Source of the DNA: Hyphomonas johnsonii MHS-2
GTDB taxonomy: Bacteria; Pseudomonadota; Alphaproteobacteria; Caulobacterales; Hyphomonadaceae
Reading direction: 5' to 3'
Length of the DNA: 64,000 bases
NCBI RefSeq assembly: GCF_000685275.1
Contig: NZ_ARYK01000005.1
Span: 186,001-250,000 of the forward strand
Shown here piece by piece: positions 1 to 64,000 of this stretch. The stretch's first letter is position 1; each line of letters opens with the position of its first letter. The translations under genes were made by a program, and so were the position numbers. The notes under the pieces are model-generated. The model was not told the origin of the DNA, did no database searches, and worked only from the letters and a program-made list of their open reading frames with translations.

Positions 1-81
1 ATGCAGCTCGAACTGTTCGGCCAGCGCTTCGCGCAGGTCGTCGTCATCATCCACCAGCAGGATCCGTTTCTTGACTGACAT
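1..81 (-). CDS. Response regulator, N-terminal fragment cut by window edge
   Basis: Reverse-strand reading starts at the ATG complementary to 79-81 and gives 27 residues before the window ends. They begin MSVKKRILLVDDDDDLREAL, the hydrophobic first strand plus acidic cluster of a receiver (CheY-like) domain; the acidic residues bind Mg2+ near the phosphoacceptor Asp, which lies outside the window. The output domain is not visible, so the subfamily cannot be named. The gene is divergent from the L,D-transpeptidase and shares with it an intergenic region dominated by a 48-bp palindrome. Confidence 0.8.
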   Translation of the reverse strand, partial: MSVKKRILLVDDDDDLREALAEQFELH

Positions 82-110
82 CAAGGCGCTCCGTTCTTTT
101 CCAATCACTG

Positions 111-158
111 CCTTGCACATATCCAAGACAACACCTCTTGTCATAAGTATGTGCAAGG
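111..158. repeat. 48-bp imperfect palindrome between divergent genes
   Basis: CCTTGCACATA at 111-121 is the exact reverse complement of TATGTGCAAGG at 148-158, and a second arm pair GACAA/TTGTC (127-131 and 138-142) has the same centre of symmetry. Pairing each base with its mirror gives 19 of 24 matches. It sits about 30 bp from the response regulator start and 28 bp from the L,D-transpeptidase start. It could be an operator for a dimeric regulator of both genes or an RNA hairpin; function is inferred only. Confidence 0.75.
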
Positions 159-186
159 ATTGCGATCACAACACAGGGAGACCCGC

Positions 187-696
187 GTGAACAGCCTCTT
201 CATTGCCCGCGCCAACGGGACCTTTTCGGGCATGGATATCGCCTGCCGCTGTGCACTCGGCGCCGGGGGTGTCATCGGCGCCAACCTGAAACGCGAGGGT
301 GACGGGGCCTCTCCCATCGGCGTCTGGCCCGTCCGGCGCCTGTACTACCGGCCCGACCGCACCCTGCCGCCTGAAACGCGCCTGCCGAAAGTGCCGCTGC
401 GCCCGCAGGACGGCTGGTGCGACGCGCCGGACGACCCTCTCTACAACCGCCCAGTGGCCCTGCCCTACCCGGCTTCGGCCGAAAAACTCTGGCGCGCCGA
501 CCATGTCTACAACCTGATTGTCGAGCTCGGCTACAATGACGATCCGGTCGTTCCCGGACATGGCAGCGCGATCTTTCTCCATCTCGCCCGCGAGACGTTC
601 CAGCCGACAGAGGGCTGCATCGCCCTTGCCGAAGCGGACCTGCGGACGGTGCTGCGCTTCCTGACCCCGGATTCGCGCATCGAGATCGCGATTTAG
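187..696 (+). CDS. L,D-transpeptidase (YkuD) family protein
   Basis: A 169-residue protein with the YkuD signature: HGSAIFLH from about residue 125 and GCIAL with the presumed catalytic Cys at about 144. Enzymes of this family make 3-3 crosslinks in peptidoglycan or anchor proteins to it. No clear signal peptide is seen, so location is uncertain; short single-domain members of this type are common in alphaproteobacteria and their substrates are often unproven. I chose the GTG at 187 because AGGGAG lies six bases before it; an in-frame GTG at 151 falls inside the palindrome arm and has no such site. Confidence 0.85.
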   Translation: MNSLFIARANGTFSGMDIACRCALGAGGVIGANLKREGDGASPIGVWPVRRLYYRPDRTLPPETRLPKVPLRPQDGWCDAPDDPLYNRPVALPYPASAEKLWRADHVYNLIVELGYNDDPVVPGHGSAIFLHLARETFQPTEGCIALAEADLRTVLRFLTPDSRIEIAI

Positions 697-1358
697 CGCG
701 CCCCGAACAGGGCCGAGCCAACCCGCACATGCGTCGCGCCAAACCGCGCGGCCAGTTCATAGTCACCGCTCATGCCCATCGAGAGACCCGCCAGCCCGTG
801 TGCCCGCGCCAGCTTTGCCAACAAAGCGAAATGCGGGCCGGCCGGCTCGTCCACCGGCGGGATGCACATCAGGCCCTGCACATCGAGCCCGCAGTCCCTG
901 ACCGCGACCTCCAGCAGTGCCGCCAGCCCGTCCGGGTGCACGCCGGCCTTTTGCGGCTCCTCGCCGGTATTCACCTGCACGAACACTGGCAGCCGCCGGC
1001 CCGCCGCCGCCATCGCCTTTGCCAGCGCCCGCGCCAGTTTCTCCCGGTCCAGCGTCTCGATCACATCGAACAGCGCGACCGCATCGGCGGCCTTGTTGGT
1101 CTGCAGCGGCCCGATCAGGTGCAGTTCGAGATCAGGATAGGCAGCGCGCCGGGTGGCCCAATGCGCCTCGGCCTCCTGCACCCTGTTTTCCCCGAACAGG
1201 CGCTGGCCGGTCGCCAGCATCGCTTCGATCTTCTCGTCCGGCTGCGTCTTGGAGACGGCAATCAGGCGCGGCGGCGGCGTCGCGGCCTTGGCCAGCGCCG
1301 CAAGAATGTCGTGGCGCTGCTTGGCAAGGGAAGGAGAAACGGTATCTGTCATGGCCAT
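693..1358 (-). CDS. YggS/PLPBP family PLP-binding protein
   Basis: About 221 residues, the usual length for the YggS (PROSC/PLPBP) family, a single-barrel relative of the alanine racemase N-terminal domain. The segment LIAVSKTQ carries the lysine that forms the Schiff base with pyridoxal phosphate; GLSMGMSGDYELA near the C-terminus is the family's phosphate-binding end. These proteins help maintain PLP and amino-acid balance without a firmly known enzyme activity. The ATG at 1358 (or 1352) lies in the palindrome CATGGCCATG, so its start overlaps that of the divergent gene. Its stop overlaps the end of the L,D-transpeptidase gene by four bases. Confidence 0.88.
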   Translation of the reverse strand: MAMTDTVSPSLAKQRHDILAALAKAATPPPRLIAVSKTQPDEKIEAMLATGQRLFGENRVQEAEAHWATRRAAYPDLELHLIGPLQTNKAADAVALFDVIETLDREKLARALAKAMAAAGRRLPVFVQVNTGEEPQKAGVHPDGLAALLEVAVRDCGLDVQGLMCIPPVDEPAGPHFALLAKLARAHGLAGLSMGMSGDYELAARFGATHVRVGSALFGAR

Positions 1359-1977
1359 GACGTTGAAACGCCAATCCTCGCAAAAGCGCAAGCTGTTCGC
1401 CGCCGCACGGATCGCCGCACGTCACCTTCCGCCCGCCCTGCCGCCGGTCCTGTTCCTGACCGATCCCGTCCGCACGCCAGACCCCGTCACGATTGCCACA
1501 ATGCTCCCGCCCGGATGGGGTGTCGTCTTCCGCCATTTCGGCGCGCCGGACGCAGCCGCCATTGCGCATCAGCTCGCGCGGGTCTGCACGGCCCGCAAGC
1601 TCAGCCTGCTGATTGCGGCCGATCCCGCCCTCGCCCTCGCTGTCGGGGCCGACGGCGTGCACTGGCCACACGCGCGGCTTGGCCAGGCTCGCCGCTGGCA
1701 CGGGCGCTTTGCCCTGATGACCGCCAGCGCCCATTCGCGGCGCGACCTCGCCGATGCGGCGGCATGCGGGATCGATGCGGCCCTGCTGTCGCAAGTCGCC
1801 GGATCACGCAGCCCGTCGGCCAGGCCACCGCTTGGCCTGCTGAAATTCCGGGAACTGGCACGCGCCGCATCCCTGCCGGTCTACGGCCTCGGCGGCGTCG
1901 ATACACGCACTGCGCCAGGTGTGGCCGGCGTCGCAGGCCTTGCCGCCATCGATTCCCTGTCAGCCGCTTTCGGCTGA
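1351..1977 (+). CDS. TenI/ThiE-like thiamine phosphate synthase family protein
   Basis: A 208-residue TIM-barrel protein resembling the thiamine phosphate synthase/TenI family: VLFLTDPVR on an early strand, GADGVHWP matching the conserved DGVH region, and VYGLGGVD matching the phosphate-binding glycine loop. The family either joins HMP-PP and thiazole phosphate or (TenI) isomerises the thiazole. No other thi genes are nearby, so a dedicated thiamine role is uncertain. Start at ATG 1351 with AGGAG some 14 bases upstream; ATG 1357 is an alternative. The start overlaps that of the divergent YggS gene. Confidence 0.7.
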   Translation: MAMTLKRQSSQKRKLFAAARIAARHLPPALPPVLFLTDPVRTPDPVTIATMLPPGWGVVFRHFGAPDAAAIAHQLARVCTARKLSLLIAADPALALAVGADGVHWPHARLGQARRWHGRFALMTASAHSRRDLADAAACGIDAALLSQVAGSRSPSARPPLGLLKFRELARAASLPVYGLGGVDTRTAPGVAGVAGLAAIDSLSAAFG

Positions 1978-1985
1978 ACCGGGCA

Positions 1986-3194
1986 TCAGGCACCACCTTC
2001 AGCCGGGGTTCCGAACGCCGCGATCAGCAGGCCGAGCGCGGCCAGTGCACCATAGATCACGGCGCGCGGCCCGAGTCCGGCCTTGCGCCAGGCCGTGATC
2101 GAGGCAATCGCCGACTGGATCGCGTAATAGATGGCAAAGGCACGCGAGGCGTAGGAAATGATCTGGAACAGATCGATTGTCCACGTCATCACCAGGCCGA
2201 TGGCAACCAGGATCGCATAGGCTTGGCGCTCCGATAGCCTTCCGCCCGTCACTTCCGCCGCCAGCCCGCCCGATCCACCGGTGTCGGCGATGGCCGCGCT
2301 GAACTGGGCCGTCAGGGCCGCCGCCACGAGCAGGTAAGGCAGCACGTTCGAAACGACCCGCATCATGTCGATGATCGCGGTTTCATGCAGGTCGAGCTGG
2401 TCACGCCGGAAGACATAGGCCAGCAGCACGATGTAGGTCATGTAGATCGCGGTGGATAAGAGCTGGGCTGCCCGCATCGAGCGAATGCGCGTTTCCGGGT
2501 CATAGGTCGCGCGCAGGTAACGCGATGTCTCGAACCCCTGCACGGTCACGATCAGCCCGAACGCCAGCGCAATTCCGGCCCAGCCCTGTTTTTCCGGCGC
2601 AAGGAAGACGAGGTCTCCCGACGCCACCCGCCCGGAAAAGAAGACGGCCAGCCCGACCAGCAGACCCAGAATGATCGCCAGCTTCACGCTGACCGAGACC
2701 TGCTCCATGCGCTCGAGCGCGCCAAACCCCTTCAGCCAACCGACAAGCAGGACCAGGACCAGCACGGCACTCGTCACGCTCCGGGCGGCCACCTTTGTGT
2801 CCATCGGCGTCAGGCTGACACCGAAATGACCGAACAGGTTCAGGTAATAGGCAACGGAAATCACATAAGCGAAGGCCAGCGTCGCCGAGGCGGCGGTTTC
2901 CATCCGTCCGATCAGCGACCCGGTCTGTGGCAGGCCGTCTTCGCGGCTCAGGATATTGTAGCGAATGGCCGATCCGAACAGGTAGGCCCCGGCGCACAGC
3001 GCCGCCATGACCAGCGGTGCATACTTGCCATAGGAGGAATCCAGGATCGGCCCGAGCACCAGGAACCCGCTGCCGATGATCGAGGCCAGCGGCGTGATCG
3101 TCGCCCGCCACGCCCTGGCGTTCGCGATGCGCGGCAGCAGCAGGATGACCGCGCTGGCCAGCGTCACCAGCAGGATCACGCCCGTCAGGATCAT
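1986..3194 (-). CDS. Multi-pass membrane protein, APC-transporter-like
   Basis: A 402-residue, strongly hydrophobic protein with roughly eleven to twelve predicted membrane segments. Charged loops such as RATYDPETRIRSMRAAQ and the overall plan (early glycine-rich IIGSGFLVLGP segment) suggest an amino-acid/polyamine/cation (APC) superfamily transporter, but I recognise no diagnostic substrate motif. It lies convergent to the TenI-like gene. A leftward short reading frame ending at 3191 overlaps its ATG by four bases. Substrate unknown. Confidence 0.65.
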   Translation of the reverse strand: MILTGVILLVTLASAVILLLPRIANARAWRATITPLASIIGSGFLVLGPILDSSYGKYAPLVMAALCAGAYLFGSAIRYNILSREDGLPQTGSLIGRMETAASATLAFAYVISVAYYLNLFGHFGVSLTPMDTKVAARSVTSAVLVLVLLVGWLKGFGALERMEQVSVSVKLAIILGLLVGLAVFFSGRVASGDLVFLAPEKQGWAGIALAFGLIVTVQGFETSRYLRATYDPETRIRSMRAAQLLSTAIYMTYIVLLAYVFRRDQLDLHETAIIDMMRVVSNVLPYLLVAAALTAQFSAAIADTGGSGGLAAEVTGGRLSERQAYAILVAIGLVMTWTIDLFQIISYASRAFAIYYAIQSAIASITAWRKAGLGPRAVIYGALAALGLLIAAFGTPAEGGA

Positions 3195-3348
3195 GCGCGG
3201 TCCGTGCCGCGTTCGGGAGGCACCGGCATCGATCTCATTGGTGCAAGCCCCTGTACATCGACCGGTTGCGGCCCGAATACCAGCTTAACGGCACACGACT
3301 TCCCCGCGCAACCGGGCGGAAAGCAGGAACAGCTGCATGATGGGGATT

Positions 3349-3801
3349 CTAGAACTTGAAGGCGGACTTCAGGCGAATGCCGGTCTCGACCTGACGGTCT
3401 TCCCATTCCGACGTGTCGTTCAGCCGGTCAGCGCCGACGCTGACTTCACCGCCGACCGAGAAGCGCGGCGTGACGCGGAACGTGGCGCCGGCCTGCATCT
3501 GCTCGCGCGGCAGGGGAGACGAGTTCGGACGGGTCAGCATGTCGAGATTGAGCTGCCAACGGGTATTCCCGCCGAACTGGACGGAAAAATCGTCGGTCGC
3601 ATCGGGCTGCCATGACGGCTTGGTGTCGACCGGCTTGGCCTGCGCGAACTGGCGATACCATTCAGCTTGCGCCGCTTTGGTTTCGGAAAGGGTCGGCGCT
3701 TCGACCTTCATGACGGCTTCAGGCGCAACAGGATCGGCCACGGCTGGCAGGGCCAGCGCGGCTGAAATAATCGTGAGAGATAGGATAAAGCCCGTCTTCA
3801 T
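3349..3801 (-). CDS. NtrZ-like periplasmic protein
   Basis: A 150-residue exported protein: residues 1-22 form a signal peptide ending PAVA before DPVAPEA, and the C-terminal half has alternating beta-like stretches ending FKF. Size, signal peptide and the FSVGGEVSVGADRLND-type C-terminus resemble the NtrZ family, periplasmic partners of the NtrY nitrogen sensor kinase known from Caulobacter. The identification is from memory of the family and is tentative; a small outer-membrane or beta-rich protein is the alternative. Start at ATG 3801 is supported by GGAAGG eight bases upstream. A perfect CtrA-type box lies 40-55 bases upstream. Confidence 0.6.
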   Translation of the reverse strand: MKTGFILSLTIISAALALPAVADPVAPEAVMKVEAPTLSETKAAQAEWYRQFAQAKPVDTKPSWQPDATDDFSVQFGGNTRWQLNLDMLTRPNSSPLPREQMQAGATFRVTPRFSVGGEVSVGADRLNDTSEWEDRQVETGIRLKSAFKF

Positions 3802-3840
3802 TTCCTGCACCTTCCACAAGACAATAGTCATCCTGGCCAG

Positions 3841-3856
3841 TTAAGAGAAGATTAAC
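3841..3856 (+). promoter_or_regulatory. CtrA-type box upstream of ntrZ-like gene
   Basis: TTAA at 3841-3844, seven bases, then TTAAC at 3852-3856: a full match to the CtrA consensus TTAA-N7-TTAAC. It lies between the stop of the porin gene and the start of the ntrZ-like gene, where the latter's promoter would be. CtrA binding is inferred from the motif; two more matches occur at the probable origin. Confidence 0.7.
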
Positions 3857-3875
3857 ATTCGGAAACCGTGGCAAT

Positions 3876-5054
3876 TTAGAAGGATAGTGTGATTTCTAAC
3901 ACAACACCTTCCGCCGAATCGCGCTGCGAAGCCGGTCGCAAGGGCAGGATTTGCCGCTGGCGATTGTCCTGTTCGCGATAGCCAAGCGCCAGATTCACGC
4001 CGTCACGCACCTCTTTCGAGGCCCCGATGCTCCACGCCTCGCTGTCCAGACCGGTGAGATCGTCCTGCGATTCACCATAATCAAGCCCGAATGTCAGGGA
4101 AAACGCCTGCTTGGTCGCGCCGATCGTCCAGGCCGAATAGTCTCCCGGCCCTGAATCCACGCCATTATTGCTGCTCAGCACGCTCGCGCCGACCGTGACG
4201 GTGTCGAATTCGGCCGAGCCACCCGCCGACCAGGTCTCGACGGTGCCGTAGATCGGCGCAGCCGCTGCGCCGGCGTCCACGTCTGCCCGGCTATAGGCCA
4301 GCGTTGCCTGGAGCCTGATGCCGCTCTCTCGCAGGCGCCGGTTGAGGTTGAGCGCGGCTTCGGCCGCCGATTCGATGCGGATATCCGGCACGCCGGGGAT
4401 GCTGCGCTCGGGATCGCGGTCAAGGCCGCGCACATCGGCGCGCGGCGTGAACGAGATCCCCGCCCTCAGTCCGAGGATGCGCGGGCTGGCATAGCTCAGC
4501 TTGGCCGCCGGGCCCGTCAGGTCATGGTCGGTGCGGATATAGCCGCCGCCGGCCGGATCCAGCACAGGATTGGCTGTTGTCGCCGCGCCGAAAATGCCCG
4601 GCGCGCCCTCGTGGAACCGCGCCGCCACGCCCCGGTCGCGCCCCAGCCGCACCTCGCCATAGCCACCCTCGGCATAGATATAGGCCGCTTCGAGCTGGCC
4701 GTGCGGGCCGACATGTTCCGATTGCGGGCCAAGCGCCAGGCCACTGAATGCGCCCTGCCAGCCACCCGCGACGCCTGTGCCGCCCCCCGGCACGCCGCTG
4801 AAGCCCGCCCGCGCCGGATGGTCAGCCTGGACCTCGAACCGCCCCGCCGCACCGATCTCCAGCCCGTTGTCGAGCACCCGGTTGGTCGACAGGGAAAAAC
4901 GGCCCAGCCAGGCCACCGGCGCGCCGTCTGCTGTCGATGCGGCAACCGCAATATCAGCCTCGTGTTCGGTTTCCCAGACGTCCCAGTCGTCCTGCGCCAC
5001 TGCGTGGGCGCCTGCGAGGCCCATAACCACTAGCAAACTCACGGGCTTCCACAT
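3876..5054 (-). CDS. Gram-negative porin
   Basis: A 392-residue outer-membrane beta-barrel protein. It has a signal peptide (residues 1-21, ending AHAVAQ), repeated amphipathic strands with glycine/aromatic girdles, and a C-terminal phenylalanine (ITLSF), the sorting signal for the BAM complex. Conserved VRLGRD-like and PEFGDLDYGES-like loops fit the alphaproteobacterial general porin group. Start at ATG 5054 is chosen because CAGGAGAG lies just before it and the signal peptide begins there. Substrate specificity cannot be read from sequence. Divergent from the DUF3576 lipoprotein gene. Confidence 0.85.
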   Translation of the reverse strand: MWKPVSLLVVMGLAGAHAVAQDDWDVWETEHEADIAVAASTADGAPVAWLGRFSLSTNRVLDNGLEIGAAGRFEVQADHPARAGFSGVPGGGTGVAGGWQGAFSGLALGPQSEHVGPHGQLEAAYIYAEGGYGEVRLGRDRGVAARFHEGAPGIFGAATTANPVLDPAGGGYIRTDHDLTGPAAKLSYASPRILGLRAGISFTPRADVRGLDRDPERSIPGVPDIRIESAAEAALNLNRRLRESGIRLQATLAYSRADVDAGAAAAPIYGTVETWSAGGSAEFDTVTVGASVLSSNNGVDSGPGDYSAWTIGATKQAFSLTFGLDYGESQDDLTGLDSEAWSIGASKEVRDGVNLALGYREQDNRQRQILPLRPASQRDSAEGVVLEITLSF

Positions 5055-5118
5055 CGGTCTCTCCTGCCTTCGGGGTGTATCCTTGTGCAGCATATCAGCA
5101 CTGGCGAGCCCGGACTCC

Positions 5119-5147
5119 CCTTGTTATACAAACGCTCGTCAACAAGG
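5119..5147. repeat. Inverted repeat CCTTGTT-N15-AACAAGG
   Basis: Perfect 7-bp arms at 5119-5125 and 5141-5147 in the divergent intergenic region between the porin and the DUF3576 gene, with a GANTC site (GACTC) at 5113-5117 next to it. Possible operator or leader hairpin of the DUF3576 gene. Confidence 0.45.
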
Positions 5148-5170
5148 TCTTGCACTCAGGAACAATCTTC

Positions 5171-5593
5171 ATGGTCAAACACATCCTCACCGCCGCCCTG
5201 GCTGGCATGCTGATCGTTTCCGCCTGCCAGTCCCGCGGAAAGTCAGCTGAGCGCAACATCACAGCGGACAATGTCGGCACTGTGAACCCGTTCCTGTGGC
5301 GCGCCACACTGGACACGTTCGAGAACATGCCGGTCCAGAGCGCCGACCCGATTGGCGGGCTGGTTGTCTATGACTGGAAGTCCTTCCCGACCGCTCCGGG
5401 CGAGCGCATCAAGGCGACCGTCTACATCCTCGACACTCGCCTTCGCGCCGACGGCGTGAAAGTGTCGGTCTTCCGCCAGACCAATGAAGACGGCACCTGG
5501 GCGGATGCGAGCGTGGACCAGGAAACGGCGATCCAGCTCGAAAACGAGATTCTCAAGCGCGCCCGCCGGCTCAAGGCAGCGCAACTCGGCTAG
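5171..5593 (+). CDS. DUF3576 lipoprotein
   Basis: A 140-residue lipoprotein with lipobox ending at Cys19 (LIVSAC). The core, with [14 protein letters not shown] and [13 protein letters not shown], matches the DUF3576 family, found in alphaproteobacteria directly upstream of leuS. Its function is unknown; the export signal places it in the envelope, anchored by lipid. It precedes leuS by 34 bases on the same strand and probably starts the operon DUF3576-leuS-lptE-holA. The ATG at 5171 follows AGGAACAATC. Confidence 0.85.
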
Positions 5594-5627
5594 AAAGCCG
5601 GCCACCCATTTTTCGAAGGAGCGGGAC

Positions 5628-8195
5628 ATGGCCACCCGTTACGATCCGCAGGCCGCGGAATCCAGATGGCGTGCTGCATGGGATGCAGCAGACCTTTTCA
5701 GGGCAAAATCACCGGCTGAGGCCGGGGACGCGCCCAAGGCGTACGTCCTTGAAATGTTCCCCTATCCATCGGGCCGCCTGCACATGGGCCACGTGCGCAA
5801 CTATGCCATGGGCGATGTGGTGGCACGGCACAAACGCGCCAATGGCTATAACGTGCTCCACCCGATGGGGTGGGACGCCTTCGGGATGCCGGCCGAGAAC
5901 GCCGCCATGCAGCGCGGCGTGCACCCCGGAAAATGGACCTACGAGAACATTGCCGCCATGCGGGCCCAGCTGAAGAAGCTCGGCCTGTCACTCGACTGGA
6001 GCCGCGAATTCGCGACCTGTGATCCGGAATATTACGGTGCCCAGCAGGCCCTGTTCCTCAAGATGATGGAAAAGGGCCTCGTTTACCGCAAGGCCAGCAA
6101 GGTCAACTGGGATCCGGTCGACAATACGGTGCTGGCCAACGAGCAGGTTGTTGACGGGCGCGGCTGGCGCTCGGGCGCGATCGTCGAGCAGCGCGAGCTG
6201 ACCCAATGGTTCTTCCGCATCACTGACTATGCCGACGACCTGCTGGAACAGGTCCGGAAGCTGGACCGCTGGCCGGAAAAGGTCCGCACGATGCAGGCCA
6301 ACTGGATCGGCCGGTCCGAAGGCCTGCAAATGCGGTTCGAGTTTTCCGGCGACGCGCCTGAAGGCTTCGAAAGCGGCGTCGAGATCTTCACGACGCGCCC
6401 GGACACGTTGTTTGGTGCAAGCTTCATTGCCCTCTCGCCTGACCACCCGCTCACCCTGCAGCTGGCCGCCGGCAATAATGCCCTGACGCATTTCCGCGCC
6501 GAGTGCGCTGCTGTCGGCACCAGCGAGGAAGCCATCGAGAAGGCGCCCAAACTTGGCTTCGATACCGGCCTCACGGTCCAGCACCCGTTCGACCCTGAAC
6601 GCACCCTACCCGTCTGGGTCGCTAATTTCGTGCTGATGGGATACGGAACCGGCGCGATTTTCGGCTGCCCGGCACATGACCAGCGCGACATCGAATTTGC
6701 CCGCAAGTACGGTCTGGACGTGACACCCGTGGTGCTGCCGCCTGATGCCGCCGCGGCCAGCTTCAGCGTCGAAGACGACGCCTATACCGGCATTGGCACC
6801 CTGTTCAATTCCGGCTTCCTGGATGGCTTGGCGATCGACGACGCCAAACGCCAGGCCGTTGCGAAGATCGAATCCCTCGGCCTCGGCGAAGGCAAGGTGA
6901 ACTACCGCCTGCGCGACTGGGGCGTATCGCGCCAGCGCTACTGGGGCTGCCCCATTCCCGTCATCCATTGCGCGGCCTGCGGCATTGTCCCGGTTCCTGC
7001 ATCCGAGCTGCCCTTGCGCCTGCCTGACGATGTGGCCTTCGACAAGCCGGGCAACCCGCTCGACCGCCACCCGACATGGAAGCACACGACCTGCCCGTCC
7101 TGTGCCGGCAAGGCCGTGCGCGAAACCGACACGCTGGACACGTTCGTCGACAGCTCCTGGTATTGGGCGCGCTTCGCCAGCCCGGACGACATGGCTGAAC
7201 GCGCCTACTGGCTGCCGGTCGACCAGTATGTCGGCGGTGTCGAACATGCCGTCCTGCACCTGCTGTATGCCCGCTTCTTTGCCCGCGCGATGCGCGATGT
7301 CGGCGAACTGGACCTGCCCAGCGGCGAGCCTTTCGCTGGCCTGTTCACGCAAGGCATGGTGACCCACGAGACCTACAAGGCGGCGAACGGCGACTGGCTG
7401 GAGCCCTCGGAAGTCGCGAACAAGGACGGTGCCTGGTTCGAGATTGCAACCGGCGCGCCTGCGCACGTCGGCCCGATCGAGAAAATGTCCAAGTCGAAAA
7501 AGAACACGGTCGACCCGGACGCCATCATCCAGGCTTTCGGCGCAGACACCGCACGCTGGTTCGTGCTGTCCGACTCGCCGCCCGAGCGCGACGTCGAATG
7601 GACACAGTCCGGCGCTGAAGGTGCCGCCCGTTTCGTGCAGCGCATCTGGAGCATCTTTGATGGGCTGCCGGAAACAGCGGCGCCCGCACCCGGCACAGAC
7701 GCCGCCTCGATTGCCCTGCGCAAGGCATCCCACAAGGCGGTCGCAGCCATCGACAAGACGATCAACGAGTTCCGGTTCAACTCTGCCGTCGCCGGCATCC
7801 ATGAATGGGTCTCGGTGCTGAAGAAGGCCGAAGGCGATACCGGTGCGACCCTGGGCGCGCGGTTCGAGGGCGCCTCGATGCTGGCCCGGTGCCTGGTGCC
7901 TTTCATGCCGCATCTCGCTGAATCGTGCTGGGAACGTCTTGGCGGCGACGGCTTCGTCTCTGCGGCAGCCTGGCCCACGCCCGACCCCGCCCTGCTGGAA
8001 GATGACAGTGTCACGATGGCGGTCCAGGTGAACGGCAAGCGCCGGGGTGAAATAACCGTCTCCAAAGCGCTGGCGAAGGACGCCGTCGAGGCTGCAGCCC
8101 ATGCCGAACCCGATGTCGCAGCCTTCCTGGAAGGCAAGGACATCAAGAAAACCATTGTCGTTCCCGGCCGCATCGTGAATATCGTGGTCGCATGA
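5628..8195 (+). CDS. leuS: Leucine--tRNA ligase
   Basis: An 855-residue class I aminoacyl-tRNA synthetase that charges tRNA-Leu in the cytoplasm. The HIGH-type motif is HMGH at residues 52-55 and the KMSKS loop is at 619-623; between them lie the CP1 editing domain (with TTRPDTLFG, the proofreading threonine-rich motif) and a zinc-type CxxC insertion (CAACG, CPSCAG). An anticodon-binding helical domain and the C-terminal domain ending IVNIVVA follow. Length is normal. Start at ATG 5628 is supported by GAAGGAG upstream and by the canonical MATRYDPQ beginning. It overlaps lptE by four bases (ATGA). Confidence 0.98.
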
Positions 8196-8665
8196 AACAG
8201 GTTCTTGCCGCCCTCGCCCTGCTTGCCGCGTCTGCCTGCGGATTCCAGCCCGTCTATGCGCCGGGTGCAAGTTCGCTTGCCGACAGCGGGCCAATCAGTG
8301 TCGAACCGATCCGCGGCCGTTCAGGCTACATGCTGCGCCAGGCGCTGCAGCGCGAACTCGCAATCGGCTTGCCGGGAATCACGGAGCCCGCAACGCTGAA
8401 CGTCATTCTCGACGATAACCTGACACGACTCGCATTCCAGCCCGATGGCGCGGCATCGCGGTCCAGCGTGGTCGCCTCCGGGCGTTACGTGCTCGCGCGT
8501 GAAAGCGGCACGGTTTCCGGCGAGGTCGATGCCGTGACCGATTTTGCGGTGCCAGACGCTCCCTACGGCGATGTCGCGGCCCAGACAGGCGCCTACGACC
8601 GCACGATGCGCCAGCTTGCCAAGAACATCGTGGCTGACTTGCGATTGCAACTCGCCGCCAACTGA
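8192..8665 (+). CDS. lptE: LPS-assembly lipoprotein LptE
   Basis: A 157-residue outer-membrane lipoprotein with signal peptide and lipobox at Cys16 (AASAC), followed by GFQPVYAP, the beginning typical of LptE/RlpB. LptE plugs the LptD barrel and completes the lipopolysaccharide transport bridge. The position between leuS and holA is the classic location of lptE in proteobacteria. Its ATG overlaps the leuS stop and its stop overlaps the holA start (TGATG), indicating translational coupling. Confidence 0.9.
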
Positions 8666-9696
8666 TGCTGCTCAAGGGAAAGCAAGCCGTCACATTCTCT
8701 CGCCGACCGGGGCCGGAATTCTGGGCGGTCCTGGCATTCGGCGACGACCCGGGGCTTGCCAGTGACGCAGCCGCCAGCCTGATCAAGGCGTGGACGCCCA
8801 AATCGGGCGATATCGAAGTCATATCGCTCGATGACGACTCGATCCGCAAGGACCCGGCACTCCTGTTCGACAACCTTGAGGCCGTTTCCCTGCTTGGAGA
8901 ACCGCGTGTCATTCGCGTCCGCACCAGCGGCGACAAGATAGCTGCCCTGCTCGCAGAAGCGCTGACGGAGGGCGACCGGGAAAGCGGCCGGTATGCTGCC
9001 CGGCTGGTGATCGAGGCTGGCAGCCTGCAGAGTCGTTCCAAGCTCAGGGGCGCTGCAATGTCAGCCAGGCTGGCCGCCTGCCTCCAGCTCTTCGCCGACG
9101 AGGCGGAAGACATCGAAAGCCGGGTCAAGGCCGCCCTGCTCGAGGTCGGCGCCAGCATGGATGCGGACGCCCTGCATGCGTTCACCGGCGACCTGCCCGG
9201 CCATCGCGGCATCGCCAATGCAGAGATCGAGAAGCTGGCGCTCTATGCGCGCGGCCTCGGACGAAATCTCGCGATGGCCGACATTCGGGCCCTGTCGGCA
9301 ACCGACATTGATCATGACCTGTCAGCCACCATCCGCGCGACGCTCGACGGCAACATCCCCGCTGCCCACACGGCGCTGCAGCGTCTCGACGTCGCCGGCA
9401 CATCGCCGATTTCCGTGCTCCGGTCCCTGCAAAGCGAAACGCTGAGAATGCTGGACGCCCATGCGAAGATCGCAGCAGGCCAGGCCAATCCGGGCATGAA
9501 ACTGCGCCCACCTGTCTGGCAGAGCGACTGGCCCGCCTTCCGCGCACGGCTCGCCAAATGGCCGCCGAAGCGCCTCGCCCGCATACTGGAACGGATCTAC
9601 GAAGCCGAACGGCAAGCCAAGTCCGGCGGCGCGAGCGCTTCGCCCGTTGTCCGTGTACTGATTACCGAACTTGCCCGCGCTGCAGCGGCGGCCTGA
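8665..9696 (+). CDS. holA: DNA polymerase III subunit delta
   Basis: A 343-residue clamp-loader subunit that opens the beta sliding clamp during replication. Features include the N-terminal FAVLAFGDDPGL-like nucleotide-fold start, a degenerate AAA+ core without a working P-loop (normal for delta), and the C-terminal collar helices with EAERQAKSGG and LITELARAAA. Length is usual. It overlaps lptE by one base. Its TGA stop directly abuts the parB stop on the other strand in the sequence TGATCA, leaving no gap for a terminator. Confidence 0.92.
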   Translation: MLLKGKQAVTFSRRPGPEFWAVLAFGDDPGLASDAAASLIKAWTPKSGDIEVISLDDDSIRKDPALLFDNLEAVSLLGEPRVIRVRTSGDKIAALLAEALTEGDRESGRYAARLVIEAGSLQSRSKLRGAAMSARLAACLQLFADEAEDIESRVKAALLEVGASMDADALHAFTGDLPGHRGIANAEIEKLALYARGLGRNLAMADIRALSATDIDHDLSATIRATLDGNIPAAHTALQRLDVAGTSPISVLRSLQSETLRMLDAHAKIAAGQANPGMKLRPPVWQSDWPAFRARLAKWPPKRLARILERIYEAERQAKSGGASASPVVRVLITELARAAAAA

Positions 9697-10611
9697 TCAG
9701 GCTTTGCGTTTGGCTGTCAGGCGGCGGCAGACATCGTCCAACTGCTCGAGATCACGATACTTGATGCGGATTTCACCGCCCTCGCGGCCATGTCGAATGT
9801 CGACGGCAAGGCCGAGTGTGCGAGTCAGGTCCGCCTCGAGGGCCTCGGTATCGACGTCTTTTTCGTCGGTGGGCCGTGCGGATTTCGTTTCGATCGGGCT
9901 GCTGCCCTTGGCGTCACGCGCCCGGGCCTCAACATCGCGCACGCTGAGGCCTTTTTCGGCTGCCAGTCGCACAAGCGCTTCCGGGTCCGGCGCAGCCAGG
10001 GCAGCGCGCGCATGCCCCGCACTTATCTTGCCCTCCCGGATATATGACCGCGCGCTTTCCGGCAGCTGCAGCAGGCGCAGAGTATTGGCGATATGGACGC
10101 GGCTCTTGCCGACGCTCGTCGCCAGGCTGTCCTGCGTACGGCCAAAGCGCTTGATCAGCGCTTCATAGGCCTCCGCCTCCTCGATCGGATTGAGGTCAGC
10201 GCGCTGGACGTTCTCGATGATCCCGATCTCGAGCAGTTCAAGCTCGTCGATCTGGCGGACAATTGCCGGGATGGTTTTCAGGCCTGCGATCCGGGCCGCG
10301 CGCCAGCGCCGCTCGCCCGCGATAATCTGGTACTTGCCGGCGTCCTTCGGATCCGGACGCACCAGAATCGCCTGCAGCACACCCTTGGTCTTCAGTGAAT
10401 CGGCGAGTTCCTGCAACGAGGCCTCATCAAATGTCCGGCGCGGCTGGGCCGGATTGCGGCGGATGAGGTCGACATCAATCTCGTCCGATGCACGGACAGG
10501 CGCCTCCCCGGTCTTCGCGTCCGGCGCAGGGCCGACGGCGTCGACCTCGCCCATCAGGGCTGACAGGCCGCGTCCAAGTCTCGATGGTCTGCTCTTTGCG
10601 TCTTCGCTCAT
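9697..10611 (-). CDS. parB: Chromosome partitioning protein ParB
   Basis: A 304-residue CTP-dependent DNA clamp that loads at parS, spreads, and with ParA separates sister origins. Visible are GRGLSALMG near the N-terminus (ParA-interacting end), the CTP-binding GERRWR at about 99-104, a helix-turn-helix (SLATSVGKSRVHIANTLRLL) that reads parS, and a basic C-terminal dimerisation domain ending TAKRKA. It lies five bases after parA on the same strand, so the two form an operon. Two perfect parS sites are 1.4-1.9 kb upstream. Confidence 0.97.
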   Translation of the reverse strand: MSEDAKSRPSRLGRGLSALMGEVDAVGPAPDAKTGEAPVRASDEIDVDLIRRNPAQPRRTFDEASLQELADSLKTKGVLQAILVRPDPKDAGKYQIIAGERRWRAARIAGLKTIPAIVRQIDELELLEIGIIENVQRADLNPIEEAEAYEALIKRFGRTQDSLATSVGKSRVHIANTLRLLQLPESARSYIREGKISAGHARAALAAPDPEALVRLAAEKGLSVRDVEARARDAKGSSPIETKSARPTDEKDVDTEALEADLTRTLGLAVDIRHGREGGEIRIKYRDLEQLDDVCRRLTAKRKA

Positions 10612-10616
10612 CTCGT

Positions 10617-11429
10617 TCAGGCCGCTCTCGCCTTCTCGCGTTGCAGGACTTCGGACGCGAGCCGGATATAGGCTTCGCTGCCCGGGCAGCGGTAATCATA
10701 CAGCAGTGCCGGCTTGCCGAAGGAAGGCGCTTCCGACAGGCGGACATTGCGCGGAATCACCGTATTATACACCTTGTTGCCGAAGAATTCGCGGACCTGG
10801 TCTGCAACGTCATCCGACAGGTTGTTGCGGCGGTCATACATCGTCAGCACCACACCCTGGATTTCCAGGGTCGGATTCAGACCGGACCGGACGACTTCGA
10901 CCGTTCGCAGCAGTTGCGTCAGGCCTTCCAGCGCCAGGAATTCGCACTGCAACGGCACCAGAAGGGCGTCGGCGGCGGTCATCGCGTTCAGGGTCAACGC
11001 CGACAGCGACGGTGGGCAGTCGATCAGGATATAGTCATACCGGACCAGTTCGCCATTGACGGTGCGGTCGATATAATTGTGCAGCGCTTCACGCAGGCGG
11101 TATGACCGCCGCGGATCGGCTGCAAGCTCGGTTTCGACACCGGAGAGGTTCTCGTCGCCCGGCACAATGTCGAGCCGCGGCACAATCGTCGACAGGACCG
11201 TCTTTTCGAGGCCCACCCGGTCGATTACCAGGTCATAGCTGGTCAGAGTCCTGTCCTGACGAGAGATGCCGAGGCCGGTCGATGCGTTGCCCTGTGCGTC
11301 GAAATCGATGATCAGGACGCGCCGCCCGACGGCCGCCAGGGCCGTGCCGAGATTGATGGACGTGGTCGTCTTGCCGACGCCGCCCTTCTGGTTGACCACC
11401 GCAAATATTCTTGGCTTAGCCGTCGACAC
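10617..11429 (-). CDS. parA: Chromosome partitioning ATPase ParA
   Basis: A 270-residue deviant Walker ATPase. KGGVGKTT at residues 15-22 is the deviant Walker A box with its signature lysine; DFDAQGNAS is the Walker A' region and ILIDCPPSLS the Walker B region. ParA-ATP coats the nucleoid and pulls ParB-parS complexes poleward. Length is typical of chromosomal ParA. Its start lies within the last codons of rsmG (14-base overlap), the usual rsmG-parA-parB order. Confidence 0.97.
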   Translation of the reverse strand: MSTAKPRIFAVVNQKGGVGKTTTSINLGTALAAVGRRVLIIDFDAQGNASTGLGISRQDRTLTSYDLVIDRVGLEKTVLSTIVPRLDIVPGDENLSGVETELAADPRRSYRLREALHNYIDRTVNGELVRYDYILIDCPPSLSALTLNAMTAADALLVPLQCEFLALEGLTQLLRTVEVVRSGLNPTLEIQGVVLTMYDRRNNLSDDVADQVREFFGNKVYNTVIPRNVRLSEAPSFGKPALLYDYRCPGSEAYIRLASEVLQREKARAA

Positions 11430-12039
11430 GCTTGAGCTCCCTTATTTTCAATACGACCCCAGCCCCGCCGCTGCGACTCGGAATCGCCTCATACGCGAAG
11501 TTCCACACTTGCCGGGCATCCGTCAATTCTTCTTCCCAGCGTTCGCCCTTCAGGAACAGCCCCTTTGCGCCGTTTTTCATCCACGGCGCGGCGTAGTCCA
11601 GCAAACGTGGAAGCCTGGCAAACGCCCGGGCGGTGACGAGGTCGGCCGGGTTCACGGGGGCATTTTCGACCCGTCCCTGGACGACATCCGCCGTCAGGGA
11701 CGCCGCCTGGATCGCCGCGCGCAGGAAAGCGGCCTTCTTGCCGACGCTCTCGATCATTGTCACGTGGACGTCCGGCCGCGCGGCCGCGAGGATGAGACCC
11801 GGAAACCCCGCGCCCGATCCCAGGTCGACGATTCGCGCGCCGTCCGGAACATGATCGAGCAATTGCAGGCAATCCCAGACGTGCCGGAGCCAGATGTTCG
11901 GCCATTCCTTCGGCCCGATCAGGTTGCACCGCATCCGCCATGCATCGAGCGTATCGATCACCTTATCGAGCCGGTCCAGTGTTTCACGTGAAACATCGTG
12001 GGCGGCCAGGAAAGCCGCCCGGTCATTATCCGCCGCCAT
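11416..12039 (-). CDS. rsmG: 16S rRNA (guanine-527-N7) methyltransferase
   Basis: A 207-residue SAM-dependent methyltransferase (GidB) that modifies G527 of 16S rRNA. Motif I reads VDLGSGAGFPGL; the early segment CNLIGPKEWPNIWLRHVWD matches the family's substrate-binding region. It is four bases downstream of mnmG and overlaps parA. The coding sequence for VSRET near the N-terminus is itself a perfect parS site, so this stretch serves both the protein and chromosome segregation. Confidence 0.95.
   Translation of the reverse strand: MAADNDRAAFLAAHDVSRETLDRLDKVIDTLDAWRMRCNLIGPKEWPNIWLRHVWDCLQLLDHVPDGARIVDLGSGAGFPGLILAAARPDVHVTMIESVGKKAAFLRAAIQAASLTADVVQGRVENAPVNPADLVTARAFARLPRLLDYAAPWMKNGAKGLFLKGERWEEELTDARQVWNFAYEAIPSRSGGAGVVLKIRELKRVDG
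11980..11995. other. parS site 1 (inside rsmG)
   Basis: TGTTTCACGTGAAACA, a perfect 16-bp palindrome identical to the consensus chromosomal parS. It lies in the 5' part of rsmG, read in frame as Val-Ser-Arg-Glu-Thr. ParB encoded nearby should bind here; the site is about 7.5 kb from the probable origin. Confidence 0.95.
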
Positions 12040-12042
12040 CTT

Positions 12043-13908
12043 TCAGCCCGCCTTTGCCCGACGTTTTACATGACTGAGCAGCGCCGTCAGGGCGCCCGGT
12101 GTGACTCCTTCGATCCGGCCGGCCTGACCGAGTGTGACCGGGCGGATGGTTTCGAGCTTTTGCCGGACTTCGTTCGACAAGCCACCGACCGTTGCATAGT
12201 CGATATCACGTGGCAGCGTCAGGCCCTCGTCTCGCCGGAGCGCGGCAACATCGGCCGCCTGGCGCTCCAGGTATCCGGAATAAAGCGCCTCGATTTCCAA
12301 TTGGGCGCCGACGGGGGCCGGAATGCTCGCAAGATCGGGCCATACACGGACGAGATCAGCGAGTCCGATATTCTTGTAGGCGAGATAGTCCCACGCCGTC
12401 CGCATCCGTCCATCCTGGTTGATATCCCATCCGGCCGCCGCGGCTTTTGCCGGGGACAGGGAGACAGATCGCAGTTTTTCGCGGGCGTCGGTTAACGCAG
12501 ATTGTTTCACGTGAAACACTTTGGCCCGAATCTGGCCCACAATCCCCGATTCCACGCCCTTTTCGGTGAGTCGCTGGTCCGCATTGTCGGCGCGGAGCGC
12601 GAGACGGTATTCTGCGCGCGACGTGAACATCCGGTACGGTTCGGTGACGCCGCGCGTCACCAGGTCATCAATCAGCACCCCGATATAGGCTTCGGCCCGG
12701 TCAAACATCACTGCGTCCTTGCCGTCGACCGCGCGCGCGGCGTTCAGGCCCGCAACCAGGCCCTGGGCGCCCGCCTCCTCGTAACCGGTCGTGCCATTGA
12801 TCTGGCCGGCAAGATAAAGGCCGGGCATCGACCGTACTTCCAGCGATGGCGTCAAAGCCCGCGGATCGACATAGTCATACTCGATGGCATAGGCGTGTTG
12901 GCGGATCACGACGTTCTCGAGACCCGGTATTGTCCGAATGAAGTCTTCCTGGACAGACTCCGGCAGCGACGTGGAAATACCGTTCGGGTAGACCGTGTCA
13001 TCCTCCAGCCCTTCCGGCTCCAGGAATATCTGGTGGCGATCGCGGTCGGCGAACCGATGCACCTTGTCCTCGATGGAAGGGCAGTAACGCGGGCCGCGCC
13101 CGGCAATCGCGCCGGAATAGACAGCCGACTGGTTGATATTGTCCGCGATGATCTGGTGCGTTTCGGCCGTCGTCCATGTGATCCCGCAGGAAACCTGCGG
13201 CACGTCGATCCTGTCGGTGAGGTAAGAAAACGGCACCGGTTCTGCATCGGCCGGCTGCATCTCCAGCTGGTCCCATGCGATCGTGCTGCCATCCAGCCGC
13301 GCCGGTGTCCCGGTTTTCAGCCGCCCCATCGGTAGGTCCATGGCGTACAGCCGGTCAGACAATCCAATCGCCGGGGCCTCACCGACACGGCCTGCCGGAA
13401 TGCGCTTGTCACCGATATGGATCACGCCCTTCAGGAAGGTTCCTGTTGTAATTACAACAGCACCCGCCCGGTATGACTTGCCGGTCAGACCGGTCACACC
13501 GGCAATCCGACCATCCTCGATGACCAGGTCTTCCGCCCCGTCCTCGATGATCGTTAGGTTTGGATAGTCTGCCAGTTCCGCCTGCATCGCTTCGCGGTAG
13601 AGTTTGCGGTCGATCTGCGCGCGCGGACCCCAGACGGCCGGGCCCTTGGACCGGTTCAACATCCGGAACTGGATCCCCGCCTTGTCCGCCATGCGGCCCA
13701 TCAGACCATCGAGAGCGTCGATCTCGCGCACGAGATGGCCCTTGCCGAGGCCACCGATCGCCGGATTGCAACTCATCTCGCCAATGGTGGCGCGCTTGTG
13801 CGTGACCAGCGCAGTGCGCGCGCCATAGCGCGCAGCCGCAGCTGCCGCTTCACAGCCGGCATGGCCGCCGCCGATCACGATCACATCAAACTGGTCTGGC
13901 ATCGCCAT
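12043..13908 (-). CDS. mnmG: tRNA uridine-5-carboxymethylaminomethyl modification enzyme MnmG
   Basis: A 621-residue FAD enzyme (GidA) that works with MnmE to modify the wobble uridine of tRNAs. The FAD-binding GGGHAG is at residues 13-18, followed by the family signature [25 protein letters not shown] region (about residues 48-68) and [13 protein letters not shown]. Length is normal. A perfect parS site is embedded in the C-terminal half, translated as Val-Phe-His-Val-Lys-Gln. The ATG at 13908 has GAGG upstream; ATG 13902 is an alternative. Confidence 0.97.
12503..12518. other. parS site 2 (inside mnmG)
   Basis: A second perfect TGTTTCACGTGAAACA, 523 bp from the first, inside mnmG. Here the reading frame is shifted relative to site 1 (codons GTG TTT CAC GTG AAA CAA), so the same DNA word is kept while encoding different residues. 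This argues for selection on the DNA, not on the peptide. Confidence 0.95.
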
Positions 13909-13976
13909 CTTCAGCGCCTCGGGGATTGGGGTCTCTTGGCCGACATATAACGGCGATGGCCGTCAAACCCTAGGGG

Positions 13977-15311
13977 TCATTTACCGATGCAGAACTCGGA
14001 AAACACTGCGCCCAGCACGTCTTCCACGCCAACCGTCCCGATAATCGAGCCGAGTTGGCGCAACGCCATGCGCACGTCTTCGGCCGCAAGTTCGGCGCCC
14101 ACGCCTTCGGCCAGCATGTCGCGCGCCGTTTCCAGGCTGCGCAATCCGTCTTCGAGCCGGGCCCGGTGGCGTTGGCGCGTGATCACGGGCGCTTCGACCG
14201 ACGCAGCCTGGCGCCCGACAAAGGCAGCGATCGCCTGTTCCAGGTCCGCAACGCCGTCACCGGACCTGGCCGAGATCACATGGTCGGCAACAATGCCAGG
14301 CGGCAGGGACCCGATATCCGACTTGTTGAGGACCACGAGATCCGTATCAGTTTTATAGTCCGTAGAAAGAGCACTTGTATCGGGTGCGGCGCCGTCGACC
14401 AGGAACAGCCGCAGGTCAGCGTCCCGCGCTGCCTGTTCGGCCCGGCGCACGCCTTCGGCCTCAATCTCGTCGTCGGTGGCCCGCAGGCCAGCTGTATCTG
14501 CGATCCAGACGACATGGCCACCCATCACCCGGCGCACTTCGATGACATCCCGTGTCGTCCCGGCGGCCGAATTGACAATCGCGGCGTCGCGCCGGGCCAG
14601 CCGGTTGAGCAGCGTCGACTTGCCGGCATTCGGCGCACCGATAATGGCCACACGGAACCCGTCGCGAATCCGTTCGCCGATCCCGCCATCGCCCAATGCT
14701 GACTTGATCTCGGAAATGACGCGATCGAGTTTCTTCAGGATCGGCGCGGTCGTGTTGTCGGGCGCATCGCCTTCATCCGGGAAATCAATGGCGACTTCAA
14801 CCAGCGCCAGAACGCCAGTCAGTTCCGTCCGCCATGTCGCATAGGTCTCCGACAGGCCGCCGCCCAGCTGTCTCAGCGCCTGAGCCTTCTGCGCGCGCGT
14901 TTCGGCTTCGATGATATCCGCGACGCCTTCGGCCTCGGTCAGGTCCAGCTTTCCGGCCTCGAATGCACGGCGCGTATATTCTCCCGGCTCGGCGATCCGG
15001 ACACCGGCATGCGCGGTCAGCGTGGCCAGCGCATGCGCAATCACTGCTGCCCCGCCATGCAGGTAGAGTTCCAGCGTATCCTCGCTGGTATAGCTGCCAG
15101 GCCCCGGCATGAAGACAGCAAGGCCCCGGTCGACCAGGGCGCCGTCCGCATCGGTCATGTCGGTGAGGGTTGCGTGACGCGGCGCCGGAACACCGCACGC
15201 AAGATGCTGCTCGGCGAGCATGCGGACCTGCGGCCCCGAAAGGCGCAGGATCGCTATCGCAGCCGGCGGCGCGCCCGAAGCGAGGGCGCAGATCGTGTCG
15301 CGCTCGCTCAT
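13977..15311 (-). CDS. mnmE: tRNA modification GTPase MnmE
   Basis: A 444-residue GTPase (TrmE) forming a complex with MnmG. It has an N-terminal tetrahydrofolate-binding domain, then GTPase motifs GAPNAGKSTLLNRL (G1), TTRDV (G2), DTAG (G3) and NKSD (G4), and the invariant C-terminal FCIGK whose Cys is part of the active site. Length is typical. It lies 68 bases upstream of mnmG and 16 bases downstream of rho on the same strand. Confidence 0.97.
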   Translation of the reverse strand: MSERDTICALASGAPPAAIAILRLSGPQVRMLAEQHLACGVPAPRHATLTDMTDADGALVDRGLAVFMPGPGSYTSEDTLELYLHGGAAVIAHALATLTAHAGVRIAEPGEYTRRAFEAGKLDLTEAEGVADIIEAETRAQKAQALRQLGGGLSETYATWRTELTGVLALVEVAIDFPDEGDAPDNTTAPILKKLDRVISEIKSALGDGGIGERIRDGFRVAIIGAPNAGKSTLLNRLARRDAAIVNSAAGTTRDVIEVRRVMGGHVVWIADTAGLRATDDEIEAEGVRRAEQAARDADLRLFLVDGAAPDTSALSTDYKTDTDLVVLNKSDIGSLPPGIVADHVISARSGDGVADLEQAIAAFVGRQAASVEAPVITRQRHRARLEDGLRSLETARDMLAEGVGAELAAEDVRMALRQLGSIIGTVGVEDVLGAVFSEFCIGK

Positions 15312-15327
15312 GTGCGCTCCATCATGC

Positions 15328-16605
15328 CTAGTTCTTCATGGCCTCGAAGAACTCGTCGTTGGTCTTGGTCTGGCGCAGCTTGTCGATCAGGAAGTCGATC
15401 GCATCGTTCGTTCCCATCGGGCCGAGGATACGGCGCAGGATGTAGATCTTCGACAGCTGGTCGGCAGGCGTGATCAGTTCCTCTTTCCGCGTGCCGGACT
15501 TCATGATGTCGATGGCCGGGAAGGTCCGCTTGTCGGCAATCTTCCGGTCGAGCACGACTTCGGAGTTACCCGTACCCTTGAATTCCTCGAAGATCACTTC
15601 GTCCATCCGGCTGCCGGTATCAATCAGCGCCGTCGCAACAATAGTGAGTGAGCCCCCGTTTTCCACGTTCCGGGCTGCGCCGAAGAAGCGCTTCGGGCGT
15701 TGCAGGGCGTTCGCATCCACACCACCGGTCAGCACCTTGCCGGAGCTCGGGACGGTCGTGTTGTAGGCGCGGCCAAGACGCGTGATGGAATCCAAGAGGA
15801 TGACAACATCGCGCTTGTGCTCGACCAGCCGCTTGGCCTTCTCGATCACCATTTCCGCGACCTGGACGTGGCGGGTTGCCGGTTCGTCGAACGTCGAGGC
15901 AACCACCTCGCCCTTCACGGTGCGGCGCATGTCGGTCACTTCTTCCGGGCGCTCGTCGATCAGCAGCACGATCAGGTAGCATTCCGGGTGGTTTTCCTCG
16001 ATTGCAGCAGCAATGTTCTGCAGCAGAACCGTCTTGCCGGTCCGTGGCGGAGCAACGATCAGGGCGCGCTGCCCCTTGCCGATGGGTGCGACGATATCAA
16101 TGACGCGGCCGGAGCGATCCTTCTTGGTCGGATCGCGGCTTTCCATCTTCATCCGCTCTTCGGGATAAAGCGGCGTCAGGTTGTCGAAGTGGACTTTCTG
16201 GCGAGCCTTTTCCGGCTCCTCGAAATTGATCTGCGACACGTCGGTCAGCGCGAAGTAGCGCTCGCTGTCCTGCGGGGCCGTAATCGGGCCCTCAACCGTG
16301 TCGCCGGTCCGGATATTGGCTTTTTTCAGCACTTCCGGGCTGACATAGATGTCGTCCGGGCCGGGCAGGTAGTTCGATTCCGGCGAGCGCAGGAAACCGA
16401 AACCGTCGGTGAGGACTTCCAGCACGCCCTGGCCGGTGATCTCGACCTCGCTGTCGGCCAGTTCCTTGAGAATGGCGAAGAGCATGTCCTGCGTACGGAG
16501 CGCGGAGGCGTTCTCGACCTCGAGTTCTTCGGCATAGGCCAGAAGCTCTTCGGGAGATTTTGCCTTGAGTTCGCGCAAGGTGACGCTGGTAACGTTGTCG
16601 AGCAT
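15328..16605 (-). CDS. rho: Transcription termination factor Rho
   Basis: A 425-residue hexameric RNA helicase that ends transcription. The N-terminal cold-shock-like RNA-binding domain includes [20 protein letters not shown]; the ATPase core has [11 protein letters not shown] (Walker A) and [16 protein letters not shown] (Walker B and Q-loop side). I start at ATG 16605 ([14 protein letters not shown]) because this matches the family; an upstream in-frame extension is not Rho-like. The 163 bases before it hold no gene and are its likely promoter region. Confidence 0.97.
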
Positions 16606-16768
16606 GGATAAAGCCAATTTAGGGTGGAATCCGGATGTGGGTCGGGTCAGGACTGAATGTGGGGAACCGGGCGAACAGGAGAACGCGCTGCACAAGGACT
16701 GTGCGCCGATTGCCGCGCATATGGGGCAACCAGGGCTGCTTCGTCAAGGCATGAATGCCCGTGCCGCC

Positions 16769-17197
16769 TCAGAACGGCTCGACGACAACCAGGATGACGA
16801 TGGCGATCATCAGCACGAAGGGCACTTCGTTCATCATGCGCAGACGCCGCACGGACACGCCGTCGGCGCCGCGGTCAACCTTCTTGCCGACCGAAATGAA
16901 GTGCCCATGCAAAGCCGACAGGATCAGCACGAGCAGAAGTTTCACATGCATCCAGCTTTGCGACAGCAGGCCGGGATTGAGCCACAGCATGGTCAGCCCG
17001 AGCAGCCAGACCAGGATCAGGCTCGGATTCATGATGATCATGCGCAATTGCTGCGACGCTTTCTTCATTGCCTCGAACAGGGGCTCGCCTGGCGCGCTCG
17101 ACAATTGGTGGATCTTGTACCGCGGATAGATCAGCAGGCTCGCCATCAGCGCGATGACGCAAATAATGTGAAATGCGCGTACCCATTCATACAACAC
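16769..17197 (-). CDS. hemJ: Protoporphyrinogen IX oxidase HemJ
   Basis: A 142-residue integral membrane protein with four predicted membrane helices. The first, after LYEWVRAFHIICVIALM, holds the conserved His of HemJ (UPF0093), and KIHQ/ WMHVKLLLV / HGHF carry further conserved residues. HemJ oxidises protoporphyrinogen IX to protoporphyrin IX, the substrate of the neighbouring ferrochelatase. Start: GTG at 17197, with GAGGAG seven bases before it inside the end of hemH, giving an 11-base overlap; the long upstream extension in this frame is hemH antisense-frame noise. Confidence 0.9.
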   Translation of the reverse strand: MLYEWVRAFHIICVIALMASLLIYPRYKIHQLSSAPGEPLFEAMKKASQQLRMIIMNPSLILVWLLGLTMLWLNPGLLSQSWMHVKLLLVLILSALHGHFISVGKKVDRGADGVSVRRLRMMNEVPFVLMIAIVILVVVEPF

Positions 17198-18275
17198 GGG
17201 CCTGCTCCTCTTCTGCTGCCAGCGACACGGCATGGCCCGCCGTGCGCACCACGTCTGCATGCGGACACCCCGTCGCGCCGGTTGGGCAGAGCCGGCTGCC
17301 GGCACATGACCGGATCCGTCCGGCCATACCAAGTGCCGCTAGGGTTTCGCCTGCCAGCACCGCGATGAAATCCGGATGATCTCCCAACGCCTCGACCCGT
17401 GTATAGCTCGGTGCGCCATGCTTTTCGGCCAGCAGGCGGTATTCCTCGCCGAGTTCGACCAGCGTTTCGATATGCTCGGAAACGAACGCGATCGGCGCAA
17501 TCAGGATGTTCTTCTTGTCGGTCGCCGCGCGCTCGACCTCCGCATCGGTTGCCGGGCCGATCCATTTCAACGGGCCGACGCGAGACTGGTAACAGCCGAC
17601 GACATCCCACTCCTGCGGCACGCGCGCGGCAATCATCGCGGACAAGGTCTCGCACTGCCACTGGTAGGGATCACCCGCCTCGACGATCTTTTCAGGCAGG
17701 CCATGCGCCGACAATAGCAAGCGAACATTCTCCGGCCGGCCCGCCTGCTCGTGTGCCGCCATGATCCGGTCGACATGTGCGCTGACAAAGCTTTCGGCGA
17801 ATGGATAGCAACACACCGTCCGCGTCGGACCTGAATAATGCCGCTTCCACTCTGCCAGCGACGAACCCGTCGTGGTTGTCGAGAATTGCGGATAGAGCGG
17901 CAGAAGGACAATTTCGTCCGCGCCCCAAGCTTTGACGGCCTTGGCTGCGGCCTTCGTGAACGGATGCCAGTAGCGCATGGCGATGAAGGTCTTCACTTCG
18001 TCGTCCGGCAACTGGACGGCGAGATCTGCACGCAATGCATCTGCCTGCTTCTCGGTTTCCGGCAGGAGGGGAGATCCCCCGCCCATGATTGCATAATTCT
18101 TGCGGGCCATCGGTGCACGGGTACGGGAAATGAACCGCGCGAGTGCCCAGCGGACAAGTCCTGGCGCCTGGATGATCGCCGGGTCGTCAAACAGGTTCCG
18201 CAGGAAAGGCCGCACGGCTTCCGGGCGATCCGGACCCCCTAGATTGAACAAGACAACAGCGATCTTCCTGCCCAT
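17187..18275 (-). CDS. hemH: Ferrochelatase
   Basis: A 362-residue enzyme that inserts Fe2+ into protoporphyrin IX, the last step of heme synthesis. The N-terminus VVLFNLGGPDRPEAVRPFL is diagnostic, LLLSAHGLPEK carries the catalytic His, and VGPLKWIGP is the conserved substrate loop. The C-terminal segment has three close cysteines (SCAGSRLCPTGATGC), which could ligate an iron-sulfur cluster as described for some alphaproteobacterial and mycobacterial ferrochelatases; a fourth ligand is not obvious. It lies eight bases downstream of hemE and overlaps hemJ. Confidence 0.95.
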   Translation of the reverse strand: MGRKIAVVLFNLGGPDRPEAVRPFLRNLFDDPAIIQAPGLVRWALARFISRTRAPMARKNYAIMGGGSPLLPETEKQADALRADLAVQLPDDEVKTFIAMRYWHPFTKAAAKAVKAWGADEIVLLPLYPQFSTTTTGSSLAEWKRHYSGPTRTVCCYPFAESFVSAHVDRIMAAHEQAGRPENVRLLLSAHGLPEKIVEAGDPYQWQCETLSAMIAARVPQEWDVVGCYQSRVGPLKWIGPATDAEVERAATDKKNILIAPIAFVSEHIETLVELGEEYRLLAEKHGAPSYTRVEALGDHPDFIAVLAGETLAALGMAGRIRSCAGSRLCPTGATGCPHADVVRTAGHAVSLAAEEEQARVV

Positions 18276-18283
18276 GACGGAGG

Positions 18284-19321
18284 TCAGCCTTCCCGCAGGA
18301 TGTTCAGGGCGCGCTCGACATTCGCAATCGGCGTGTCCGGTCGGACGCCATGCCCGAGATTGAATATATGGGGCCGACCTGAATAGGCTGCCACCAGTTC
18401 ACGGATGCGTGCGTCCATTCGTCCGCCACCTTCGATCAGCAACAGCGGGTCGAGATGCCCCTGCACAGGCAGGTTCTCCGGCAGGCTCGTATTCACGAAT
18501 CCAGGCACTGCCGCTGTATCCAGGCCCACGGCCGATACGCCTGTCTCGCGCGCATACTCGCCCAGCATCACACCTGCGCCGCGCGGGAACCCGATAATCG
18601 GAACCGTGACTCCCATCTCGCGGATCAGCGAAACCAGCCGTGTTGTCGGCGCAATGATCACTTCCCGGAAAATATTGTCAGGCAGGCCCTCGGCCCAGCT
18701 GTCGAACAGCATCAGCACGTCAGCGCCAGCTTCAACCTGCCGCGCAAGATAATGCGCCGTCGCCTCGATCACATGGTCCATCACGGACTGCAGCTCTTCC
18801 GGCCTGCCATGCGCCCAGCGCCAGGCCAGCGACTTGTCAGTCTTGCCACGCCCCTCGATGGCATAGAGGCTGACCGTCCAGGGTGATCCGGCAAATCCGA
18901 TCAAGGCCTTGTCCGGCGCGAGGGCTTCGCGGACACGCGACACCGTTTCATAAACAGGCGCCAGACGGTCGGCAGCGAGCCTGGCAGGTACTTTCCCGAG
19001 ATCCGCAGCACTGCTGATCTGTTGGACAAGCGGGCCAACGCCCTTCTGGAACTCGACCTTCAGTCCCATCGCATCGAGCACCAGAAGGATATCGGCGAAC
19101 AGGATGGCAGCATCCATATCGTAGCGCCGCACCGGCTGCAGCGTCGCTTCGCTTGCCATGGATGGGGTGTAGCAAAAGTCGAGAAAGTCCTTCGCGCGGG
19201 CGCGCAGCTCGAGATATTCAGGCAGGTGGCGTCCGGCCTGGCGCATCATCCATACCGGAGGCGTCTTGGCTGGCGTGCCGGAAAGAACCGAAATCAGTTT
19301 GGATGTGCTGGTTTGCCCCAT
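18284..19321 (-). CDS. hemE: Uroporphyrinogen decarboxylase
   Basis: A 345-residue cytoplasmic enzyme turning uroporphyrinogen III into coproporphyrinogen III. The N-terminal VWMMRQAGRHLPEY is the family signature with substrate-binding Arg residues; ILFADIL and GFAGSPWT(V)SLY are further conserved blocks. It heads the leftward heme cluster hemE-hemH-hemJ and borders the probable origin, as hemE does in Caulobacter, where transcription from the origin reads into hemE. Confidence 0.96.
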   Translation of the reverse strand: MGQTSTSKLISVLSGTPAKTPPVWMMRQAGRHLPEYLELRARAKDFLDFCYTPSMASEATLQPVRRYDMDAAILFADILLVLDAMGLKVEFQKGVGPLVQQISSAADLGKVPARLAADRLAPVYETVSRVREALAPDKALIGFAGSPWTVSLYAIEGRGKTDKSLAWRWAHGRPEELQSVMDHVIEATAHYLARQVEAGADVLMLFDSWAEGLPDNIFREVIIAPTTRLVSLIREMGVTVPIIGFPRGAGVMLGEYARETGVSAVGLDTAAVPGFVNTSLPENLPVQGHLDPLLLIEGGGRMDARIRELVAAYSGRPHIFNLGHGVRPDTPIANVERALNILREG

Positions 19322-19459
19322 GACCTGCCTTGTCTTTCATTATCTCAAAAAGCCCGTCAGGGCGCTTATGATTATTATGCGGTGTAATAGGGGGAGAAAG
19401 GCCACTGGCGATATTTGTCCAGCAAATTCCACACGCGAGTCACACCGTGTCGCACCCCG

Positions 19460-19475
19460 TTAGGATCTTCTTAAC
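19460..19475 (+). promoter_or_regulatory. CtrA-type box in oriC (left)
   Basis: TTAG at 19460-19463, seven bases, TTAAC at 19471-19475: one mismatch from TTAA-N7-TTAAC. In Caulobacter, phosphorylated CtrA bound at such boxes blocks DnaA-driven initiation; the same role is inferred. Confidence 0.7.
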
Positions 19476-19493
19476 CCTCCGATCCTGCGGGGG

Positions 19494-19509
19494 TTAATGG
19501 CAGGTTAAC
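19494..19509 (+). promoter_or_regulatory. CtrA-type box in oriC (right)
   Basis: TTAA at 19494-19497, seven bases, TTAAC at 19505-19509: perfect consensus. It starts 34 bp after the left box, so the two are on nearly the same face of the helix. Confidence 0.8.
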
Positions 19510-19668
19510 ACGCCTTGTGGAGTCACAGGATGAAACATAGCGGGAACCATGGGGAGTCAGATTCGCGTCGGTGTGGATGGATTGTGACTCCCTGTGTGGC
19601 AAATCCCCTGTCCACAGGTTGCACACAGGCCTTGTGAAACGGCGCGTGCCTCGGCAAGAGATAGAGCC

Positions 19669-20511
19669 ATGTCCATGCCGCCACGCCCCAGCATCTATTT
19701 CAACGTGCACCTTGTGTCCGACAGCACGGGGGAAACCCTGAATGCCGTGCAGCGTGCCGCCTGTGCCCAGTTCGAGAACGTGCAGCCGCTCGAGCACAAT
19801 TACTACCTTGTCCGGTCGGAACGCCAGCTCGAACGCGTGATGCGCGAAATCGAAGCAGCGCCCGGCGTGGTCTGGTACACGATTTCCGACGAGGCCTTGC
19901 GGGCGCGCCTCGAGACCTTCTGCCGCGAGCGCGGTGTTGCCACCCTGCCTGTCCTGGATGCATCGATCGCCATGCTCGGCCGGCACCTCGGCATTGCCGC
20001 AAACCACAAGGTCGCCGGCCAGCATACCCTCGACCAGGACTATTTCGACCGCATGGAGGCGATCAACTTCACGCTCGCCCATGATGATGGCCAGAATGTC
20101 GACGGCCTCACCGGCGCCGATGTCATCCTGCTCGGTGTCAGCCGCACGTCCAAGACACCGACATGCGTCTACCTCGCCAACCGCAAGGTCCGCGCCGGCA
20201 ACATCCCGCTGGTGCCGGGCGTATCCATCCCTCCTTTTCTCGAGCAGTTCGGCGAGAAGGATCCGATGGTCGTCGGCCTCAAGATCAGCGCCGAGCGCCT
20301 CGTCCAGATCCGCCGCCAGCGCCTGATCTCCCTGAACCAGGACGAGCACACGATTTACGCGGACGAGGACGCCGTGCGCGACGAGATCACCCAGGCAAAC
20401 CGCCTCTTCCAGCGCAACAAGTGGAAGACGATCGACGTGTCGCGCCGCTCGGTGGAAGAAACGGCGGCGGCGATCCTGAACATGCTCAATGAACGGCGTG
20501 CACAACAATGA
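19669..20511 (+). CDS. ppsR: Pyruvate, phosphate dikinase regulatory protein (DUF299)
   Basis: A 280-residue bifunctional kinase/pyrophosphorylase that switches pyruvate-phosphate dikinase or PEP synthase off and on. HLVSDSTGETL at the N-terminus and the P-loop-like VSRTSKTPTCVYLA are family hallmarks, as are GNIPLVPG and the late YADEDAVRDEI. Start at ATG 19669 (MSMPPRPS) fits family length. It is the first gene to the right of the probable origin, matching the DUF299 (RP001-type) gene at the Caulobacter origin, and overlaps maf by four bases. Confidence 0.92.
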   Translation: MSMPPRPSIYFNVHLVSDSTGETLNAVQRAACAQFENVQPLEHNYYLVRSERQLERVMREIEAAPGVVWYTISDEALRARLETFCRERGVATLPVLDASIAMLGRHLGIAANHKVAGQHTLDQDYFDRMEAINFTLAHDDGQNVDGLTGADVILLGVSRTSKTPTCVYLANRKVRAGNIPLVPGVSIPPFLEQFGEKDPMVVGLKISAERLVQIRRQRLISLNQDEHTIYADEDAVRDEITQANRLFQRNKWKTIDVSRRSVEETAAAILNMLNERRAQQ

Positions 20512-21104
20512 GTACTGCCATCACCCTCGCGTCCGGCAGCGCCAGCCGGCGCGCGCTCCTCGCCGCTGCGGGCGTCGATGCGGCCAGCGTCAGGCCGAAC
20601 GTGGACGAAGATTCTGCACGGGCCGCCATGCGGGCCGATGGCATGTCGGTCCGCGACCAGGCCATGCGCCTTGCCGAGCTGAAAGCCATCAAGGTGTCGC
20701 GCAGCACGGAGGGCCTCGTCATTGGCGGCGACCAGATGCTGTCAATCGACAGGGACGCGCTCGACAAGCCGGCTGACCTCGCCGCTGCGGCAGACCATCT
20801 CCGCCGCCTTTCGGGCAAGGCGCACACGCTGGAGACGGCGATCGTCATCTGCGAAAACGGCGCGCCTGTCTGGCGGCACCTCGCCCGGCCGAAACTCACC
20901 ATGCGCCCTCTCAGCGAAGCCTTCATCGCGGCCTATGTCGAGCAGGTCGGCGAACCGCTCCTGGCCACTGTCGGCGCCTACCAGCTGGAAGGGCTCGGCG
21001 CGCAGCTCTTCACCGCCATCGAGGGCGATTATTTCTCGATCCTCGGCCTGCCGCTGCTGCCGCTTCTCGACTACCTGCGCACGCGTGGGGTGCTGCCCTC
21101 ATGA
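20508..21104 (+). CDS. maf: Maf family nucleotide pyrophosphatase
   Basis: A 198-residue protein starting with LASGSASRRALLAAAGV, the Maf signature, followed by the conserved ARAAMRADG and GGDQMLSID blocks. Maf enzymes hydrolyse non-canonical or specific nucleoside triphosphates and are linked to division arrest when overproduced. The exact subfamily (dTTP/UTP or 7-methyl-GTP) is not certain from the residues I can see. Both ends overlap neighbours by four bases (ATGA). Confidence 0.9.
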   Translation: MSTAITLASGSASRRALLAAAGVDAASVRPNVDEDSARAAMRADGMSVRDQAMRLAELKAIKVSRSTEGLVIGGDQMLSIDRDALDKPADLAAAADHLRRLSGKAHTLETAIVICENGAPVWRHLARPKLTMRPLSEAFIAAYVEQVGEPLLATVGAYQLEGLGAQLFTAIEGDYFSILGLPLLPLLDYLRTRGVLPS

Positions 21105-21916
21105 CCCGGCTCTATGGCGTCATCGGCGACCCTATCGCTCACTCGCTATCCCCCCTGATCCACAATGCCTGGCTGCGCGAGCATGGCATTGATGCCGACT
21201 ACAGGGCGATGCAGGTGCCTGCCGGCCAGCTCCCCGATGCGCTGGAAACCCTGACCCGCCAGGGCTCGCGCGGGGTCAACATCACATTGCCGCACAAGCA
21301 GGTGGCCCTCCAGCTGGCGGAATCATCCGGCAGTCTCGTGATGCGCATTGGGGCTGCCAACACACTCATCCGGACCGATTCAGGCGGCTGGCATGCCGAA
21401 AACACCGATGCGCCGGGCTTCGTGCATGCGCTGGAGTCCGCCGGTATCCAGGTCGCCGGCAAGCGGGTCTTCCTGCTCGGCGCCGGTGGATCGGCTCACG
21501 CCGTTGCTGTCGCCCTCACGGATCTTCGCGCCGCCCTCACGATCTGCAACCGTACCCTCGCACATGCCGAATCCCTTGCGACCCGGCTCGACATCACGCC
21601 CGATATCCGCACGCTCGAGGCTGGTCTGGCGGACCTTTCGACTGCCGATATCGTCGTGAACACCCTCAGCCTTGGCTATGAGGGTGGCGGGCTGGACCTG
21701 CCGCCCGGCAGGGGCCGCACCTTTTACGATATCAACTATGGCAGGGCCGCCGCCGCCACGCGCGAACGCGCTGTCGCGCAGGACTGGAAGACGCTGGACG
21801 GACTCGGCATGCTGGTCGCCCAGGCGGCGTTCAGTTTCGAACACTGGTTCGGTATCCTGCCGGACATGGCAGCCGCCGAGCAACGCTGCCGCGCCGTCGT
21901 GGAGGCAACAACATGA
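21101..21916 (+). CDS. aroE: Shikimate dehydrogenase
   Basis: A 271-residue NADP-dependent enzyme of the shikimate pathway. [14 protein letters not shown] and GVNITLPHK are the substrate-binding signature (with the catalytic Lys), and [11 protein letters not shown] is the nucleotide-binding glycine loop; NRT follows, as in NADP-type AroE. Length is typical. Overlaps maf and coaE by four bases each. Confidence 0.95.
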
Positions 21917-22521
21917 TCATCCTTGGACTGACGGGCTCCATCGGCATGGGCAAGTCGGCCACAGCGGCCCTGTTCCAGGACGCCGGCGTGCCTGTCTACG
22001 ACGCCGACGCGTCCGTACACCAGCTCTATGGCAAGGGCGGCGCCGCCGTTGCGCCGGTCGAGGCCGCCTTCCCGGGCGTGACCAGCGATGGTGCGATCGA
22101 CCGCCAGCGCCTGCGCGAGCGCGTGCTCGATGATGCCGCTGCGATGAAACGCCTTGAGGCCATCGTCCATCCCCTGACCGGCGCCGCCCAGCACGATTTC
22201 CGCGCCGCGGCCCGCGAGGCAGGTGAACCCTTCGTCGTGCTTGATATCCCGCTGCTCTACGAGACGGGCGGCTGGCAGTATTGCGACTACGTCCTCGTCG
22301 TGACCGCTCCACCGGACGTGCAGCGGGAGCGGGTCATGTCCCGGCCGGACATGACCGAAGCGGTGTTCGAGTCGATTCTCGCGCGGCAGGTATCCGACGC
22401 AGACAAGCGCGCCCGGGCAGATTTCATCCTGTCCACGGCGCACGGCTTCGAGTTTGCGCGAGACCATGTTCAGGCCATAATCGCCCTCATGATTCGCAAG
22501 CACGAGGAACTGGACTCATGA
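21913..22521 (+). CDS. coaE: Dephospho-CoA kinase
   Basis: A 202-residue P-loop kinase that makes coenzyme A from dephospho-Co[15 protein letters not shown] is the Walker A region; [12 protein letters not shown] and [12 protein letters not shown] are the conserved substrate blocks. Length is normal. It overlaps aroE upstream and dnaQ downstream by four bases. Confidence 0.95.
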
Positions 22522-23216
22522 CCGATCCGATCCGTGAAATTGCCTTCGATACCGAAACCACAGGCCTCAAGCATGCTGAGGGTGATCGCATCATCGAGAT
22601 GGGCGCCGTGGAGCTCCTCAACCATATCCCGACCGGGAACACATTCCGGACGCTGATCAACCCGAAGCGGCTCGTATCGGCCGATACTGTTCGGATCACC
22701 GGCATCACCGACGATCACCTGAAGGATGCCCCCTTCTTCGAAGACCCCCTCGTCGTCAACGCTTTTCTCGAATTTGTCGGAGACGACATCATCGTTGCGC
22801 ACAATGCGGGTTTCGACCGGGGATTCCTCAACATGGAACTGGCCCTGTGCGGCCGGGCGCCAATCCACGATGACCGGTGGGTCGACACTGCTGCCATGGC
22901 GCGCCGGAAATATCCGGGTGCCCCGGCCAGCCTTGATGCCCTCTGCAAGCGCTTCGATATCTCGCTTGAAAGCCGCACGCTGCACGGCGCCCTGCTCGAC
23001 AGCCAGCTGTTGGCAAGCGTCTACCTTGAACTGCTCGGCGGCCGGGCCCGTGCTTTCGCTTTCGACACGCCGGAAGACCAGGCCACCGCTGGAACCCGTC
23101 GTCCGGCCAGCCAACGCCCGCAGCCCCTGCCCCCGCGCATTACGGAGGCAGAGGCGGCAGCGCATGCCGAGTTTATCGAGAGCCTTGGTCCGGACACGCT
23201 CTGGAAGCGCGCCTGA
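22518..23216 (+). CDS. dnaQ: DNA polymerase III subunit epsilon
   Basis: A 232-residue DEDDh 3'-5' exonuclease, the proofreading subunit of the replicase. Exo I is AFDTETTGL, Exo [13 protein letters not shown], and Exo III ends [11 protein letters not shown] with the catalytic His and Asp. The C-terminal tail with polyproline and [14 protein letters not shown] is the likely alpha-binding part. ATG 22518 overlaps the coaE stop; the longer upstream frame is coaE read in another frame. Confidence 0.95.
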
Positions 23217-23219
23217 GGC

Positions 23220-23732
23220 CTATTGCGGTGTGTCGGTGCCTGCGCTCGTAGCGGCGGCTGCGCGGCGATACTGCGCCTGGTACAGCTGTACGAAGTCGAC
23301 CGGGTCGATCAGCAGCGGCGGGAAGCCACCTTCACGCGTGATTTCCGCGATGATGCGCCGCGCGAACGGGAACAGCAGGCGCGGACATTCGATCAGCAGC
23401 ATGGGTTCCAGCTGGTCTTCCGCAACATTTTGCAGTTGGAAAAGGCCGGCATAGTCCAGTTCGGAGATGAACAGCACGGTCTGGTCCGCCGTCGCCTTCG
23501 CCGACAGCTTCAGCGACACTTCATACAGCCCGTTGCCATCGGCATGCGGTGTGGCGCCGACATCGATGCCAAGATCGATATTCGGTTGGGTCTGCACCGG
23601 CGGATGGCCAGGATTCTCGAAGGACAGGTCTTTCACATACTGGCCGAGAACGCGCATTGATGCGGCGGGTCCCGATGTGCCATTGGGGTCCTGTGGGCCA
23701 CTGGGGTTTCCCGGCGCGCTAGTGTCTGTCAT
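23220..23732 (-). CDS. secB: Protein-export chaperone SecB
   Basis: A 170-residue chaperone that keeps preproteins unfolded for SecA. VLGQYVKDLSFENP and NIDLGIDVGA are typical of its beta-sheet core, and CPRLLFPFARRIIAEITREGGFPPLLIDP-type sequence (split here as CPRLLFPFARRI then GGFPPLLIDP) is its best conserved region. A Gly/Pro-rich N-terminal extension of about 28 residues precedes the core. Start at ATG 23732 has GAGGAAA upstream. Convergent with dnaQ. Confidence 0.94.
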   Translation of the reverse strand: MTDTSAPGNPSGPQDPNGTSGPAASMRVLGQYVKDLSFENPGHPPVQTQPNIDLGIDVGATPHADGNGLYEVSLKLSAKATADQTVLFISELDYAGLFQLQNVAEDQLEPMLLIECPRLLFPFARRIIAEITREGGFPPLLIDPVDFVQLYQAQYRRAAAATSAGTDTPQ

Positions 23733-23867
23733 GATGTTTCCTCTACCTGGATCGCACCGCGCGCCTAGCATGCAGCCAGAAAAGGCGCAACGCATCACTG
23801 GCTTATCGCGCGCGTCGCGACTATCTAGGGTGAGCAAGCCGAGTGGCTAAAAGGAAAAACGCGCCCG

Positions 23868-24485
23868 ATGTTCGATCCAGTTATAGAGGTACTTGTACTT
23901 GCCGCGATTGCGCTTTTCGTGCTGTCGCGCCTTTACATGGCCCTGGGTCGGGGCGGCAATGACCGGCCCGTCCAGCGCCCGGCGTCCCCGGCACCCGGCG
24001 CAGATGCGCCGTCTGTCGACACGCTTGACCGGCGTGACCGGCGCGAGCCGGCCGACCATCCGATCTTCACGGGCCCTGCTGCCGGTGGGCTCGAAGACAT
24101 CTACAATGCCGATAACAGCTTCTCGCTGTCGGCGTTCATGCAAGGCGCCAAGTCTGCCTATCAGATGATCGTCGCCGCCTATGCGCGTGGTGATCGGGAC
24201 AAGCTGCGCCCGCTGCTCGACGATGATGTCTATGAGGCCTGGGACGCGGCGATCACAGCTCGCGAGACCAGCGGAGAAAAGGTCTTCGAGCTTCTGCGCA
24301 TCAAGCGCGCCGAGATCGAGAGCGCCGAACTCGATGGGCGCACCGCGCGCATCATGATCCGCTACGAGGCAGAACTCGGCGACGGGGAAGTGACCCGGAC
24401 CGCGAAGGAAGTGTGGACCTATATGCGGGACGTGAAAGCCAGCGATCCGAACTGGATTCTCGACGACGTCGAAATCGCCAGCTAG
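23868..24485 (+). CDS. Tim44-domain inner-membrane protein
   Basis: A 205-residue protein with an N-terminal membrane helix (VLVLAAIALFVLSRLYMAL), a short Pro/Arg-rich linker and a C-terminal Tim44-like domain starting near FSLSAFMQGAKSAYQMIVAAYARGD and ending in DPNWILDDVEIAS. In alphaproteobacteria such TimA-type proteins are the relatives of the mitochondrial import motor anchor Tim44; the bacterial role is poorly known. Divergent from secB, with which it shares an upstream region. Confidence 0.88.
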   Translation: MFDPVIEVLVLAAIALFVLSRLYMALGRGGNDRPVQRPASPAPGADAPSVDTLDRRDRREPADHPIFTGPAAGGLEDIYNADNSFSLSAFMQGAKSAYQMIVAAYARGDRDKLRPLLDDDVYEAWDAAITARETSGEKVFELLRIKRAEIESAELDGRTARIMIRYEAELGDGEVTRTAKEVWTYMRDVKASDPNWILDDVEIAS

Positions 24486-24499
24486 CAGCGCCGACCTGA

Positions 24500-24534
24500 T
24501 CGGGCCGGATGTTTAAGGTGACAGGCCGGCCCGA
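24500..24534. repeat. Perfect 9-bp inverted repeat in mltA leader
   Basis: TCGGGCCGG at 24500-24508 and CCGGCCCGA at 24526-24534, with a 17-base loop. It lies 15 bases after the Tim44 gene stop and 19 before the likely mltA start. No T-run follows, so a Rho-independent terminator is unlikely; a leader hairpin or RNA processing site is possible. Confidence 0.65.
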
Positions 24535-24553
24535 AGCGTTCCATAAACAGCTG

Positions 24554-25774
24554 ATGCTGCGCTCCCTGGCTGCCCTCACCCTGTCATTTGTCCTGGTGTC
24601 GTGCCAGAGCGCCCCGCCGCCGCGGCCAGTTCCCGTTGCGCCGCCACAACAACCCGTCTTCTCCCCGCCGCCGGCCTCTACACCCATGGCCTATCATGCG
24701 CTGCCGGGCTGGAATTCGGCGCAGATCCTTCCAGGCCTCGAAGCTTTCAAGCGCAGCTGCGCCCGGATCGAAACGCGGCCCGGCAACAGCCTCCTGTCTG
24801 CCAAGGCCGCCTGGGCCGGATCGGTTTCGGATTGGACGGCCGCCTGCGCCGCACTCGATGTCGTGGCCGATGAAGCAAGCGCCCGCACCGTCATGGAAAC
24901 GCTGTTCGTGCCGATCGGCGTATCGGCGCCCGACGGAAAGAGCCGGTTCACCGGTTATTTCGAACCGATGTACGAAGCGCGCCGCTCGCCCGTACCGCCC
25001 TTTACCGAACCGGTTCCGGCGCTGCCCGCTGACCTCATTCCCAACGGCGCTTCGCCGCTCCAGCGCCTGCCCAATGGCCAGACGCGGGCCTACCCTGCGC
25101 GCAAGGACATTGTTGCCGGGGGTGTCAGCGCCATCGCCTATGCCCATCCTTCGGACGTCTTCTTCCTGCAGATCCAGGGCTCCGGCCGCCTGACCTTTCC
25201 GGACGGCTCGACGACGCGCGCGGTCTATGCGGCGCATAATGGCCAGCCCTTCAGATCGACCGCCAACTGGCTGATCGAGACGGGCCGTATTCGTGCGGGA
25301 GAGGCCAGCATGCAGGGCATCCGCGCCTGGATGGACCGGGCCGGTCCCGCCGAAGCCCGCCTCGCGATGAATCAGAACCCGCGTTTTGTCTTTTTCCGGG
25401 CTGAACCGGAAGGCGACCCTTCTCTTGGTCCGGTCGGCGCCCAGGGCGTGCCGCTCACACCGCTGGGCTCGATGGCGGTCGATACCGACATCCAGCCGCT
25501 CGGTGTGCCCATGTTTGTTGAAACCAGCGCTCCCGGCCTTGGCGGCGCCTGGTCGGGCCTGCTCGTCTCGCAGGACACCGGCGGTGCCATCAAGGGCGCC
25601 GTGCGGGGTGATCTCTATTTCGGGACCGGGATGGCTGCCGGCGACCGGGCCGGCACGATGAATGCGCCGGGCCGGTTATGGGTTCTGCTGCCGCGCGCCG
25701 TTGCGGCCCGCCTGCTGGCATCGTCGCGTACCGCGTCCACCGGAGCCCTTGGCGGCGTGGCCAGTGCGCCTTAG
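24554..25774 (+). CDS. mltA: Membrane-bound lytic murein transglycosylase A
   Basis: A 406-residue lipoprotein cutting peptidoglycan glycan strands. The signal peptide ends in lipobox LVSC, followed by a Pro-rich linker; GYFEPMYEARRS, VFFLQIQGSGRL and the C-terminal GTGMAAGDRAGTMNAPGR (containing the expected catalytic Asp) are MltA/3D-domain features. Start at ATG 24554 is chosen because it begins the signal peptide and the alternative ATG 24509 lies in the loop of a strong inverted repeat; it remains uncertain. Confidence 0.92.
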   Translation: MLRSLAALTLSFVLVSCQSAPPPRPVPVAPPQQPVFSPPPASTPMAYHALPGWNSAQILPGLEAFKRSCARIETRPGNSLLSAKAAWAGSVSDWTAACAALDVVADEASARTVMETLFVPIGVSAPDGKSRFTGYFEPMYEARRSPVPPFTEPVPALPADLIPNGASPLQRLPNGQTRAYPARKDIVAGGVSAIAYAHPSDVFFLQIQGSGRLTFPDGSTTRAVYAAHNGQPFRSTANWLIETGRIRAGEASMQGIRAWMDRAGPAEARLAMNQNPRFVFFRAEPEGDPSLGPVGAQGVPLTPLGSMAVDTDIQPLGVPMFVETSAPGLGGAWSGLLVSQDTGGAIKGAVRGDLYFGTGMAAGDRAGTMNAPGRLWVLLPRAVAARLLASSRTASTGALGGVASAP

Positions 25775-25783
25775 ACGGGGCAC

Positions 25784-26317
25784 ATGACCAAGCGCCGCCT
25801 GACTGCCGAAGAAGCCCGTGCCTGGTCGCGCGTCGCCAAATCGATCACCCCCATCGGCCCTCGGCCCGACGATTTCGATTCCATGATTTCCGCGCTGGAG
25901 GCCGGGCTGCCCCCTGACCCGTCCCCTGCCACACCCTCACCGCCCACACGGTCGGGCGCTGCCACCCGCATGCCACCCCCACCGGCCCCCTCCGCCACCC
26001 CCGCAAACCGGGGGAAGGAGAAGCGCGTCAAACGGGGCAAGCTCGTCGTGGCTGCAACGTTCGACCTGCATGGACACACGCAGCTGTCCGCCGCCCGGGC
26101 CCTGCCCGGGTTCCTGTCGGGCCAGCAGGCCGGCGGGGCGCGCTGTGTCCTGGTCATCACCGGAAAGGGACGGCTCGGCGAAGGTGTGCTGAAACGCAAC
26201 TTCCTGGCCTGGCTTGAAACGGCCGAAGCCCGACGTCTCGTGTCAGGATACGCCGAAGCACACCAGCGCCATGGTGGCGCGGGTGCGTTCTATGTTTTCT
26301 TGCGAAAAGTGCAGTAA
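25784..26317 (+). CDS. Smr-domain protein
   Basis: A 177-residue protein with a disordered Pro/Ala-rich middle and a C-terminal Smr (MutS2-related) domain: FDLHGHTQLSAARAL and LVITGKGRLGEGVLK fit the family DLHG and GKG motifs. Smr domains nick branched DNA or bind/cleave RNA on ribosomes. The start with MTKRRLTAEEARAWSRVAKSI is typical of the alphaproteobacterial family found next to mltA. Nine bases separate it from mltA, so an operon is likely. Confidence 0.9.
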   Translation: MTKRRLTAEEARAWSRVAKSITPIGPRPDDFDSMISALEAGLPPDPSPATPSPPTRSGAATRMPPPPAPSATPANRGKEKRVKRGKLVVAATFDLHGHTQLSAARALPGFLSGQQAGGARCVLVITGKGRLGEGVLKRNFLAWLETAEARRLVSGYAEAHQRHGGAGAFYVFLRKVQ

Positions 26318-26333
26318 CTACTGCAGGGTTAGA

Positions 26334-27005
26334 CTAGCTGAAGTCGCGGAAGACGTCGGCGGCAGAGACGTCCTTCTTGGGTTCTTCCTTGGCTTCCGGC
26401 TCGTAGGCAGCAGCGTCATCCTGAGCGGGCTGCAGGCCCGGGCCTTCGGTGTTCGCCGCCTTTTCAGCGTCCATTTTCCGGCGCTTGTCAGCTGCCCTTG
26501 CGATCACGTCGTCAAGTTCGATCTGCGAGCACAGGCCCAGTGTCACCGGGTCGACCGGGCGGATATTCTGCGAATTCCAATGTGACTTGTCGCGCACATT
26601 GTTGATCGTCGACTTGGTCGTTCCGATCGTCTTCGAGATCTGCGCATCGGACACTTCCGGGTGGTTGCGGATGAACCAGGCAACCGCATCCGGCTTGTCC
26701 TGGCGCCGGATGACCGGCGTGTACCGGCTGCCCTTGCGGGGCGGCTGCGGAATGTGGGCAATCTTGGATTCGGCCATCTTCAGCACGTAGTCGGGATCGG
26801 TCTCGCCGCGCGCGATTTCCTCGCGGGACAGGATACCACCGGCGATCGGGTCAACGCCCCGCATGTTTTCGGCGACATCACCATCGGCGATGCCTTTGAC
26901 CTCAAGATGGTGCAGCCCGCAAAAGGCCGAAATCTGGCCGAAAGTCAGGGTCGTATTGTCGAGCAACCAGACCGCTGTGGCCTTTGGCATCAGGATCTCG
27001 GGCAT
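26334..27005 (-). CDS. trcR: Cell-cycle transcriptional regulator TrcR (DUF1013)
   Basis: A 223-residue cytoplasmic protein matching DUF1013, restricted to alphaproteobacteria and named TrcR. AVWLLDNTTLTFGQISAFCGLHHLEVKGIADGD-like sequence (conserved early third) and a helix-turn-helix-like block HPEVSDAQISKTIGTTKSTI mark it. The family associates with cell-cycle promoters and RNA polymerase. The acidic/basic C-terminus is low complexity. Start at ATG 27005 follows AAGGAGAATTCC. A 50-bp stem-loop lies in its leader. Confidence 0.88.
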   Translation of the reverse strand: MPEILMPKATAVWLLDNTTLTFGQISAFCGLHHLEVKGIADGDVAENMRGVDPIAGGILSREEIARGETDPDYVLKMAESKIAHIPQPPRKGSRYTPVIRRQDKPDAVAWFIRNHPEVSDAQISKTIGTTKSTINNVRDKSHWNSQNIRPVDPVTLGLCSQIELDDVIARAADKRRKMDAEKAANTEGPGLQPAQDDAAAYEPEAKEEPKKDVSAADVFRDFS

Positions 27006-27029
27006 GGAATTCTCCTTGGGGCATTGGCG

Positions 27030-27079
27030 CCTGAAATGCAGCCGCCCGACACAACGTGCCGGGCGGTCAGGGTTTCAGG
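27030..27079 (-). other. Stem-loop in the trcR 5' leader
   Basis: Two concentric perfect arm pairs: CCTGAAA/TTTCAGG (27030-27036, 27073-27079) and CCGCCCG/CGGGCGG (27042-27048, 27060-27066). Read on the minus strand it lies between the quinone oxidoreductase stop and the trcR ribosome site (about 25 bases before the ATG). There is no T-run, so an attenuator, RNA-stability element or protein-bound leader is likelier than a terminator. Confidence 0.7.
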
Positions 27080-27139
27080 CAAGCTTGGAACCTAGAATTC
27101 CTTATAAGTCATTGTCGCAGGAATGAAAAGGTGCAGCTT

Positions 27140-28114
27140 TCAGCGCGCCAGAATGATCTTGCCGGAATGTCCGCCGGCCTTCATGTGGGCTTGCGCGCCT
27201 TCTGCGTCAGCAAACGCGAACCGGCTGTCCAGCACCGGACGGATCCGGCCCGACACGACGTGTGGCCAGAAGTCCTTTTCGACGGCATCGCGTATCCGGC
27301 GCTTTTCGTCCACAGGGCGGGCTCGCAGGGTTGTTGCGGCGAGCGTCAGGCGTTTCATCAGCACCGGCGCGAAATTGACACTGACCTGGAACCCGTTCTG
27401 GTAGGCGATGTTGACGATGCGGCCGTCCACCCGTGCCGCGCCGATATTCTTCTGGACATAATCGCCGCCGACCATGTCGAGGACGACATGCGCGCCGCCA
27501 GCGGCGCGGACGATCTCTTCGAAGTCTTCCTCGCGATAGTTGATCGCGCGATCAGCGCCGAGCGATGTCGCCAGAGCGCATTTTTCCGCGCTTCCGGCCG
27601 TTGCATGGATTGTTCGGGCGCCTGCAACCCTGGCCATCTGGATGGCCATCACGCCGATGCCACTGGTGCCGCCATGGCAGAGGAAGTCCTCGCCGCTTTT
27701 CAGTCCGACCCGGTCAAAGACATTTGCCCAGACGGTGAACATGGCTTCCGGGAAGCAACAGGCATCCACCATGTCCATACCGTCAGGGACCGGCAGCAGT
27801 GAGCCCTCATCAACGCTCGCATATTCGGCATAGCCGCCGCCGGCGAGGAGTGCGCACACACGGTCTCCAACTGCCCAGCGGGACACGTCCGCCCCGACCG
27901 ACGTGACCACGCCTGCGACTTCGAGACCCATGATCGGCGACGCGCCCGGCGGCGGCGGATAGGCCCCGGTGCGCTGGATCAGGTCCGCCCGGTTCAACCC
28001 GGCGGCCTTCACCTCGACCAGGACGTCGGACGGTCCGACCGCTGGAATGGCGACATCCTGCAGGCTGAGCGGCTTGCCATCCTCGGCGACCACCGCCTTC
28101 ATCATTTTCGTCAT
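27140..28114 (-). CDS. NAD(P)H-quinone oxidoreductase, zinc-free MDR family
   Basis: A 324-residue medium-chain reductase of the PIG3/quinone oxidoreductase type. It has an N-terminal GroES-like fold (LVEVKAAGLNRADLIQRTGAYPPPPG-type start, here conserved NRADL), no catalytic zinc ligands, and the nucleotide loop HGGTSGIGVMAIQMAR at about 145-160. It probably reduces quinones or related carbonyls with NADPH. Transcribed toward trcR; divergent from the DUF1192 gene. Confidence 0.9.
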   Translation of the reverse strand: MTKMMKAVVAEDGKPLSLQDVAIPAVGPSDVLVEVKAAGLNRADLIQRTGAYPPPPGASPIMGLEVAGVVTSVGADVSRWAVGDRVCALLAGGGYAEYASVDEGSLLPVPDGMDMVDACCFPEAMFTVWANVFDRVGLKSGEDFLCHGGTSGIGVMAIQMARVAGARTIHATAGSAEKCALATSLGADRAINYREEDFEEIVRAAGGAHVVLDMVGGDYVQKNIGAARVDGRIVNIAYQNGFQVSVNFAPVLMKRLTLAATTLRARPVDEKRRIRDAVEKDFWPHVVSGRIRPVLDSRFAFADAEGAQAHMKAGGHSGKIILAR

Positions 28115-28210
28115 CTGCTTATCCTTCGGAAAAACCTCTGTCTGGAGTCGCTTCTAGCGCGCGTTTCTGTTTTTATGAAAGCCCGGCACAGGAAGCAGCG
28201 AGGCCACAGA

Positions 28211-28390
28211 ATGTTCGAAGAAGAGCCGATCCTGACAGATCGCGGTCAGACCCTGGACCAGATGTCGCTTGAAGACCTGCACGAGCGCATCAACCAGTTA
28301 CGCCAGCAAATCGACGCGTGCGAGGCCGAAATTGCCCGCAAGCAGGCGCAGAAATCTGCAGCAGATGCTCTGTTTGGCGGAAAAGGTTAA
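28211..28390 (+). CDS. DUF1192 small protein
   Basis: A 59-residue acidic protein with a central coiled coil (DLHERINQLRQQIDACEAEI) matching DUF1192, a short alphaproteobacterial family without known function. GCGAGG precedes ATG 28211. It sits 64 bases before rcdA on the same strand, a recurrent pairing in this class, so a cell-cycle or envelope role is possible but unproven. Confidence 0.85.
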   Translation: MFEEEPILTDRGQTLDQMSLEDLHERINQLRQQIDACEAEIARKQAQKSAADALFGGKG

Positions 28391-28454
28391 GGCCCCGGAA
28401 ACCCGTGGTATAGTTAGTGTGGACATTGGTATTTGGCGTTCAAAGGGTTTTGAC

Positions 28455-29003
28455 ATGGCGGCGAGTGAATCCCCCGAAAGCGAAGTCGGCGCCCTCGGTA
28501 GTTTCACCGGTGGCAAACTGTTCGACACCGTATTCGGCAAGGGCATGGCACTGGTTGAAGAGACGGCGTCCTATCTTGATGGTCCCGGGCGCGAGCATTC
28601 CCGTACGCTGCCGCGCGAAGCGGGCCTGACCTATTCAGCCTGGAGCATGGAGCTGACGACGCGCCTGATGCAGGCCGCGAGCTGGCTGGTCATGCAAAAG
28701 GCAGTTCGTGACGGCGAAATGCGGCGTGAAGATGCGGCCGCGCGCAAGTACAGGATTCGCCGGGACGATCCTCCGCTGGACCCGGATGCCCAGCGCGACA
28801 AGGGCCTGCCGCTGCGTTTTCTTGAACTGGTCGCCCGGTCGGAAGCGCTGTTCGAGCAGATCTGCCGTCTCGACAACGCCCTTTACGGTGCGCAGGGCGC
28901 GGGCCACGCGACCAACGCCGTCTCCGAACAGATCGCCCAGCTGCAAAAGGCTGCCGAAACGGGCGCGTTCGACCCGCTCATGGTCTGGCGCCGCGGCAAG
29001 TAG
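28455..29003 (+). CDS. rcdA: Protease adaptor RcdA (DUF1465)
   Basis: A 182-residue helical protein matching DUF1465. In Caulobacter the family member RcdA links CpdR-primed ClpXP to substrates, including delivery of CtrA for degradation before replication. Conserved stretches include YLDGPGREHSRTLPREAGLTYS and LRFLELVARSEALFEQICRLD (each given here only as family blocks near residues 44-65 and 121-141). Its presence near CtrA-box-bearing oriC supports a working CtrA circuit. ATG 28455 is the family start; the upstream frame overlaps DUF1192. Confidence 0.85.
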   Translation: MAASESPESEVGALGSFTGGKLFDTVFGKGMALVEETASYLDGPGREHSRTLPREAGLTYSAWSMELTTRLMQAASWLVMQKAVRDGEMRREDAAARKYRIRRDDPPLDPDAQRDKGLPLRFLELVARSEALFEQICRLDNALYGAQGAGHATNAVSEQIAQLQKAAETGAFDPLMVWRRGK

Positions 29004-29006
29004 GAC

Positions 29007-30038
29007 TCAGGACAGAAGGCGACCGGACTGGACGGCTCTTGCCGGTGTCAGCCGGAAAGGCGCGGGGCGCTGGAATAGCAGGTTCAGCCACGTGCGCACG
29101 GCGAGGCCGTGGAATGCCAGCGCGAGGCACATGGCGAGCATCACCGACAGGAACACAGCCAGGCCGCCGTCCGGGACCAGCCCGGTTGCCGCCAGCCCGC
29201 GCTGCAGCAAGGTCATGGGAATGGTGAAAACGAGGTAGATCGGCAGGAATTGACGACCGAGATAGGAGGCCGGCCCGGAAACCGGTGTCGAGCCAAGCGC
29301 CACTGCTGTGGCGACCAGGGCAAACGCGCCCGAAAAGCCCAGCACCAGCCCAATGATCGGCAATTGGTGGATATTGAGGGCAACGAAGGCGGCATTCACC
29401 ATTGCCCAGCCAGCGAGCACGGGCCACAGGGTGCGCGCCTGCCCCGACATTCTTTGCGCGTATTCGAATATGTGCGGCGCAGCAGCGAACCCGGCAAAGA
29501 AGAAGACAAACCATTCGGCAAACAGGTTTGTGACATTCCAGCCGCTGACGATGAATCCGCTCGAGAACAGGACCTGGATCATGGCGGCAACCCCAAACAC
29601 CTTCAGCGGCGGCAGGAAGCGGAGGATTCGCATGGCGGCGTGGAAGACTGCCAGCATGTAGATCAGGGACAGGCTTTCGGGTGGATCGACGAGGTTCGAC
29701 ACCAGTTGCCCTGCAAATTCCGACGGGCTGTTGATCAACGTGTCAGCGTCCAGGATCGCTGTCTGCAGCACCATCCACACGAGGTAGAAATAGGCGAGGC
29801 GCAGCAGCTTCCGGTCGATATAGGTGCGCGAGGAACCGAAGAGCGACAGGCTCAGGAACAGGCCTGCCACGAGAAATATGGCCGGGATCAGCGCTGGCTC
29901 CAGCCCGCGTGCGAGCAGCCCCATCCAGCCGGTCGGCTCGGACATGAGCGCATAGCTGGCTGCCCCGTAGGACGCCAGGATGAGGATAATGGCAATCCCC
30001 TTGGCGCGGTCGACCCAAGTTACCCGTTCGGTTGGCAT
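29007..30038 (-). CDS. Acyltransferase-3/OpgC-like membrane protein
   Basis: A 343-residue protein with about ten membrane segments. The beginning RVTWVDRAKGIAIILI is the 'D-x-A-KGI' start of the acyltransferase-3 family, whose members transfer acyl groups to envelope sugars. The catalytic His usually found in the first helix region is not clear here, so it may be a divergent or non-catalytic relative. Convergent with rcdA with only three bases between stops. Confidence 0.75.
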   Translation of the reverse strand: MPTERVTWVDRAKGIAIILILASYGAASYALMSEPTGWMGLLARGLEPALIPAIFLVAGLFLSLSLFGSSRTYIDRKLLRLAYFYLVWMVLQTAILDADTLINSPSEFAGQLVSNLVDPPESLSLIYMLAVFHAAMRILRFLPPLKVFGVAAMIQVLFSSGFIVSGWNVTNLFAEWFVFFFAGFAAAPHIFEYAQRMSGQARTLWPVLAGWAMVNAAFVALNIHQLPIIGLVLGFSGAFALVATAVALGSTPVSGPASYLGRQFLPIYLVFTIPMTLLQRGLAATGLVPDGGLAVFLSVMLAMCLALAFHGLAVRTWLNLLFQRPAPFRLTPARAVQSGRLLS

Positions 30039-30108
30039 TTTTGTTCATCCCCGGCTGCGTCAGCCCGGAACGATGCAATATTCGTGCAGGAATCCCGCCC
30101 CGCAGGCC

Positions 30109-30708
30109 CTAAAACGTCGCGTAGACCCGCAAGCAATTGCCTGCCTGCTCGGCGCAGAAGCCTTCGCGCACCGGTGCGCGCATGATCATCAGGCGATGCC
30201 AGAGCGGGCCGAGCAGCAGCTCAATGACCTCGTCCAGGTCAAAATCGCGCCGAATGACGCGCTTCCCGGCGAGCTCGGCAAGCAGCATCCGCAACGGTTG
30301 GCGGATATCGCGCCCGATCCAGGCCCGCCAGAGGTCTCCGGCGTCCTTGTCGTCAGCCGCTGCCAGCAATGCGACGCGCAGCACGGCATGCCCGTTTCCG
30401 GTCCGCGCCGTGGCTTCCAGCGGCACGATCAGCGCGGTGATCCGCTCCTGCGGATCGCGCCCGCCATCGGGACTGTCGGGAATCAGCGCGAGCGCCGCAT
30501 CCACGCACATGGCGCCGATCGACGGCCACCACCGGTAAATTGTCTGCTTGGAGGCACTGGCCCGCTTGGCAACGCTGTCAACGCTGAACCCGCGCCAGCC
30601 CGTTTCGGCCATTTCCACGCGCGTCGCTTCAAGGATCGCAGCCTTGGACGCTTCGCTTCGAGTGGGGCCTTTGCGGGAAGGTTTGGTGCCTTCGGTTGTC
30701 GTTGACAT
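30109..30708 (-). CDS. TetR family transcriptional regulator
   Basis: A 199-residue repressor type protein. Residues about 22-60 form the TetR DNA-binding domain: AILEATRVEMAETGWRGFSVDSV then ASASKQTIYRWWPS with the recognition helix. The C-terminal ligand domain is variable. ATG 30708 follows CAGGAGAG. It is divergent from the carbonic anhydrase gene; the shared region has GCATAT/ATATGC words that could be its operator. It may also act on the downstream acyltransferase gene, 70 bases away. Confidence 0.9.
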   Translation of the reverse strand: MSTTTEGTKPSRKGPTRSEASKAAILEATRVEMAETGWRGFSVDSVAKRASASKQTIYRWWPSIGAMCVDAALALIPDSPDGGRDPQERITALIVPLEATARTGNGHAVLRVALLAAADDKDAGDLWRAWIGRDIRQPLRMLLAELAGKRVIRRDFDLDEVIELLLGPLWHRLMIMRAPVREGFCAEQAGNCLRVYATF

Positions 30709-30767
30709 GTATCTCTCCTGAAGAGGCGATCCGCCGCATGGGTTCGACGCCTAGATTGGCATTATAC

Positions 30768-30818
30768 GCATATCGCTAATAATTTGTCCCGATTTGGCTT
30801 TCTGTATATGCAATATGC
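30768..30818. promoter_or_regulatory. Possible TetR operator between divergent genes
   Basis: GCATAT at 30768-30773 and two copies of its complement ATATGC at 30806-30811 and 30813-30818, in an AT-rich stretch unusual for this window. The arrangement suits an autoregulating TetR protein, but no single clean palindrome is seen. Confidence 0.35.
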
Positions 30819-30852
30819 TCTAGTCCGACCGCGATGACGCAGGGAGCGGCAC

Positions 30853-31479
30853 ATGAATTCGATTGATGACCTGATTTCGGGCTACCGCCGTTTCCGGGCG
30901 GGCGTTTATGCCGAGCAGGCAAGCCTTTATCGCCAGCTCGGCCACGGCCAGTCACCCAATATCATGCTTATTGCCTGTGCCGACAGCCGGGCCGAACCAT
31001 CAGACATATTCGATGCGGCGCCGGGGCAGCTGTTCGTCATGCGCAACGTCGCCAATCTTGTTCCGCCCTACCAGCCGAACGGCGGCCTTCACGGTGTCAG
31101 CTCCGGGCTGGAATACGCGGTGAACATTCTGGAGGTCGAGCATATCGTCGTTATGGGGCATGGCGGATGCGGCGGCATCGTGGCCTCGCTCGCCAGCGAG
31201 GGTAACCCTGCCATAGGTGAGTTCGTGACGCCGTGGGTCAGCCTGCTGGACGAGGCGCGCGACAAGGTCGTGGCGAGCGGATCGGTCAATCCTCATTTCG
31301 CGCTCGAGCTTGAGGGCATTGAAGTATCGCTCAAGAATCTCATGACGTTCCCGTTCGTCGCCCGGCGGGTCGAACAGGGCACGCTCAACCTGCATGGGGC
31401 CTGGTTTGCCATCATGCATGGAGAGCTGCACTGGCGGAATGCGACGACCGGCCGGTTCGAGGTGATTTCGACTACCTAG
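30853..31479 (+). CDS. Beta-class carbonic anhydrase
   Basis: A 208-residue zinc enzyme interconverting CO2 and bicarbonate. CADSRAEP supplies the first zinc Cys with the catalytic Asp-Arg pair and GHGGCGG the zinc His and second Cys; FVMRNVANLVPPY is also conserved. GGGAGCGGCAC precedes ATG 30853. It ends convergently, overlapping the LysE-family gene by eight bases. Divergent TetR control is possible. Confidence 0.95.
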   Translation: MNSIDDLISGYRRFRAGVYAEQASLYRQLGHGQSPNIMLIACADSRAEPSDIFDAAPGQLFVMRNVANLVPPYQPNGGLHGVSSGLEYAVNILEVEHIVVMGHGGCGGIVASLASEGNPAIGEFVTPWVSLLDEARDKVVASGSVNPHFALELEGIEVSLKNLMTFPFVARRVEQGTLNLHGAWFAIMHGELHWRNATTGRFEVISTT

Positions 31480-32095
31480 CCGTCGTCAGGAACGCGGCGA
31501 ACAGCGCGGACGCCAGCATGGCAGCCGCTGCGAACCGGTTGAACCAGCGGGCGAAATCCGGATTCTGGAAGCGCCGGTTCATCGTGTCGGCAGCCCACGC
31601 GTAAACCGTCAGTCCCAGCATTTCGGTCATCGTGACGGTTCCCATGATGATGGCGGCCTGGGGAATGACGGGGCGGGCGGCGTCGAAATAGCTCGGCAGC
31701 AGAAGGCCGAAGAATACGAGCGCATTGGGATTGAGCAGCTGCAGGCCAACACCGCGCCCGAACAGGGCCGTGCGCAACGGGGCGAGGGCGGCGCTGGCCC
31801 GGGGCTGGGCCGGGTCGGTGCTGGCCATGGACCAGGCGAGCCATGCGATGAACAGCAGGCCGGCGATCTTGAGGCCGGTCAGGACAACCGGCAGGCTGGC
31901 CGCAAAGGTGGCGATCCCCGAAGCCGCGAGCGTCATCCAGACCAGGTTGGCTGCCGAAATTCCGACGGCGGGTATCAGCGCGATCCGGGCATTATACCGC
32001 AGGGACGTGCTCATCACGAGCATGACGGCAGGGCCAGGCGTCAGCCCGCCGGCAAAGAACAGGGCCAGCAGGGCAAGCCAGACTGATAAATCCAT
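31472..32095 (-). CDS. LysE/RhtB family exporter
   Basis: A 207-residue membrane protein with six predicted helices. GLTPGPAVMLVMSTSLRY near the N-terminus is the conserved PGP motif of the LysE superfamily; LQLLNPNALVFFGLLLP is the second signature. These proteins export amino acids or homoserine lactone-like compounds; substrate is not predictable. Eighteen bases downstream of ppa on the same strand. Confidence 0.9.
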   Translation of the reverse strand: MDLSVWLALLALFFAGGLTPGPAVMLVMSTSLRYNARIALIPAVGISAANLVWMTLAASGIATFAASLPVVLTGLKIAGLLFIAWLAWSMASTDPAQPRASAALAPLRTALFGRGVGLQLLNPNALVFFGLLLPSYFDAARPVIPQAAIIMGTVTMTEMLGLTVYAWAADTMNRRFQNPDFARWFNRFAAAAMLASALFAAFLTTAR

Positions 32096-32113
32096 GGCTC
32101 GCCAGTGCGCCCC

Positions 32114-32656
32114 TCAGCCTTGATCGTCAGACTCTTTGCCGCGTTTGACGGCGAGTGAAATCAGCTCGCGCGCCTTTTCGATGCCATACCAGCCTTCGAT
32201 CCGCGTCCACTTGCCCTTTTCGAGATCCTTGTAGTGCTCGAAGAAGTGCGCAGTCTTGTCGATCAGCGTCTGCGGCAGGTCGTGATACGTCGCGATCTTG
32301 TCGTAATAGCTGGTCAGGGCACCGTGTGGAACGGCGAGGATCTTTTCGTCCGGTCCCTTGTCGTCGGTCATCATCAGGACACCGACGGGGCGCGCGCGCA
32401 CGACACTGCCGGGCACCAGCGGACGGTTGCCAACGACCATGACGTCGATCGGGTCTCCATCCAGGCTGAGGGTGTGCGGCACGAAACCGTAATTACAGGG
32501 ATAGCGCATCTCGGTGTAGAGGTAGCGATCAACGAACATGGCGCCTGATGCCTTGTCGATCTCGTATTTGATCGGGTCGCCGCCCAGCGGCACCTCGATC
32601 AATACGTTGAGATCGTCAGGGGGGTTCTGGCCGGTTGTTATCTTCGAGAGGTCCAT
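32114..32656 (-). CDS. ppa: Inorganic pyrophosphatase
   Basis: A 180-residue soluble family I pyrophosphatase that drives biosynthesis by removing PPi. DGDPIDVMV contains the three metal-binding Asp residues of the signature; EIDKASGAMFVDR-type sequence, MRYPCNYGFVPHTL and HFFEHYKDLEKGKW are conserved blocks. Length is normal. Confidence 0.96.
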   Translation of the reverse strand: MDLSKITTGQNPPDDLNVLIEVPLGGDPIKYEIDKASGAMFVDRYLYTEMRYPCNYGFVPHTLSLDGDPIDVMVVGNRPLVPGSVVRARPVGVLMMTDDKGPDEKILAVPHGALTSYYDKIATYHDLPQTLIDKTAHFFEHYKDLEKGKWTRIEGWYGIEKARELISLAVKRGKESDDQG

Positions 32657-32756
32657 GGATCGGGCTCGCTTTTGAAAGCTGGGAGGATTGGATTTGCTGG
32701 CGAGGCGATGGCCTGTCGCGGCCTTCAGGTCAAGTCCGTGTCGGTGACGCGCGCCT

Positions 32757-33056
32757 CTACTTGCCCTGCCTTTCTGTTGCGTCGAATATCTTCATCCCGG
32801 TTGGCGCGGGAGACAATTCGCGGATTGCTCGGATGAATTCACCGCTGGCCGGAACGGCGAAGTGGGCGTGAAGGGCAGCCATGTCAGACCAATATTCCAC
32901 GAACACCAGCCGCGCGGGGGTCTCGCAGTCCTGGTGCACATTGTGCGCGATGCATCCGGGCTCGGCGCGTGACCGGGCGACGTGTTCAAGGCTGAGGGCG
33001 AGGATATCCGCGTGCGAGTCGGGCGTGGTCACGACGCTGCCGATGACGATGATCAT
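32757..33056 (-). CDS. Antibiotic biosynthesis monooxygenase (ABM) domain protein
   Basis: A 99-residue ferredoxin-like fold protein. SLEHVARSRAEPGCIAHNVHQ followed by FVEYWSDMAALHAHF matches the ABM (YgiN-like) family: dimers that oxidise or simply bind quinone-like compounds, sometimes heme. No substrate can be assigned. ATG 33056 has GGAG nine bases upstream, better than the TTG at 33065. Confidence 0.85.
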   Translation of the reverse strand: MIIVIGSVVTTPDSHADILALSLEHVARSRAEPGCIAHNVHQDCETPARLVFVEYWSDMAALHAHFAVPASGEFIRAIRELSPAPTGMKIFDATERQGK

Positions 33057-33088
33057 GCTGGGCAACTCCGGAAAACGATGCTGGCGGG

Positions 33089-33703
33089 CTATTTTCGCGT
33101 CAGCGCGTAATTGAAACTGATCGAAATCCGCGGGGTTTCGGACCGGTTTGCCATCACTTCATGGCGCAGCCAGCTCTCCCAGAGAAGGATCAGGCCATCT
33201 TCCGGTGTGACATAGACAAACCGGCGCGCGGTTTCAGGCGCATCGTCTTCCGGTTGCGGTGCAGCCATCATTGCGGTCAGGCGTGGATCCTCGAATTTCA
33301 GCTGGCCCGCGCCTTCGGGAATGCTGACATAGAGCGTGCCTGATATCACGCTGCCCGGGTGGACATGGCCGGAATGCGTGCCGCTTTCACCGAGGATGTT
33401 GACCCAGATGGCGTCGAGTTCCAGGGCGTGATCCCGCATGTCCCAGTGCAGGTCGCGGGCAAAGCCGGCAGCCGCTGCATCGAGACGGGTCTTCAGGTCG
33501 GCAAATTCCGGGAAGCGCTGCGGCAGGTCGTCGAGCGAGGCATAGGACGTGTAACCGTCATAGCCTTCCGCATCACACCAGTCATTGCCGGCCTCGTCTT
33601 CGTCCTCGAGGACCCAACACGCCTTTTCCAGCGCCTTGCGAAGCGCGTCATCATCGAGGCGGGCGTGTTTGACGAGAGTTGGGAAGAGGGTCTGGAGGGT
33701 CAT
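33089..33703 (-). CDS. TIGR02466-type putative 2-oxoglutarate/Fe(II) oxygenase
   Basis: A 204-residue protein with a double-stranded beta-helix look. THSGHVHPGSVISGTLYVS gives a metal-binding His pair region, DGLILLWESWLRHEV supplies the second His, and ETPRISISFNY the 2-oxoglutarate-binding Arg, as in the TIGR02466 family. An acidic N-terminal third (VLEDEDEAGNDWCD) precedes it. Substrate unknown. Thirty-two bases upstream of the ABM gene on the same strand. Confidence 0.75.
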   Translation of the reverse strand: MTLQTLFPTLVKHARLDDDALRKALEKACWVLEDEDEAGNDWCDAEGYDGYTSYASLDDLPQRFPEFADLKTRLDAAAAGFARDLHWDMRDHALELDAIWVNILGESGTHSGHVHPGSVISGTLYVSIPEGAGQLKFEDPRLTAMMAAPQPEDDAPETARRFVYVTPEDGLILLWESWLRHEVMANRSETPRISISFNYALTRK

Positions 33704-33770
33704 GCGAAGGGGGTCCCAGGGGTGGCAAAGGGGTGTCGCCCCCCGGGGACAGGGGGTGGCAGGGCCGGTA

Positions 33771-34664
33771 TCAGTCCGGCTTGACGAATTTCAGCGTCAT
33801 CCGGTCGCTCTCGCCGATATCGGTGTAGCGCGTCGGATCGAAATCGTCCGGCGTGTTGCCGTCGCGGTCGGCTTTCGAGCTGACTGGCGGCAGCGTCCAG
33901 ACGCCGAACGGGTGGTCAGCCGTGTCGGCGGGATTGGCGTTGATGTCGCTCGCGCCGACAAATTCGAAGCCGGCTGCGATCGCGCGAGCCTTGACGAAGT
34001 CTTCGTGCACATATCCGGTTGATCCGGTCGGGTCCTGGGTTGCAGTAGACGGCAGGCGGTGTTCGACAACGCCGAGCACGCCGCCGGGCTTCAGCGCGGC
34101 ATAGGCATCAGTGAAGAATTTCTCCGTGAAGCTGCCGGCCATCCAGTTGTGGACGTTCCGGAAGGTCAGGATCGCATCAACGGTGCCCGGTTCGGTCAAC
34201 GGGCCGCTGATGCCGGAAAAGACCGTGTATTCGATGGTGCCGAATTTCGGGTCGGCATAGTTCGCCTTGAATTCGGCGAGGCGCTCTTCGGTGCGCTGGC
34301 GGCGCGCTTCATCAGGCGCGGCTGCAGGGTCAAACCCCGCGGCGATCAGCTTGCCGCCGCCAGCCGCCAGGTAGGGTGCGAGGATATTGGTGTACCAGCC
34401 GCCGCCCGGCCAGATTTCGATGACCGTGTCGTCCGGTTCGATACCGAAGAAGGCGAGCGTTTCAGCAGGGTGGCGCCAGGCGTCCCGGGCCTTCTCCTCG
34501 TCCGAACGCGCATCATTGTTGATTGCAGCTTCCAGCGGCGTGAGTTCGGCAGCGGCTTCAGGTGCGGCTGCAGCAGGCGCGGCGGGGCTTTCGGCGGGCG
34601 TGCTTTTCGGTCCGCAGGCAGCCAGCAAGGCCATTGCGGCCCCGGCCATAAGGATATTCTTCAT
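33771..34664 (-). CDS. Predicted lipoprotein SAM-dependent methyltransferase (COG4798-like)
   Basis: A 297-residue protein with a signal peptide and lipobox at Cys17 (ALLAAC), an Ala/Pro-rich linker, then a class I methyltransferase fold: VIEIWPGGGWYTNILAPY is motif I and LTFRNVHNWM an acidic/aromatic later motif. Such exported predicted methyltransferases are a known but uncharacterised group; SAM is not known to be available in the periplasm. ATG 34664 has GAGGAGAAGG upstream. Divergent from hsp20. Confidence 0.8.
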   Translation of the reverse strand: MKNILMAGAAMALLAACGPKSTPAESPAAPAAAAPEAAAELTPLEAAINNDARSDEEKARDAWRHPAETLAFFGIEPDDTVIEIWPGGGWYTNILAPYLAAGGGKLIAAGFDPAAAPDEARRQRTEERLAEFKANYADPKFGTIEYTVFSGISGPLTEPGTVDAILTFRNVHNWMAGSFTEKFFTDAYAALKPGGVLGVVEHRLPSTATQDPTGSTGYVHEDFVKARAIAAGFEFVGASDINANPADTADHPFGVWTLPPVSSKADRDGNTPDDFDPTRYTDIGESDRMTLKFVKPD

Positions 34665-34728
34665 CGCGCCTTCTCCTCGTTCCACATCTTGAACACCCCT
34701 TTACGCTACCCACATAGCACTTGTCACG

Positions 34729-34777
34729 GTGCCGATACCGGGTCGTGGCCGGAAGCCGTACCAGTGCCGATACCGGG
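34729..34777 (+). repeat. 14-bp direct repeat upstream of hsp20
   Basis: GTGCCGATACCGGG occurs at 34729-34742 and again at 34764-34777 (period 35). It lies just upstream of the hsp20 RNA thermometer and 65 bases from the divergent methyltransferase start, so it may be a regulator binding pair or promoter-associated. Confidence 0.6.
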
Positions 34778-34788
34778 CTGGAAAATCG

Positions 34789-34861
34789 CGGTTTCCGAAC
34801 CGAAACCGAGCCGCCCGGTTGCTATGGGCCGCTCACAGTTGCTTCAAATCAAGAGGACTGT
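34789..34861 (+). promoter_or_regulatory. ROSE-like RNA thermometer of hsp20
   Basis: Three consecutive hairpins end at the hsp20 start. First: CGGTTTC/GAAACCG (34789-34795, 34802-34808). Second: 34808-34816 with 34826-34834 (8 of 9 pairs). Third: ACAG at 34835-34838 pairs with CTGT at 34858-34861, then TTGCT at 34839-34843 faces AGGA at 34854-34857, which is the Shine-Dalgarno. The UUGCU/AGGA pairing with G-G and a bulged C is the hallmark of ROSE elements, which open on heat shock and allow small heat-shock protein translation. Confidence 0.8.
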
Positions 34862-34865
34862 TTCC

Positions 34866-35348
34866 ATGAGCAATATCGATCTAACCCCTCTCTACCGCAC
34901 GATGGTTGGCTTTGACCGCATGGCCACGATGATCGACACGGCGTCCCGTCTCGACGGGACCCAGGGATATCCCCCCTACAATATTGAACGCTCCGGCGAG
35001 AATGCGTTCGCGATCGAGATCGCAGTCGCGGGCTTTACCGAAGACGATCTCGACATCGAGACCAAGGAAGGCCAGCTGACAATTGCCGGCAAGAAAGGCG
35101 AAAACGAAGACGGCGACGGTCGTGAATACCTGCATCGCGGCATTGCCCAGCGCAGCTTCATCCGCCGCTTCCAGCTAGCCGATCACGTGATCGTGACCGG
35201 TGCCAATCTCGACCACGGCGTGCTGCGCGTCGACCTGGTGCGCGAGCTGCCGGAAGAGAAGAAGCCCCGGAAGATCGAGATCGGCGCAGACACGGAAGCG
35301 TCGAAGCCCAAACTGATCGGCAAGAAGGCTGCGGGCAACGCGGCCTGA
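34866..35348 (+). CDS. Small heat-shock protein (Hsp20/IbpA family)
   Basis: A 160-residue ATP-independent chaperone. The N-terminus DLTPLYRTMVGFDRM is IbpA-like; the alpha-crystallin domain runs from about YPPYNIERSGENAFAIEI to GVLRVDLVRELP, and the C-terminal KIEIG holds the I-x-I oligomerisation motif. GAGGA precedes ATG 34866 by eight bases and is masked in the ROSE-like hairpin. A strong terminator follows. Confidence 0.95.
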   Translation: MSNIDLTPLYRTMVGFDRMATMIDTASRLDGTQGYPPYNIERSGENAFAIEIAVAGFTEDDLDIETKEGQLTIAGKKGENEDGDGREYLHRGIAQRSFIRRFQLADHVIVTGANLDHGVLRVDLVRELPEEKKPRKIEIGADTEASKPKLIGKKAAGNAA

Positions 35349-35371
35349 GCCTTTGGCCTGACATGACAGAG

Positions 35372-35401
35372 CGGCGCGTCCCCATGGGGCGCGCCGTTTT
35401 T
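35372..35401 (+). terminator. Rho-independent terminator after hsp20
   Basis: CGGCGCG (35372-35378) pairs with CGCGCCG (35390-35396), with further CCCC/GGGG pairing inside, followed by TTTTT. It ends hsp20 24 bases after the stop; the convergent DUF2269 gene ends 15 bases further. Confidence 0.9.
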
Positions 35402-35416
35402 CGTCACGGACTGGTA

Positions 35417-35890
35417 TCAGCCGAAAACGGGGCGCGTCACCATCAACCAGACGATCGCGAGCGCCGCGAAGAACGCCGGAAACCCGCAGGCAAACCATAT
35501 CCGGTACAGGCGGAAATAGCGCTCGGGCAGCGGCTGGCCAGCCTGTACCGCGGCGCGGGCGAGGTTGCGCATCTGGTGTTGTATCCAGACCACCGGTAAC
35601 CAGAACAGGCCGATCAAGACGTACAGCGCGAGCGAGGCAACCAGCCATCCTTCGGTCAGCGGCCAGCCTATGGCGCGCGCCAGAAGGACGCCTGTGACGG
35701 GCTGGGCGATCACGGCAGATGCCGTAAAGAGCCAGTCGGCCAGAACCACGATGGCGGCGGTGTGCGCGATCAGGCGCGCGTCGCGTGTCCTGTGCGCCAT
35801 GACCATGAAGAAGGCGATGCCGGCCCCCGTGCCAAGAATGACGGCTGCACCGAGAATGTGTGCCCAGCGCAGGAGGGGGATCCAGTCCAT
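35417..35890 (-). CDS. DUF2269 membrane protein
   Basis: A 157-residue protein with four predicted helices, starting MDWIPLLRWAHILGAAVILG. The early His in a membrane helix and the RDARLIAHTAAIVVLADWLF block fit DUF2269. Function unknown. Its ATG overlaps the end of the upstream fusion gene (35890), implying coupled translation and a joint membrane role. Confidence 0.82.
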   Translation of the reverse strand: MDWIPLLRWAHILGAAVILGTGAGIAFFMVMAHRTRDARLIAHTAAIVVLADWLFTASAVIAQPVTGVLLARAIGWPLTEGWLVASLALYVLIGLFWLPVVWIQHQMRNLARAAVQAGQPLPERYFRLYRIWFACGFPAFFAALAIVWLMVTRPVFG

Positions 35891-37182
35891 CAGCGCGACT
35901 CGGCCAGTGCGCCGACAATGACGGCGAGCGCAATTCCAGGGATCACTTTCACCATCGGGCCAAGCGGGTCGGCCCAGAGCCATGGCACGAAGATGGCGGC
36001 ACCGACCAGGTAGGCGAGGCTGAGCAGGATGGCCGCGAGGCAGGCGAGGCGCACAAGAGGGCGGACGAGGAGGCCCAGCCCGATGAGGATATCAAGTACG
36101 CCGCCGGAAAGAACAGCCAGTTTGACGAAAGGCGCCGGTACGGCACCCGCGATCAGGCCAAGCGCTGCGTCCTGGCGCAGGAGGCCGATCGTGCCGGACG
36201 CGATCCAGAACAGCGACAAAGTGATCAGCAGGAACGGAAACCAGAACATGGCGCGGGCGTGAATGCGTTCCTGAAGCGTCGACGGAAGGTCACGCAGGCT
36301 CTCGTCCAGTGTCCGCATCGTCTGGCCGCTTAGTGCCGGCCATGCCGCGGCATCGCCGAGCACATCGGTGGCGAGCACCCGCAGGGATGTGGTGCGCAGG
36401 GATGAGCGCCAGCCGAGATAGCTGGCGGCGTCCGCGAACAGGGCCACCACCCGGCCAAGGCCCAGCGGGACAGATACCGTGACAAGAGGCGGCCGGAAGC
36501 CGAGCCATTTCCGGACAGAGAGAGTCAGCGCGGTCAGCGTATGCGGTGCCTCCTCGACCAGCGCCGCATCAACGCCGGAAAGGGAGTGTTCAAGGGCGTG
36601 GAGAACGGCATTGGCGACGTCCCCGACATGGACAGTCTGGATCCTTGCCTGCCCCAGTGTGACGACCTGGATTGCGGGCATCGCTGCGAGGCGGCGGATC
36701 AGGCTGGTGCCGCCATAGGCATGGGGCGACAGGACGAGCCCCGGCCGCAGGATGGTCCAGTCGAGCCCGCTTGCTTTCAGCGCCTCATCCGCTTCGGCCT
36801 TTGTCCGGAAGAATTCGGTATCTGACGTGACGGTCGCGCCGGGCGCTGAAATCTGGACGAAGGCCCTTGCCCCGGATACCTCGCACGCCGCGATCAGGGC
36901 CTTGATCGCATCACGCTGCACCAGGGCCACCTGGTCGCGCAGGCCATTCTGCAAAAGGCCGGCCGCGTTGACGATCGCATCAACGCCTTCCAGCAGCGGC
37001 ATCCACTTGTCGGCAGAGGTGAGGGTCGAGATGTCGGCTGTGACCCAGTCGGCATCAGGTGCGACAATCAGGCCTTTCGAGGCGGACCGGCCAAGACCGG
37101 TCACCTGGTGTCCATGCGCCAGCAGGGTTTGTGTAATAGCGGTACCGATCAGCCCGTATGCGCCGAGAACCAGTACTCTCAA
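35890..37182 (-). CDS. NAD(P)-binding epimerase-like protein fused to DoxX-like membrane domain
   Basis: A 430-residue fusion. Residues 1 to about 220 form an atypical short-chain reductase/NmrA-like domain with GAYGLIGTAITQTLL as the nucleotide loop. From about residue 300 four membrane helices (starting ARAMFWFPFLLITLSLFWIA) match the DoxX-like group. Related fusions exist in proteobacteria; a role in redox chemistry of membrane quinones or lipids is a guess. Coupled to the DUF2269 gene downstream. Confidence 0.82.
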   Translation of the reverse strand: MRVLVLGAYGLIGTAITQTLLAHGHQVTGLGRSASKGLIVAPDADWVTADISTLTSADKWMPLLEGVDAIVNAAGLLQNGLRDQVALVQRDAIKALIAACEVSGARAFVQISAPGATVTSDTEFFRTKAEADEALKASGLDWTILRPGLVLSPHAYGGTSLIRRLAAMPAIQVVTLGQARIQTVHVGDVANAVLHALEHSLSGVDAALVEEAPHTLTALTLSVRKWLGFRPPLVTVSVPLGLGRVVALFADAASYLGWRSSLRTTSLRVLATDVLGDAAAWPALSGQTMRTLDESLRDLPSTLQERIHARAMFWFPFLLITLSLFWIASGTIGLLRQDAALGLIAGAVPAPFVKLAVLSGGVLDILIGLGLLVRPLVRLACLAAILLSLAYLVGAAIFVPWLWADPLGPMVKVIPGIALAVIVGALAESR

Positions 37183-37206
37183 TCCTGCCCCCTGTTCGTC
37201 GGCGTG

Positions 37207-38214
37207 TCAGCCGATGTATTTATTGGCGCTCGCGCTCTCGAGGAACTCCTGGAGCGGCGTGTTGTCCTTCATCTCGCTGACGGCTTTCCGCACGGCCTCG
37301 AACGACCGAGCCGCATAGCGCTGGGTCGCCTGTTCGAACAGGCCGTCGGCCAGGGTTGCCGAGAAGCGTTTGCGGTTGCGCGAGGCGCTCGCCGCATTGG
37401 CACTCGCCCAGGGCAGGTAGGTCACCGCAAGTTCGCCATCGAAGAGCGGCACAAGGGTGGATTCCAGCGCAGCGAGGTCTTCGAACGGGCCACCGGCTTT
37501 CGGGTCTTCCATGTGTTCGCACCAGGCGGTGACGAAAGGCGCCCGGTCGTTCAGCCACACGCTGGGTGTCGGGTCGAGCAGCATCTGCTGGAACTGCGCG
37601 GCAATCGAGAAATCGGCTACCGAAGGGCGGCCGCCGAAGATGAACAGGTGGTCTTGCAGGTGCGTGTTCAGGCGCAAGGCAAACCGCCGGTAGGAGGATT
37701 CCAGCGTTTCGGAATTCTCGGCACCGGCGCCAACCAGCGGCAACCGCGCGGCCATGCGCTCGGCGATCTGCTTTTGCGGCGCCTTGCGGGCCCGTGGCGG
37801 CTTGCCGTCATAGAGTTGTGTGAGGACGCGCAGGGCGGCCGCCTCGCGATCCGGTGACTGGCCCCAACGCTGCTGGAACATGCACTTGTTCAGCCATTCG
37901 TCGCCATAGTCCTCGAGCACCAGGGCCAGCGCCGCGCAGGCGGCGTCGTCCGGCACGGTCGATGGTTCCGGATGGTCGGCCTCGAGCGCCGACAGGATGG
38001 CGGTCGAGTCCTGGCTGACGGGCCGCTGCGGCGACACGAGCAGTGGAACGGTCGCCAGTGTCTGGGCATTGGCCTGGAAGTCAGGCTCGTTGTTGCGCGA
38101 GCGCGGGATCCATTCAAACCCGACGCCCTTGTACCGCAGGAACGAGCGGACCTTGAGAGAATAGGGAGAGGTGTCTGCCCCGAACAGGCGATAATCAGTC
38201 ATCAGGATACTCAT
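37207..38214 (-). CDS. Glutathione S-transferase family protein (extended)
   Basis: A 335-residue protein with an N-terminal thioredoxin-fold GST domain (YRLFGADTSPYSLKVRSFLRY, VPLLVSP, QDSTAIL with the glutathione-binding Asp-Ser) and a helical C-terminal domain with SVADFSIAAQFQQM. It is over 100 residues longer than a classical GST, the extra being C-terminal helical sequence after about 230. The exact reaction is unknown. ATG 38214 starts the domain cleanly. Confidence 0.88.
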   Translation of the reverse strand: MSILMTDYRLFGADTSPYSLKVRSFLRYKGVGFEWIPRSRNNEPDFQANAQTLATVPLLVSPQRPVSQDSTAILSALEADHPEPSTVPDDAACAALALVLEDYGDEWLNKCMFQQRWGQSPDREAAALRVLTQLYDGKPPRARKAPQKQIAERMAARLPLVGAGAENSETLESSYRRFALRLNTHLQDHLFIFGGRPSVADFSIAAQFQQMLLDPTPSVWLNDRAPFVTAWCEHMEDPKAGGPFEDLAALESTLVPLFDGELAVTYLPWASANAASASRNRKRFSATLADGLFEQATQRYAARSFEAVRKAVSEMKDNTPLQEFLESASANKYIG

Positions 38215-38342
38215 GTTGGCTTGGCCCTTGTCTAGGGACTTAGCCTGCAACTGCCAAGCAGCGTTTGCCGCAGGGGCCGAGAATCGCTATGCGCAGCGGG
38301 GACAGCGGCCGGGGCGGGCCGAAAGACAGAAGGACGCAGACA

Positions 38343-39392
38343 ATGCGCGCAATGCATGTGATGGCCGGTGCGGCCGAGGGCGGAGCCGAGAACATCATGC
38401 TGGAGTCCGTGCTGGCGCTGGCCGAGGCCGGCGTGGAGCAGCACGTCGTGACGCGGCCGGACAATGCCTTCCGTGTGCAGAAATTTCGTGAAGCCGGAAT
38501 TGGCGTCGATGTCGCACCATTCAACAACAGCTGGCCCTTCCCGACGCGGCGCACGCTGGCAGAGGCGATCAAGCAGTTCCAGCCGGATGTCATCGAATAC
38601 TGGATGGGCCGCGCCGGACAGTTCGCTCCGAAGCAGTACCGTGCCCGCTCGATTGCCTGGTATGGCGGCTATTACAAACTGTCGCGCTTTGCCAATTGCG
38701 AGTGGCATGTCGGCCTGACCATCGACCTGCTGCGCCACATCAGGGAGCAGGGCGTCAGCGAGGATCGCTCGGTTATCGTGCACACCTATGCAGACTTCAC
38801 CGGCGAGGCACCTGCCAGCCGTGCGGCCCTGTCGACGCCGGACGATGCGCCCGTTGCGCTTGCACTGGCCCGCTTGCATGAAAAAAAGGGCCTCGACACG
38901 CTGCTTGACGCGACAGCGAAGATTGACGGGCTGTATGTGTGGATTGCGGGCGAGGGGCCGATCGAGGCAGAGCTGAAAGCACATTGCGCCCGGCTTGGTC
39001 TCGACGACCGGGTGCGCTTCCTGGGCTGGCGCAACGACCGCGGCGCGTTGCTTGCTGCGTGCGATGTCGTGGCCTTCCCGTCGCGCTACGAACCATTCGG
39101 GACGGTCACGGTCGATGCCTGGGCCGCCTCGCGCCCGCTGGTTGCGGCCGACGCGGTCGGGCCGGCGGCCTATGTCAAGGACGGTGTCAACGGCCTGCTC
39201 GTGCCCAAGAATGATGTCGATGCGCTGGCCGATGCGTTGCGCAAGGTGACCACTGACAAGGCGCTGGCGGCAAAACTGGTCGCAGGCGGGCGTGCCTCCT
39301 ACGAGGCGCAATTCACCAAGACGGTGTTCCAGCGCGATTCACTGGCGCTCTACGAGAAAGTCGCGGCCCATGCCGGGCCGTTTGGTGCCTGA
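38343..39392 (+). CDS. Glycosyltransferase family 4 protein
   Basis: A 349-residue retaining GT-B enzyme. The N-terminal AGAAEGGAENIML is the acceptor-side glycine loop; the donor half has LARLHEKKGLDTLLDA, WIAGEGPIEAEL and the E-x7-E region RYEPFGTVTVDAWAA. It should transfer a sugar to an envelope glycan or lipid. AAGGA precedes ATG 38343. It stands alone, divergent from the GST and convergent with the deaminase gene. Confidence 0.9.
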   Translation: MRAMHVMAGAAEGGAENIMLESVLALAEAGVEQHVVTRPDNAFRVQKFREAGIGVDVAPFNNSWPFPTRRTLAEAIKQFQPDVIEYWMGRAGQFAPKQYRARSIAWYGGYYKLSRFANCEWHVGLTIDLLRHIREQGVSEDRSVIVHTYADFTGEAPASRAALSTPDDAPVALALARLHEKKGLDTLLDATAKIDGLYVWIAGEGPIEAELKAHCARLGLDDRVRFLGWRNDRGALLAACDVVAFPSRYEPFGTVTVDAWAASRPLVAADAVGPAAYVKDGVNGLLVPKNDVDALADALRKVTTDKALAAKLVAGGRASYEAQFTKTVFQRDSLALYEKVAAHAGPFGA

Positions 39393-39401
39393 CGGCCGGA
39401 C

Positions 39402-39857
39402 TCAGCCGATCGACCGGAAAAACCTGTCATAAAGGCCCGCTGCCGTGTGTCGGCCAAGGCCGATGTCCACGCGGATACCGGCCAGCCGCAGGGCGGTGAC
39501 CCCGCCATCGGCGAGCGGGTGCGGATCACGGATGGCGCAGACAACCCGGGCGAGGCCGGCTTCTTTCAGCCGGGCCGAGCAGGAGGGCGACCCGTTGGAG
39601 CGCTCCCGGCAGGGTTCGAGGGTGACATAGGCAGTGCCGCCGCGCGCGGCTTCGCCGGCTTCATCCAGCGCAATCTCTTCGGCATGGGGGCGCCCGCCAA
39701 GGGCTGTCACCCCTTCACCGACCGGGTGGCCGTCGCGGTCCAGGATGACGCAGCCGACGGACGGGTTCTCGCCGGTCAGGCCCTGGTTCAGCCGGGCGAG
39801 CGCAAAGGCGCGTCCCATCATCCGCCGATCGCGGCGGCGGGTGATCCGGTATGTCAT
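39402..39857 (-). CDS. RibD-like stand-alone deaminase domain protein
   Basis: A 151-residue zinc deaminase. PHAEEIAL holds the zinc His and catalytic Glu; TLEPCRERSNGSPSC gives the two zinc Cys with a spacing like the PC-x7-C of RibD. The preceding NPSVGCVILD is the RibD substrate block. There is no reductase domain, so it resembles only half of RibD; a riboflavin step or another pyrimidine deamination are both possible. Overlaps gpmA by four bases (ATGA). Confidence 0.85.
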   Translation of the reverse strand: MTYRITRRRDRRMMGRAFALARLNQGLTGENPSVGCVILDRDGHPVGEGVTALGGRPHAEEIALDEAGEAARGGTAYVTLEPCRERSNGSPSCSARLKEAGLARVVCAIRDPHPLADGGVTALRLAGIRVDIGLGRHTAAGLYDRFFRSIG

Positions 39858-40567
39858 GGCAGGTCCGGAAGCGAAGCGCTGCGCGCTGAATCCAAATACC
39901 GAACTTTGGTCGGCTTCAGGTTGGCGTCGAGGTCGATCAGGAGCGGGTTGCCGGTCGGAATCTCGATCCCGGTAATGGACTCATCCGGCACATTGAAGAG
40001 ATGCTTGACCAGCGCGCGCAGTGAATTGCCGTGGGCGGCGATCACGGTATCGGTGCCGGCGGCCAGGACTGGCGTGATATCGCTGGTCCAGTACGGCAAT
40101 ACGCGCTCCAGCGTGTTCTTCAGGCTCTCTGTCGCCGGCACGTCGATACCGCGATAGCGTGGATCCTGCGCCGGATCGAACGGATTGCCGGCTTCGATCG
40201 GCGGTGGGGGAATGTCGTAGGACCGACGCCAGATATGTACCTGTTCGGCACCATGCTTCACGGCGGTCTCCGCCTTGTCGAGCCCGGTCAGGCCGCCATA
40301 ATGCCGTTCGTTCAGGCGCCAGCTCTTTTCGACGGGCAGCCAGACACGGTTCATTTCCGTCAGCGCCATCCACAGCGTGCGAATGGCGCGGGTCTGCAGG
40401 CTGGTGAAAGCCATCCGGAAATCTGCATCGACATCCTTCAGCATCTGGCCGGAGTGGCGCGCTTCGGCTTCGCCCTTCTCGGTCAGGTCAGCGTCCCACC
40501 AGCCAGTGAAACGGTTTTCGAGGTTCCAGGCCGATTGGCCGTGGCGGACGAGGGCAAGTTTTGTCAT
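39854..40567 (-). CDS. gpmA: 2,3-bisphosphoglycerate-dependent phosphoglycerate mutase
   Basis: A 237-residue glycolytic enzyme interconverting 3- and 2-phosphoglycerate. LVRHGQSAWNLENRFTGWWD has the phosphohistidine (RHG) and NRFTGW signature; ERHYGGLTGLDKAE and HGNSLRALVKHL carry the second catalytic His and conserved acid. Length is typical. The downstream deaminase gene is translationally coupled. Confidence 0.96.
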   Translation of the reverse strand: MTKLALVRHGQSAWNLENRFTGWWDADLTEKGEAEARHSGQMLKDVDADFRMAFTSLQTRAIRTLWMALTEMNRVWLPVEKSWRLNERHYGGLTGLDKAETAVKHGAEQVHIWRRSYDIPPPPIEAGNPFDPAQDPRYRGIDVPATESLKNTLERVLPYWTSDITPVLAAGTDTVIAAHGNSLRALVKHLFNVPDESITGIEIPTGNPLLIDLDANLKPTKVRYLDSARSASLPDLP

Positions 40568-40637
40568 CGGAGGGCTCTCTTCAATTCGGCGCCACGAAAG
40601 GCAACTGGCGGTCTTTTCGGGGTTTAAGCGGCAAGAT

Positions 40638-41780
40638 TCAAGCGCGCATGATGCGCATCAGTTCGGAGAAGGCCAGCACGACATGGTATCCGGTCGACGC
40701 GGGCATGTCGCGCACCAGCACTTCGCCCTTGGCGCTGTAATGGTCGATCCAGCCGCCATCGGGGGTCAGGAACTCGTCCATGAGGACATCGAAGCTTTGG
40801 CACGCGGCGTCTGCGAAGCGGTCGTCACGCGTGGATTCGAACATCGCCAGATGGGCCTTGAGCGCCTCGGTCTGGGGCCAGGTGCGGCGCGAGCCGTCCT
40901 CGGCCGTGGCACCGCGCGTGACCTCCTGACAGGCCCGGCCATCCTGGTCGAGCGAGGAAATGCCGAATGTATACAGCCGCGTTGCCGCATCAGGCACAGG
41001 CAGGCCGGCGGCGGCGGCGTACGTATGCAGCAGCCAGACCCATTCGAACTGATGGCCGGGTTCGACGATTTCGGCATCGCGCCCGGTGGGCTCCTGCCAC
41101 CCTGTGGTGAAGCGCTCGCCCAGAAGGCCGCCGGGCCCGGCGGTGAAGCGTGTCTCGAACAGGCTGATGATCTCGCCCGCACGGGCGAGATAGGGTGTGT
41201 CCGGGTCTGCGCGGTGGAGTGCCAGGCAGGCTTCCAGCAGGTGCATGTGCGGGTTCTGCAGGCGCATGGGTGGCGGTGGCAGGGTCTCGGCGTACCCGCC
41301 ATTCGTCCGGTCGCGCATCTGGCGGTCGACAGAATCCAGCAGTGCATTGGCACTCGCCCGGACTGCGCCGGTTCCGCCGAGTGCCGCGCCGGCCTCGGCG
41401 AGGGCGAGCAGCGTGAACGCGATATCGTAGAGGTCTGCGGTGTCGTCCGCCCAGCCGGTTCCGTCGGCCCGCAGTGTCCGGCCAACCAGGCCGTCGGGCC
41501 GGCGGGCCAGGCCGGTGAGGACACCAAGGCCAAGTTCTATCCGGTCGCGCGCCATGTCCGGTCGCCAGCCGAGCCGCAGCGCCTCGGTGAATACGTAGGT
41601 CTGACGGGCCTGAACGCGGACGCGCGTGGTGTCGGTGTCGGCGGGCGTATGGTCAAGGTTGAGGGTCTCGCGAAACAGGCCACCGGGGCCGACGCCGCGT
41701 TCGGCCCATAGCGGGAAACAGGCGTCCATCAGCCAATGGCGCGCTTCCTTCGCTCTTCGCAGGAGAGCTGGCTTCGACAT
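40638..41780 (-). CDS. AGE-family sugar epimerase/isomerase
   Basis: A 380-residue alpha/alpha-barrel protein of the N-acylglucosamine 2-epimerase family. RQTYVFTEALRLGW, NPHMHLLEACLALH, GHQFEWVWLLHTYA and GWIDHYSAKGE correspond to the conserved barrel helices with catalytic His residues. Members act on mannose, glucosamine, mannose-6-phosphate or cellobiose; the sequence does not decide which. Divergent from the next gene. Confidence 0.88.
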   Translation of the reverse strand: MSKPALLRRAKEARHWLMDACFPLWAERGVGPGGLFRETLNLDHTPADTDTTRVRVQARQTYVFTEALRLGWRPDMARDRIELGLGVLTGLARRPDGLVGRTLRADGTGWADDTADLYDIAFTLLALAEAGAALGGTGAVRASANALLDSVDRQMRDRTNGGYAETLPPPPMRLQNPHMHLLEACLALHRADPDTPYLARAGEIISLFETRFTAGPGGLLGERFTTGWQEPTGRDAEIVEPGHQFEWVWLLHTYAAAAGLPVPDAATRLYTFGISSLDQDGRACQEVTRGATAEDGSRRTWPQTEALKAHLAMFESTRDDRFADAACQSFDVLMDEFLTPDGGWIDHYSAKGEVLVRDMPASTGYHVVLAFSELMRIMRA

Positions 41781-41864
41781 GACGACGGGTCCCTAAAAAG
41801 CACTGCAGGCGTCGCATTCGCCTCGCCAAACCGTTCGCGCTCCTGCTATCAGCAGATGCATTGA

Positions 41865-42515
41865 ATGGCTAGCGCTTCGCGCGTCGGCCCCGGCTGGAAG
41901 GATGTTCAATTGCGAGACCGCTTTTTCTTTGCGTCCGCATTGGTGCTGGCTGCGCTGATGGTGTTCCTGGCGATCCGGCCCGGCATCGGCGCCCTGCCGA
42001 CCGGGCCTGTCGCTGGAGACGGCACGCACTACGACAAGATCGTGGTGCAGGGAAACTACCTCCACAAGGTCTTCGCTGGCGGCAATGCGAAGACTGAACT
42101 TGTCGAAGGTGATGGCGGCAAGAAGCTGCTCTTCGTCGAGGCGGCCGCGGGGGTCTTGCGTGACCAGCCGGAACTCGGGCCGCACTTCCGTCTCGCTGGC
42201 GACCTCGAGACCCAGTTTTCCAGCATGACAATCCGGGTCACGGTCCGGATGCGCCCGGCCGATGACCGCGGCGCAATGCAGGCAGCGGTCAATTACTCCG
42301 CTGGCAGGGTGGGTGAATCCGGCTGGCAGATATTCGACCTTCAGCCGGTGTTTACGGATTTCAGCTTCGACTATGACGTGCCGATCGCGATTGGCGAACA
42401 GGGTGTCGACTATCTCGGCATTCGTCCGGTCGTGCCGGAGAAAAGCCGCGCCCTGCTGGTCGAGCGGGTGACGTTCGAGCGGCTCGGGCGCTGGGTCGAG
42501 TCCTCGCAGCCCTAG
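41865..42515 (+). CDS. Membrane-anchored hypothetical protein
   Basis: A 216-residue protein I do not recognise. One N-terminal membrane helix (FFFASALVLAALMVFLAI, about residues 20-40) is followed by about 170 residues with a beta-rich, carbohydrate-binding-module-like look (LRDQPELGPHFRLAGD, SMTIRVTVRMRPADD, SGWQIFDLQPVFTDFSF). It is likely exposed to the periplasm. Start at 41865 is uncertain: a more internal start near the helix is possible. Its stop overlaps the convergent amidase stop. Confidence 0.75.
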   Translation: MASASRVGPGWKDVQLRDRFFFASALVLAALMVFLAIRPGIGALPTGPVAGDGTHYDKIVVQGNYLHKVFAGGNAKTELVEGDGGKKLLFVEAAAGVLRDQPELGPHFRLAGDLETQFSSMTIRVTVRMRPADDRGAMQAAVNYSAGRVGESGWQIFDLQPVFTDFSFDYDVPIAIGEQGVDYLGIRPVVPEKSRALLVERVTFERLGRWVESSQP

Positions 42516-44251
42516 AGTGCCGGCTGGACCTTCGCCACATCCAGACGCGCCTCCAGCGCGCGGCCGAGCGTCAGCATCGGGCCTTCCCGGAACAGCGGCG
42601 ACCACAGTGAAATGGCGACCGGCGTGCGGGCGGTCGGCGCCTCGGGATTGGCATCGGCATCGAACAGTGTCCGCGGGCGCGTCTCGTCGAAACCGCAGCG
42701 CATGACGAGGCAGGGGTGACCGGTGAAATTTGTCGGCGTCAGCATGCCGCTGGTAAAGCTCGGCCCGATCACGACATCGACTCCCTCGAACGCCGTGTGC
42801 ATCGCCTGCATCCATTTGCGGCGCAGGCGGTCAACCTGGATCAGGTCGATCGCGCTGATGAAGCGGGCGGCGCGGAACGTATTCGGCCAGGCCACATCGT
42901 CCTGCCATTTGAGTTCGTCATCACGATTGGACAGGGTCAGGTCCTCAAACGCCGCAGCGGCCTCGGCAAAGAGTTGCAGCGAAAGTGGCCCGGACTCGAG
43001 GTCGGGCCGCCGGAAGTCGACGAGCTGTGCGCCTAGCCCGCGGGCCGCTTCGATGGCGGCGCGCTCGGTTGCGGTTGCCACGTCCATCCAGGCCGGATCG
43101 ACACCGAGCCGGATGTCGGCGAGCGGCAGGGCGTGGTCATAGGCGAAGCCGGCGTCGATCGAGCCCGCATCGGCCGGGTCGTAGCCATTGATGGCTTCCA
43201 GGACGAGGGCGCAATCCTCGACGCTGCGCCCCATCGGGCCGGTCTTGTCGAGTGACCAGCAGAGCGCCATACCGCCGGCGCGGCTGACCCGCCCGAACGT
43301 GGGACGGATCGCGGTCGTGCCGCAGCGCATTGCGGGAGAGACCAGTGATCCGAGCGTTTCGGTGCCGATGGCAAAGGCGCACAGGCCGGCCGCCGTTGCG
43401 CTGGCCGACCCGGCGCTCGACCCGGAGGAGCCTTCACGCGGATCGAACGGATTGCGGGTCACGCCGCCGAACCAGATGTCGCCATAGGCGAGCGCGCCGC
43501 ACGTGGTCTTTCCGAGCAGGACAGCACCTGCCGCTTTCAGCCGGCGGACAATCGCGCTGTCGCCATTCGGCTGCTGGTCCTTGTACGGGCTGGCGCCCCA
43601 GGTGGTCGGCGCGCCTTCGGCATCGAACAGGTCTTTCACCGCATACGGGATGCCGTGCAGCGGACCACGAACCGTGCCGGCCGCGATCTCGGCGTCTATG
43701 GCGTCGGCTTCTGCGCGGGCGCGTTCGGCCATGACGGTGACGAAACATTCCAGCTTTGGCGCATAGGATTCGATGCGCCGGAGGTAGATGTCCGTGATGG
43801 CCCGGCTGGTGATGGTGCCGGCGCGCAGCCAGGTGCCCAGTTGACGGATGGAGGCAAAGGCGACGTCGATTTCGCCCGGTTTGGCACCGAGCTGGAACGG
43901 CGACACCCGGACACGTGTTTCGGCCGGGATTTGATAATCGACACCGGGCAGGCGTGGGTCAAAGACGGTGGCTGGCGCCAGGCTGTTGGGCTTGTCGACG
44001 CTGCGCAGCTGGGCAAGCATTTCGAGGCGCCTGTCGAGTTCGGCCGCCATCTGGGCGCGTTCGGAATCCGTGTAGGTGACGCCGAACAAGTCCTCGCTGG
44101 CGGCAATCTTGTCCGGCGATGGTCCACCCGGAATGTTCACTGCCTCATCAGGCTTCGAACAGGCGGCAACAGCGATGCCAGCGAGCCCGGCGCCTGCGCC
44201 GATCAGGAGGTCGCGCCGGGATCCCCCGGCCTTGCGGTTCGTGTCGCTCAT
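42512..44251 (-). CDS. Amidase-signature enzyme, exported lipoprotein
   Basis: A 579-residue serine hydrolase of the amidase signature family. The Ser-cisSer-Lys triad is visible in YAVKDLFDAEG and REGSSGSSAGSASATA, with the oxyanion GTETLGSLVSPA block following. The N-terminus SRRDLLIGAGAG then VAAC looks like a twin-arginine signal with lipobox, so it would act in the periplasm. About 90 extra residues precede the domain. ATG 44251 follows AGGGG. Substrate unknown. Divergent from the prolyl oligopeptidase gene. Confidence 0.9.
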   Translation of the reverse strand: MSDTNRKAGGSRRDLLIGAGAGLAGIAVAACSKPDEAVNIPGGPSPDKIAASEDLFGVTYTDSERAQMAAELDRRLEMLAQLRSVDKPNSLAPATVFDPRLPGVDYQIPAETRVRVSPFQLGAKPGEIDVAFASIRQLGTWLRAGTITSRAITDIYLRRIESYAPKLECFVTVMAERARAEADAIDAEIAAGTVRGPLHGIPYAVKDLFDAEGAPTTWGASPYKDQQPNGDSAIVRRLKAAGAVLLGKTTCGALAYGDIWFGGVTRNPFDPREGSSGSSAGSASATAAGLCAFAIGTETLGSLVSPAMRCGTTAIRPTFGRVSRAGGMALCWSLDKTGPMGRSVEDCALVLEAINGYDPADAGSIDAGFAYDHALPLADIRLGVDPAWMDVATATERAAIEAARGLGAQLVDFRRPDLESGPLSLQLFAEAAAAFEDLTLSNRDDELKWQDDVAWPNTFRAARFISAIDLIQVDRLRRKWMQAMHTAFEGVDVVIGPSFTSGMLTPTNFTGHPCLVMRCGFDETRPRTLFDADANPEAPTARTPVAISLWSPLFREGPMLTLGRALEARLDVAKVQPAL

Positions 44252-44304
44252 TTGCATCCCCTGATAATTGCCTTGGTATTCATCCGGGACTATGTCGGTC
44301 AGCC

Positions 44305-46533
44305 ATGCCAGTCGGCGAGTCAATTCTGGCGGAGGCCGACAAACCTGACAATCCCGGAGAGACTGGGCCCGCCGCCTTTGCCCCGCTTTGCCTGCTTGTG
44401 CTTACGGCCTGCGCCCAATCGTCCAACACGGAGGCCCTCGTGCCCGAAATGCCTGTACCCACTGCTGAAGTGACTGAAACGGACCCGAACCTGTGGCTGG
44501 AAGAGGTGGAGGGCGAAAAAGCGCTCGCCTGGGTGCGCCGCCAGAACAGCCGCAGCCTTGCCGTGCTGCAGGCCGATCCGCGCTATGCCGGTTTCGAGGC
44601 GGCCGCCCTCGACGCCCTGAACTCGAAGGAGCGCATTCCCTACGGCACGGTGCGCGACGGCATGGTCTACAATTTCTGGCAGGATGACGTGAACGTCCGC
44701 GGCCTGTGGCGCCGCGCCAGTCTCGAGAGCTACGCGACTGACGCGCCCGACTGGGAAACCGTGGTGGATTTCGACAGGCTGGCCGCCGACGAAGGCAAGA
44801 ACTGGGTCTACAAGGGCGCCGACTGCCTGCGCACGCTGGATGCGCCGGCACGCCATTGCATCGTGTCGCTGTCGGATGGCGGCAAGGACGCCGTGATCAC
44901 GCGCGAATTCGACCTGGGAACGAAAGCCTTCGTCGAAGAGGGGTTCGAGACGCCGGAAGCCAAGCAGGGCGCGGCCTGGGTTGATGCCGATACGCTGCTG
45001 ATCGCCTCCGACTGGGGCGCCGGTACGGTGACGCAATCGGGCTATCCCTTCATCATCAAGCGGTGGACCCGCGGCACGCCGCTGGACGCGGCCACCGAAG
45101 TGCTGCGCGGCAAGGAGACCGATGTCGGCGTCTGGCCGATGACGATCGAGCTCGAAGACGGGCGCGTGCTGCAGGGCGGCGTGACGTCCGAGACCTTCTT
45201 TACACGGTCCTACTGGTGGCTCCCGGATGGCGAGACCGCGCCCGTGCGCTGGCCGATTCCGTCGAAATCCTCGCCGAACGGCATCTACAAGGGCCATTTC
45301 CTGCTCTCGCTGGAAGAGGACTGGGCGCCGGAAGGCCAGAACGCGGCGTTCAAGTCGGGCGACCTCGTCGCGTTTGACGTCGAGACCTTCCTGGAGACGC
45401 GCACTTTGCCGCCGGTCAGCCTTGTGTTCCGCCCGACAGCGACGCAGGCCGTCAACGGCGTGGCCATCGCCAGGGGCGCTGCGCTCCTCTCGATCAGCGA
45501 TAATGTTGTCGGCAAGGTGCTGCGCCTCGAGCCCGGCGCAGACGGCTGGACGACTGCGGCGATCACCCTTCCCGGCACCGGCCAGGCCGGCATCGCCTTT
45601 TCCGATGAGCACGAAACCACCGTGTTCCTGAACTACGAGGATTTCCTCACGCCGGATTCGCTCCTCAATTACGATATCGCGACGGGCGAGGTCTCGACCC
45701 TCAAGAGCCTGCCGGCCAAGTTCGACACGACCGGCCTCACCGTCGAGCAGTTCTTCGCGACGTCGAAGGACGGCACGAAAGTCCCGTACTTCCTCGTGCA
45801 TCGCAGCGACATCCCGTTCGACGGTACGACACCGACCCTGCTGTACGGCTATGGCGGGTTCCAGGTATCGATGAACCCGTCCTACAGCCCGGTGCTCGGG
45901 CGGCTCTGGCTGGAACAGGGCGGCGCCTATGCGCTGGCCAATATCCGGGGCGGCGGTGAATTTGGTCCGCAATGGCACCAGGCAGGCCTGAAGTTGCACC
46001 GCCAGCGCGTCTATGACGACTTTATCGCGGTCGGCGAAGACCTGGTCGCGCGCAAGGTGACGACGCCGGCGCATCTCGGCATCGAGGGCGGTTCGAATGG
46101 CGGCCTGTTGATGGGAGTCATGCTGAACCAGCGCCCGGACCTCTGGAACGCTGTCGTTGTCCAGGTGCCACTGCTCGACATGCTGCGTTACCATATGCTG
46201 CTCGCGGGGGCTTCGTGGGTTGACGAGTACGGCTCGCCGGACGTGCCCGAGGAGCGTGCCTTTCTCGAGACGATCTCGCCCTACCAGAACTTCGACGCGT
46301 CGACGCCCTATCCGGTCCCCTTCTTCGTGACATCGACCAAGGATGACCGGGTGCATCCCGGCCATGCCCGCAAGATGGCCAAACTGTTCGAGGACGCAGG
46401 CCTTCCCTTCCTCTATTACGAGAACGTGGATGGCGGGCATTCGGCGGCGGCGAACCAGACAGAACGCGCCAAGCGTTCCGCTTTGGAATTCACCTACTTG
46501 TCCGAGCGTCTTTTCCCTGCGCTGCGCGACTAG
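44305..46533 (+). CDS. Prolyl oligopeptidase family serine peptidase
   Basis: About 742 residues: probable lipoprotein signal (LCLLVLTAC), an N-terminal beta-propeller (beginning DPNLWLEEVEGEKALAWV) and an alpha/beta-hydrolase domain with the catalytic Ser in EGGSNGGLLMG, Asp in TSTKDDRVHPGH and His in VDGGHSAAA. S9A enzymes cut short peptides after proline. The start is uncertain: ATG 44305 gives an unusual polar stretch before the hydrophobic helix, and no good ribosome site is seen nearby. Confidence 0.9.
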   Translation: MPVGESILAEADKPDNPGETGPAAFAPLCLLVLTACAQSSNTEALVPEMPVPTAEVTETDPNLWLEEVEGEKALAWVRRQNSRSLAVLQADPRYAGFEAAALDALNSKERIPYGTVRDGMVYNFWQDDVNVRGLWRRASLESYATDAPDWETVVDFDRLAADEGKNWVYKGADCLRTLDAPARHCIVSLSDGGKDAVITREFDLGTKAFVEEGFETPEAKQGAAWVDADTLLIASDWGAGTVTQSGYPFIIKRWTRGTPLDAATEVLRGKETDVGVWPMTIELEDGRVLQGGVTSETFFTRSYWWLPDGETAPVRWPIPSKSSPNGIYKGHFLLSLEEDWAPEGQNAAFKSGDLVAFDVETFLETRTLPPVSLVFRPTATQAVNGVAIARGAALLSISDNVVGKVLRLEPGADGWTTAAITLPGTGQAGIAFSDEHETTVFLNYEDFLTPDSLLNYDIATGEVSTLKSLPAKFDTTGLTVEQFFATSKDGTKVPYFLVHRSDIPFDGTTPTLLYGYGGFQVSMNPSYSPVLGRLWLEQGGAYALANIRGGGEFGPQWHQAGLKLHRQRVYDDFIAVGEDLVARKVTTPAHLGIEGGSNGGLLMGVMLNQRPDLWNAVVVQVPLLDMLRYHMLLAGASWVDEYGSPDVPEERAFLETISPYQNFDASTPYPVPFFVTSTKDDRVHPGHARKMAKLFEDAGLPFLYYENVDGGHSAAANQTERAKRSALEFTYLSERLFPALRD

Positions 46534-46637
46534 CGCATCTGAAAATGGAACTTAATTGAGAGCAGGTTCCCAACAGGAATGCGGATTTACTTGTCCCGGC
46601 ACCTTTGTGTCCGTTGCGAACCGTGCGACGCTGGGGC

Positions 46638-47228
46638 ATGCGGCTCGACGAACCAGGTTTGCACAATGATGTCGTGAGGCTCGACCTTCTGGAAGAGTCC
46701 GACAGGGCTCGGCTCGGCGGATCAGGCGCGATATCGGCCATGTGGGAATGGTTGCCGGTCATTCCCTCCGGAACGAATTTCCATGCCTATTTCGACTTGA
46801 TGCTGGCGATGAAGGCGAAGGGCAGCATCATCCCTTTTTCGATTACGCGCCAGGCCGACGGCGCATTTGCGGGTGTGATCGCCTATCTCGATGTGTCGCG
46901 AACCCATCGCCGCGTCGGGATCGGCTACGTCTGGCACCCGCCCGAAATGCGGGGCACGGCCGTGCCTGTGGCGACGCAGATGGCAATGATCGGACGGGCG
47001 TTCGGCGCGCGCATGCGGCGTATCGAATTCCCGATCGCGGCTGCCAACGAGCGGGCCATCAGCTCGCTGGAGCGTCTCGGCGCGCGCAGGGAAGGTGTCC
47101 TGCGCCGTTACATGCGTCTCGCCGACGGCTCCTGGGCCGATCTCGCCATTCTGTCGCTTGTCGATTCCGAAATCCGCGTGGCAATCGACCTGCTCAAGGA
47201 CCGTGTCGCCGAGATGCAGTTGGCTTGA
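46638..47228 (+). CDS. GNAT family N-acetyltransferase (RimJ/RimL type)
   Basis: A 196-residue acetyltransferase. It begins LDEPGLHNDVVRLDLLE, has the IGYVWHPPEMRGTAVPVA region of the RimJ-like group, the acetyl-CoA loop, and ANERAISSLERLGARREGVLRRYM, the C-terminal signature. It may acetylate a protein N-terminus or small molecule. ATG 46638 is taken as the family-like start; GTG 46605 is possible. Stand-alone, upstream of ffh. Confidence 0.88.
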   Translation: MRLDEPGLHNDVVRLDLLEESDRARLGGSGAISAMWEWLPVIPSGTNFHAYFDLMLAMKAKGSIIPFSITRQADGAFAGVIAYLDVSRTHRRVGIGYVWHPPEMRGTAVPVATQMAMIGRAFGARMRRIEFPIAAANERAISSLERLGARREGVLRRYMRLADGSWADLAILSLVDSEIRVAIDLLKDRVAEMQLA

Positions 47229-47415
47229 CCTCACGGCCCCCCCATGCTTTAGGCGCGCTAACATTCGCGCAAACATGAAAAGCGCGCTTTGACTGACACT
47301 TGAGGTCAGCGAGGCCCCCCGCCCGGCGAAGATTCGCTCAGCGGGGCTTCATGCATTGTGCGGTGCATTTGAGCGCCCATGTCTGGCTTACAGGCAAATG
47401 GCAAAGGAGTGGCCC

Positions 47416-48885
47416 ATGTTCGACGCATTGAGCGAACGCCTCGGCGGAATATTTGACGGCCTGACCGGCCGCGGCGCGCTGTCCGAAAAGGACGTGAACG
47501 CCGCCCTGCGCGAAATCCGCGTGGCCCTGCTGGAAGCCGACGTTGCCCTGCCGGTGGTCAAGGATTTCATCGACAGTGTGCGCGCCCGCGCCGTTGGCGA
47601 GGAAGTCGTCCGTTCGGTGAAGCCCGGCCAGCAAGTGGTCAAGATCGTCTATGACGGCCTGGTCGAGATGCTGGGCGGCAGCGAACCGGACCGCGGCCTG
47701 CGCATCGACAGCCCGCCGGCGGTGATGATGATGGCCGGCCTGCAGGGCTCCGGTAAAACGACGACGACGGCCAAGATTGCCAAGCGTCTTGCCGAGAAGC
47801 AGCGCAAGAAAGTCCTCCTCGCCTCGCTCGACGTGCGTCGCCCCGCCGCCATGCAGCAGCTTGCGATCCTTGCCGACCAGTGCGGCGACAATGTCACGTC
47901 CCTGCCCATCATCGAGGGCCAGTTGCCAGCTGACATTGCCCGGCGCGCCGTACAGGCTGCAAAGCTTGGCGGCTATGACGTCCTGATCCTCGACACGGCG
48001 GGCCGCACGACCATCGACGAACAGATGATGGGCGAAGCCGCCGAGATCGCGGCGATCGCCAATCCGTCGGAAACCCTGCTGGTTGCTGACGCGCTGACCG
48101 GCCAGGATGCCGTGGAGACAGCCCGGCGTTTCCACGAGCGCCTGCCGCTGACCGGCCTGGTCCTGACCCGGATGGATGGCGATGGTCGCGGCGGTGCCGC
48201 CCTGTCCATGCGGGCCGTCACCGGCCTGCCGATCCGTTTCCTCGGTGTTGGCGAAAAGCTCGATGGCCTTGATTCCTTCGATGCCTCGCGCGTTGCCGGG
48301 CGCATCCTTGGCCAGGGCGACATTGTCAGCCTCGTCGAAAAAGCGTCCGAGCAGATGGACGCCGACAAGGCCGAGCGCATGGCGGCCAAGCTCAAGAAGG
48401 GCGAGTTCGACCTTGAGGACCTGGCCGACCAGTTCCGCCAGATGCAGCGCATGGGCGGCCTCGGCGGCATCATGGGCATGATGCCGGGCGCGCGCAAAGC
48501 CAAGGAAGCCATGGCGAACGCCAATCTCGACGACAATGTGCTGAAGCGCCAGGAAGCCATCATCCTGTCGATGACCCGCGCGGAACGGCGCAAGCCGGCC
48601 CTGCTCAACGCCTCGCGCCGCAAGCGGATCGCCGCCGGTTCAGGCACCAGCGTGCAGGAAGTCAACAAGGTGCTGAAGATGCACCAGCAGATGGCCGGCA
48701 TGATGAAGAAGATGCGCACCAAGGGTGGCATGAAAGCCATGATGGGCGCAGCCGCGCAGGCCGGCATGTCTCCGGGCGACCTTGCGAAGATGGGTGGCCA
48801 GCAGATGCCAGGCGGCCTGCCTGGTCTTGGCGGCGGGTCGCTGCCGTCCGGCATGGGCGACCTTCTCGGCGGGAAGAAGAAGTAG
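47416..48885 (+). CDS. ffh: Signal recognition particle protein Ffh
   Basis: A 489-residue GTPase that delivers membrane proteins to FtsY and the translocon. The N domain starts MFDALSERLGGIFDGLTGRG; GLQGSGKTTTTAK is the P-loop, DTAGR the G3 motif and TRMDGDGRGGAALS a G4/G5 region. The C-terminal M domain is methionine-rich (QMQRMGGLGGIMGMMPG). AAGGAG precedes ATG 47416. The 187 bases upstream have no gene; I looked for 4.5S RNA there and did not find it. aroQ starts at the next base after its stop. Confidence 0.97.
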   Translation: MFDALSERLGGIFDGLTGRGALSEKDVNAALREIRVALLEADVALPVVKDFIDSVRARAVGEEVVRSVKPGQQVVKIVYDGLVEMLGGSEPDRGLRIDSPPAVMMMAGLQGSGKTTTTAKIAKRLAEKQRKKVLLASLDVRRPAAMQQLAILADQCGDNVTSLPIIEGQLPADIARRAVQAAKLGGYDVLILDTAGRTTIDEQMMGEAAEIAAIANPSETLLVADALTGQDAVETARRFHERLPLTGLVLTRMDGDGRGGAALSMRAVTGLPIRFLGVGEKLDGLDSFDASRVAGRILGQGDIVSLVEKASEQMDADKAERMAAKLKKGEFDLEDLADQFRQMQRMGGLGGIMGMMPGARKAKEAMANANLDDNVLKRQEAIILSMTRAERRKPALLNASRRKRIAAGSGTSVQEVNKVLKMHQQMAGMMKKMRTKGGMKAMMGAAAQAGMSPGDLAKMGGQQMPGGLPGLGGGSLPSGMGDLLGGKKK

Positions 48886-49200
48886 ATGCAGACCGCAGAC
48901 AACACACTCGCCCGTTTCCAGCTGAACCAGCTGCGCGCCTCGATCGACAATCTCGATGCGATCCTCGTCCATACGCTGGCCGAGCGTTTCAAGGCGACCA
49001 AGGAAGTCGGCAAGCTGAAGGCGGCCCACAACATGCCGCCGGCCGACAAGACACGCGAAGCCGAACAGATCGAGCGCCTGCGCCAGCTGGCCAATGATGC
49101 CGGCCTCGACCCGGCCTTTGCCGAGAAATTCCTCTCCTTCATCGTGGCGGAAGTCATCCGCCACCATGAGCAGATCCGCAGCGAAGACGCTGAACTTTAA
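48886..49200 (+). CDS. aroQ: Chorismate mutase (AroQ type)
   Basis: A 104-residue all-helical enzyme converting chorismate to prephenate. LNQLRASIDNLDAILVHTLAERFKAT contains the N-terminal Arg and the conserved helix; KLKAAHNMPPAD and RHHEQIRS follow the family pattern. It lies between ffh and rpsP, a common place for small aroQ genes in alphaproteobacteria, and is one base from ffh. Confidence 0.93.
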   Translation: MQTADNTLARFQLNQLRASIDNLDAILVHTLAERFKATKEVGKLKAAHNMPPADKTREAEQIERLRQLANDAGLDPAFAEKFLSFIVAEVIRHHEQIRSEDAEL

Positions 49201-49233
49201 TTCCAGAGACGACACTTTACAGGAGTAACCCCG

Positions 49234-49698
49234 ATGTCCCTCAAGATCCGACTCGCCCGTGGCGGGTCCAAGAAACGCCCCTTCTATTCCATCGTCGTCG
49301 CCGATGCCCGTGCGCCGCGCGACGGCCGCTTCATCGAGAAGATCGGCGTCTATGACCCGCGCCTTGCCAAGGATTCCGGCGAGCGCGTGAAAATCGACGC
49401 CGCCAAGGCCGCCGAATGGATCAAGAAAGGCGCCCAGCCGACCGAGCGCGTTGCCCGCTTCCTGTCGCAGATCACGCTGGAAGGCGAATCCGCACCGGTC
49501 TACGCCTGGACCCACGGCACCAACCCGAAAAAGGGCGAGCCGGGCAAGAAAGCCCAGGAGCGCGTGAAAGAGCGCGCCGACAAGGCCGCTGCGCTCGCTG
49601 AAGCTGCCAAGCAGGCTGCTGAAGCGCCTGCAGAGGAAGCACCAGCCGAGGAAGTCGCGGCTGAGGCAGCACCGGCCGAAGAAGCCGCCAGCGAATAG
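49234..49698 (+). CDS. rpsP: 30S ribosomal protein S16 with long C-terminal tail
   Basis: A 154-residue protein. Residues 1 to about 85 are S16 ([44 protein letters not shown]). After a Lys-rich link the last 45 or so residues are almost only Ala, Glu, Pro and Lys. S16 is usually 80-110 residues, so the tail is extra. CAGGAG precedes the ATG. A perfect terminator follows 25 bases after the stop. Confidence 0.96.
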
Positions 49699-49723
49699 CG
49701 CCGGCTTTCCCCTGATCCTGAAG

Positions 49724-49753
49724 AGGCCAGTGCAGATCGCACTGGCCTTTTTT
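49724..49753 (+). terminator. Rho-independent terminator after rpsP
   Basis: AGGCCAGTGC (49724-49733) pairs perfectly with GCACTGGCCT (49739-49748), loop of five, followed by a run of six T. It closes the ffh-aroQ-rpsP operon and separates it from the crystallin-type gene. Confidence 0.95.
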
Positions 49754-49763
49754 GTTGGCGGCT

Positions 49764-49846
49764 GGGTCGGGGAGTTGCTGAACACGTGGCAACAGGGAAC
49801 TCCGACCCGGTTCAGTTCGCTTCACCTAGACAGTGATCAAACTGAA
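49764..49846 (+). repeat. Two inverted repeats in leader of crystallin-type gene 1
   Basis: First: GGGTC (49764-49768) and GGAGTT (49771-49776) pair with AACTCC (49798-49803) and GACCC (49804-49808), eleven pairs with a two-base bulge. Second: TTCAGTT (49811-49817) and AACTGAA (49840-49846), which ends right at the ribosome site AAGGAG. They could be operators or RNA hairpins controlling the gene. Confidence 0.55.
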
Positions 49847-49857
49847 AGGAGACCGCC

Positions 49858-50568
49858 ATGATCCCGGTCAAAACATTACGCAATTGCGCCCTCGCCGCGG
49901 CAAGCCTTGCGGCCCTCGCCCTGCCCGCCCAGGCCGCGCCCGGCCATGCGCGCCATGGACCCGCCCATGGTGGCGGCGTGATCCTGTATGCCGATGCCGG
50001 GTTTTCCGGTGCGGGCCTGGAAATCGACGGGGCTGTGCCGGACCTGGCGCGCCTGCGCTTCAATGACAAGGTTTCCTCGATCGCCATGCGTTCGGGCGCC
50101 TGGGAAGTCTGCACGGACGCCAATTTTCGCGGCCGCTGCCGGATAATCGATACTAGCGTCTCGCGCCTGTCCGCCCTGCGGCTGAACGACAATATCTCGT
50201 CGCTGCGTCCGGCAGGCTATGGCGCCGGCGCACCGAGGGGCGACTGGGGCGGGTCAGGCCGCGGCAACCGGGCCGATGTGGTGCTCTTCGCCGATTCCGG
50301 CCTCAGGGGCCAGCCGATCGAGGTCAACCGGGACATTCCGGACCTGTCGGACTATCGCTTCAATGACCGGGCCAGCTCCATCCTGGTCAACAGCGGCACG
50401 TGGCTGGCCTGCGAGCATGCCAATTACCGGGGGCGCTGCGAAGTGGTTGGCCGCGGGTCCGGCGAGCTGCGGCCGATCGGCCTCAACGACAATATTTCGT
50501 CGATCCGCCGCTATGACAGCCGTTACGAGGCCCGCAACGATCGTGACCGCTATGGGCGACGCGACTAA
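49858..50568 (+). CDS. Secreted protein with two beta/gamma-crystallin domains
   Basis: A 236-residue exported protein with signal peptide (cut after LPAQA). Two similar domains follow, about residues 40-118 and 140-220; each has ILYADAGF or LFADSGL, a RFNDK/RFNDRxSSI block, a GxWxxCxxANFRGRC strand and LNDNISSLRP at the end. This matches beta/gamma-crystallin (XTALBG) repeats; the N/D-x-S-S motifs usually bind calcium. Two Cys per domain could form disulfides. A basic, Asp/Arg-rich tail ends it. Role unknown; placed between rpsP and rimM. AAAGGAG precedes the ATG. Confidence 0.85.
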   Translation: MIPVKTLRNCALAAASLAALALPAQAAPGHARHGPAHGGGVILYADAGFSGAGLEIDGAVPDLARLRFNDKVSSIAMRSGAWEVCTDANFRGRCRIIDTSVSRLSALRLNDNISSLRPAGYGAGAPRGDWGGSGRGNRADVVLFADSGLRGQPIEVNRDIPDLSDYRFNDRASSILVNSGTWLACEHANYRGRCEVVGRGSGELRPIGLNDNISSIRRYDSRYEARNDRDRYGRRD

Positions 50569-50618
50569 TTTGGGCGCGGCTGTTCTCACTTGCCCAGAGT
50601 GGCGTTAAACACGCCCGC

Positions 50619-51152
50619 ATGAACAGCCGATCGAACAAACGCATCGTGGTGGGCGCCCTGAAGGGGGCCCACGGCGTGCAGGGTGAAGTGAGGGTGAAGA
50701 GCTTCACGACCGAACCGGGTGACCTGTTCACGTACGGACCGCTGACCGACGCCGACGGAAACGTGCTGGTGACGCCGGTCTCCGCCCGGTCGGGCAAGGA
50801 CCATTTCATCGTGGCGGCACGCGAAAAGAAGCAGAAGGAAGAGTGGGACGCGCTGAAAGGCGCCCTTCTGCATGTCGAGCGCGCGATCCTGCCGGAAGCC
50901 GAGGATGACGAATTCTATATCGAGGACCTTGTCGGCCTTGCGGTCCATGCCGTTGACGAGGTGGCCGAGGGGCGGGTCAAGTCGGTGCAGAATTTCGGGG
51001 CTGACGACCTGCTCGAAATCCAGCTGATCACTGGCGGTGCCAGCGTGTTCGTGCCGTTCACGCTGACCGATGTGCCCGAAGTCGACATCAAGGCCGGCCG
51101 CATTTCCATCCCGAACCTGATGTCCTGGGTGGAAACCCCGGACAAGGAATAG
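50619..51152 (+). CDS. rimM: Ribosome maturation factor RimM
   Basis: A 177-residue protein needed for 30S head assembly that binds S19. The N-terminal beta-barrel begins RIVVGALKGAHGVQGEVRVKSF; the PRC-barrel domain has FYIEDLVGLAVHAVDEVAEG and FVPFTLTDVPEVDIKAGRI. Length is normal. It lies 50 bases after crystallin-type gene 1 and 77 before gene 2, instead of adjoining rpsP and trmD directly. Confidence 0.95.
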   Translation: MNSRSNKRIVVGALKGAHGVQGEVRVKSFTTEPGDLFTYGPLTDADGNVLVTPVSARSGKDHFIVAAREKKQKEEWDALKGALLHVERAILPEAEDDEFYIEDLVGLAVHAVDEVAEGRVKSVQNFGADDLLEIQLITGGASVFVPFTLTDVPEVDIKAGRISIPNLMSWVETPDKE

Positions 51153-51158
51153 CAGGAA

Positions 51159-51179
51159 ATCGCGCCCACGTTGCGCGAT
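51159..51179 (+). repeat. 7-bp inverted repeat after rimM
   Basis: ATCGCGC (51159-51165) and GCGCGAT (51173-51179), perfect, loop of seven. It starts six bases after the rimM stop; no T-run follows, so it could end rimM transcription with Rho or belong to the next gene's leader. Confidence 0.6.
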
Positions 51180-51197
51180 GTTCAGGTGCCGGGGGCC

Positions 51198-51216
51198 ATG
51201 TTACAAGGCGTAACAT
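51198..51216. promoter_or_regulatory. Palindrome ATGTTAC-N5-GTAACAT before crystallin-type gene 2
   Basis: Perfect 7-bp arms (51198-51204, 51210-51216) that end one base before the ribosome site AGAGGAA (51217-51223). It looks like an operator for a dimeric repressor (TetR/MarR-like half-sites), or a hairpin hiding the ribosome site. Confidence 0.6.
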
Positions 51217-51229
51217 AGAGGAATTGGCC

Positions 51230-52876
51230 ATGTTTGCCGCGCTCATGCGCTTCGGCGCCATCATTGCACTCCCGTTCGCGCTCGCCAGCGTGGCGACGGC
51301 GCAGCAGGATGTACCGCAGGAAGAGGCCGCGCTGATCCTGTTCAGTGGCAAGGACTTCCGCGGCGCCGCAACCAATGTGTTCGACCCGATCCTTTCCCTC
51401 CATGACCTCGACTTCAATGACCGTGCCCGCTCGGTGTCTGTGCTGTCAGGCGCGTGGGAGCTTTGCGAGAACGTTGATTTCACCGGCCGCTGCGTGTTCC
51501 TGCGCGAGGATTCGCCGGACCTCAGCTATTTCGGCCTTGAAGGCATCGTTTCGTCTGTCCGGCCGATCTACGAATATACCGATGCGGCCTCGGGCCTGAT
51601 GTTCACACGCGACGAGAATGGCTACATCCACTACGCCGACGAAACCGATTACGGGTACAATGACTACGCCTATGATGATCGCTACGATGACGGGTACGGG
51701 GCAACAACGCGTGTGGAGATCTACCATTACGGCTATTCGCCGGCGTATCGCTCGTATGGCTATTATGATCCGCTGGCCGGGTATGGCCCCTACGGGTTCG
51801 GCTATTCGCGCGGTGGCTACAACAGCTACCGGCCTGCCTACTACAATCACAAGCGCCGGCCCGTGCGCGGCCACCATGGCGCCAAGAACGGTGCTGCGAC
51901 ACTGTATACCGATTCCAACGGGCGTGGCGCGTCGCTCGGGATCAATCACGGCATCAGCGATCTCAGCCGCTACCGGTTCAACGACAATGTCTCGTCGCTG
52001 GATATCAGGTCGGGCAAATGGGAAGTCTGTGAGCACGCCAACTACCAGGGCCGCTGCCAGGTCATTGATGCCTCGACCGGCAAGCTGAACGGCTACCGGC
52101 TGAACGACAATATTTCCTCGATCCGGCCGGTTCCCGGCACGTTGCCTGATACCGGGCGTGGCGACCGCAAGGGTGACCGCGACGGGCACAAAGGCCGCCG
52201 CGACGGTGACGCGCGTGGCGACAGGGGCCGCGGTGATCGCGACCAGGGTCGCAGGGGCGCTGTCGCGGCTGCGCCGACGACCCAGCAGCCCCGCGCAGGC
52301 AACCTTGCCGGCGGCCCCGGCACGATCCCGTCGCTGCCGGATACGACCCTGCCGAACCGCCCGACGCGCGGCCAGCGTGGTGTCGTCGCCCCGGACCCGG
52401 TCGCCACTACGCCGCAGGCCCGCCCTGACCGGGATCGCCGCGACTACAGCCGCAGCAATGCCACGCGCACCACACGGCCCGATTCGAGCACCAAGCGGTC
52501 CGACACGTCCCGCACACGGGTTGAGCGCCCGCGCGTTGTCAGGCCCGCAAGTTCAACGCCTGCCGCCCAGCCGCAGCGCCAGAAAGCGCAGCGCGCCCGG
52601 CCCCAGACGCCAGCCGTGCAGGCGCGCCAGCCGGTGAGAGCGCCCGTCCAGCGGGCCGCGCCGCAACGGGCACCCACGCGGGCTATCACACAGCGGGCGC
52701 CGGTCAAGGCCGCGCCTCCGCCACGCCAGGTCCGTTCCGCACCGTCGCCGCGCCCGGCACAAGCGGCGCCGACGCCGCGTCCTGCGCCGCAACGCCAGGT
52801 CCAGCGCCCCAATCCGCGATCGTCGGACGGCATGCGCGGGCGCCAGAATGGCCGCGTCGGGAAAAATCAGAAGTAG
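51230..52876 (+). CDS. Large secreted beta/gamma-crystallin-type protein with basic Pro/Arg/Gln-rich tail
   Basis: A 548-residue exported protein: signal peptide (to about residue 25), crystallin-type domain 1 (ALILFSGKDFRGAA to GLEGIVSSVRPI, about 33-112), a Tyr/Asp/Gly-rich stretch (about 115-215), domain 2 (GAATLYTDSNGRGASLG to LNDNISSIRPVP, about 220-300), then 250 residues of low-complexity Arg/Pro/Ala/Gln sequence rich in TRPDSSTKRSDTSRTR-like and QRAPxRA repeats. The tail resembles anionic-polymer-binding or disordered matrix proteins. AGAGGAA precedes ATG 51230. Paralogous to the 236-residue neighbour across rimM. Confidence 0.85.
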   Translation: MFAALMRFGAIIALPFALASVATAQQDVPQEEAALILFSGKDFRGAATNVFDPILSLHDLDFNDRARSVSVLSGAWELCENVDFTGRCVFLREDSPDLSYFGLEGIVSSVRPIYEYTDAASGLMFTRDENGYIHYADETDYGYNDYAYDDRYDDGYGATTRVEIYHYGYSPAYRSYGYYDPLAGYGPYGFGYSRGGYNSYRPAYYNHKRRPVRGHHGAKNGAATLYTDSNGRGASLGINHGISDLSRYRFNDNVSSLDIRSGKWEVCEHANYQGRCQVIDASTGKLNGYRLNDNISSIRPVPGTLPDTGRGDRKGDRDGHKGRRDGDARGDRGRGDRDQGRRGAVAAAPTTQQPRAGNLAGGPGTIPSLPDTTLPNRPTRGQRGVVAPDPVATTPQARPDRDRRDYSRSNATRTTRPDSSTKRSDTSRTRVERPRVVRPASSTPAAQPQRQKAQRARPQTPAVQARQPVRAPVQRAAPQRAPTRAITQRAPVKAAPPPRQVRSAPSPRPAQAAPTPRPAPQRQVQRPNPRSSDGMRGRQNGRVGKNQK

Positions 52877-52894
52877 GATGATCCGGGTGCGGGC

Positions 52895-53644
52895 CTAGTC
52901 GGCGCGCGGGTCGTTCCATTCGGCGGCGATGCCGTAACCGCCGCGCCGCGTCAGCCAGAACATGCCGACAAGGTCGAAGAGGCCGGCGCCGAGGCGCCCG
53001 AGGAAGCCGTATTTCGATACGCCCGCCATCCGTTCGCGGTCATTGACCCGCTCCTCGCGCACATCCCAGCCCGCGCGCTTGACCAGGGCCGGCAGGAAGC
53101 GGTGCATCGAGGCGAAGAAGGGCAGGTCCCGGAAGGCCTCCGTGCGGACAAGCTTCCAGCCGCAGCCCGTGTCCGTCGCATCATCGCGCAGCACGAACCG
53201 GCGCACGCCATTGGCTACGCGCGATTGCAGCCACTTGAAGCCGGAATCGTTGCGGCTGTTACGCTTTCCGGCAATGATGCCCAGCCTGGGCGGGGCGCCG
53301 GGCACGATGATTTCGGCCCAGAGGCGGGCTGTATCATGCGGGTCGTTCTGGCCATCGCCGTCGAGCAGCTGCACCCAGGTGCCGCGCACCGATTTCAGGC
53401 CCGTGAACAGGGCCGCTGACTTTCCCCTGCGCCGGACATGGTTGAGCACGGTGACCGTGTGCGGGTGGCGCGCCATGGATTCAGCCAGTTCCACGGACGT
53501 TGCGTCGCCCGAGCAGTCATTGACGCAGACGATCTCGAAATCGATGCCGGCGAGCGCGGAATGCACCTCGTCGATCACGGGATGCACGTTGCCTTCCTCG
53601 TTGAAAAAGGGAATCAGGACGGAAAGGGCGGGAGAGTTAGCCAT
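52895..53644 (-). CDS. Glycosyltransferase family 2 (dolichyl-phosphate-mannose synthase-like)
   Basis: A 249-residue GT-A enzyme. SVLIPFFNEEGNVHPVI and IVCVNDCSGDATS start the fold, and LLDGDGQNDP is the metal-binding DxD region typical of polyprenyl-phosphate sugar transferases. VSKYGFLGRLGAGLFDLVGMFWL near the end is a membrane-associating helix. It likely charges a lipid carrier with sugar. ATG 53644 has GGGAGG five bases before. Opposite to the surrounding translation cluster. Confidence 0.92.
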   Translation of the reverse strand: MANSPALSVLIPFFNEEGNVHPVIDEVHSALAGIDFEIVCVNDCSGDATSVELAESMARHPHTVTVLNHVRRRGKSAALFTGLKSVRGTWVQLLDGDGQNDPHDTARLWAEIIVPGAPPRLGIIAGKRNSRNDSGFKWLQSRVANGVRRFVLRDDATDTGCGWKLVRTEAFRDLPFFASMHRFLPALVKRAGWDVREERVNDRERMAGVSKYGFLGRLGAGLFDLVGMFWLTRRGGYGIAAEWNDPRAD

Positions 53645-53695
53645 CCATCCTCCCGTATAGAACATGGCGTAGCAGCGCAATTTACACGCTCAGCA

Positions 53696-53748
53696 TGCAC
53701 GGATAAATGCACGGAAGAAGCCCGAAAACAGCCCGGACATTGCACGGA
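53696..53748. repeat. Three direct repeats TGCACGGA
   Basis: TGCACGGA at 53696-53703, 53708-53715 and 53741-53748 in the divergent intergenic region between the GT2 gene and the small DUF6614-like gene. Spacing of 12 and 33 bases puts the copies on similar helix faces, as for a regulator binding array. Confidence 0.5.
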
Positions 53749-53779
53749 CGTAATGGACGGGAGCCCGAAAGGCAGGATC

Positions 53780-54100
53780 ATGGATATCTACCACGTCTGG
53801 TTCGACCTGAAGCCCGGTACGGACGAGCGGGCCTTTGCCGCCGCCCTGCCCGCCTTCCTTGATCACATGAAGGGGGAGGGCCGCATCGAGGCCTGGCGGA
53901 TGATGCGCTGCAAGCTGGGCCTGAGGCCCGATACCGTGCGGGAATTCCATATCATGATCGAGACGCGCGACCTGGCCCAGCTCGATACGGCGTTCAGGGC
54001 AGCTGCGCGGCGCGAGGGCGAAACCGACACGCTGCACTTTGCGGCGAACGCGATGGTGACGAACGTGAAATTCGGCCTGTTCCGCGACTGGCCGGACTGA
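53780..54100 (+). CDS. Small conserved protein (DUF6614-like)
   Basis: A 106-residue protein beginning MDIYHVWFDLKPG, with EGRIEAWRMMRCKLGL and EFHIMIETRDLAQLDTAF. The pattern suggests a ferredoxin-like alpha/beta dimer of unknown function; the DUF6614 name is from memory and tentative. AGGCAGG precedes ATG 53780. No signal peptide. Divergent from the GT2 gene. Confidence 0.7.
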   Translation: MDIYHVWFDLKPGTDERAFAAALPAFLDHMKGEGRIEAWRMMRCKLGLRPDTVREFHIMIETRDLAQLDTAFRAAARREGETDTLHFAANAMVTNVKFGLFRDWPD

Positions 54101-54143
54101 TTTGGGATTTCACCAAATAGGCATCCCTGCCTTGGCTTTGCCG

Positions 54144-54158
54144 TTAAGCTTTGATTAG
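54144..54158 (+). promoter_or_regulatory. CtrA-like box upstream of three-gene group
   Basis: TTAA (54144-54147), seven bases, TTAG (54155-54158): one mismatch from TTAA-N7-TTAA. It lies 41 bases before the start of the 459-residue membrane protein. The spacing and location fit a CtrA-controlled promoter, but a single near-match could be chance. Confidence 0.45.
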
Positions 54159-54199
54159 TCTCTGGTTTGGGCCGCAGTGTGGCCTCCCATGAGGTGAAC

Positions 54200-55579
54200 A
54201 TGACCCTGCCTGGTGACTGGAGTGACTGGAAGACATGGGCGATCCTGATCGCCGTCATCATCCTTCTGTATATTGCGCGCCCCCATCTGCAGCGCACGTT
54301 CCGCAGCCTGTTCATGGGCCTGGCCTACATGCTGAACCGCCTGGCGCTGTGGTTCGGCACGGCGGCGGCCAACATGTATGCCAAGTATTGTGAAACGGTC
54401 GCGGCCCATCTTGCGGACGAATACCAGGACAAGCTCTATTCCCACGAGGCCCGGCTTGGCGCGCGGTCGAACAAGCATGACCGCGAGATCCTGCATGTTG
54501 TCGGAAAGCTCGAAACCAGCAGCCAGGAAATCGAGGGCTCGGTCGAGACGCTGAAACAGATCAACCTGCCGCAGACCACGCTGGACGCCGTGCGGATGTC
54601 GCTGGCGGAGACGGTCAATGCCAAGTCACAGGCGCGGCTCACCAGTGCGATGAACCAGGTCAAGCGCACGGTGTCGGCGGAAATCCAGACCGTTCGCCCC
54701 GACCTGCAGAACATTCGCAGCCACCTGAAGCCGATCGGCGAGAATGTCGTGAAGCTGAAGACCTATGGCCAGGAGTTCGCGCGGCTGGCCGATCGCATCA
54801 ACAGCGATTTCGATGTGTTCGAGGAAAGCATCCATTCCGACGATCGCGTCGCGGTGGCCCAGAAACAATCCATTCTCATTCCCCTGCTGATCGCCCTGAT
54901 CGTGATGTTCGTTGCCCTGACGGGCGCGTTCCTGAACTTTTTCCTGATCGCGCGGCCGATGGCGGAAATCGTTGGCGACGGCCTGCAGATTCTCGGCATG
55001 CCGCTGCCGACGGCCGCCGCGCTTGTGGTGATCTTCCTCGAAGCGGTTGCCGGCATCGTTCTGATGGAAGCGGCGGGTGTCACCAAGCTCGGCTTTTTCC
55101 TGACGATCGGCGTCGCGGGCCGGCGCATCCTGTTCTGGGCGGCCTTCGCCTTTCTCTGCGGCTTCTCGTTCTTTGAGGCGATCCTCGCCATGCAGCGCGA
55201 TTCCCTGATCATCCTGGACCAGCAGACGCAGGTGATGGCGCTGGGTGACCTCGTCGTCGAGGAACCGGCCGGCGTGTCGCTGATCATGATTGCGCAGATC
55301 ATGCTGGCCGTTGTCATTCCCTGGCTGCTGGCAATTGCGGCCATCCCGCTCGAGACCGTGGTCAAGAACTCGGTCTTCCTGTTACGGATCGTGGGGCACG
55401 TGATCCTGGTCTTCCTGTCGAACTTCTTCCGGCTTCTCTCGACGGTGGTGAAAAGTGTCGGCCTGTTCCTGTTGCGGCTCTACGACCTGATCATCTTCCT
55501 GCCGCTTGCCATCGAGCAGGTCGTGCAGACCGTGCGGCATGCGGGCAAGGCCGGCAAGCCGGACGAGGCGCGGACATGA
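54200..55579 (+). CDS. Coiled-coil multi-pass membrane protein, unfamiliar
   Basis: A 459-residue protein I do not recognise. One membrane helix near the N-terminus (WAILIAVIILLYIARP, about 10-26) is followed by about 180 residues of helix/coiled-coil character (HDREILHVVGKLETSSQEIEG, LNRINSDFDVFEES-like heptads), then five or more membrane helices from about residue 224 (ILIPLLIALIVMFVALTGAF). The coiled coil would lie on one face of the inner membrane like a methyl-accepting or MotA-like stalk, but no motif of those families is visible. GAGGTGAAC precedes ATG 54200. Overlaps the VWA gene by four bases. Confidence 0.85.
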   Translation: MTLPGDWSDWKTWAILIAVIILLYIARPHLQRTFRSLFMGLAYMLNRLALWFGTAAANMYAKYCETVAAHLADEYQDKLYSHEARLGARSNKHDREILHVVGKLETSSQEIEGSVETLKQINLPQTTLDAVRMSLAETVNAKSQARLTSAMNQVKRTVSAEIQTVRPDLQNIRSHLKPIGENVVKLKTYGQEFARLADRINSDFDVFEESIHSDDRVAVAQKQSILIPLLIALIVMFVALTGAFLNFFLIARPMAEIVGDGLQILGMPLPTAAALVVIFLEAVAGIVLMEAAGVTKLGFFLTIGVAGRRILFWAAFAFLCGFSFFEAILAMQRDSLIILDQQTQVMALGDLVVEEPAGVSLIMIAQIMLAVVIPWLLAIAAIPLETVVKNSVFLLRIVGHVILVFLSNFFRLLSTVVKSVGLFLLRLYDLIIFLPLAIEQVVQTVRHAGKAGKPDEART

Positions 55580-56220
55580 TGCGCTGGCTTGCAGCGGCGC
55601 TCTCGCTCGTGATCCTGGCCGGGTGCGGCGCGATCAAGTCGAACTCGCGGGCCGTCTTCGTCCTCGTCGATGCGTCGGGCTCCTATGCCCGGACGATGGA
55701 GGAGTCGATCACGACGTCGCGCCTGATTGTCGCCAAGCTGAATCCGAACGATTCCATCGCTGTGGCGCAGATCAGCTCCTGTTCGTTCTCTGACGACAGT
55801 GTCGTGTTCAACCAGCGCCTGCCCGGCATTCCAAGCCAGGCCTCGCACATGAAGCAGGCGATCTTCGGCGCCCTGAATGCCTATGGCGAAGGCTTCAAGT
55901 CGTCAGACTTCACCGACATCCACGGGGCCCTGCGTTACGCCGCGAACGAACTGGAAGCGAACCGGGCGACGTCGCGCTACGTGGTTGTCTTTTCGGACAT
56001 GATCGAGGACCTGGCGCCAGATTGCGACACCAGCGAGCTTAGCCTGGACCTTGCCGGGATTACGGTGATCGCGACCAATGTGACCAAGACAAAGGCCGAT
56101 TCCAGCAATCCCGACCTGTATGACGAACGCCTGGCCACCTGGGAAAAGATCGTCACCGATGCGGGTGGGCAATGGCGCCACGCCAAATCGCGCGACCAGT
56201 TGCTAGACGAAGTGTTCTGA
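55576..56220 (+). CDS. VWA-domain lipoprotein
   Basis: A 214-residue lipoprotein, lipobox LAGC with Cys17. Directly after it comes a von Willebrand A-like fold: AVFVLVDASGSYART has the DxSxS metal site at 32-36, and VVVFSDMIEDL supplies the later Asp. It ends without further domains. VWA domains bind partner proteins through the metal site. The ATGA overlap with the coiled-coil membrane gene means translation is coupled, so the two proteins probably meet at the membrane. Confidence 0.88.
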   Translation: MMRWLAAALSLVILAGCGAIKSNSRAVFVLVDASGSYARTMEESITTSRLIVAKLNPNDSIAVAQISSCSFSDDSVVFNQRLPGIPSQASHMKQAIFGALNAYGEGFKSSDFTDIHGALRYAANELEANRATSRYVVVFSDMIEDLAPDCDTSELSLDLAGITVIATNVTKTKADSSNPDLYDERLATWEKIVTDAGGQWRHAKSRDQLLDEVF

Positions 56221-56242
56221 CGCGCGTTCGCCGCGGCCCGGC

Positions 56243-56301
56243 CCCTGATCCCTGTCACGAGGCACAGCCTAGCGAAACTTGTCAGGTGTGACAGATCAGG
56301 G
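56243..56301. repeat. Long inverted repeat before the CxxC membrane-protein gene
   Basis: CCCTGATC (56243-56250) and TGTCAC (56253-56258) pair with GTGACA (56288-56293) and GATCAGGG (56294-56301): fourteen pairs with a two-base bulge and a 29-base loop. It lies 13 bases before ATG 56315 and 22 after the VWA stop. Operator, attenuator or mRNA processing hairpin. Confidence 0.75.
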
Positions 56302-56314
56302 CATCCACGCACGC

Positions 56315-56929
56315 ATGACTGACCCCATAGAAGCAATTCGCGAAAAGATGCGCGGGCTCGAGATCGAGCTGGAATCGGAACTCGCGAAGCAAAGGACGGG
56401 GCTGCGCTATGGTCTCGAACGCGGCCGCGCCCTGTTCGAGGAAGAGGTCGTGCGCCGGCACCGCGCCCTGCGCACTCATGTCGCGCGCTACATCTTCTCG
56501 GCCCGGCCGCTGGTCTGGCTGACGGCGCCGGTGATCTATTCCCTGATCATACCGTTTGTGATCGTCGACCTGTGGGTGTCGATCTACCAGGCCATCTGCT
56601 TTCGGGTCTACGGCATCCCGCAGGTTCGCCGCCACCGCTACCTGGTGTTTGACCGCAGCGGGCTGGCCTATCTCAACGCGATTGAAAAGCTCAACTGCGC
56701 CTATTGTTCCTACGTGAACGGCGTGATCGCCTATGTCCGCGAAGTCGGTTCCCGCACGGAACAATACTGGTGCCCGATCAAGCAGGCCCGGCGCGTGATC
56801 GGCACGCATGCCCGTTATGCCGGCTTCGAGCCCTATGGCGCTGGCGAGCACTATCATGAACGGCTGAAGGTATTGCAGGCAGACATTAGGGCCGCCGAGG
56901 CGCCAGCCGATCCGCTCGAGGATGCGTGA
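56315..56929 (+). CDS. Conserved membrane protein with CxxC...C motif
   Basis: A 204-residue protein: N-terminal helical part (IEAIREKMRGLEIELESELA), one or two membrane helices (LVWLTAPVIYSLIIPFVIVDLW, about 68-90), then a well-formed block VFDRSGLAYLNAIEKLNC, CAYC at 128-131 and WCP with Cys153. Three cysteines in this block look like a metal or Fe-S site. I believe this is a widespread uncharacterised family, but cannot name it. Same strand as the VWA gene, 94 bases apart. Confidence 0.82.
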   Translation: MTDPIEAIREKMRGLEIELESELAKQRTGLRYGLERGRALFEEEVVRRHRALRTHVARYIFSARPLVWLTAPVIYSLIIPFVIVDLWVSIYQAICFRVYGIPQVRRHRYLVFDRSGLAYLNAIEKLNCAYCSYVNGVIAYVREVGSRTEQYWCPIKQARRVIGTHARYAGFEPYGAGEHYHERLKVLQADIRAAEAPADPLEDA

Positions 56930-56980
56930 CGCGGGTTGCGAAGACCAGGCCGACCAAGGCGCGGGTGAAGTTGTTCCTGC

Positions 56981-57457
56981 CTATTCCGCCGCTGCCGCCG
57001 CCATTTGCGCGGCGAGGCCGTCAACATAGCGGGCAAAGCTGCGCGCGTAGAAGCCCCGGCTTTCGCCCCACCATTCCCGGATCGACGGATTGGACAGGGA
57101 GTCCTTCAGCCGCGCTTCGGACCCTTCCCACAATTCCTCCTCGAACACGCCAAAGCGCCTGTGGGTATGCAGGACTTCGAAATGCCGGAAGGAAATGCTG
57201 AGGAAGTTCGTGACGCGCAGGTATTCGGCGTCTGTCCAGTTGTCGCGGCCCTGCTGGTTGACGAGCAGCGCGGCGAGTTCGCCGTTTTCCGCAACCCGGC
57301 CGAGATTGGACGAGAGGAGCTGGGCAGAGGTCTGCGCGGCGGCCATCCGCGTCAGGTGGGAGTTCTGGCGCAACTGCAAGCCGATGAAGACGAGGGTCAG
57401 CACTACGGCGCCGGACGCCATGATGTTCGCTATCGTTGCGATCGTGTCGAGATTCAT
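56981..57457 (-). CDS. Conserved hypothetical membrane-anchored protein
   Basis: A 158-residue protein with one N-terminal membrane helix (IANIMASGAVVLTLVFIGLQ) followed by a helical cytoplasmic or periplasmic domain (LRQNSHLTRMAAAQTSAQLL, GRDNWTDAEYLRVTNFLSIS, WEGSEARLKDSLSNPSIREWW). The plan is common in marine proteobacteria but has no known function. GGGAGG precedes ATG 57457. Opposite strand to the translation genes on both sides. Confidence 0.8.
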   Translation of the reverse strand: MNLDTIATIANIMASGAVVLTLVFIGLQLRQNSHLTRMAAAQTSAQLLSSNLGRVAENGELAALLVNQQGRDNWTDAEYLRVTNFLSISFRHFEVLHTHRRFGVFEEELWEGSEARLKDSLSNPSIREWWGESRGFYARSFARYVDGLAAQMAAAAAE

Positions 57458-57569
57458 GCGGCTCCCTCCCCCGGTATCTCGGTCCTATCAAGCGCCTGGC
57501 CGGGCGGGCCGTCAACCGGGCCGCGCGCCTCGGGCAACGGCGTTTGCCGCCGCGTTTCATCTGCTGTAG

Positions 57570-58304
57570 ATGCGCGGCATGTTCACGACCACGATCATCA
57601 CCCTCGTGCCGGAAGCCTTTCCGGGACCGCTCGGCGCCTCGATCCTCCAGCGCGGCCGCGAAAATGGCCTGTGGGACCTCGAGACGGTCAACCTGCGCGG
57701 TTTCGGTGTCGGCAAGCACCGCAATGTCGACGACACGCCGGCCGGCGGCGGCGCGGGCATGGTGATCCGGCCGGATGTCGCGGCGGCGGCCATCGACAGT
57801 ATCGACCGGGGTGGGCGCCCGCTGGTCTACCTGTCCCCGCGCGGCAAGCCGTTCAACCAGCAAAAAGCCCGTGACTGGGCGGCCGGGCCGGGCCTTGTCC
57901 TGTTTTGCGGCCGGTTCGAGGGCCTCGACGAGCGCGTGATCGAAGCGCGCGGCATGGAAGAGGTCTCGCTGGGCGATTTCGTGCTGGCGGGTGGTGAAGT
58001 GGCGGCCATGGCGATGGTTGAAGCGGTCGTGCGGCTGTTGCCGGGCGTGGCGGGCAACGAGGCCTCGCTGACCGATGAGTCCTTCGAACAGGGCCTGCTG
58101 GAACATGCCCATTATACGGTGCCGCGCGAGTGGGATGGCCGGTCAACACCGGACGTATTGCTCTCGGGCGATCACAGGCGAATAGAAGAATGGCGTCGCA
58201 ACAGCGCAAAGACGTTGACAAAGCAGCGCCGTCCCGATTTATACGCCGCTTACTCCGAGACCCCCAAATTCCAACCGCCGGAGACTGGCGATGAACATGA
58301 TTGA
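57570..58304 (+). CDS. trmD: tRNA (guanine-37-N1) methyltransferase
   Basis: A 244-residue SPOUT-class methyltransferase preventing frameshifts by modifying G37. [15 protein letters not shown] and [15 protein letters not shown] are the substrate and dimer regions; [27 protein letters not shown] forms the trefoil knot that binds SAM. Overlaps rplS by 14 bases. Its usual partner rimM is 6.4 kb upstream, separated by inserted genes. Start at 57570; ATG 57579 is possible. Confidence 0.96.
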
Positions 58305-58890
58305 ACAGCTTGAGGCGGAAGAACGCGTCCGTGTCCTCGGCGACAAAACGATACCCGTATTCTCGCCCGGCGATACGCTGGCCGTGAACGTGAAGATCAA
58401 GGAAGGCGACCGCGAACGCGTCCAGCGCTTCGAAGGCGTCTGCATTGCCCGTTCGGGCGGTGGCCTGAGCGAGAGCTTCACGGTTCGCAAGATTTCCTTC
58501 GGTGAAGGCGTCGAGCGGGTCTTCCCGCTGGTTTCGCCGCTGATCGAGTCGATCGAGGTGAAGCGCAAGGGCCGTGTGCGCCGTGCGAAACTTTACTACC
58601 TGCGCGACCGTCGCGGTAAATCGGCCCGTATTGCCGAGCGGACCACGGGTCACGGCATCGAGATCGTCGAGATCGCTGTCTCGAAGACCGAGCGCCGTCG
58701 CCAGAAGGACGCCGAGAAGCTGGCCCGCAAGGAAGCGGCTGCCGCTGACCGCGACGCCGCCGCCAAGGCCAAGCTTGAGGCTGAAAAGGCCGCTGCGGCC
58801 GCCGCTGAAGCCGAAGCCAAGGCTGCTGCCGAAGCTGAAGCGAAAGCCGCTGCAGAAGCCGAAGCGCCAGAGGCAACTCCGGAAGAATAG
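58291..58890 (+). CDS. rplS: 50S ribosomal protein L19 with long C-terminal tail
   Basis: A 199-residue protein. The L19 core (about 1-125) shows [36 protein letters not shown] and [13 protein letters not shown]. The last 70 residues are charged coiled coil then Ala/Glu-rich low complexity. L19 is normally 115-130 residues. The same kind of tail is on S16. Followed by a terminator. Confidence 0.96.
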
Positions 58891-58916
58891 ATTTCTTCCA
58901 CCCAACCGATTTCAGG

Positions 58917-58947
58917 AACGCCCTTGCCCTCCGGCAGGGGCGTTTTT
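58917..58947 (+). terminator. Rho-independent terminator after rplS
   Basis: AACGCCCTTGCC (58917-58928) and GGCAGGGGCGTT (58933-58944) pair (one G-T type mismatch), loop of four, followed by T residues. Ends the trmD-rplS transcript just before the convergent LysR gene. Confidence 0.92.
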
Positions 58948-58950
58948 CGT

Positions 58951-59859
58951 TCAGGCGCTGTGTCCGGCTTTCACATAGGCGCTGAGGCCGGTGGCGAGAT
59001 GGTCGAAGACCAGGCGCACGCGTTGGTTGCCGCGCAGGTCGCCATGCATTGTCACCCAGGTTTCGAGCGGGAATGCCATCGTGTCCGGGAACAGGCGGAC
59101 CAGCTGCGGGTCGCGCCGGGCAAGGGCGACCTGGCAGATACCGATGCCGAGGCCGGCGCGGATAGCGGACAACTGGGCAGCATCGCTGTCGGTTCGAAAG
59201 CTGAACACCTCGCGCCGGATATCGAGGCCCCTGTCGCGCAGGCTTTGCGCGGCCGTCGTCTCGTGGTCGAAACCGATCAGGGCGTGGCCGGCCAGGTCCT
59301 CGATCGCGGCGGGCGTACCGCGCCGGGCCAGATAATCCTGCCGCGCAAACATGCCGAGCCGAATGTCGCCGACCTTGCGGGCGATCAGCGCGCCCTGGCT
59401 GGGGCGGACCATGCGCACGGCAATGTCGGCATCCCGGCGCAACAGGTCGGCGGTTTCATTCGTTGCCACGAGTTCGAAAGTGAGCTGCGGATGTACGGCC
59501 CCGAGACTGGCAAGCATGGCCGGCAGGACTTCGATTCCGATGACTTCGCTGGCCGTGATGCGCACGGTGCCGGCCAGGGCATCGTCCGGCCCGGATGCAG
59601 CGCGCACCATTGCGGCGGCGGACGCTTCCATGGCGCGCGCATGGGGAATGAGGGTTTCAGCGGCCTCGGTGGGCGCAAGCCCCTGTGGCGAACGCGTGAA
59701 CAGGGCGGCCCCGCCGAGCGCCTGCTCGAGCTGTTCGACATGGCGGGCGACGGTCGGCTGCGTCACGCCGAGGGCGCGGGCGGCGGCTGACAGGCTGCCC
59801 GTCCGGTACACACTCAGCAGTGACCGGCAATGATCCCAGGAAAGGGCTGACTGATCCAT
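58951..59859 (-). CDS. LysR family transcriptional regulator
   Basis: A 302-residue regulator. The winged helix is in residues about 10-65 (FRSLLSVYRTGSLSAAARALG is not exact; visible: LLSVYRTGSLSAAARALGVT and QPTVARHVEQLEQALGGAAL), with the periplasmic-binding-like effector domain after it. Divergent from the epimerase/reductase gene, with a perfect T-N11-A box between them, so it probably controls that gene and itself. Confidence 0.93.
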   Translation of the reverse strand: MDQSALSWDHCRSLLSVYRTGSLSAAARALGVTQPTVARHVEQLEQALGGAALFTRSPQGLAPTEAAETLIPHARAMEASAAAMVRAASGPDDALAGTVRITASEVIGIEVLPAMLASLGAVHPQLTFELVATNETADLLRRDADIAVRMVRPSQGALIARKVGDIRLGMFARQDYLARRGTPAAIEDLAGHALIGFDHETTAAQSLRDRGLDIRREVFSFRTDSDAAQLSAIRAGLGIGICQVALARRDPQLVRLFPDTMAFPLETWVTMHGDLRGNQRVRLVFDHLATGLSAYVKAGHSA

Positions 59860-59864
59860 GATTT

Positions 59865-59883
59865 ATGTTTAGCGGGTATACAT
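59865..59883. promoter_or_regulatory. LysR-type box ATGT-N11-ACAT
   Basis: ATGT at 59865-59868 and ACAT at 59880-59883 with 11 bases between: the classical LysR T-N11-A dyad, only six bases from the LysR start and 68 from the reductase start. Confidence 0.75.
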
Positions 59884-59950
59884 ATTACCGCAATTTCTTT
59901 TAGCTCTCCGTGAGGCGATCTTGTGGCGGTCATCAGAACAGGAGATCGTC

Positions 59951-60958
59951 ATGACGCGGACCGGAACAGCCCTCATCCTCGGCGCAACAGGCGGCGCCGG
60001 ATACGAAATTGCCCGCGCATTGCGGGCTCGCGGCTGGCAGATACGCGCCCTGCACCGCCGTCCGGACGCAGTGGCGGCCCTGATACCGGACGCCGATTGG
60101 GTGGGCGGTGACGCAATGGTGGCAGGTGACGTGCGGATGGCCGCCACGAATGTGGACCTGATCGTGCACGCCGTGAACCCGCCGGGATACCGCAACTGGG
60201 GCCAACTGGTGCTGCCCATGATCGACAATACGATTGCGGCCGCACGCGTGAATGGGGCCCGGATCATACTTCCGGGGACCGTCTACAATTACGGGCCGGA
60301 TGCCTTCCCCTTGCTGGGTGAGGCATCGCCGCAGAACCCGACAACCCGCAAGGGTGCGATCCGGGTCGAACTGGAAGCCCGCCTCCGCCGCGCCTCTGCG
60401 GCGGGTGTGCGGGCGCTCGTCGTGCGCGGCGGCGACTTCTTCGGGCCGCACATGACCGGCAATTCCTGGTTTGCGTCCGGGCTGGTGAAGCCGGGCCGGC
60501 CTGTCCGGTCGGTGACCTATCCGGGCAGGCCGGGCGTGGGCCATGCTTGGGCCTACCTGCCGGATTTTGCCGAAGCGATTGCATGCCTTGTCGACCGGGA
60601 TGCTGACCTGCAGCCATTTGATACCGTGCATTTTGGCGGCCACTGGCTGGCGGACGGGCGCGAGATTGCCGAGCGGACGCGCCATGTCGCCGGTGTGCCG
60701 AATGCGCCAATCCGTCCCCTGCCCTGGTGGCTTGTGCGGGTTCTCTCGCCCGGCGTGCGCATTTTCCGGGAATTGGCCGAGATGGAATATCTCTGGAAAG
60801 TGCCGGTCCGGCTGGACAATACGAAACTGGTCAGGCTGCTCGGCAGCGAGCCGCATACGCCGCTCGACGTGGCCCTGCGGGCAACTCTGGAGGGCATGAA
60901 CTGTCTTGAGGCACCTGTCCCGCGTTCCCAGATAAAAGACGTGGCGGCGCCAGCGTAA
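59951..60958 (+). CDS. NAD-dependent epimerase/dehydratase family protein
   Basis: A 335-residue extended short-chain reductase. ILGATGGAGYEIARALR is the nucleotide loop; LPGTVYNYGPDAFP and VRGGDFFGPHMTGNSW correspond to active-site and substrate regions, although the classical Y-x3-K is altered. It probably reduces or isomerises a sugar or aldehyde; the divergent LysR gene and T-N11-A box suggest induction by a substrate. ACAGGAG precedes ATG 59951. Confidence 0.85.
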   Translation: MTRTGTALILGATGGAGYEIARALRARGWQIRALHRRPDAVAALIPDADWVGGDAMVAGDVRMAATNVDLIVHAVNPPGYRNWGQLVLPMIDNTIAAARVNGARIILPGTVYNYGPDAFPLLGEASPQNPTTRKGAIRVELEARLRRASAAGVRALVVRGGDFFGPHMTGNSWFASGLVKPGRPVRSVTYPGRPGVGHAWAYLPDFAEAIACLVDRDADLQPFDTVHFGGHWLADGREIAERTRHVAGVPNAPIRPLPWWLVRVLSPGVRIFRELAEMEYLWKVPVRLDNTKLVRLLGSEPHTPLDVALRATLEGMNCLEAPVPRSQIKDVAAPA

Positions 60959-61036
60959 TGTCATCGCGGGTACGGGCTTCCCACGCCCGGATCTGCCGCT
61001 ATGGTGCGCCGCAACAGTTGAGGATGAGCAAGACGA

Positions 61037-62434
61037 ATGGCCGGCAAGACACTTTATGACAAGATTTGGGACGCGCATGTCGCGCATACGGACGACAGTT
61101 CCGGCGAGAGCCTGCTCTATATCGACCTGCACCTGATCCATGAAGTGACGACGCCGCAGGCTTTTGACGGGTTGAAGACAGCGGGTCGCACGGTGCGCCG
61201 CCCCGACCTGACGCTGGCCGTGGCCGACCATAATACGCCGACCGAGGGCCAGGCGCTCGGCATGGCCGGTGTCACCGATCCCGAAGCCCGCAACCAGCTG
61301 GAGACGCTGACCCGGAATGTCGCTGAATACGGCATCGAATATTTCCCGATGGGCGATATCCGCAACGGTATCGTGCATGTCGTGGGGCCCGAACAGGGCC
61401 GCACACAGCCCGGCATGACGATTGTCTGCGGTGACAGCCATACCTCGACGCACGGGGCGTTCGGCGCACTGGCGCACGGTGTCGGAACTTCCGAAGTCGA
61501 GCATGTTCTCGCCACGCAGACCCTGCGGGCACGCAAGATGAAGAACCTGGCGATCGACGTATCCGGCCAGCTGCGCGAGGACGTGACGGCGAAAGACCTG
61601 GCGCTGCACATCATCGCCCAGATCGGCACGGCCGGCGGCACCGGCTATGTCATGGAATATCGCGGCGAAGCGGTCGAAGCCCTGTCGATGGAAGGGCGCA
61701 TGACGCTCTGCAACCTGTCGATTGAGGGCGGCGCCCGGGCTGGCCTGATCGCGCCGGACGAAAAGACGCTGGAATACATGAAGGGCCGCCCGGCCAGCCC
61801 GAAGGCGGGTGCCTGGGACTATGCCGTCTCCTACTGGAAGACACTGTATTCGGACGCCGACGCCCATTGGGACCGTATCGTGGAGATCGACGGCCCGTCG
61901 GTCGAGCCGACGGTGACATGGGGCACCAGCCCGGGCCAGGCGATCCCCGTGTCCGGCATCATCCCCGACCCGAAGACGATTGCCGATCCGTCGATCCGCG
62001 CGGCCGTGGAGCGGGCGCTCGACTATATGGGGCTGGAAGGCGGCACGCCGATTGCCGGTACGCCGGTGCAGCGCGTGTTCATCGGCTCGTGCACCAACAG
62101 CCGGATCGAAGACCTGCGCGCCGCCGCCGGGATTGCCAAGGGCAACAAGGTGGCTGACGGCGTGCGGGCGATGATCGTGCCGGGCTCGGGCCTGGTGCGG
62201 GCACAGGCGGAGGAAGAGGGCCTCGACCTGGTGTTCATGGAGGCGGGATTTGAATGGCGCGAGCCGGGCTGTTCCATGTGCCTCGGCATGAACCCGGACA
62301 CCCTGTCGCCGGGCGAACGCTGCGCCTCGACCTCGAACCGCAATTTCGAAGGCCGCCAGGGCCGCGGGGGGCGTACCCACCTGATGAGTCCGGCGCTTGC
62401 CGCGCGGGCGGCGATAACCGGCGTGATCGGCTGA
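61037..62434 (+). CDS. leuC: 3-isopropylmalate dehydratase large subunit
   Basis: A 465-residue aconitase-family enzyme of leucine synthesis, converting 2- to 3-isopropylmalate. The [4Fe-4S] cluster Cys are in [14 protein letters not shown] and [37 protein letters not shown] is the conserved central block. Length is normal. The small subunit leuD, usually next to it, is not within the window; a GST gene follows instead. Confidence 0.97.
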
Positions 62435-62533
62435 TCCTGCGGCCGCGACGGCAATCGGGCGATTTCCGAATTGGCGATTTCAAAGGACCGCAAGACCGGC
62501 CATATTGCCGGCCTCAATCAAAGGGTTTTTCCA

Positions 62534-63169
62534 ATGGCACGTTACACGCTCCACGGGATGTTTGCGTCCGGCCCGACCTACAAGGTCGGCCTGATGCTGC
62601 GCCTGACAAAGACGCCGTTCGACTATGAACATGTCGACCTGCGCTCCGGCGCGCACAAGGCGGATGCGTTCCTCGCCAAGAACCGCTACGGGCAGGTGCC
62701 GGTGCTTGAAGACGACGAGAAGGACATGTGCCTGTGCCAGTCGTCCGTGATTCTCGATTACCTCGCTGACGAGACCGGCCAGTTCGGCGGCAAGGACCGG
62801 GCCGAGCGCCTGCGGGCCCGCGAATGGCAATTATGGGGTGCAGGCCAGCTAACGACCGGTATCTACCGCACGCGTGCCCTGAAACTCGGCTTCTTCAATT
62901 TCAACGAGCAGGTGGCCGAGGCCAACCTGAATGCGGCGACCGGCGCGCTGCGGGAACTGAACGGCCTGCTGGAGGGCCGCGACTGGCTGGTCGGCGCCGC
63001 GCCGACCATCGCCGATATCGATATTTACGGCATTGCCGCCTACTCCGGTGAAGCGGTCATAGACCTTGCAGCCTACCCGCATCTTCGGCGCTGGATGGGC
63101 CGGGTCGAGGCGCTGCCTGGCTACAAGGGCATCGCCGACTGCCTGCCGAAGGAGACGGTTGCCGCGTGA
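62534..63169 (+). CDS. Glutathione S-transferase
   Basis: A 211-residue classical GST. RYTLHGMFASGPTYKVGLML opens the thioredoxin domain, GQVPVLEDD the cis-Pro loop, and CLCQSSVILDYLADETGQFGG the glutathione gamma-glutamyl site; the C-terminal domain ends with APTIADIDIYGIAAYSGE. The 99 bases before it contain the small inverted repeat CCGGC/GCCGG but no gene. Overlaps the VOC gene by four bases (GTGA). Confidence 0.92.
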   Translation: MARYTLHGMFASGPTYKVGLMLRLTKTPFDYEHVDLRSGAHKADAFLAKNRYGQVPVLEDDEKDMCLCQSSVILDYLADETGQFGGKDRAERLRAREWQLWGAGQLTTGIYRTRALKLGFFNFNEQVAEANLNAATGALRELNGLLEGRDWLVGAAPTIADIDIYGIAAYSGEAVIDLAAYPHLRRWMGRVEALPGYKGIADCLPKETVAA

Positions 63170-64000
63170 TCACCGGACTGGACCATATTGTCCTCGTCTG
63201 CCCGGAGATCGCCTCCGCGACGGAGGCCTATGTGCAGCTGCTTGGCCGGGCGCCGGACTGGCAGGCGACCGGCGACGGGGCGGCGACTGCGCTGTTCCGG
63301 GTCGCCAATACAGCGCTGGAACTGATGGGGCCTGATGGCGAGGGGCCGGTTGCCGACCGGTTGCGGGAGATTCTCGCAGCCGACGGACCGGGCCTGAAAA
63401 GCCTCGCCTTCCGGGCCCGCGATATCGAGCATGCCCATCACCGGCTGACGCGCCGCGGCCTGAAACCGCAGGACATTGTGCCCGGTGAAAGCCGGAACAA
63501 GGCTGACGGCCAAGTCCGCGACTGGCGGCGTTTCCGGTGCGATGATGCCGAGACGGCGGGCGTAAGGACCTTCCTGATCGAACACTTGACGGGCGCGCCC
63601 TCACCCCAGCCGGCGCCAGCCGATGCGGTCGGCGCCCTCGACCATATTGTCATCAACACGCCGAACCCGGACCGGGCAGCCGCGCTCTATGGTGCGCGCC
63701 TGGGACTCGACATGGCGCTCGATCGTACAGCCGAGCAATGGAAGACGCGGTTCCTGTTCTTCCGGACGGGAAACCTGACATTCGAGGTCATCCACCGGCT
63801 GGGCGAAACGCACGACCCGGCCGGCCCGGATTCGATCTGGGGCCTGACCTGGCTGGTCGAGGACCTTGACGCTGCCCACGCGCGCCTGACGGCCGCCGGG
63901 CGCGACGTGTCCGAGGCGCGGAAAGGCCGCAAGCCGGGCAGCCGCGTGTTCACGGTCCGCGACGGCACGCTCGGCGTGCCCACCCTGTTCATTTCGCACC
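63166..64000 (+). CDS. VOC-superfamily protein, cut by window end
   Basis: Starts at GTG 63166, overlapping the GST stop, with AAGGAG 11 bases upstream, and stays open to the window end (278 codons seen). Two glyoxalase-like units are visible: GLDHIVLVCPEIASATEAYV from residue 4 and ALDHIVINTPNPDRAAALYG from about 157, each with the first metal-ligand His. Such tandem VOC proteins are dioxygenase or lyase-like enzymes; function unknown. Coupling with the GST suggests joint action on a glutathione or aromatic substrate. Confidence 0.85.
   Translation, partial: MITGLDHIVLVCPEIASATEAYVQLLGRAPDWQATGDGAATALFRVANTALELMGPDGEGPVADRLREILAADGPGLKSLAFRARDIEHAHHRLTRRGLKPQDIVPGESRNKADGQVRDWRRFRCDDAETAGVRTFLIEHLTGAPSPQPAPADAVGALDHIVINTPNPDRAAALYGARLGLDMALDRTAEQWKTRFLFFRTGNLTFEVIHRLGETHDPAGPDSIWGLTWLVEDLDAAHARLTAAGRDVSEARKGRKPGSRVFTVRDGTLGVPTLFISH

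Follow-up and report, generated by a model that had tools for sequence, protein, structure and literature searches.

The DNA analysed here, referred to as the window, is a stretch of 64,000 nucleotides from Hyphomonas johnsonii MHS-2, whose genome comprises 3.62 Mb in 18 contigs. Positions 19322-19668 of the window form the gap between hemE and ppsR. The NCBIfam profiles of both genes bear out the initial annotation in that transcription diverges at this interval, hemE being read from the minus strand and ppsR from the plus strand. A mechanical open reading frame call had placed the ppsR start at 19594, which is too early, as aligned relatives put it near 19669. The ppsR gene is up to 93% identical to its counterparts in Hyphomonas relatives. 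The gene order across the gap includes leuS, parB, parA, rsmG, mnmG, mnmE, rho, hemH, hemE, the gap and ppsR, and to the right of ppsR lie a maf-like gene (under the NCBIfam cut-offs), aroE and coaE. The hemE side together with the genes to the right of the gap is what we take to be the Caulobacter origin gene order. The dnaA gene is located away from the gap, on contig C3. The genes and partition sites that bear on the position of the origin are as follows.

9697..11429, minus strand: parB and parA (ParB, TIGR00180, 194.7 bits, above cut-off; ParA similar to partition ATPases, under the equivalog cut-offs)
11980..11995, plus strand: perfect parS (motif scan)
12503..12518, plus strand: perfect parS (motif scan)
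18284..19321, minus strand: hemE, left neighbour of the gap (NCBIfam TIGR01464, 347 bits, above cut-off)
19669..20511, plus strand: ppsR (DUF299), right neighbour of the gap (NF003742, 317 bits, above cut-off; start from aligned relatives)

With up to three mismatches allowed, parS occurs twice in the window against 0.10 expected. On the contig that carries the window (C5, 304.5 kb) the GC skew is noisy: its minimum falls 8.5 kb beyond the gap on the right side, its sign is mixed elsewhere, and it was dropped as proof of the origin; because of this noise the skew was taken from a closed genome of a congener (G006). In a sample of 400 kb of its 3.58 Mb, drawn more densely around the gap, the sign of the skew agrees in 20 of 20 stretches of 20 kb (11 negative on one side and 9 positive on the other), and it changes between 1,222-1,242 kb and 1,244-1,264 kb, the stretches flanking the gap (from -0.040 to +0.020), with a second switch about half a chromosome away. 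A skew minimum elsewhere in the chromosome had been named beforehand as evidence against an origin at this place; in G006 the sign switches at the gap, the noisier profile being that of our own contig.

In Hyphomonas neptunium, the replication maximum found by marker frequency is reported close to hemE and parAB about 7 kb away, with two parS, and its authors state that GC skew, the dnaA gene and DnaA sites gave an unclear result for ori (PMC6650430); CtrA is reported as bound next to ori, with the ChIP consensus TTAA-N7-TTAAC (PMC7200025). This origin, from the same genus, resembles the present locus in the hemE-side peak, in parAB and two parS nearby, and in CtrA next to ori. The skew switch of the congener, parAB and parS, and the marker frequency and CtrA ChIP results from H. 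neptunium together give good support to the earlier proposal of a chromosomal origin at this interval, and we regard it as very probable that the chromosome of H. johnsonii MHS-2 is replicated from an origin in the hemE-ppsR gap. Its position and type are ordinary and already known.

The sequence of the gap was compared with 38 loci of relatives, of which L022, L037 and L038 were left out (no hemE in the stretch). The family alignment excludes L032-L034 (Robiginitomaculum) and L007 (a gap piece of 731 bp with no CtrA box), and L030 is excluded from the genus set. Conservation within the genus was read from 26 Hyphomonas gaps, no two of which reach 95% identity to each other (observed range, 53-95%). 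The features of the gap are listed below, with the DnaA-like boxes lettered.

19352..19363, minus strand: hairpin GCCCGTCAGGGC (GCCC-GTCA-GGGC), directly upstream of the hemE start and followed by T's on the hemE strand
19365..19378, minus strand: candidate unwinding element made up of TA[A/G]-type triplets with TAAG as the last, located where the gap is richest in A+T
19414..19422, plus strand: DnaA-box-like TTTGTCCAG, TTgTCCa conserved in the genus alignment
19425..19433, plus strand: DnaA-like box A, AATTCCACA, TCCACA in 26/26 Hyphomonas and 13/16 other family gaps
19436..19444, plus strand: box B, CGAGTCACA, GANTC fused to a DnaA-box-like core; GANTC in 24/26 Hyphomonas, TCCATA/TCCCCA in 11/16 other family gaps
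19460..19475, plus strand: near-perfect CtrA box, TTAG-N7-TTAAC (one mismatch); the close relatives L001-L004 and L031 have a perfect box here
19494..19509, plus strand: perfect CtrA box, TTAA-N7-TTAAC (motif scan), fitting the H. neptunium ChIP consensus (PMC7200025)
19519..19527, plus strand: box C, GGAGTCACA, with GANTC at 19520; GANTC in 25/26 Hyphomonas
19554..19564, plus strand: GANTC pair GAGTC-A-GATTC; 19554 kept in 21/26, 19560 in 17/26
19572..19580, minus strand: box D, CCATCCACA; a GANTC version in 10/26 Hyphomonas, a perfect TTATCCACA in one gap of the second genus
19583..19591, minus strand: box E, TGTGACTCC, GANTC at 19586 fused to TGTG; GANTC in 26/26 Hyphomonas
19608..19616, plus strand: box F, DnaA-like CTGTCCACA, TcCACA conserved in the genus alignment
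19619..19627, plus strand: box G, TTGCACACA; the GANTC version GANTCACA in 22/26 Hyphomonas, absent here; TCCAC in 16/16 other family gaps
19630..19638, minus strand: box H, DnaA-box-like TTCACAAGG, CTTGTG in 26/26 Hyphomonas

The one perfect and one near-perfect CtrA box of the initial annotation correspond to the boxes at 19494 and 19460, the latter with a single mismatch. The window contains two copies of the pattern TTAA-N7-TTAA, compared with an expectation of 0.04 from shuffled sequence; genome-wide the pattern is not enriched, its 17 occurrences in 3.6 Mb being fewer than the 24 of the reversed pattern. The genome does not lack ctrA, an absence that the initial annotation had counted as possible counter-evidence: CtrA was found as L047 (NF045991, 401 bits against a cut-off of 350; PDB 4qpj over residues 1-118), and CcrM and GcrA were found as well, the former as L048 (PDB 6pbd, E 2.5e-161; NF050803, 614 bits, under its cut-off of 830) and the latter as L040 (PF07750). 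The features of a Caulobacter-type, CtrA-regulated origin are present, namely the hemE flank, CtrA boxes in the origin and the ctrA gene.

The five GANTC sites noted earlier in about 150 bp lie at exactly 19437, 19520, 19554, 19560 and 19586, a span of 154 bp, where 1.3 are expected in the whole gap (p 0.010, 200 dinucleotide shuffles); over the window as a whole, GANTC is depleted (132 against 284 expected). On the 304.5-kb contig, no 300-bp window holds more than five GANTC, and one other place, a 300-bp stretch outside the window at about 170.3 kb (G000:C5, around 170300), also holds five. Thus, the single genome does not make the cluster unique, and it is the genus that does. In our survey, which took in 107 of 149 other sampled genomes (G012 and G073 were dropped, having no hemE), all 15 gaps of the same genus (g1) exceed their shuffles, with a mean of 8.3 sites against 1.6 in dinucleotide shuffles, 5 to 10 sites each and every p <=0.010, and the H. 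johnsonii gap has the fewest sites of the 15. In a second genus (g2, 14 genomes) the mean is 5.4 against 1.7, with 11 of 14 gaps at p<0.05, and the single genomes of genera g3 and g4 have 11 and 5 sites. In all, 28 of the 31 gaps of the family are enriched at p<0.05. The sampled sister family f2 (probably Caulobacteraceae) has no such gap among 19, and families f3, f4 and f5 have one each below 0.05 (1/20, 1/19 and 1/17), with one more f5 genome at 0.050. At the level of the class, 60 of 86 other genomes with a hemE match were taken in, 45 of them with a divergent ppsR within 1 kb; seven of these 45 gaps reach p<0.05 (mean 2.84 against 2.07), and sporadic enrichment therefore occurs outside the family. 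As far as the sampled sequences go, GANTC enrichment is a trait of the family and is absent from f2. Neither this distribution nor the fusion of many of the sites to DnaA-box-like sequence, described below, is part of the initial annotation. The gap is also the densest 300 bp for GANTC in 23 of 23 non-redundant Hyphomonas loci of about 8.9 kb, and in G006 it has 10 sites against a maximum of 6 per 300-bp window in the 400 kb sampled elsewhere. The enrichment and site-conservation sets are not independent, because loci and same-genus genomes overlap (for example, L001 and G105).

Three genomes from outside the family (G133, G206 and G260) have eight GANTC in the hemE-ppsR gap (p 0.005 to 0.015), and methylation-rich origins may have arisen more than once.

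Measured against TTATCCACA, which we take to be the DnaA-box consensus, no box in the gap lies within one mismatch. The DnaA-like boxes claimed by the initial annotation are present all the same: there are eight aligned box-like positions as well as the TAAG-ended triplets, and the best boxes by eye, CTGTCCACA (19608-19616) and CCATCCACA (minus strand, 19572-19580), have two mismatches each. About half of the GANTC sites in the gaps are fused to ACA/TGT, which gives weak DnaA-box shapes, and the fused 9-mer xGANTCACA has A3 and CACA in common with what we take as the consensus. This fused form (GANTCACA/TGTGANTC) accounts for 107 of 207 gap GANTC sites, against 6 of 535 elsewhere on contig C5 and 8 of 352 in the relatives' flanking sequence. 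Boxes A and F (TCCACA) are mostly without GANTC, and boxes B, C, E and usually G carry it. At boxes B, D and G, TCC-type DnaA-box-like sequence takes the place of GANTC in other lineages or in other Hyphomonas; box D reads CCATCCACA, CTTTCCACA and similar in other gaps, and the g3 genome has CGAGTCACA there. For boxes C and E the second genus shows no clear DnaA-box equivalent, and TTATTCACA at E is found only in the distantly aligned g4 genome, so the case for a DnaA box is weaker at these two. The fused form makes up 61 of 119 sites in g1, none of 75 in the second genus, and 2/49, 2/56, 2/37 and 1/49 in f2, f3, f4 and f5, respectively. We therefore rejected fusion as a family-wide trait: the second genus is enriched in GANTC without any fused site, and fusion is thus a trait of the genus and not the cause of the enrichment.

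All 26 Hyphomonas gaps keep the GANTC at 19586; 25 keep the one at 19520, 24 that at 19437, 22 that at 19620, 21 that at 19554 and 17 that at 19560. Five positions hold it in 21 to 26 gaps, and four of these are present in H. johnsonii, which lacks the site at 19620, as do three relatives (4/26); this absence, and the low number of sites in the H. johnsonii gap, indicate that no fixed number is needed. At 19586 (TGTGANTC), where all 26 gaps keep GANTC, N is A in nine, C in six, G in six and T in five, and parsimony on a tree of the gap itself finds five changes at N and none at the letters T, G, T, G, A, T and C; on this tree the average column has 3.0 changes and 29% of columns have none. At 19520, N is G in 15, A in eight and C in two, with 1, 0, 5, 0 and 0 changes over GANTC, and at 19437 the counts are 2, 0, 2, 0 and 0, which show no contrast between N and the fixed letters. 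No five-column window passed a strict scan that allowed no more than one change outside the middle column and demanded six or more within it, since no GANTC N column exceeds five changes. A looser conservation scan gave five windows at 0.8 and, at 0.9, three, of which two are GANTC and the third is an AANTC in box A. Since a site that served DnaA alone would need no palindrome with a free middle base, the simplest reading of these alignments is selection for CcrM methylation, the free N marking selection for the methylation site itself.

The explanation that we propose is that the gap is an origin with CtrA control and with CcrM-methylatable, DnaA-like boxes that hold back a second start; as a whole, we give it an even chance of being correct. 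CtrA on the paired boxes at 19460 and 19494, which have a group of DnaA-like boxes on either side, would exclude DnaA from the origin in swarmer cells, by analogy with Caulobacter and with the H. neptunium ChIP result. The weak boxes of the form GANTCACA/TGTGANTC would place the adenine methylated by CcrM within the box itself. Once the origin has fired, its two daughter copies would remain hemimethylated up to the late point of the cycle at which CcrM acts, and this state would alter the binding of DnaA, or of a reader such as GcrA, at the weak boxes, so that there would be no second start; occupancy of the weak boxes would be lowered, or handed to the reader, until CcrM resets them. The sequence comparisons themselves establish the place, anatomy and conservation of the locus, a pattern of selection on GANTC as such, and its interchange with DnaA-box-like sequence at three boxes; beyond this, DnaA would bind these boxes, methylation would affect the binding, and initiation would be limited as a consequence. 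In Caulobacter, CcrM is described as acting late, with newly copied DNA hemimethylated until near the end of replication, and its overproduction as adding chromosome copies in C. crescentus (PMC3973325). GcrA is reported to prefer methylated GANTC (PMC8116508) and is one candidate reader of the hemimethylated origin. A search for SeqA (PF03925) gave no match in the H. johnsonii genome and a positive result for the E. coli control, so a methyl-reader would have to be another protein. The main prior against a methylation brake is that CcrM is reported as not required for initiation control in C. crescentus, despite GANTC motifs in its origin (PMC3973325). CcrM control of replication in Hyphomonas, as suggested by the initial annotation, is made plausible by the conserved GANTC cluster.

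GANTC might instead serve transcription, with GcrA and CcrM timing the promoters of the gap (those of hemE, ppsR or a CcnA-like origin RNA) in what is otherwise a plain Caulobacter-type CtrA/DnaA origin. The CtrA-linked non-coding RNA described in the C. crescentus origin (PMC8959179) makes an origin RNA a live rival for the function of the sites; directly ahead of hemE there is a conserved hairpin with T's after it, and GANTC is reported as generally commoner between genes (PMC3973325). However, the 5 to 10 sites per same-genus gap exceed what one promoter should require, and about half of them are fused to DnaA-box-like cores. A scan of the gap found no sigma-70 promoter, which says little as only 0.3 was expected, and an Rfam scan of 17000-23000 gave no match. 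On balance we find it rather unlikely that transcription explains the sites.

Another DNA-binding protein could also be the one that recognizes GANTCACA/TGTGANTC, GANTC being incidental. TCACA is similar to half-sites of other regulators, the fused element is strongly conserved, and it is boxes C and E that have no DnaA-like box in the second genus. Such a protein is nevertheless improbable, in that N at 19586 takes all four letters with GA and TC fixed, which suits a methylase site, GANTC without CACA is also kept (19554 in 21/26 and 19560 in 17/26), and the genome as a whole shows no excess of GANTCACAG, with 26 occurrences, including a single one in the gap, as compared with 30 of the reversed pattern. 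A third alternative is an ordinary Caulobacter-type origin in which the density of GANTC reflects a general intergenic excess, chance and shared descent. For Alphaproteobacteria that have CcrM, an average excess of GANTC between genes of more than 1.5-fold is reported (PMC3973325), seven of the 45 class-level gaps are also below 0.05, and the count in the H. johnsonii gap is equalled at one other place on its contig. Against this stand the five-fold mean excess in 15 same-genus genomes, each at p <=0.010, the gap as the GANTC maximum of its locus in 23 of 23 cases, and the survival of sites at 53-95% pairwise identity while N changes, and we consider this alternative very improbable.

The C. 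crescentus origin, Cori, is like the Hyphomonas gap in its CtrA boxes amid weak DnaA boxes, in hemE transcription from the origin and in several GANTC (PMC8959179, PMC4468827, PMC3973325); it is unlike it in that the 19 gaps of f2, probably Caulobacteraceae, show no GANTC enrichment and in that CcrM is reported as dispensable for initiation control. In the E. coli oriC, SeqA on hemimethylated GATC is described as blocking DnaA at the weak boxes R5, I2, I3, tau1 and tau2, which overlap GATC, by a mechanism apparently exclusive to a few Dam-bearing proteobacteria (PMC4285127). The Hyphomonas origin similarly has clustered methylase sites, GANTC instead of GATC, and these overlap DnaA-box-like sequence, which would correspond to the weak boxes of oriC if DnaA binds it; the Hyphomonas origin differs from oriC in having CcrM sites in place of GATC and Dam, in the absence of SeqA and in CtrA as a second control. 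The two layouts presumably evolved independently. Only tentatively do we suggest that Hyphomonas independently evolved an E. coli-like brake, in which CcrM sites in weak DnaA boxes would be read in the hemimethylated state by DnaA or by a protein other than SeqA, beside CtrA, to give one start per cycle. The repABC origins and the repE promoters are described as rich in GANTC (PMC6090056), and at the Agrobacterium ori2 a change in CcrM levels is reported to change initiation, hemimethylation having been proposed to prevent re-firing, whereas ori1 counts were not significantly changed (PMC11514494). The repABC-type ori2 is thus also a GANTC-rich origin under the influence of CcrM, but it is of the RepC type, with the effect at least partly through transcription of repC and gcrA, and so does not represent a DnaA-dependent origin whose DnaA-like boxes contain GANTC.

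The GANTC pattern in the Hyphomonas origin looks new. Shaheen et al. 2009, on origins of the Caulobacter group, is cited in PMC3973325 for GANTC motifs in origins and may already mention part of it. Neither H. neptunium paper describes GANTC at ori, in that PMC7200025 does not contain the term and PMC6650430 is not one of the four papers that mention it together with Hyphomonas. Among the literature matches listed, no title, abstract opening or passage describes GANTC inside the DnaA boxes of a main chromosome. Already in print are the GANTC-rich repABC origins (PMC6090056) and the GANTC motifs in the Caulobacter origin (PMC3973325). Whether CcrM controls replication starts has been tested in C. 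crescentus with a negative answer (PMC3973325), and the Hyphomonas sequence suggests otherwise. Hyphomonas is a natural case in which methylase sites occupy fixed places in DnaA-box-like sequence while the free base drifts, and the system offers synchronised, cultured H. neptunium (PMC6650430), named positions, and a sister lineage without fused sites as a control. If our explanation is true, a DnaA-dependent alphaproteobacterial origin is under direct methylation control, and methylation gating of DnaA origins evolved on two or more occasions, using different methylases and readers.

The hairpin at 19352-19363 is near-invariant in the Hyphomonas alignment, and none was seen in the second genus. 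Judged by eye it is terminator-like and could end leftward or origin transcripts, or could serve as a leader control; the terminator scan did not call it, and promoter and terminator scans of the gap returned none where none was expected. The adjacent element at 19365-19378 possibly represents an unwinding element like the DnaA-trio, a motif which we take to consist of TA[A/G] triplets, and its TAAG is found in 26/26 Hyphomonas and 13/16 other family gaps (39/42).

Two further observations concern the sampled loci. In L007, a Hyphomonas metagenome-assembled genome (MAG), the hemE-to-ppsR piece (around 3287-3957) is given as 731 bp, is richer in G+C, has its GANTC spread apart and has no CtrA box within one mismatch; this long gap reflects either sequence inserted into an origin or an assembly error. 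The MAGs L022, L023 and L025, titled Acidobacteria/Sulfopaludibacter, contain ppsR genes 83-84% identical to that of H. johnsonii, with hemE about 74% identical in L023 and L025, and are probably mislabelled or contaminated bins.
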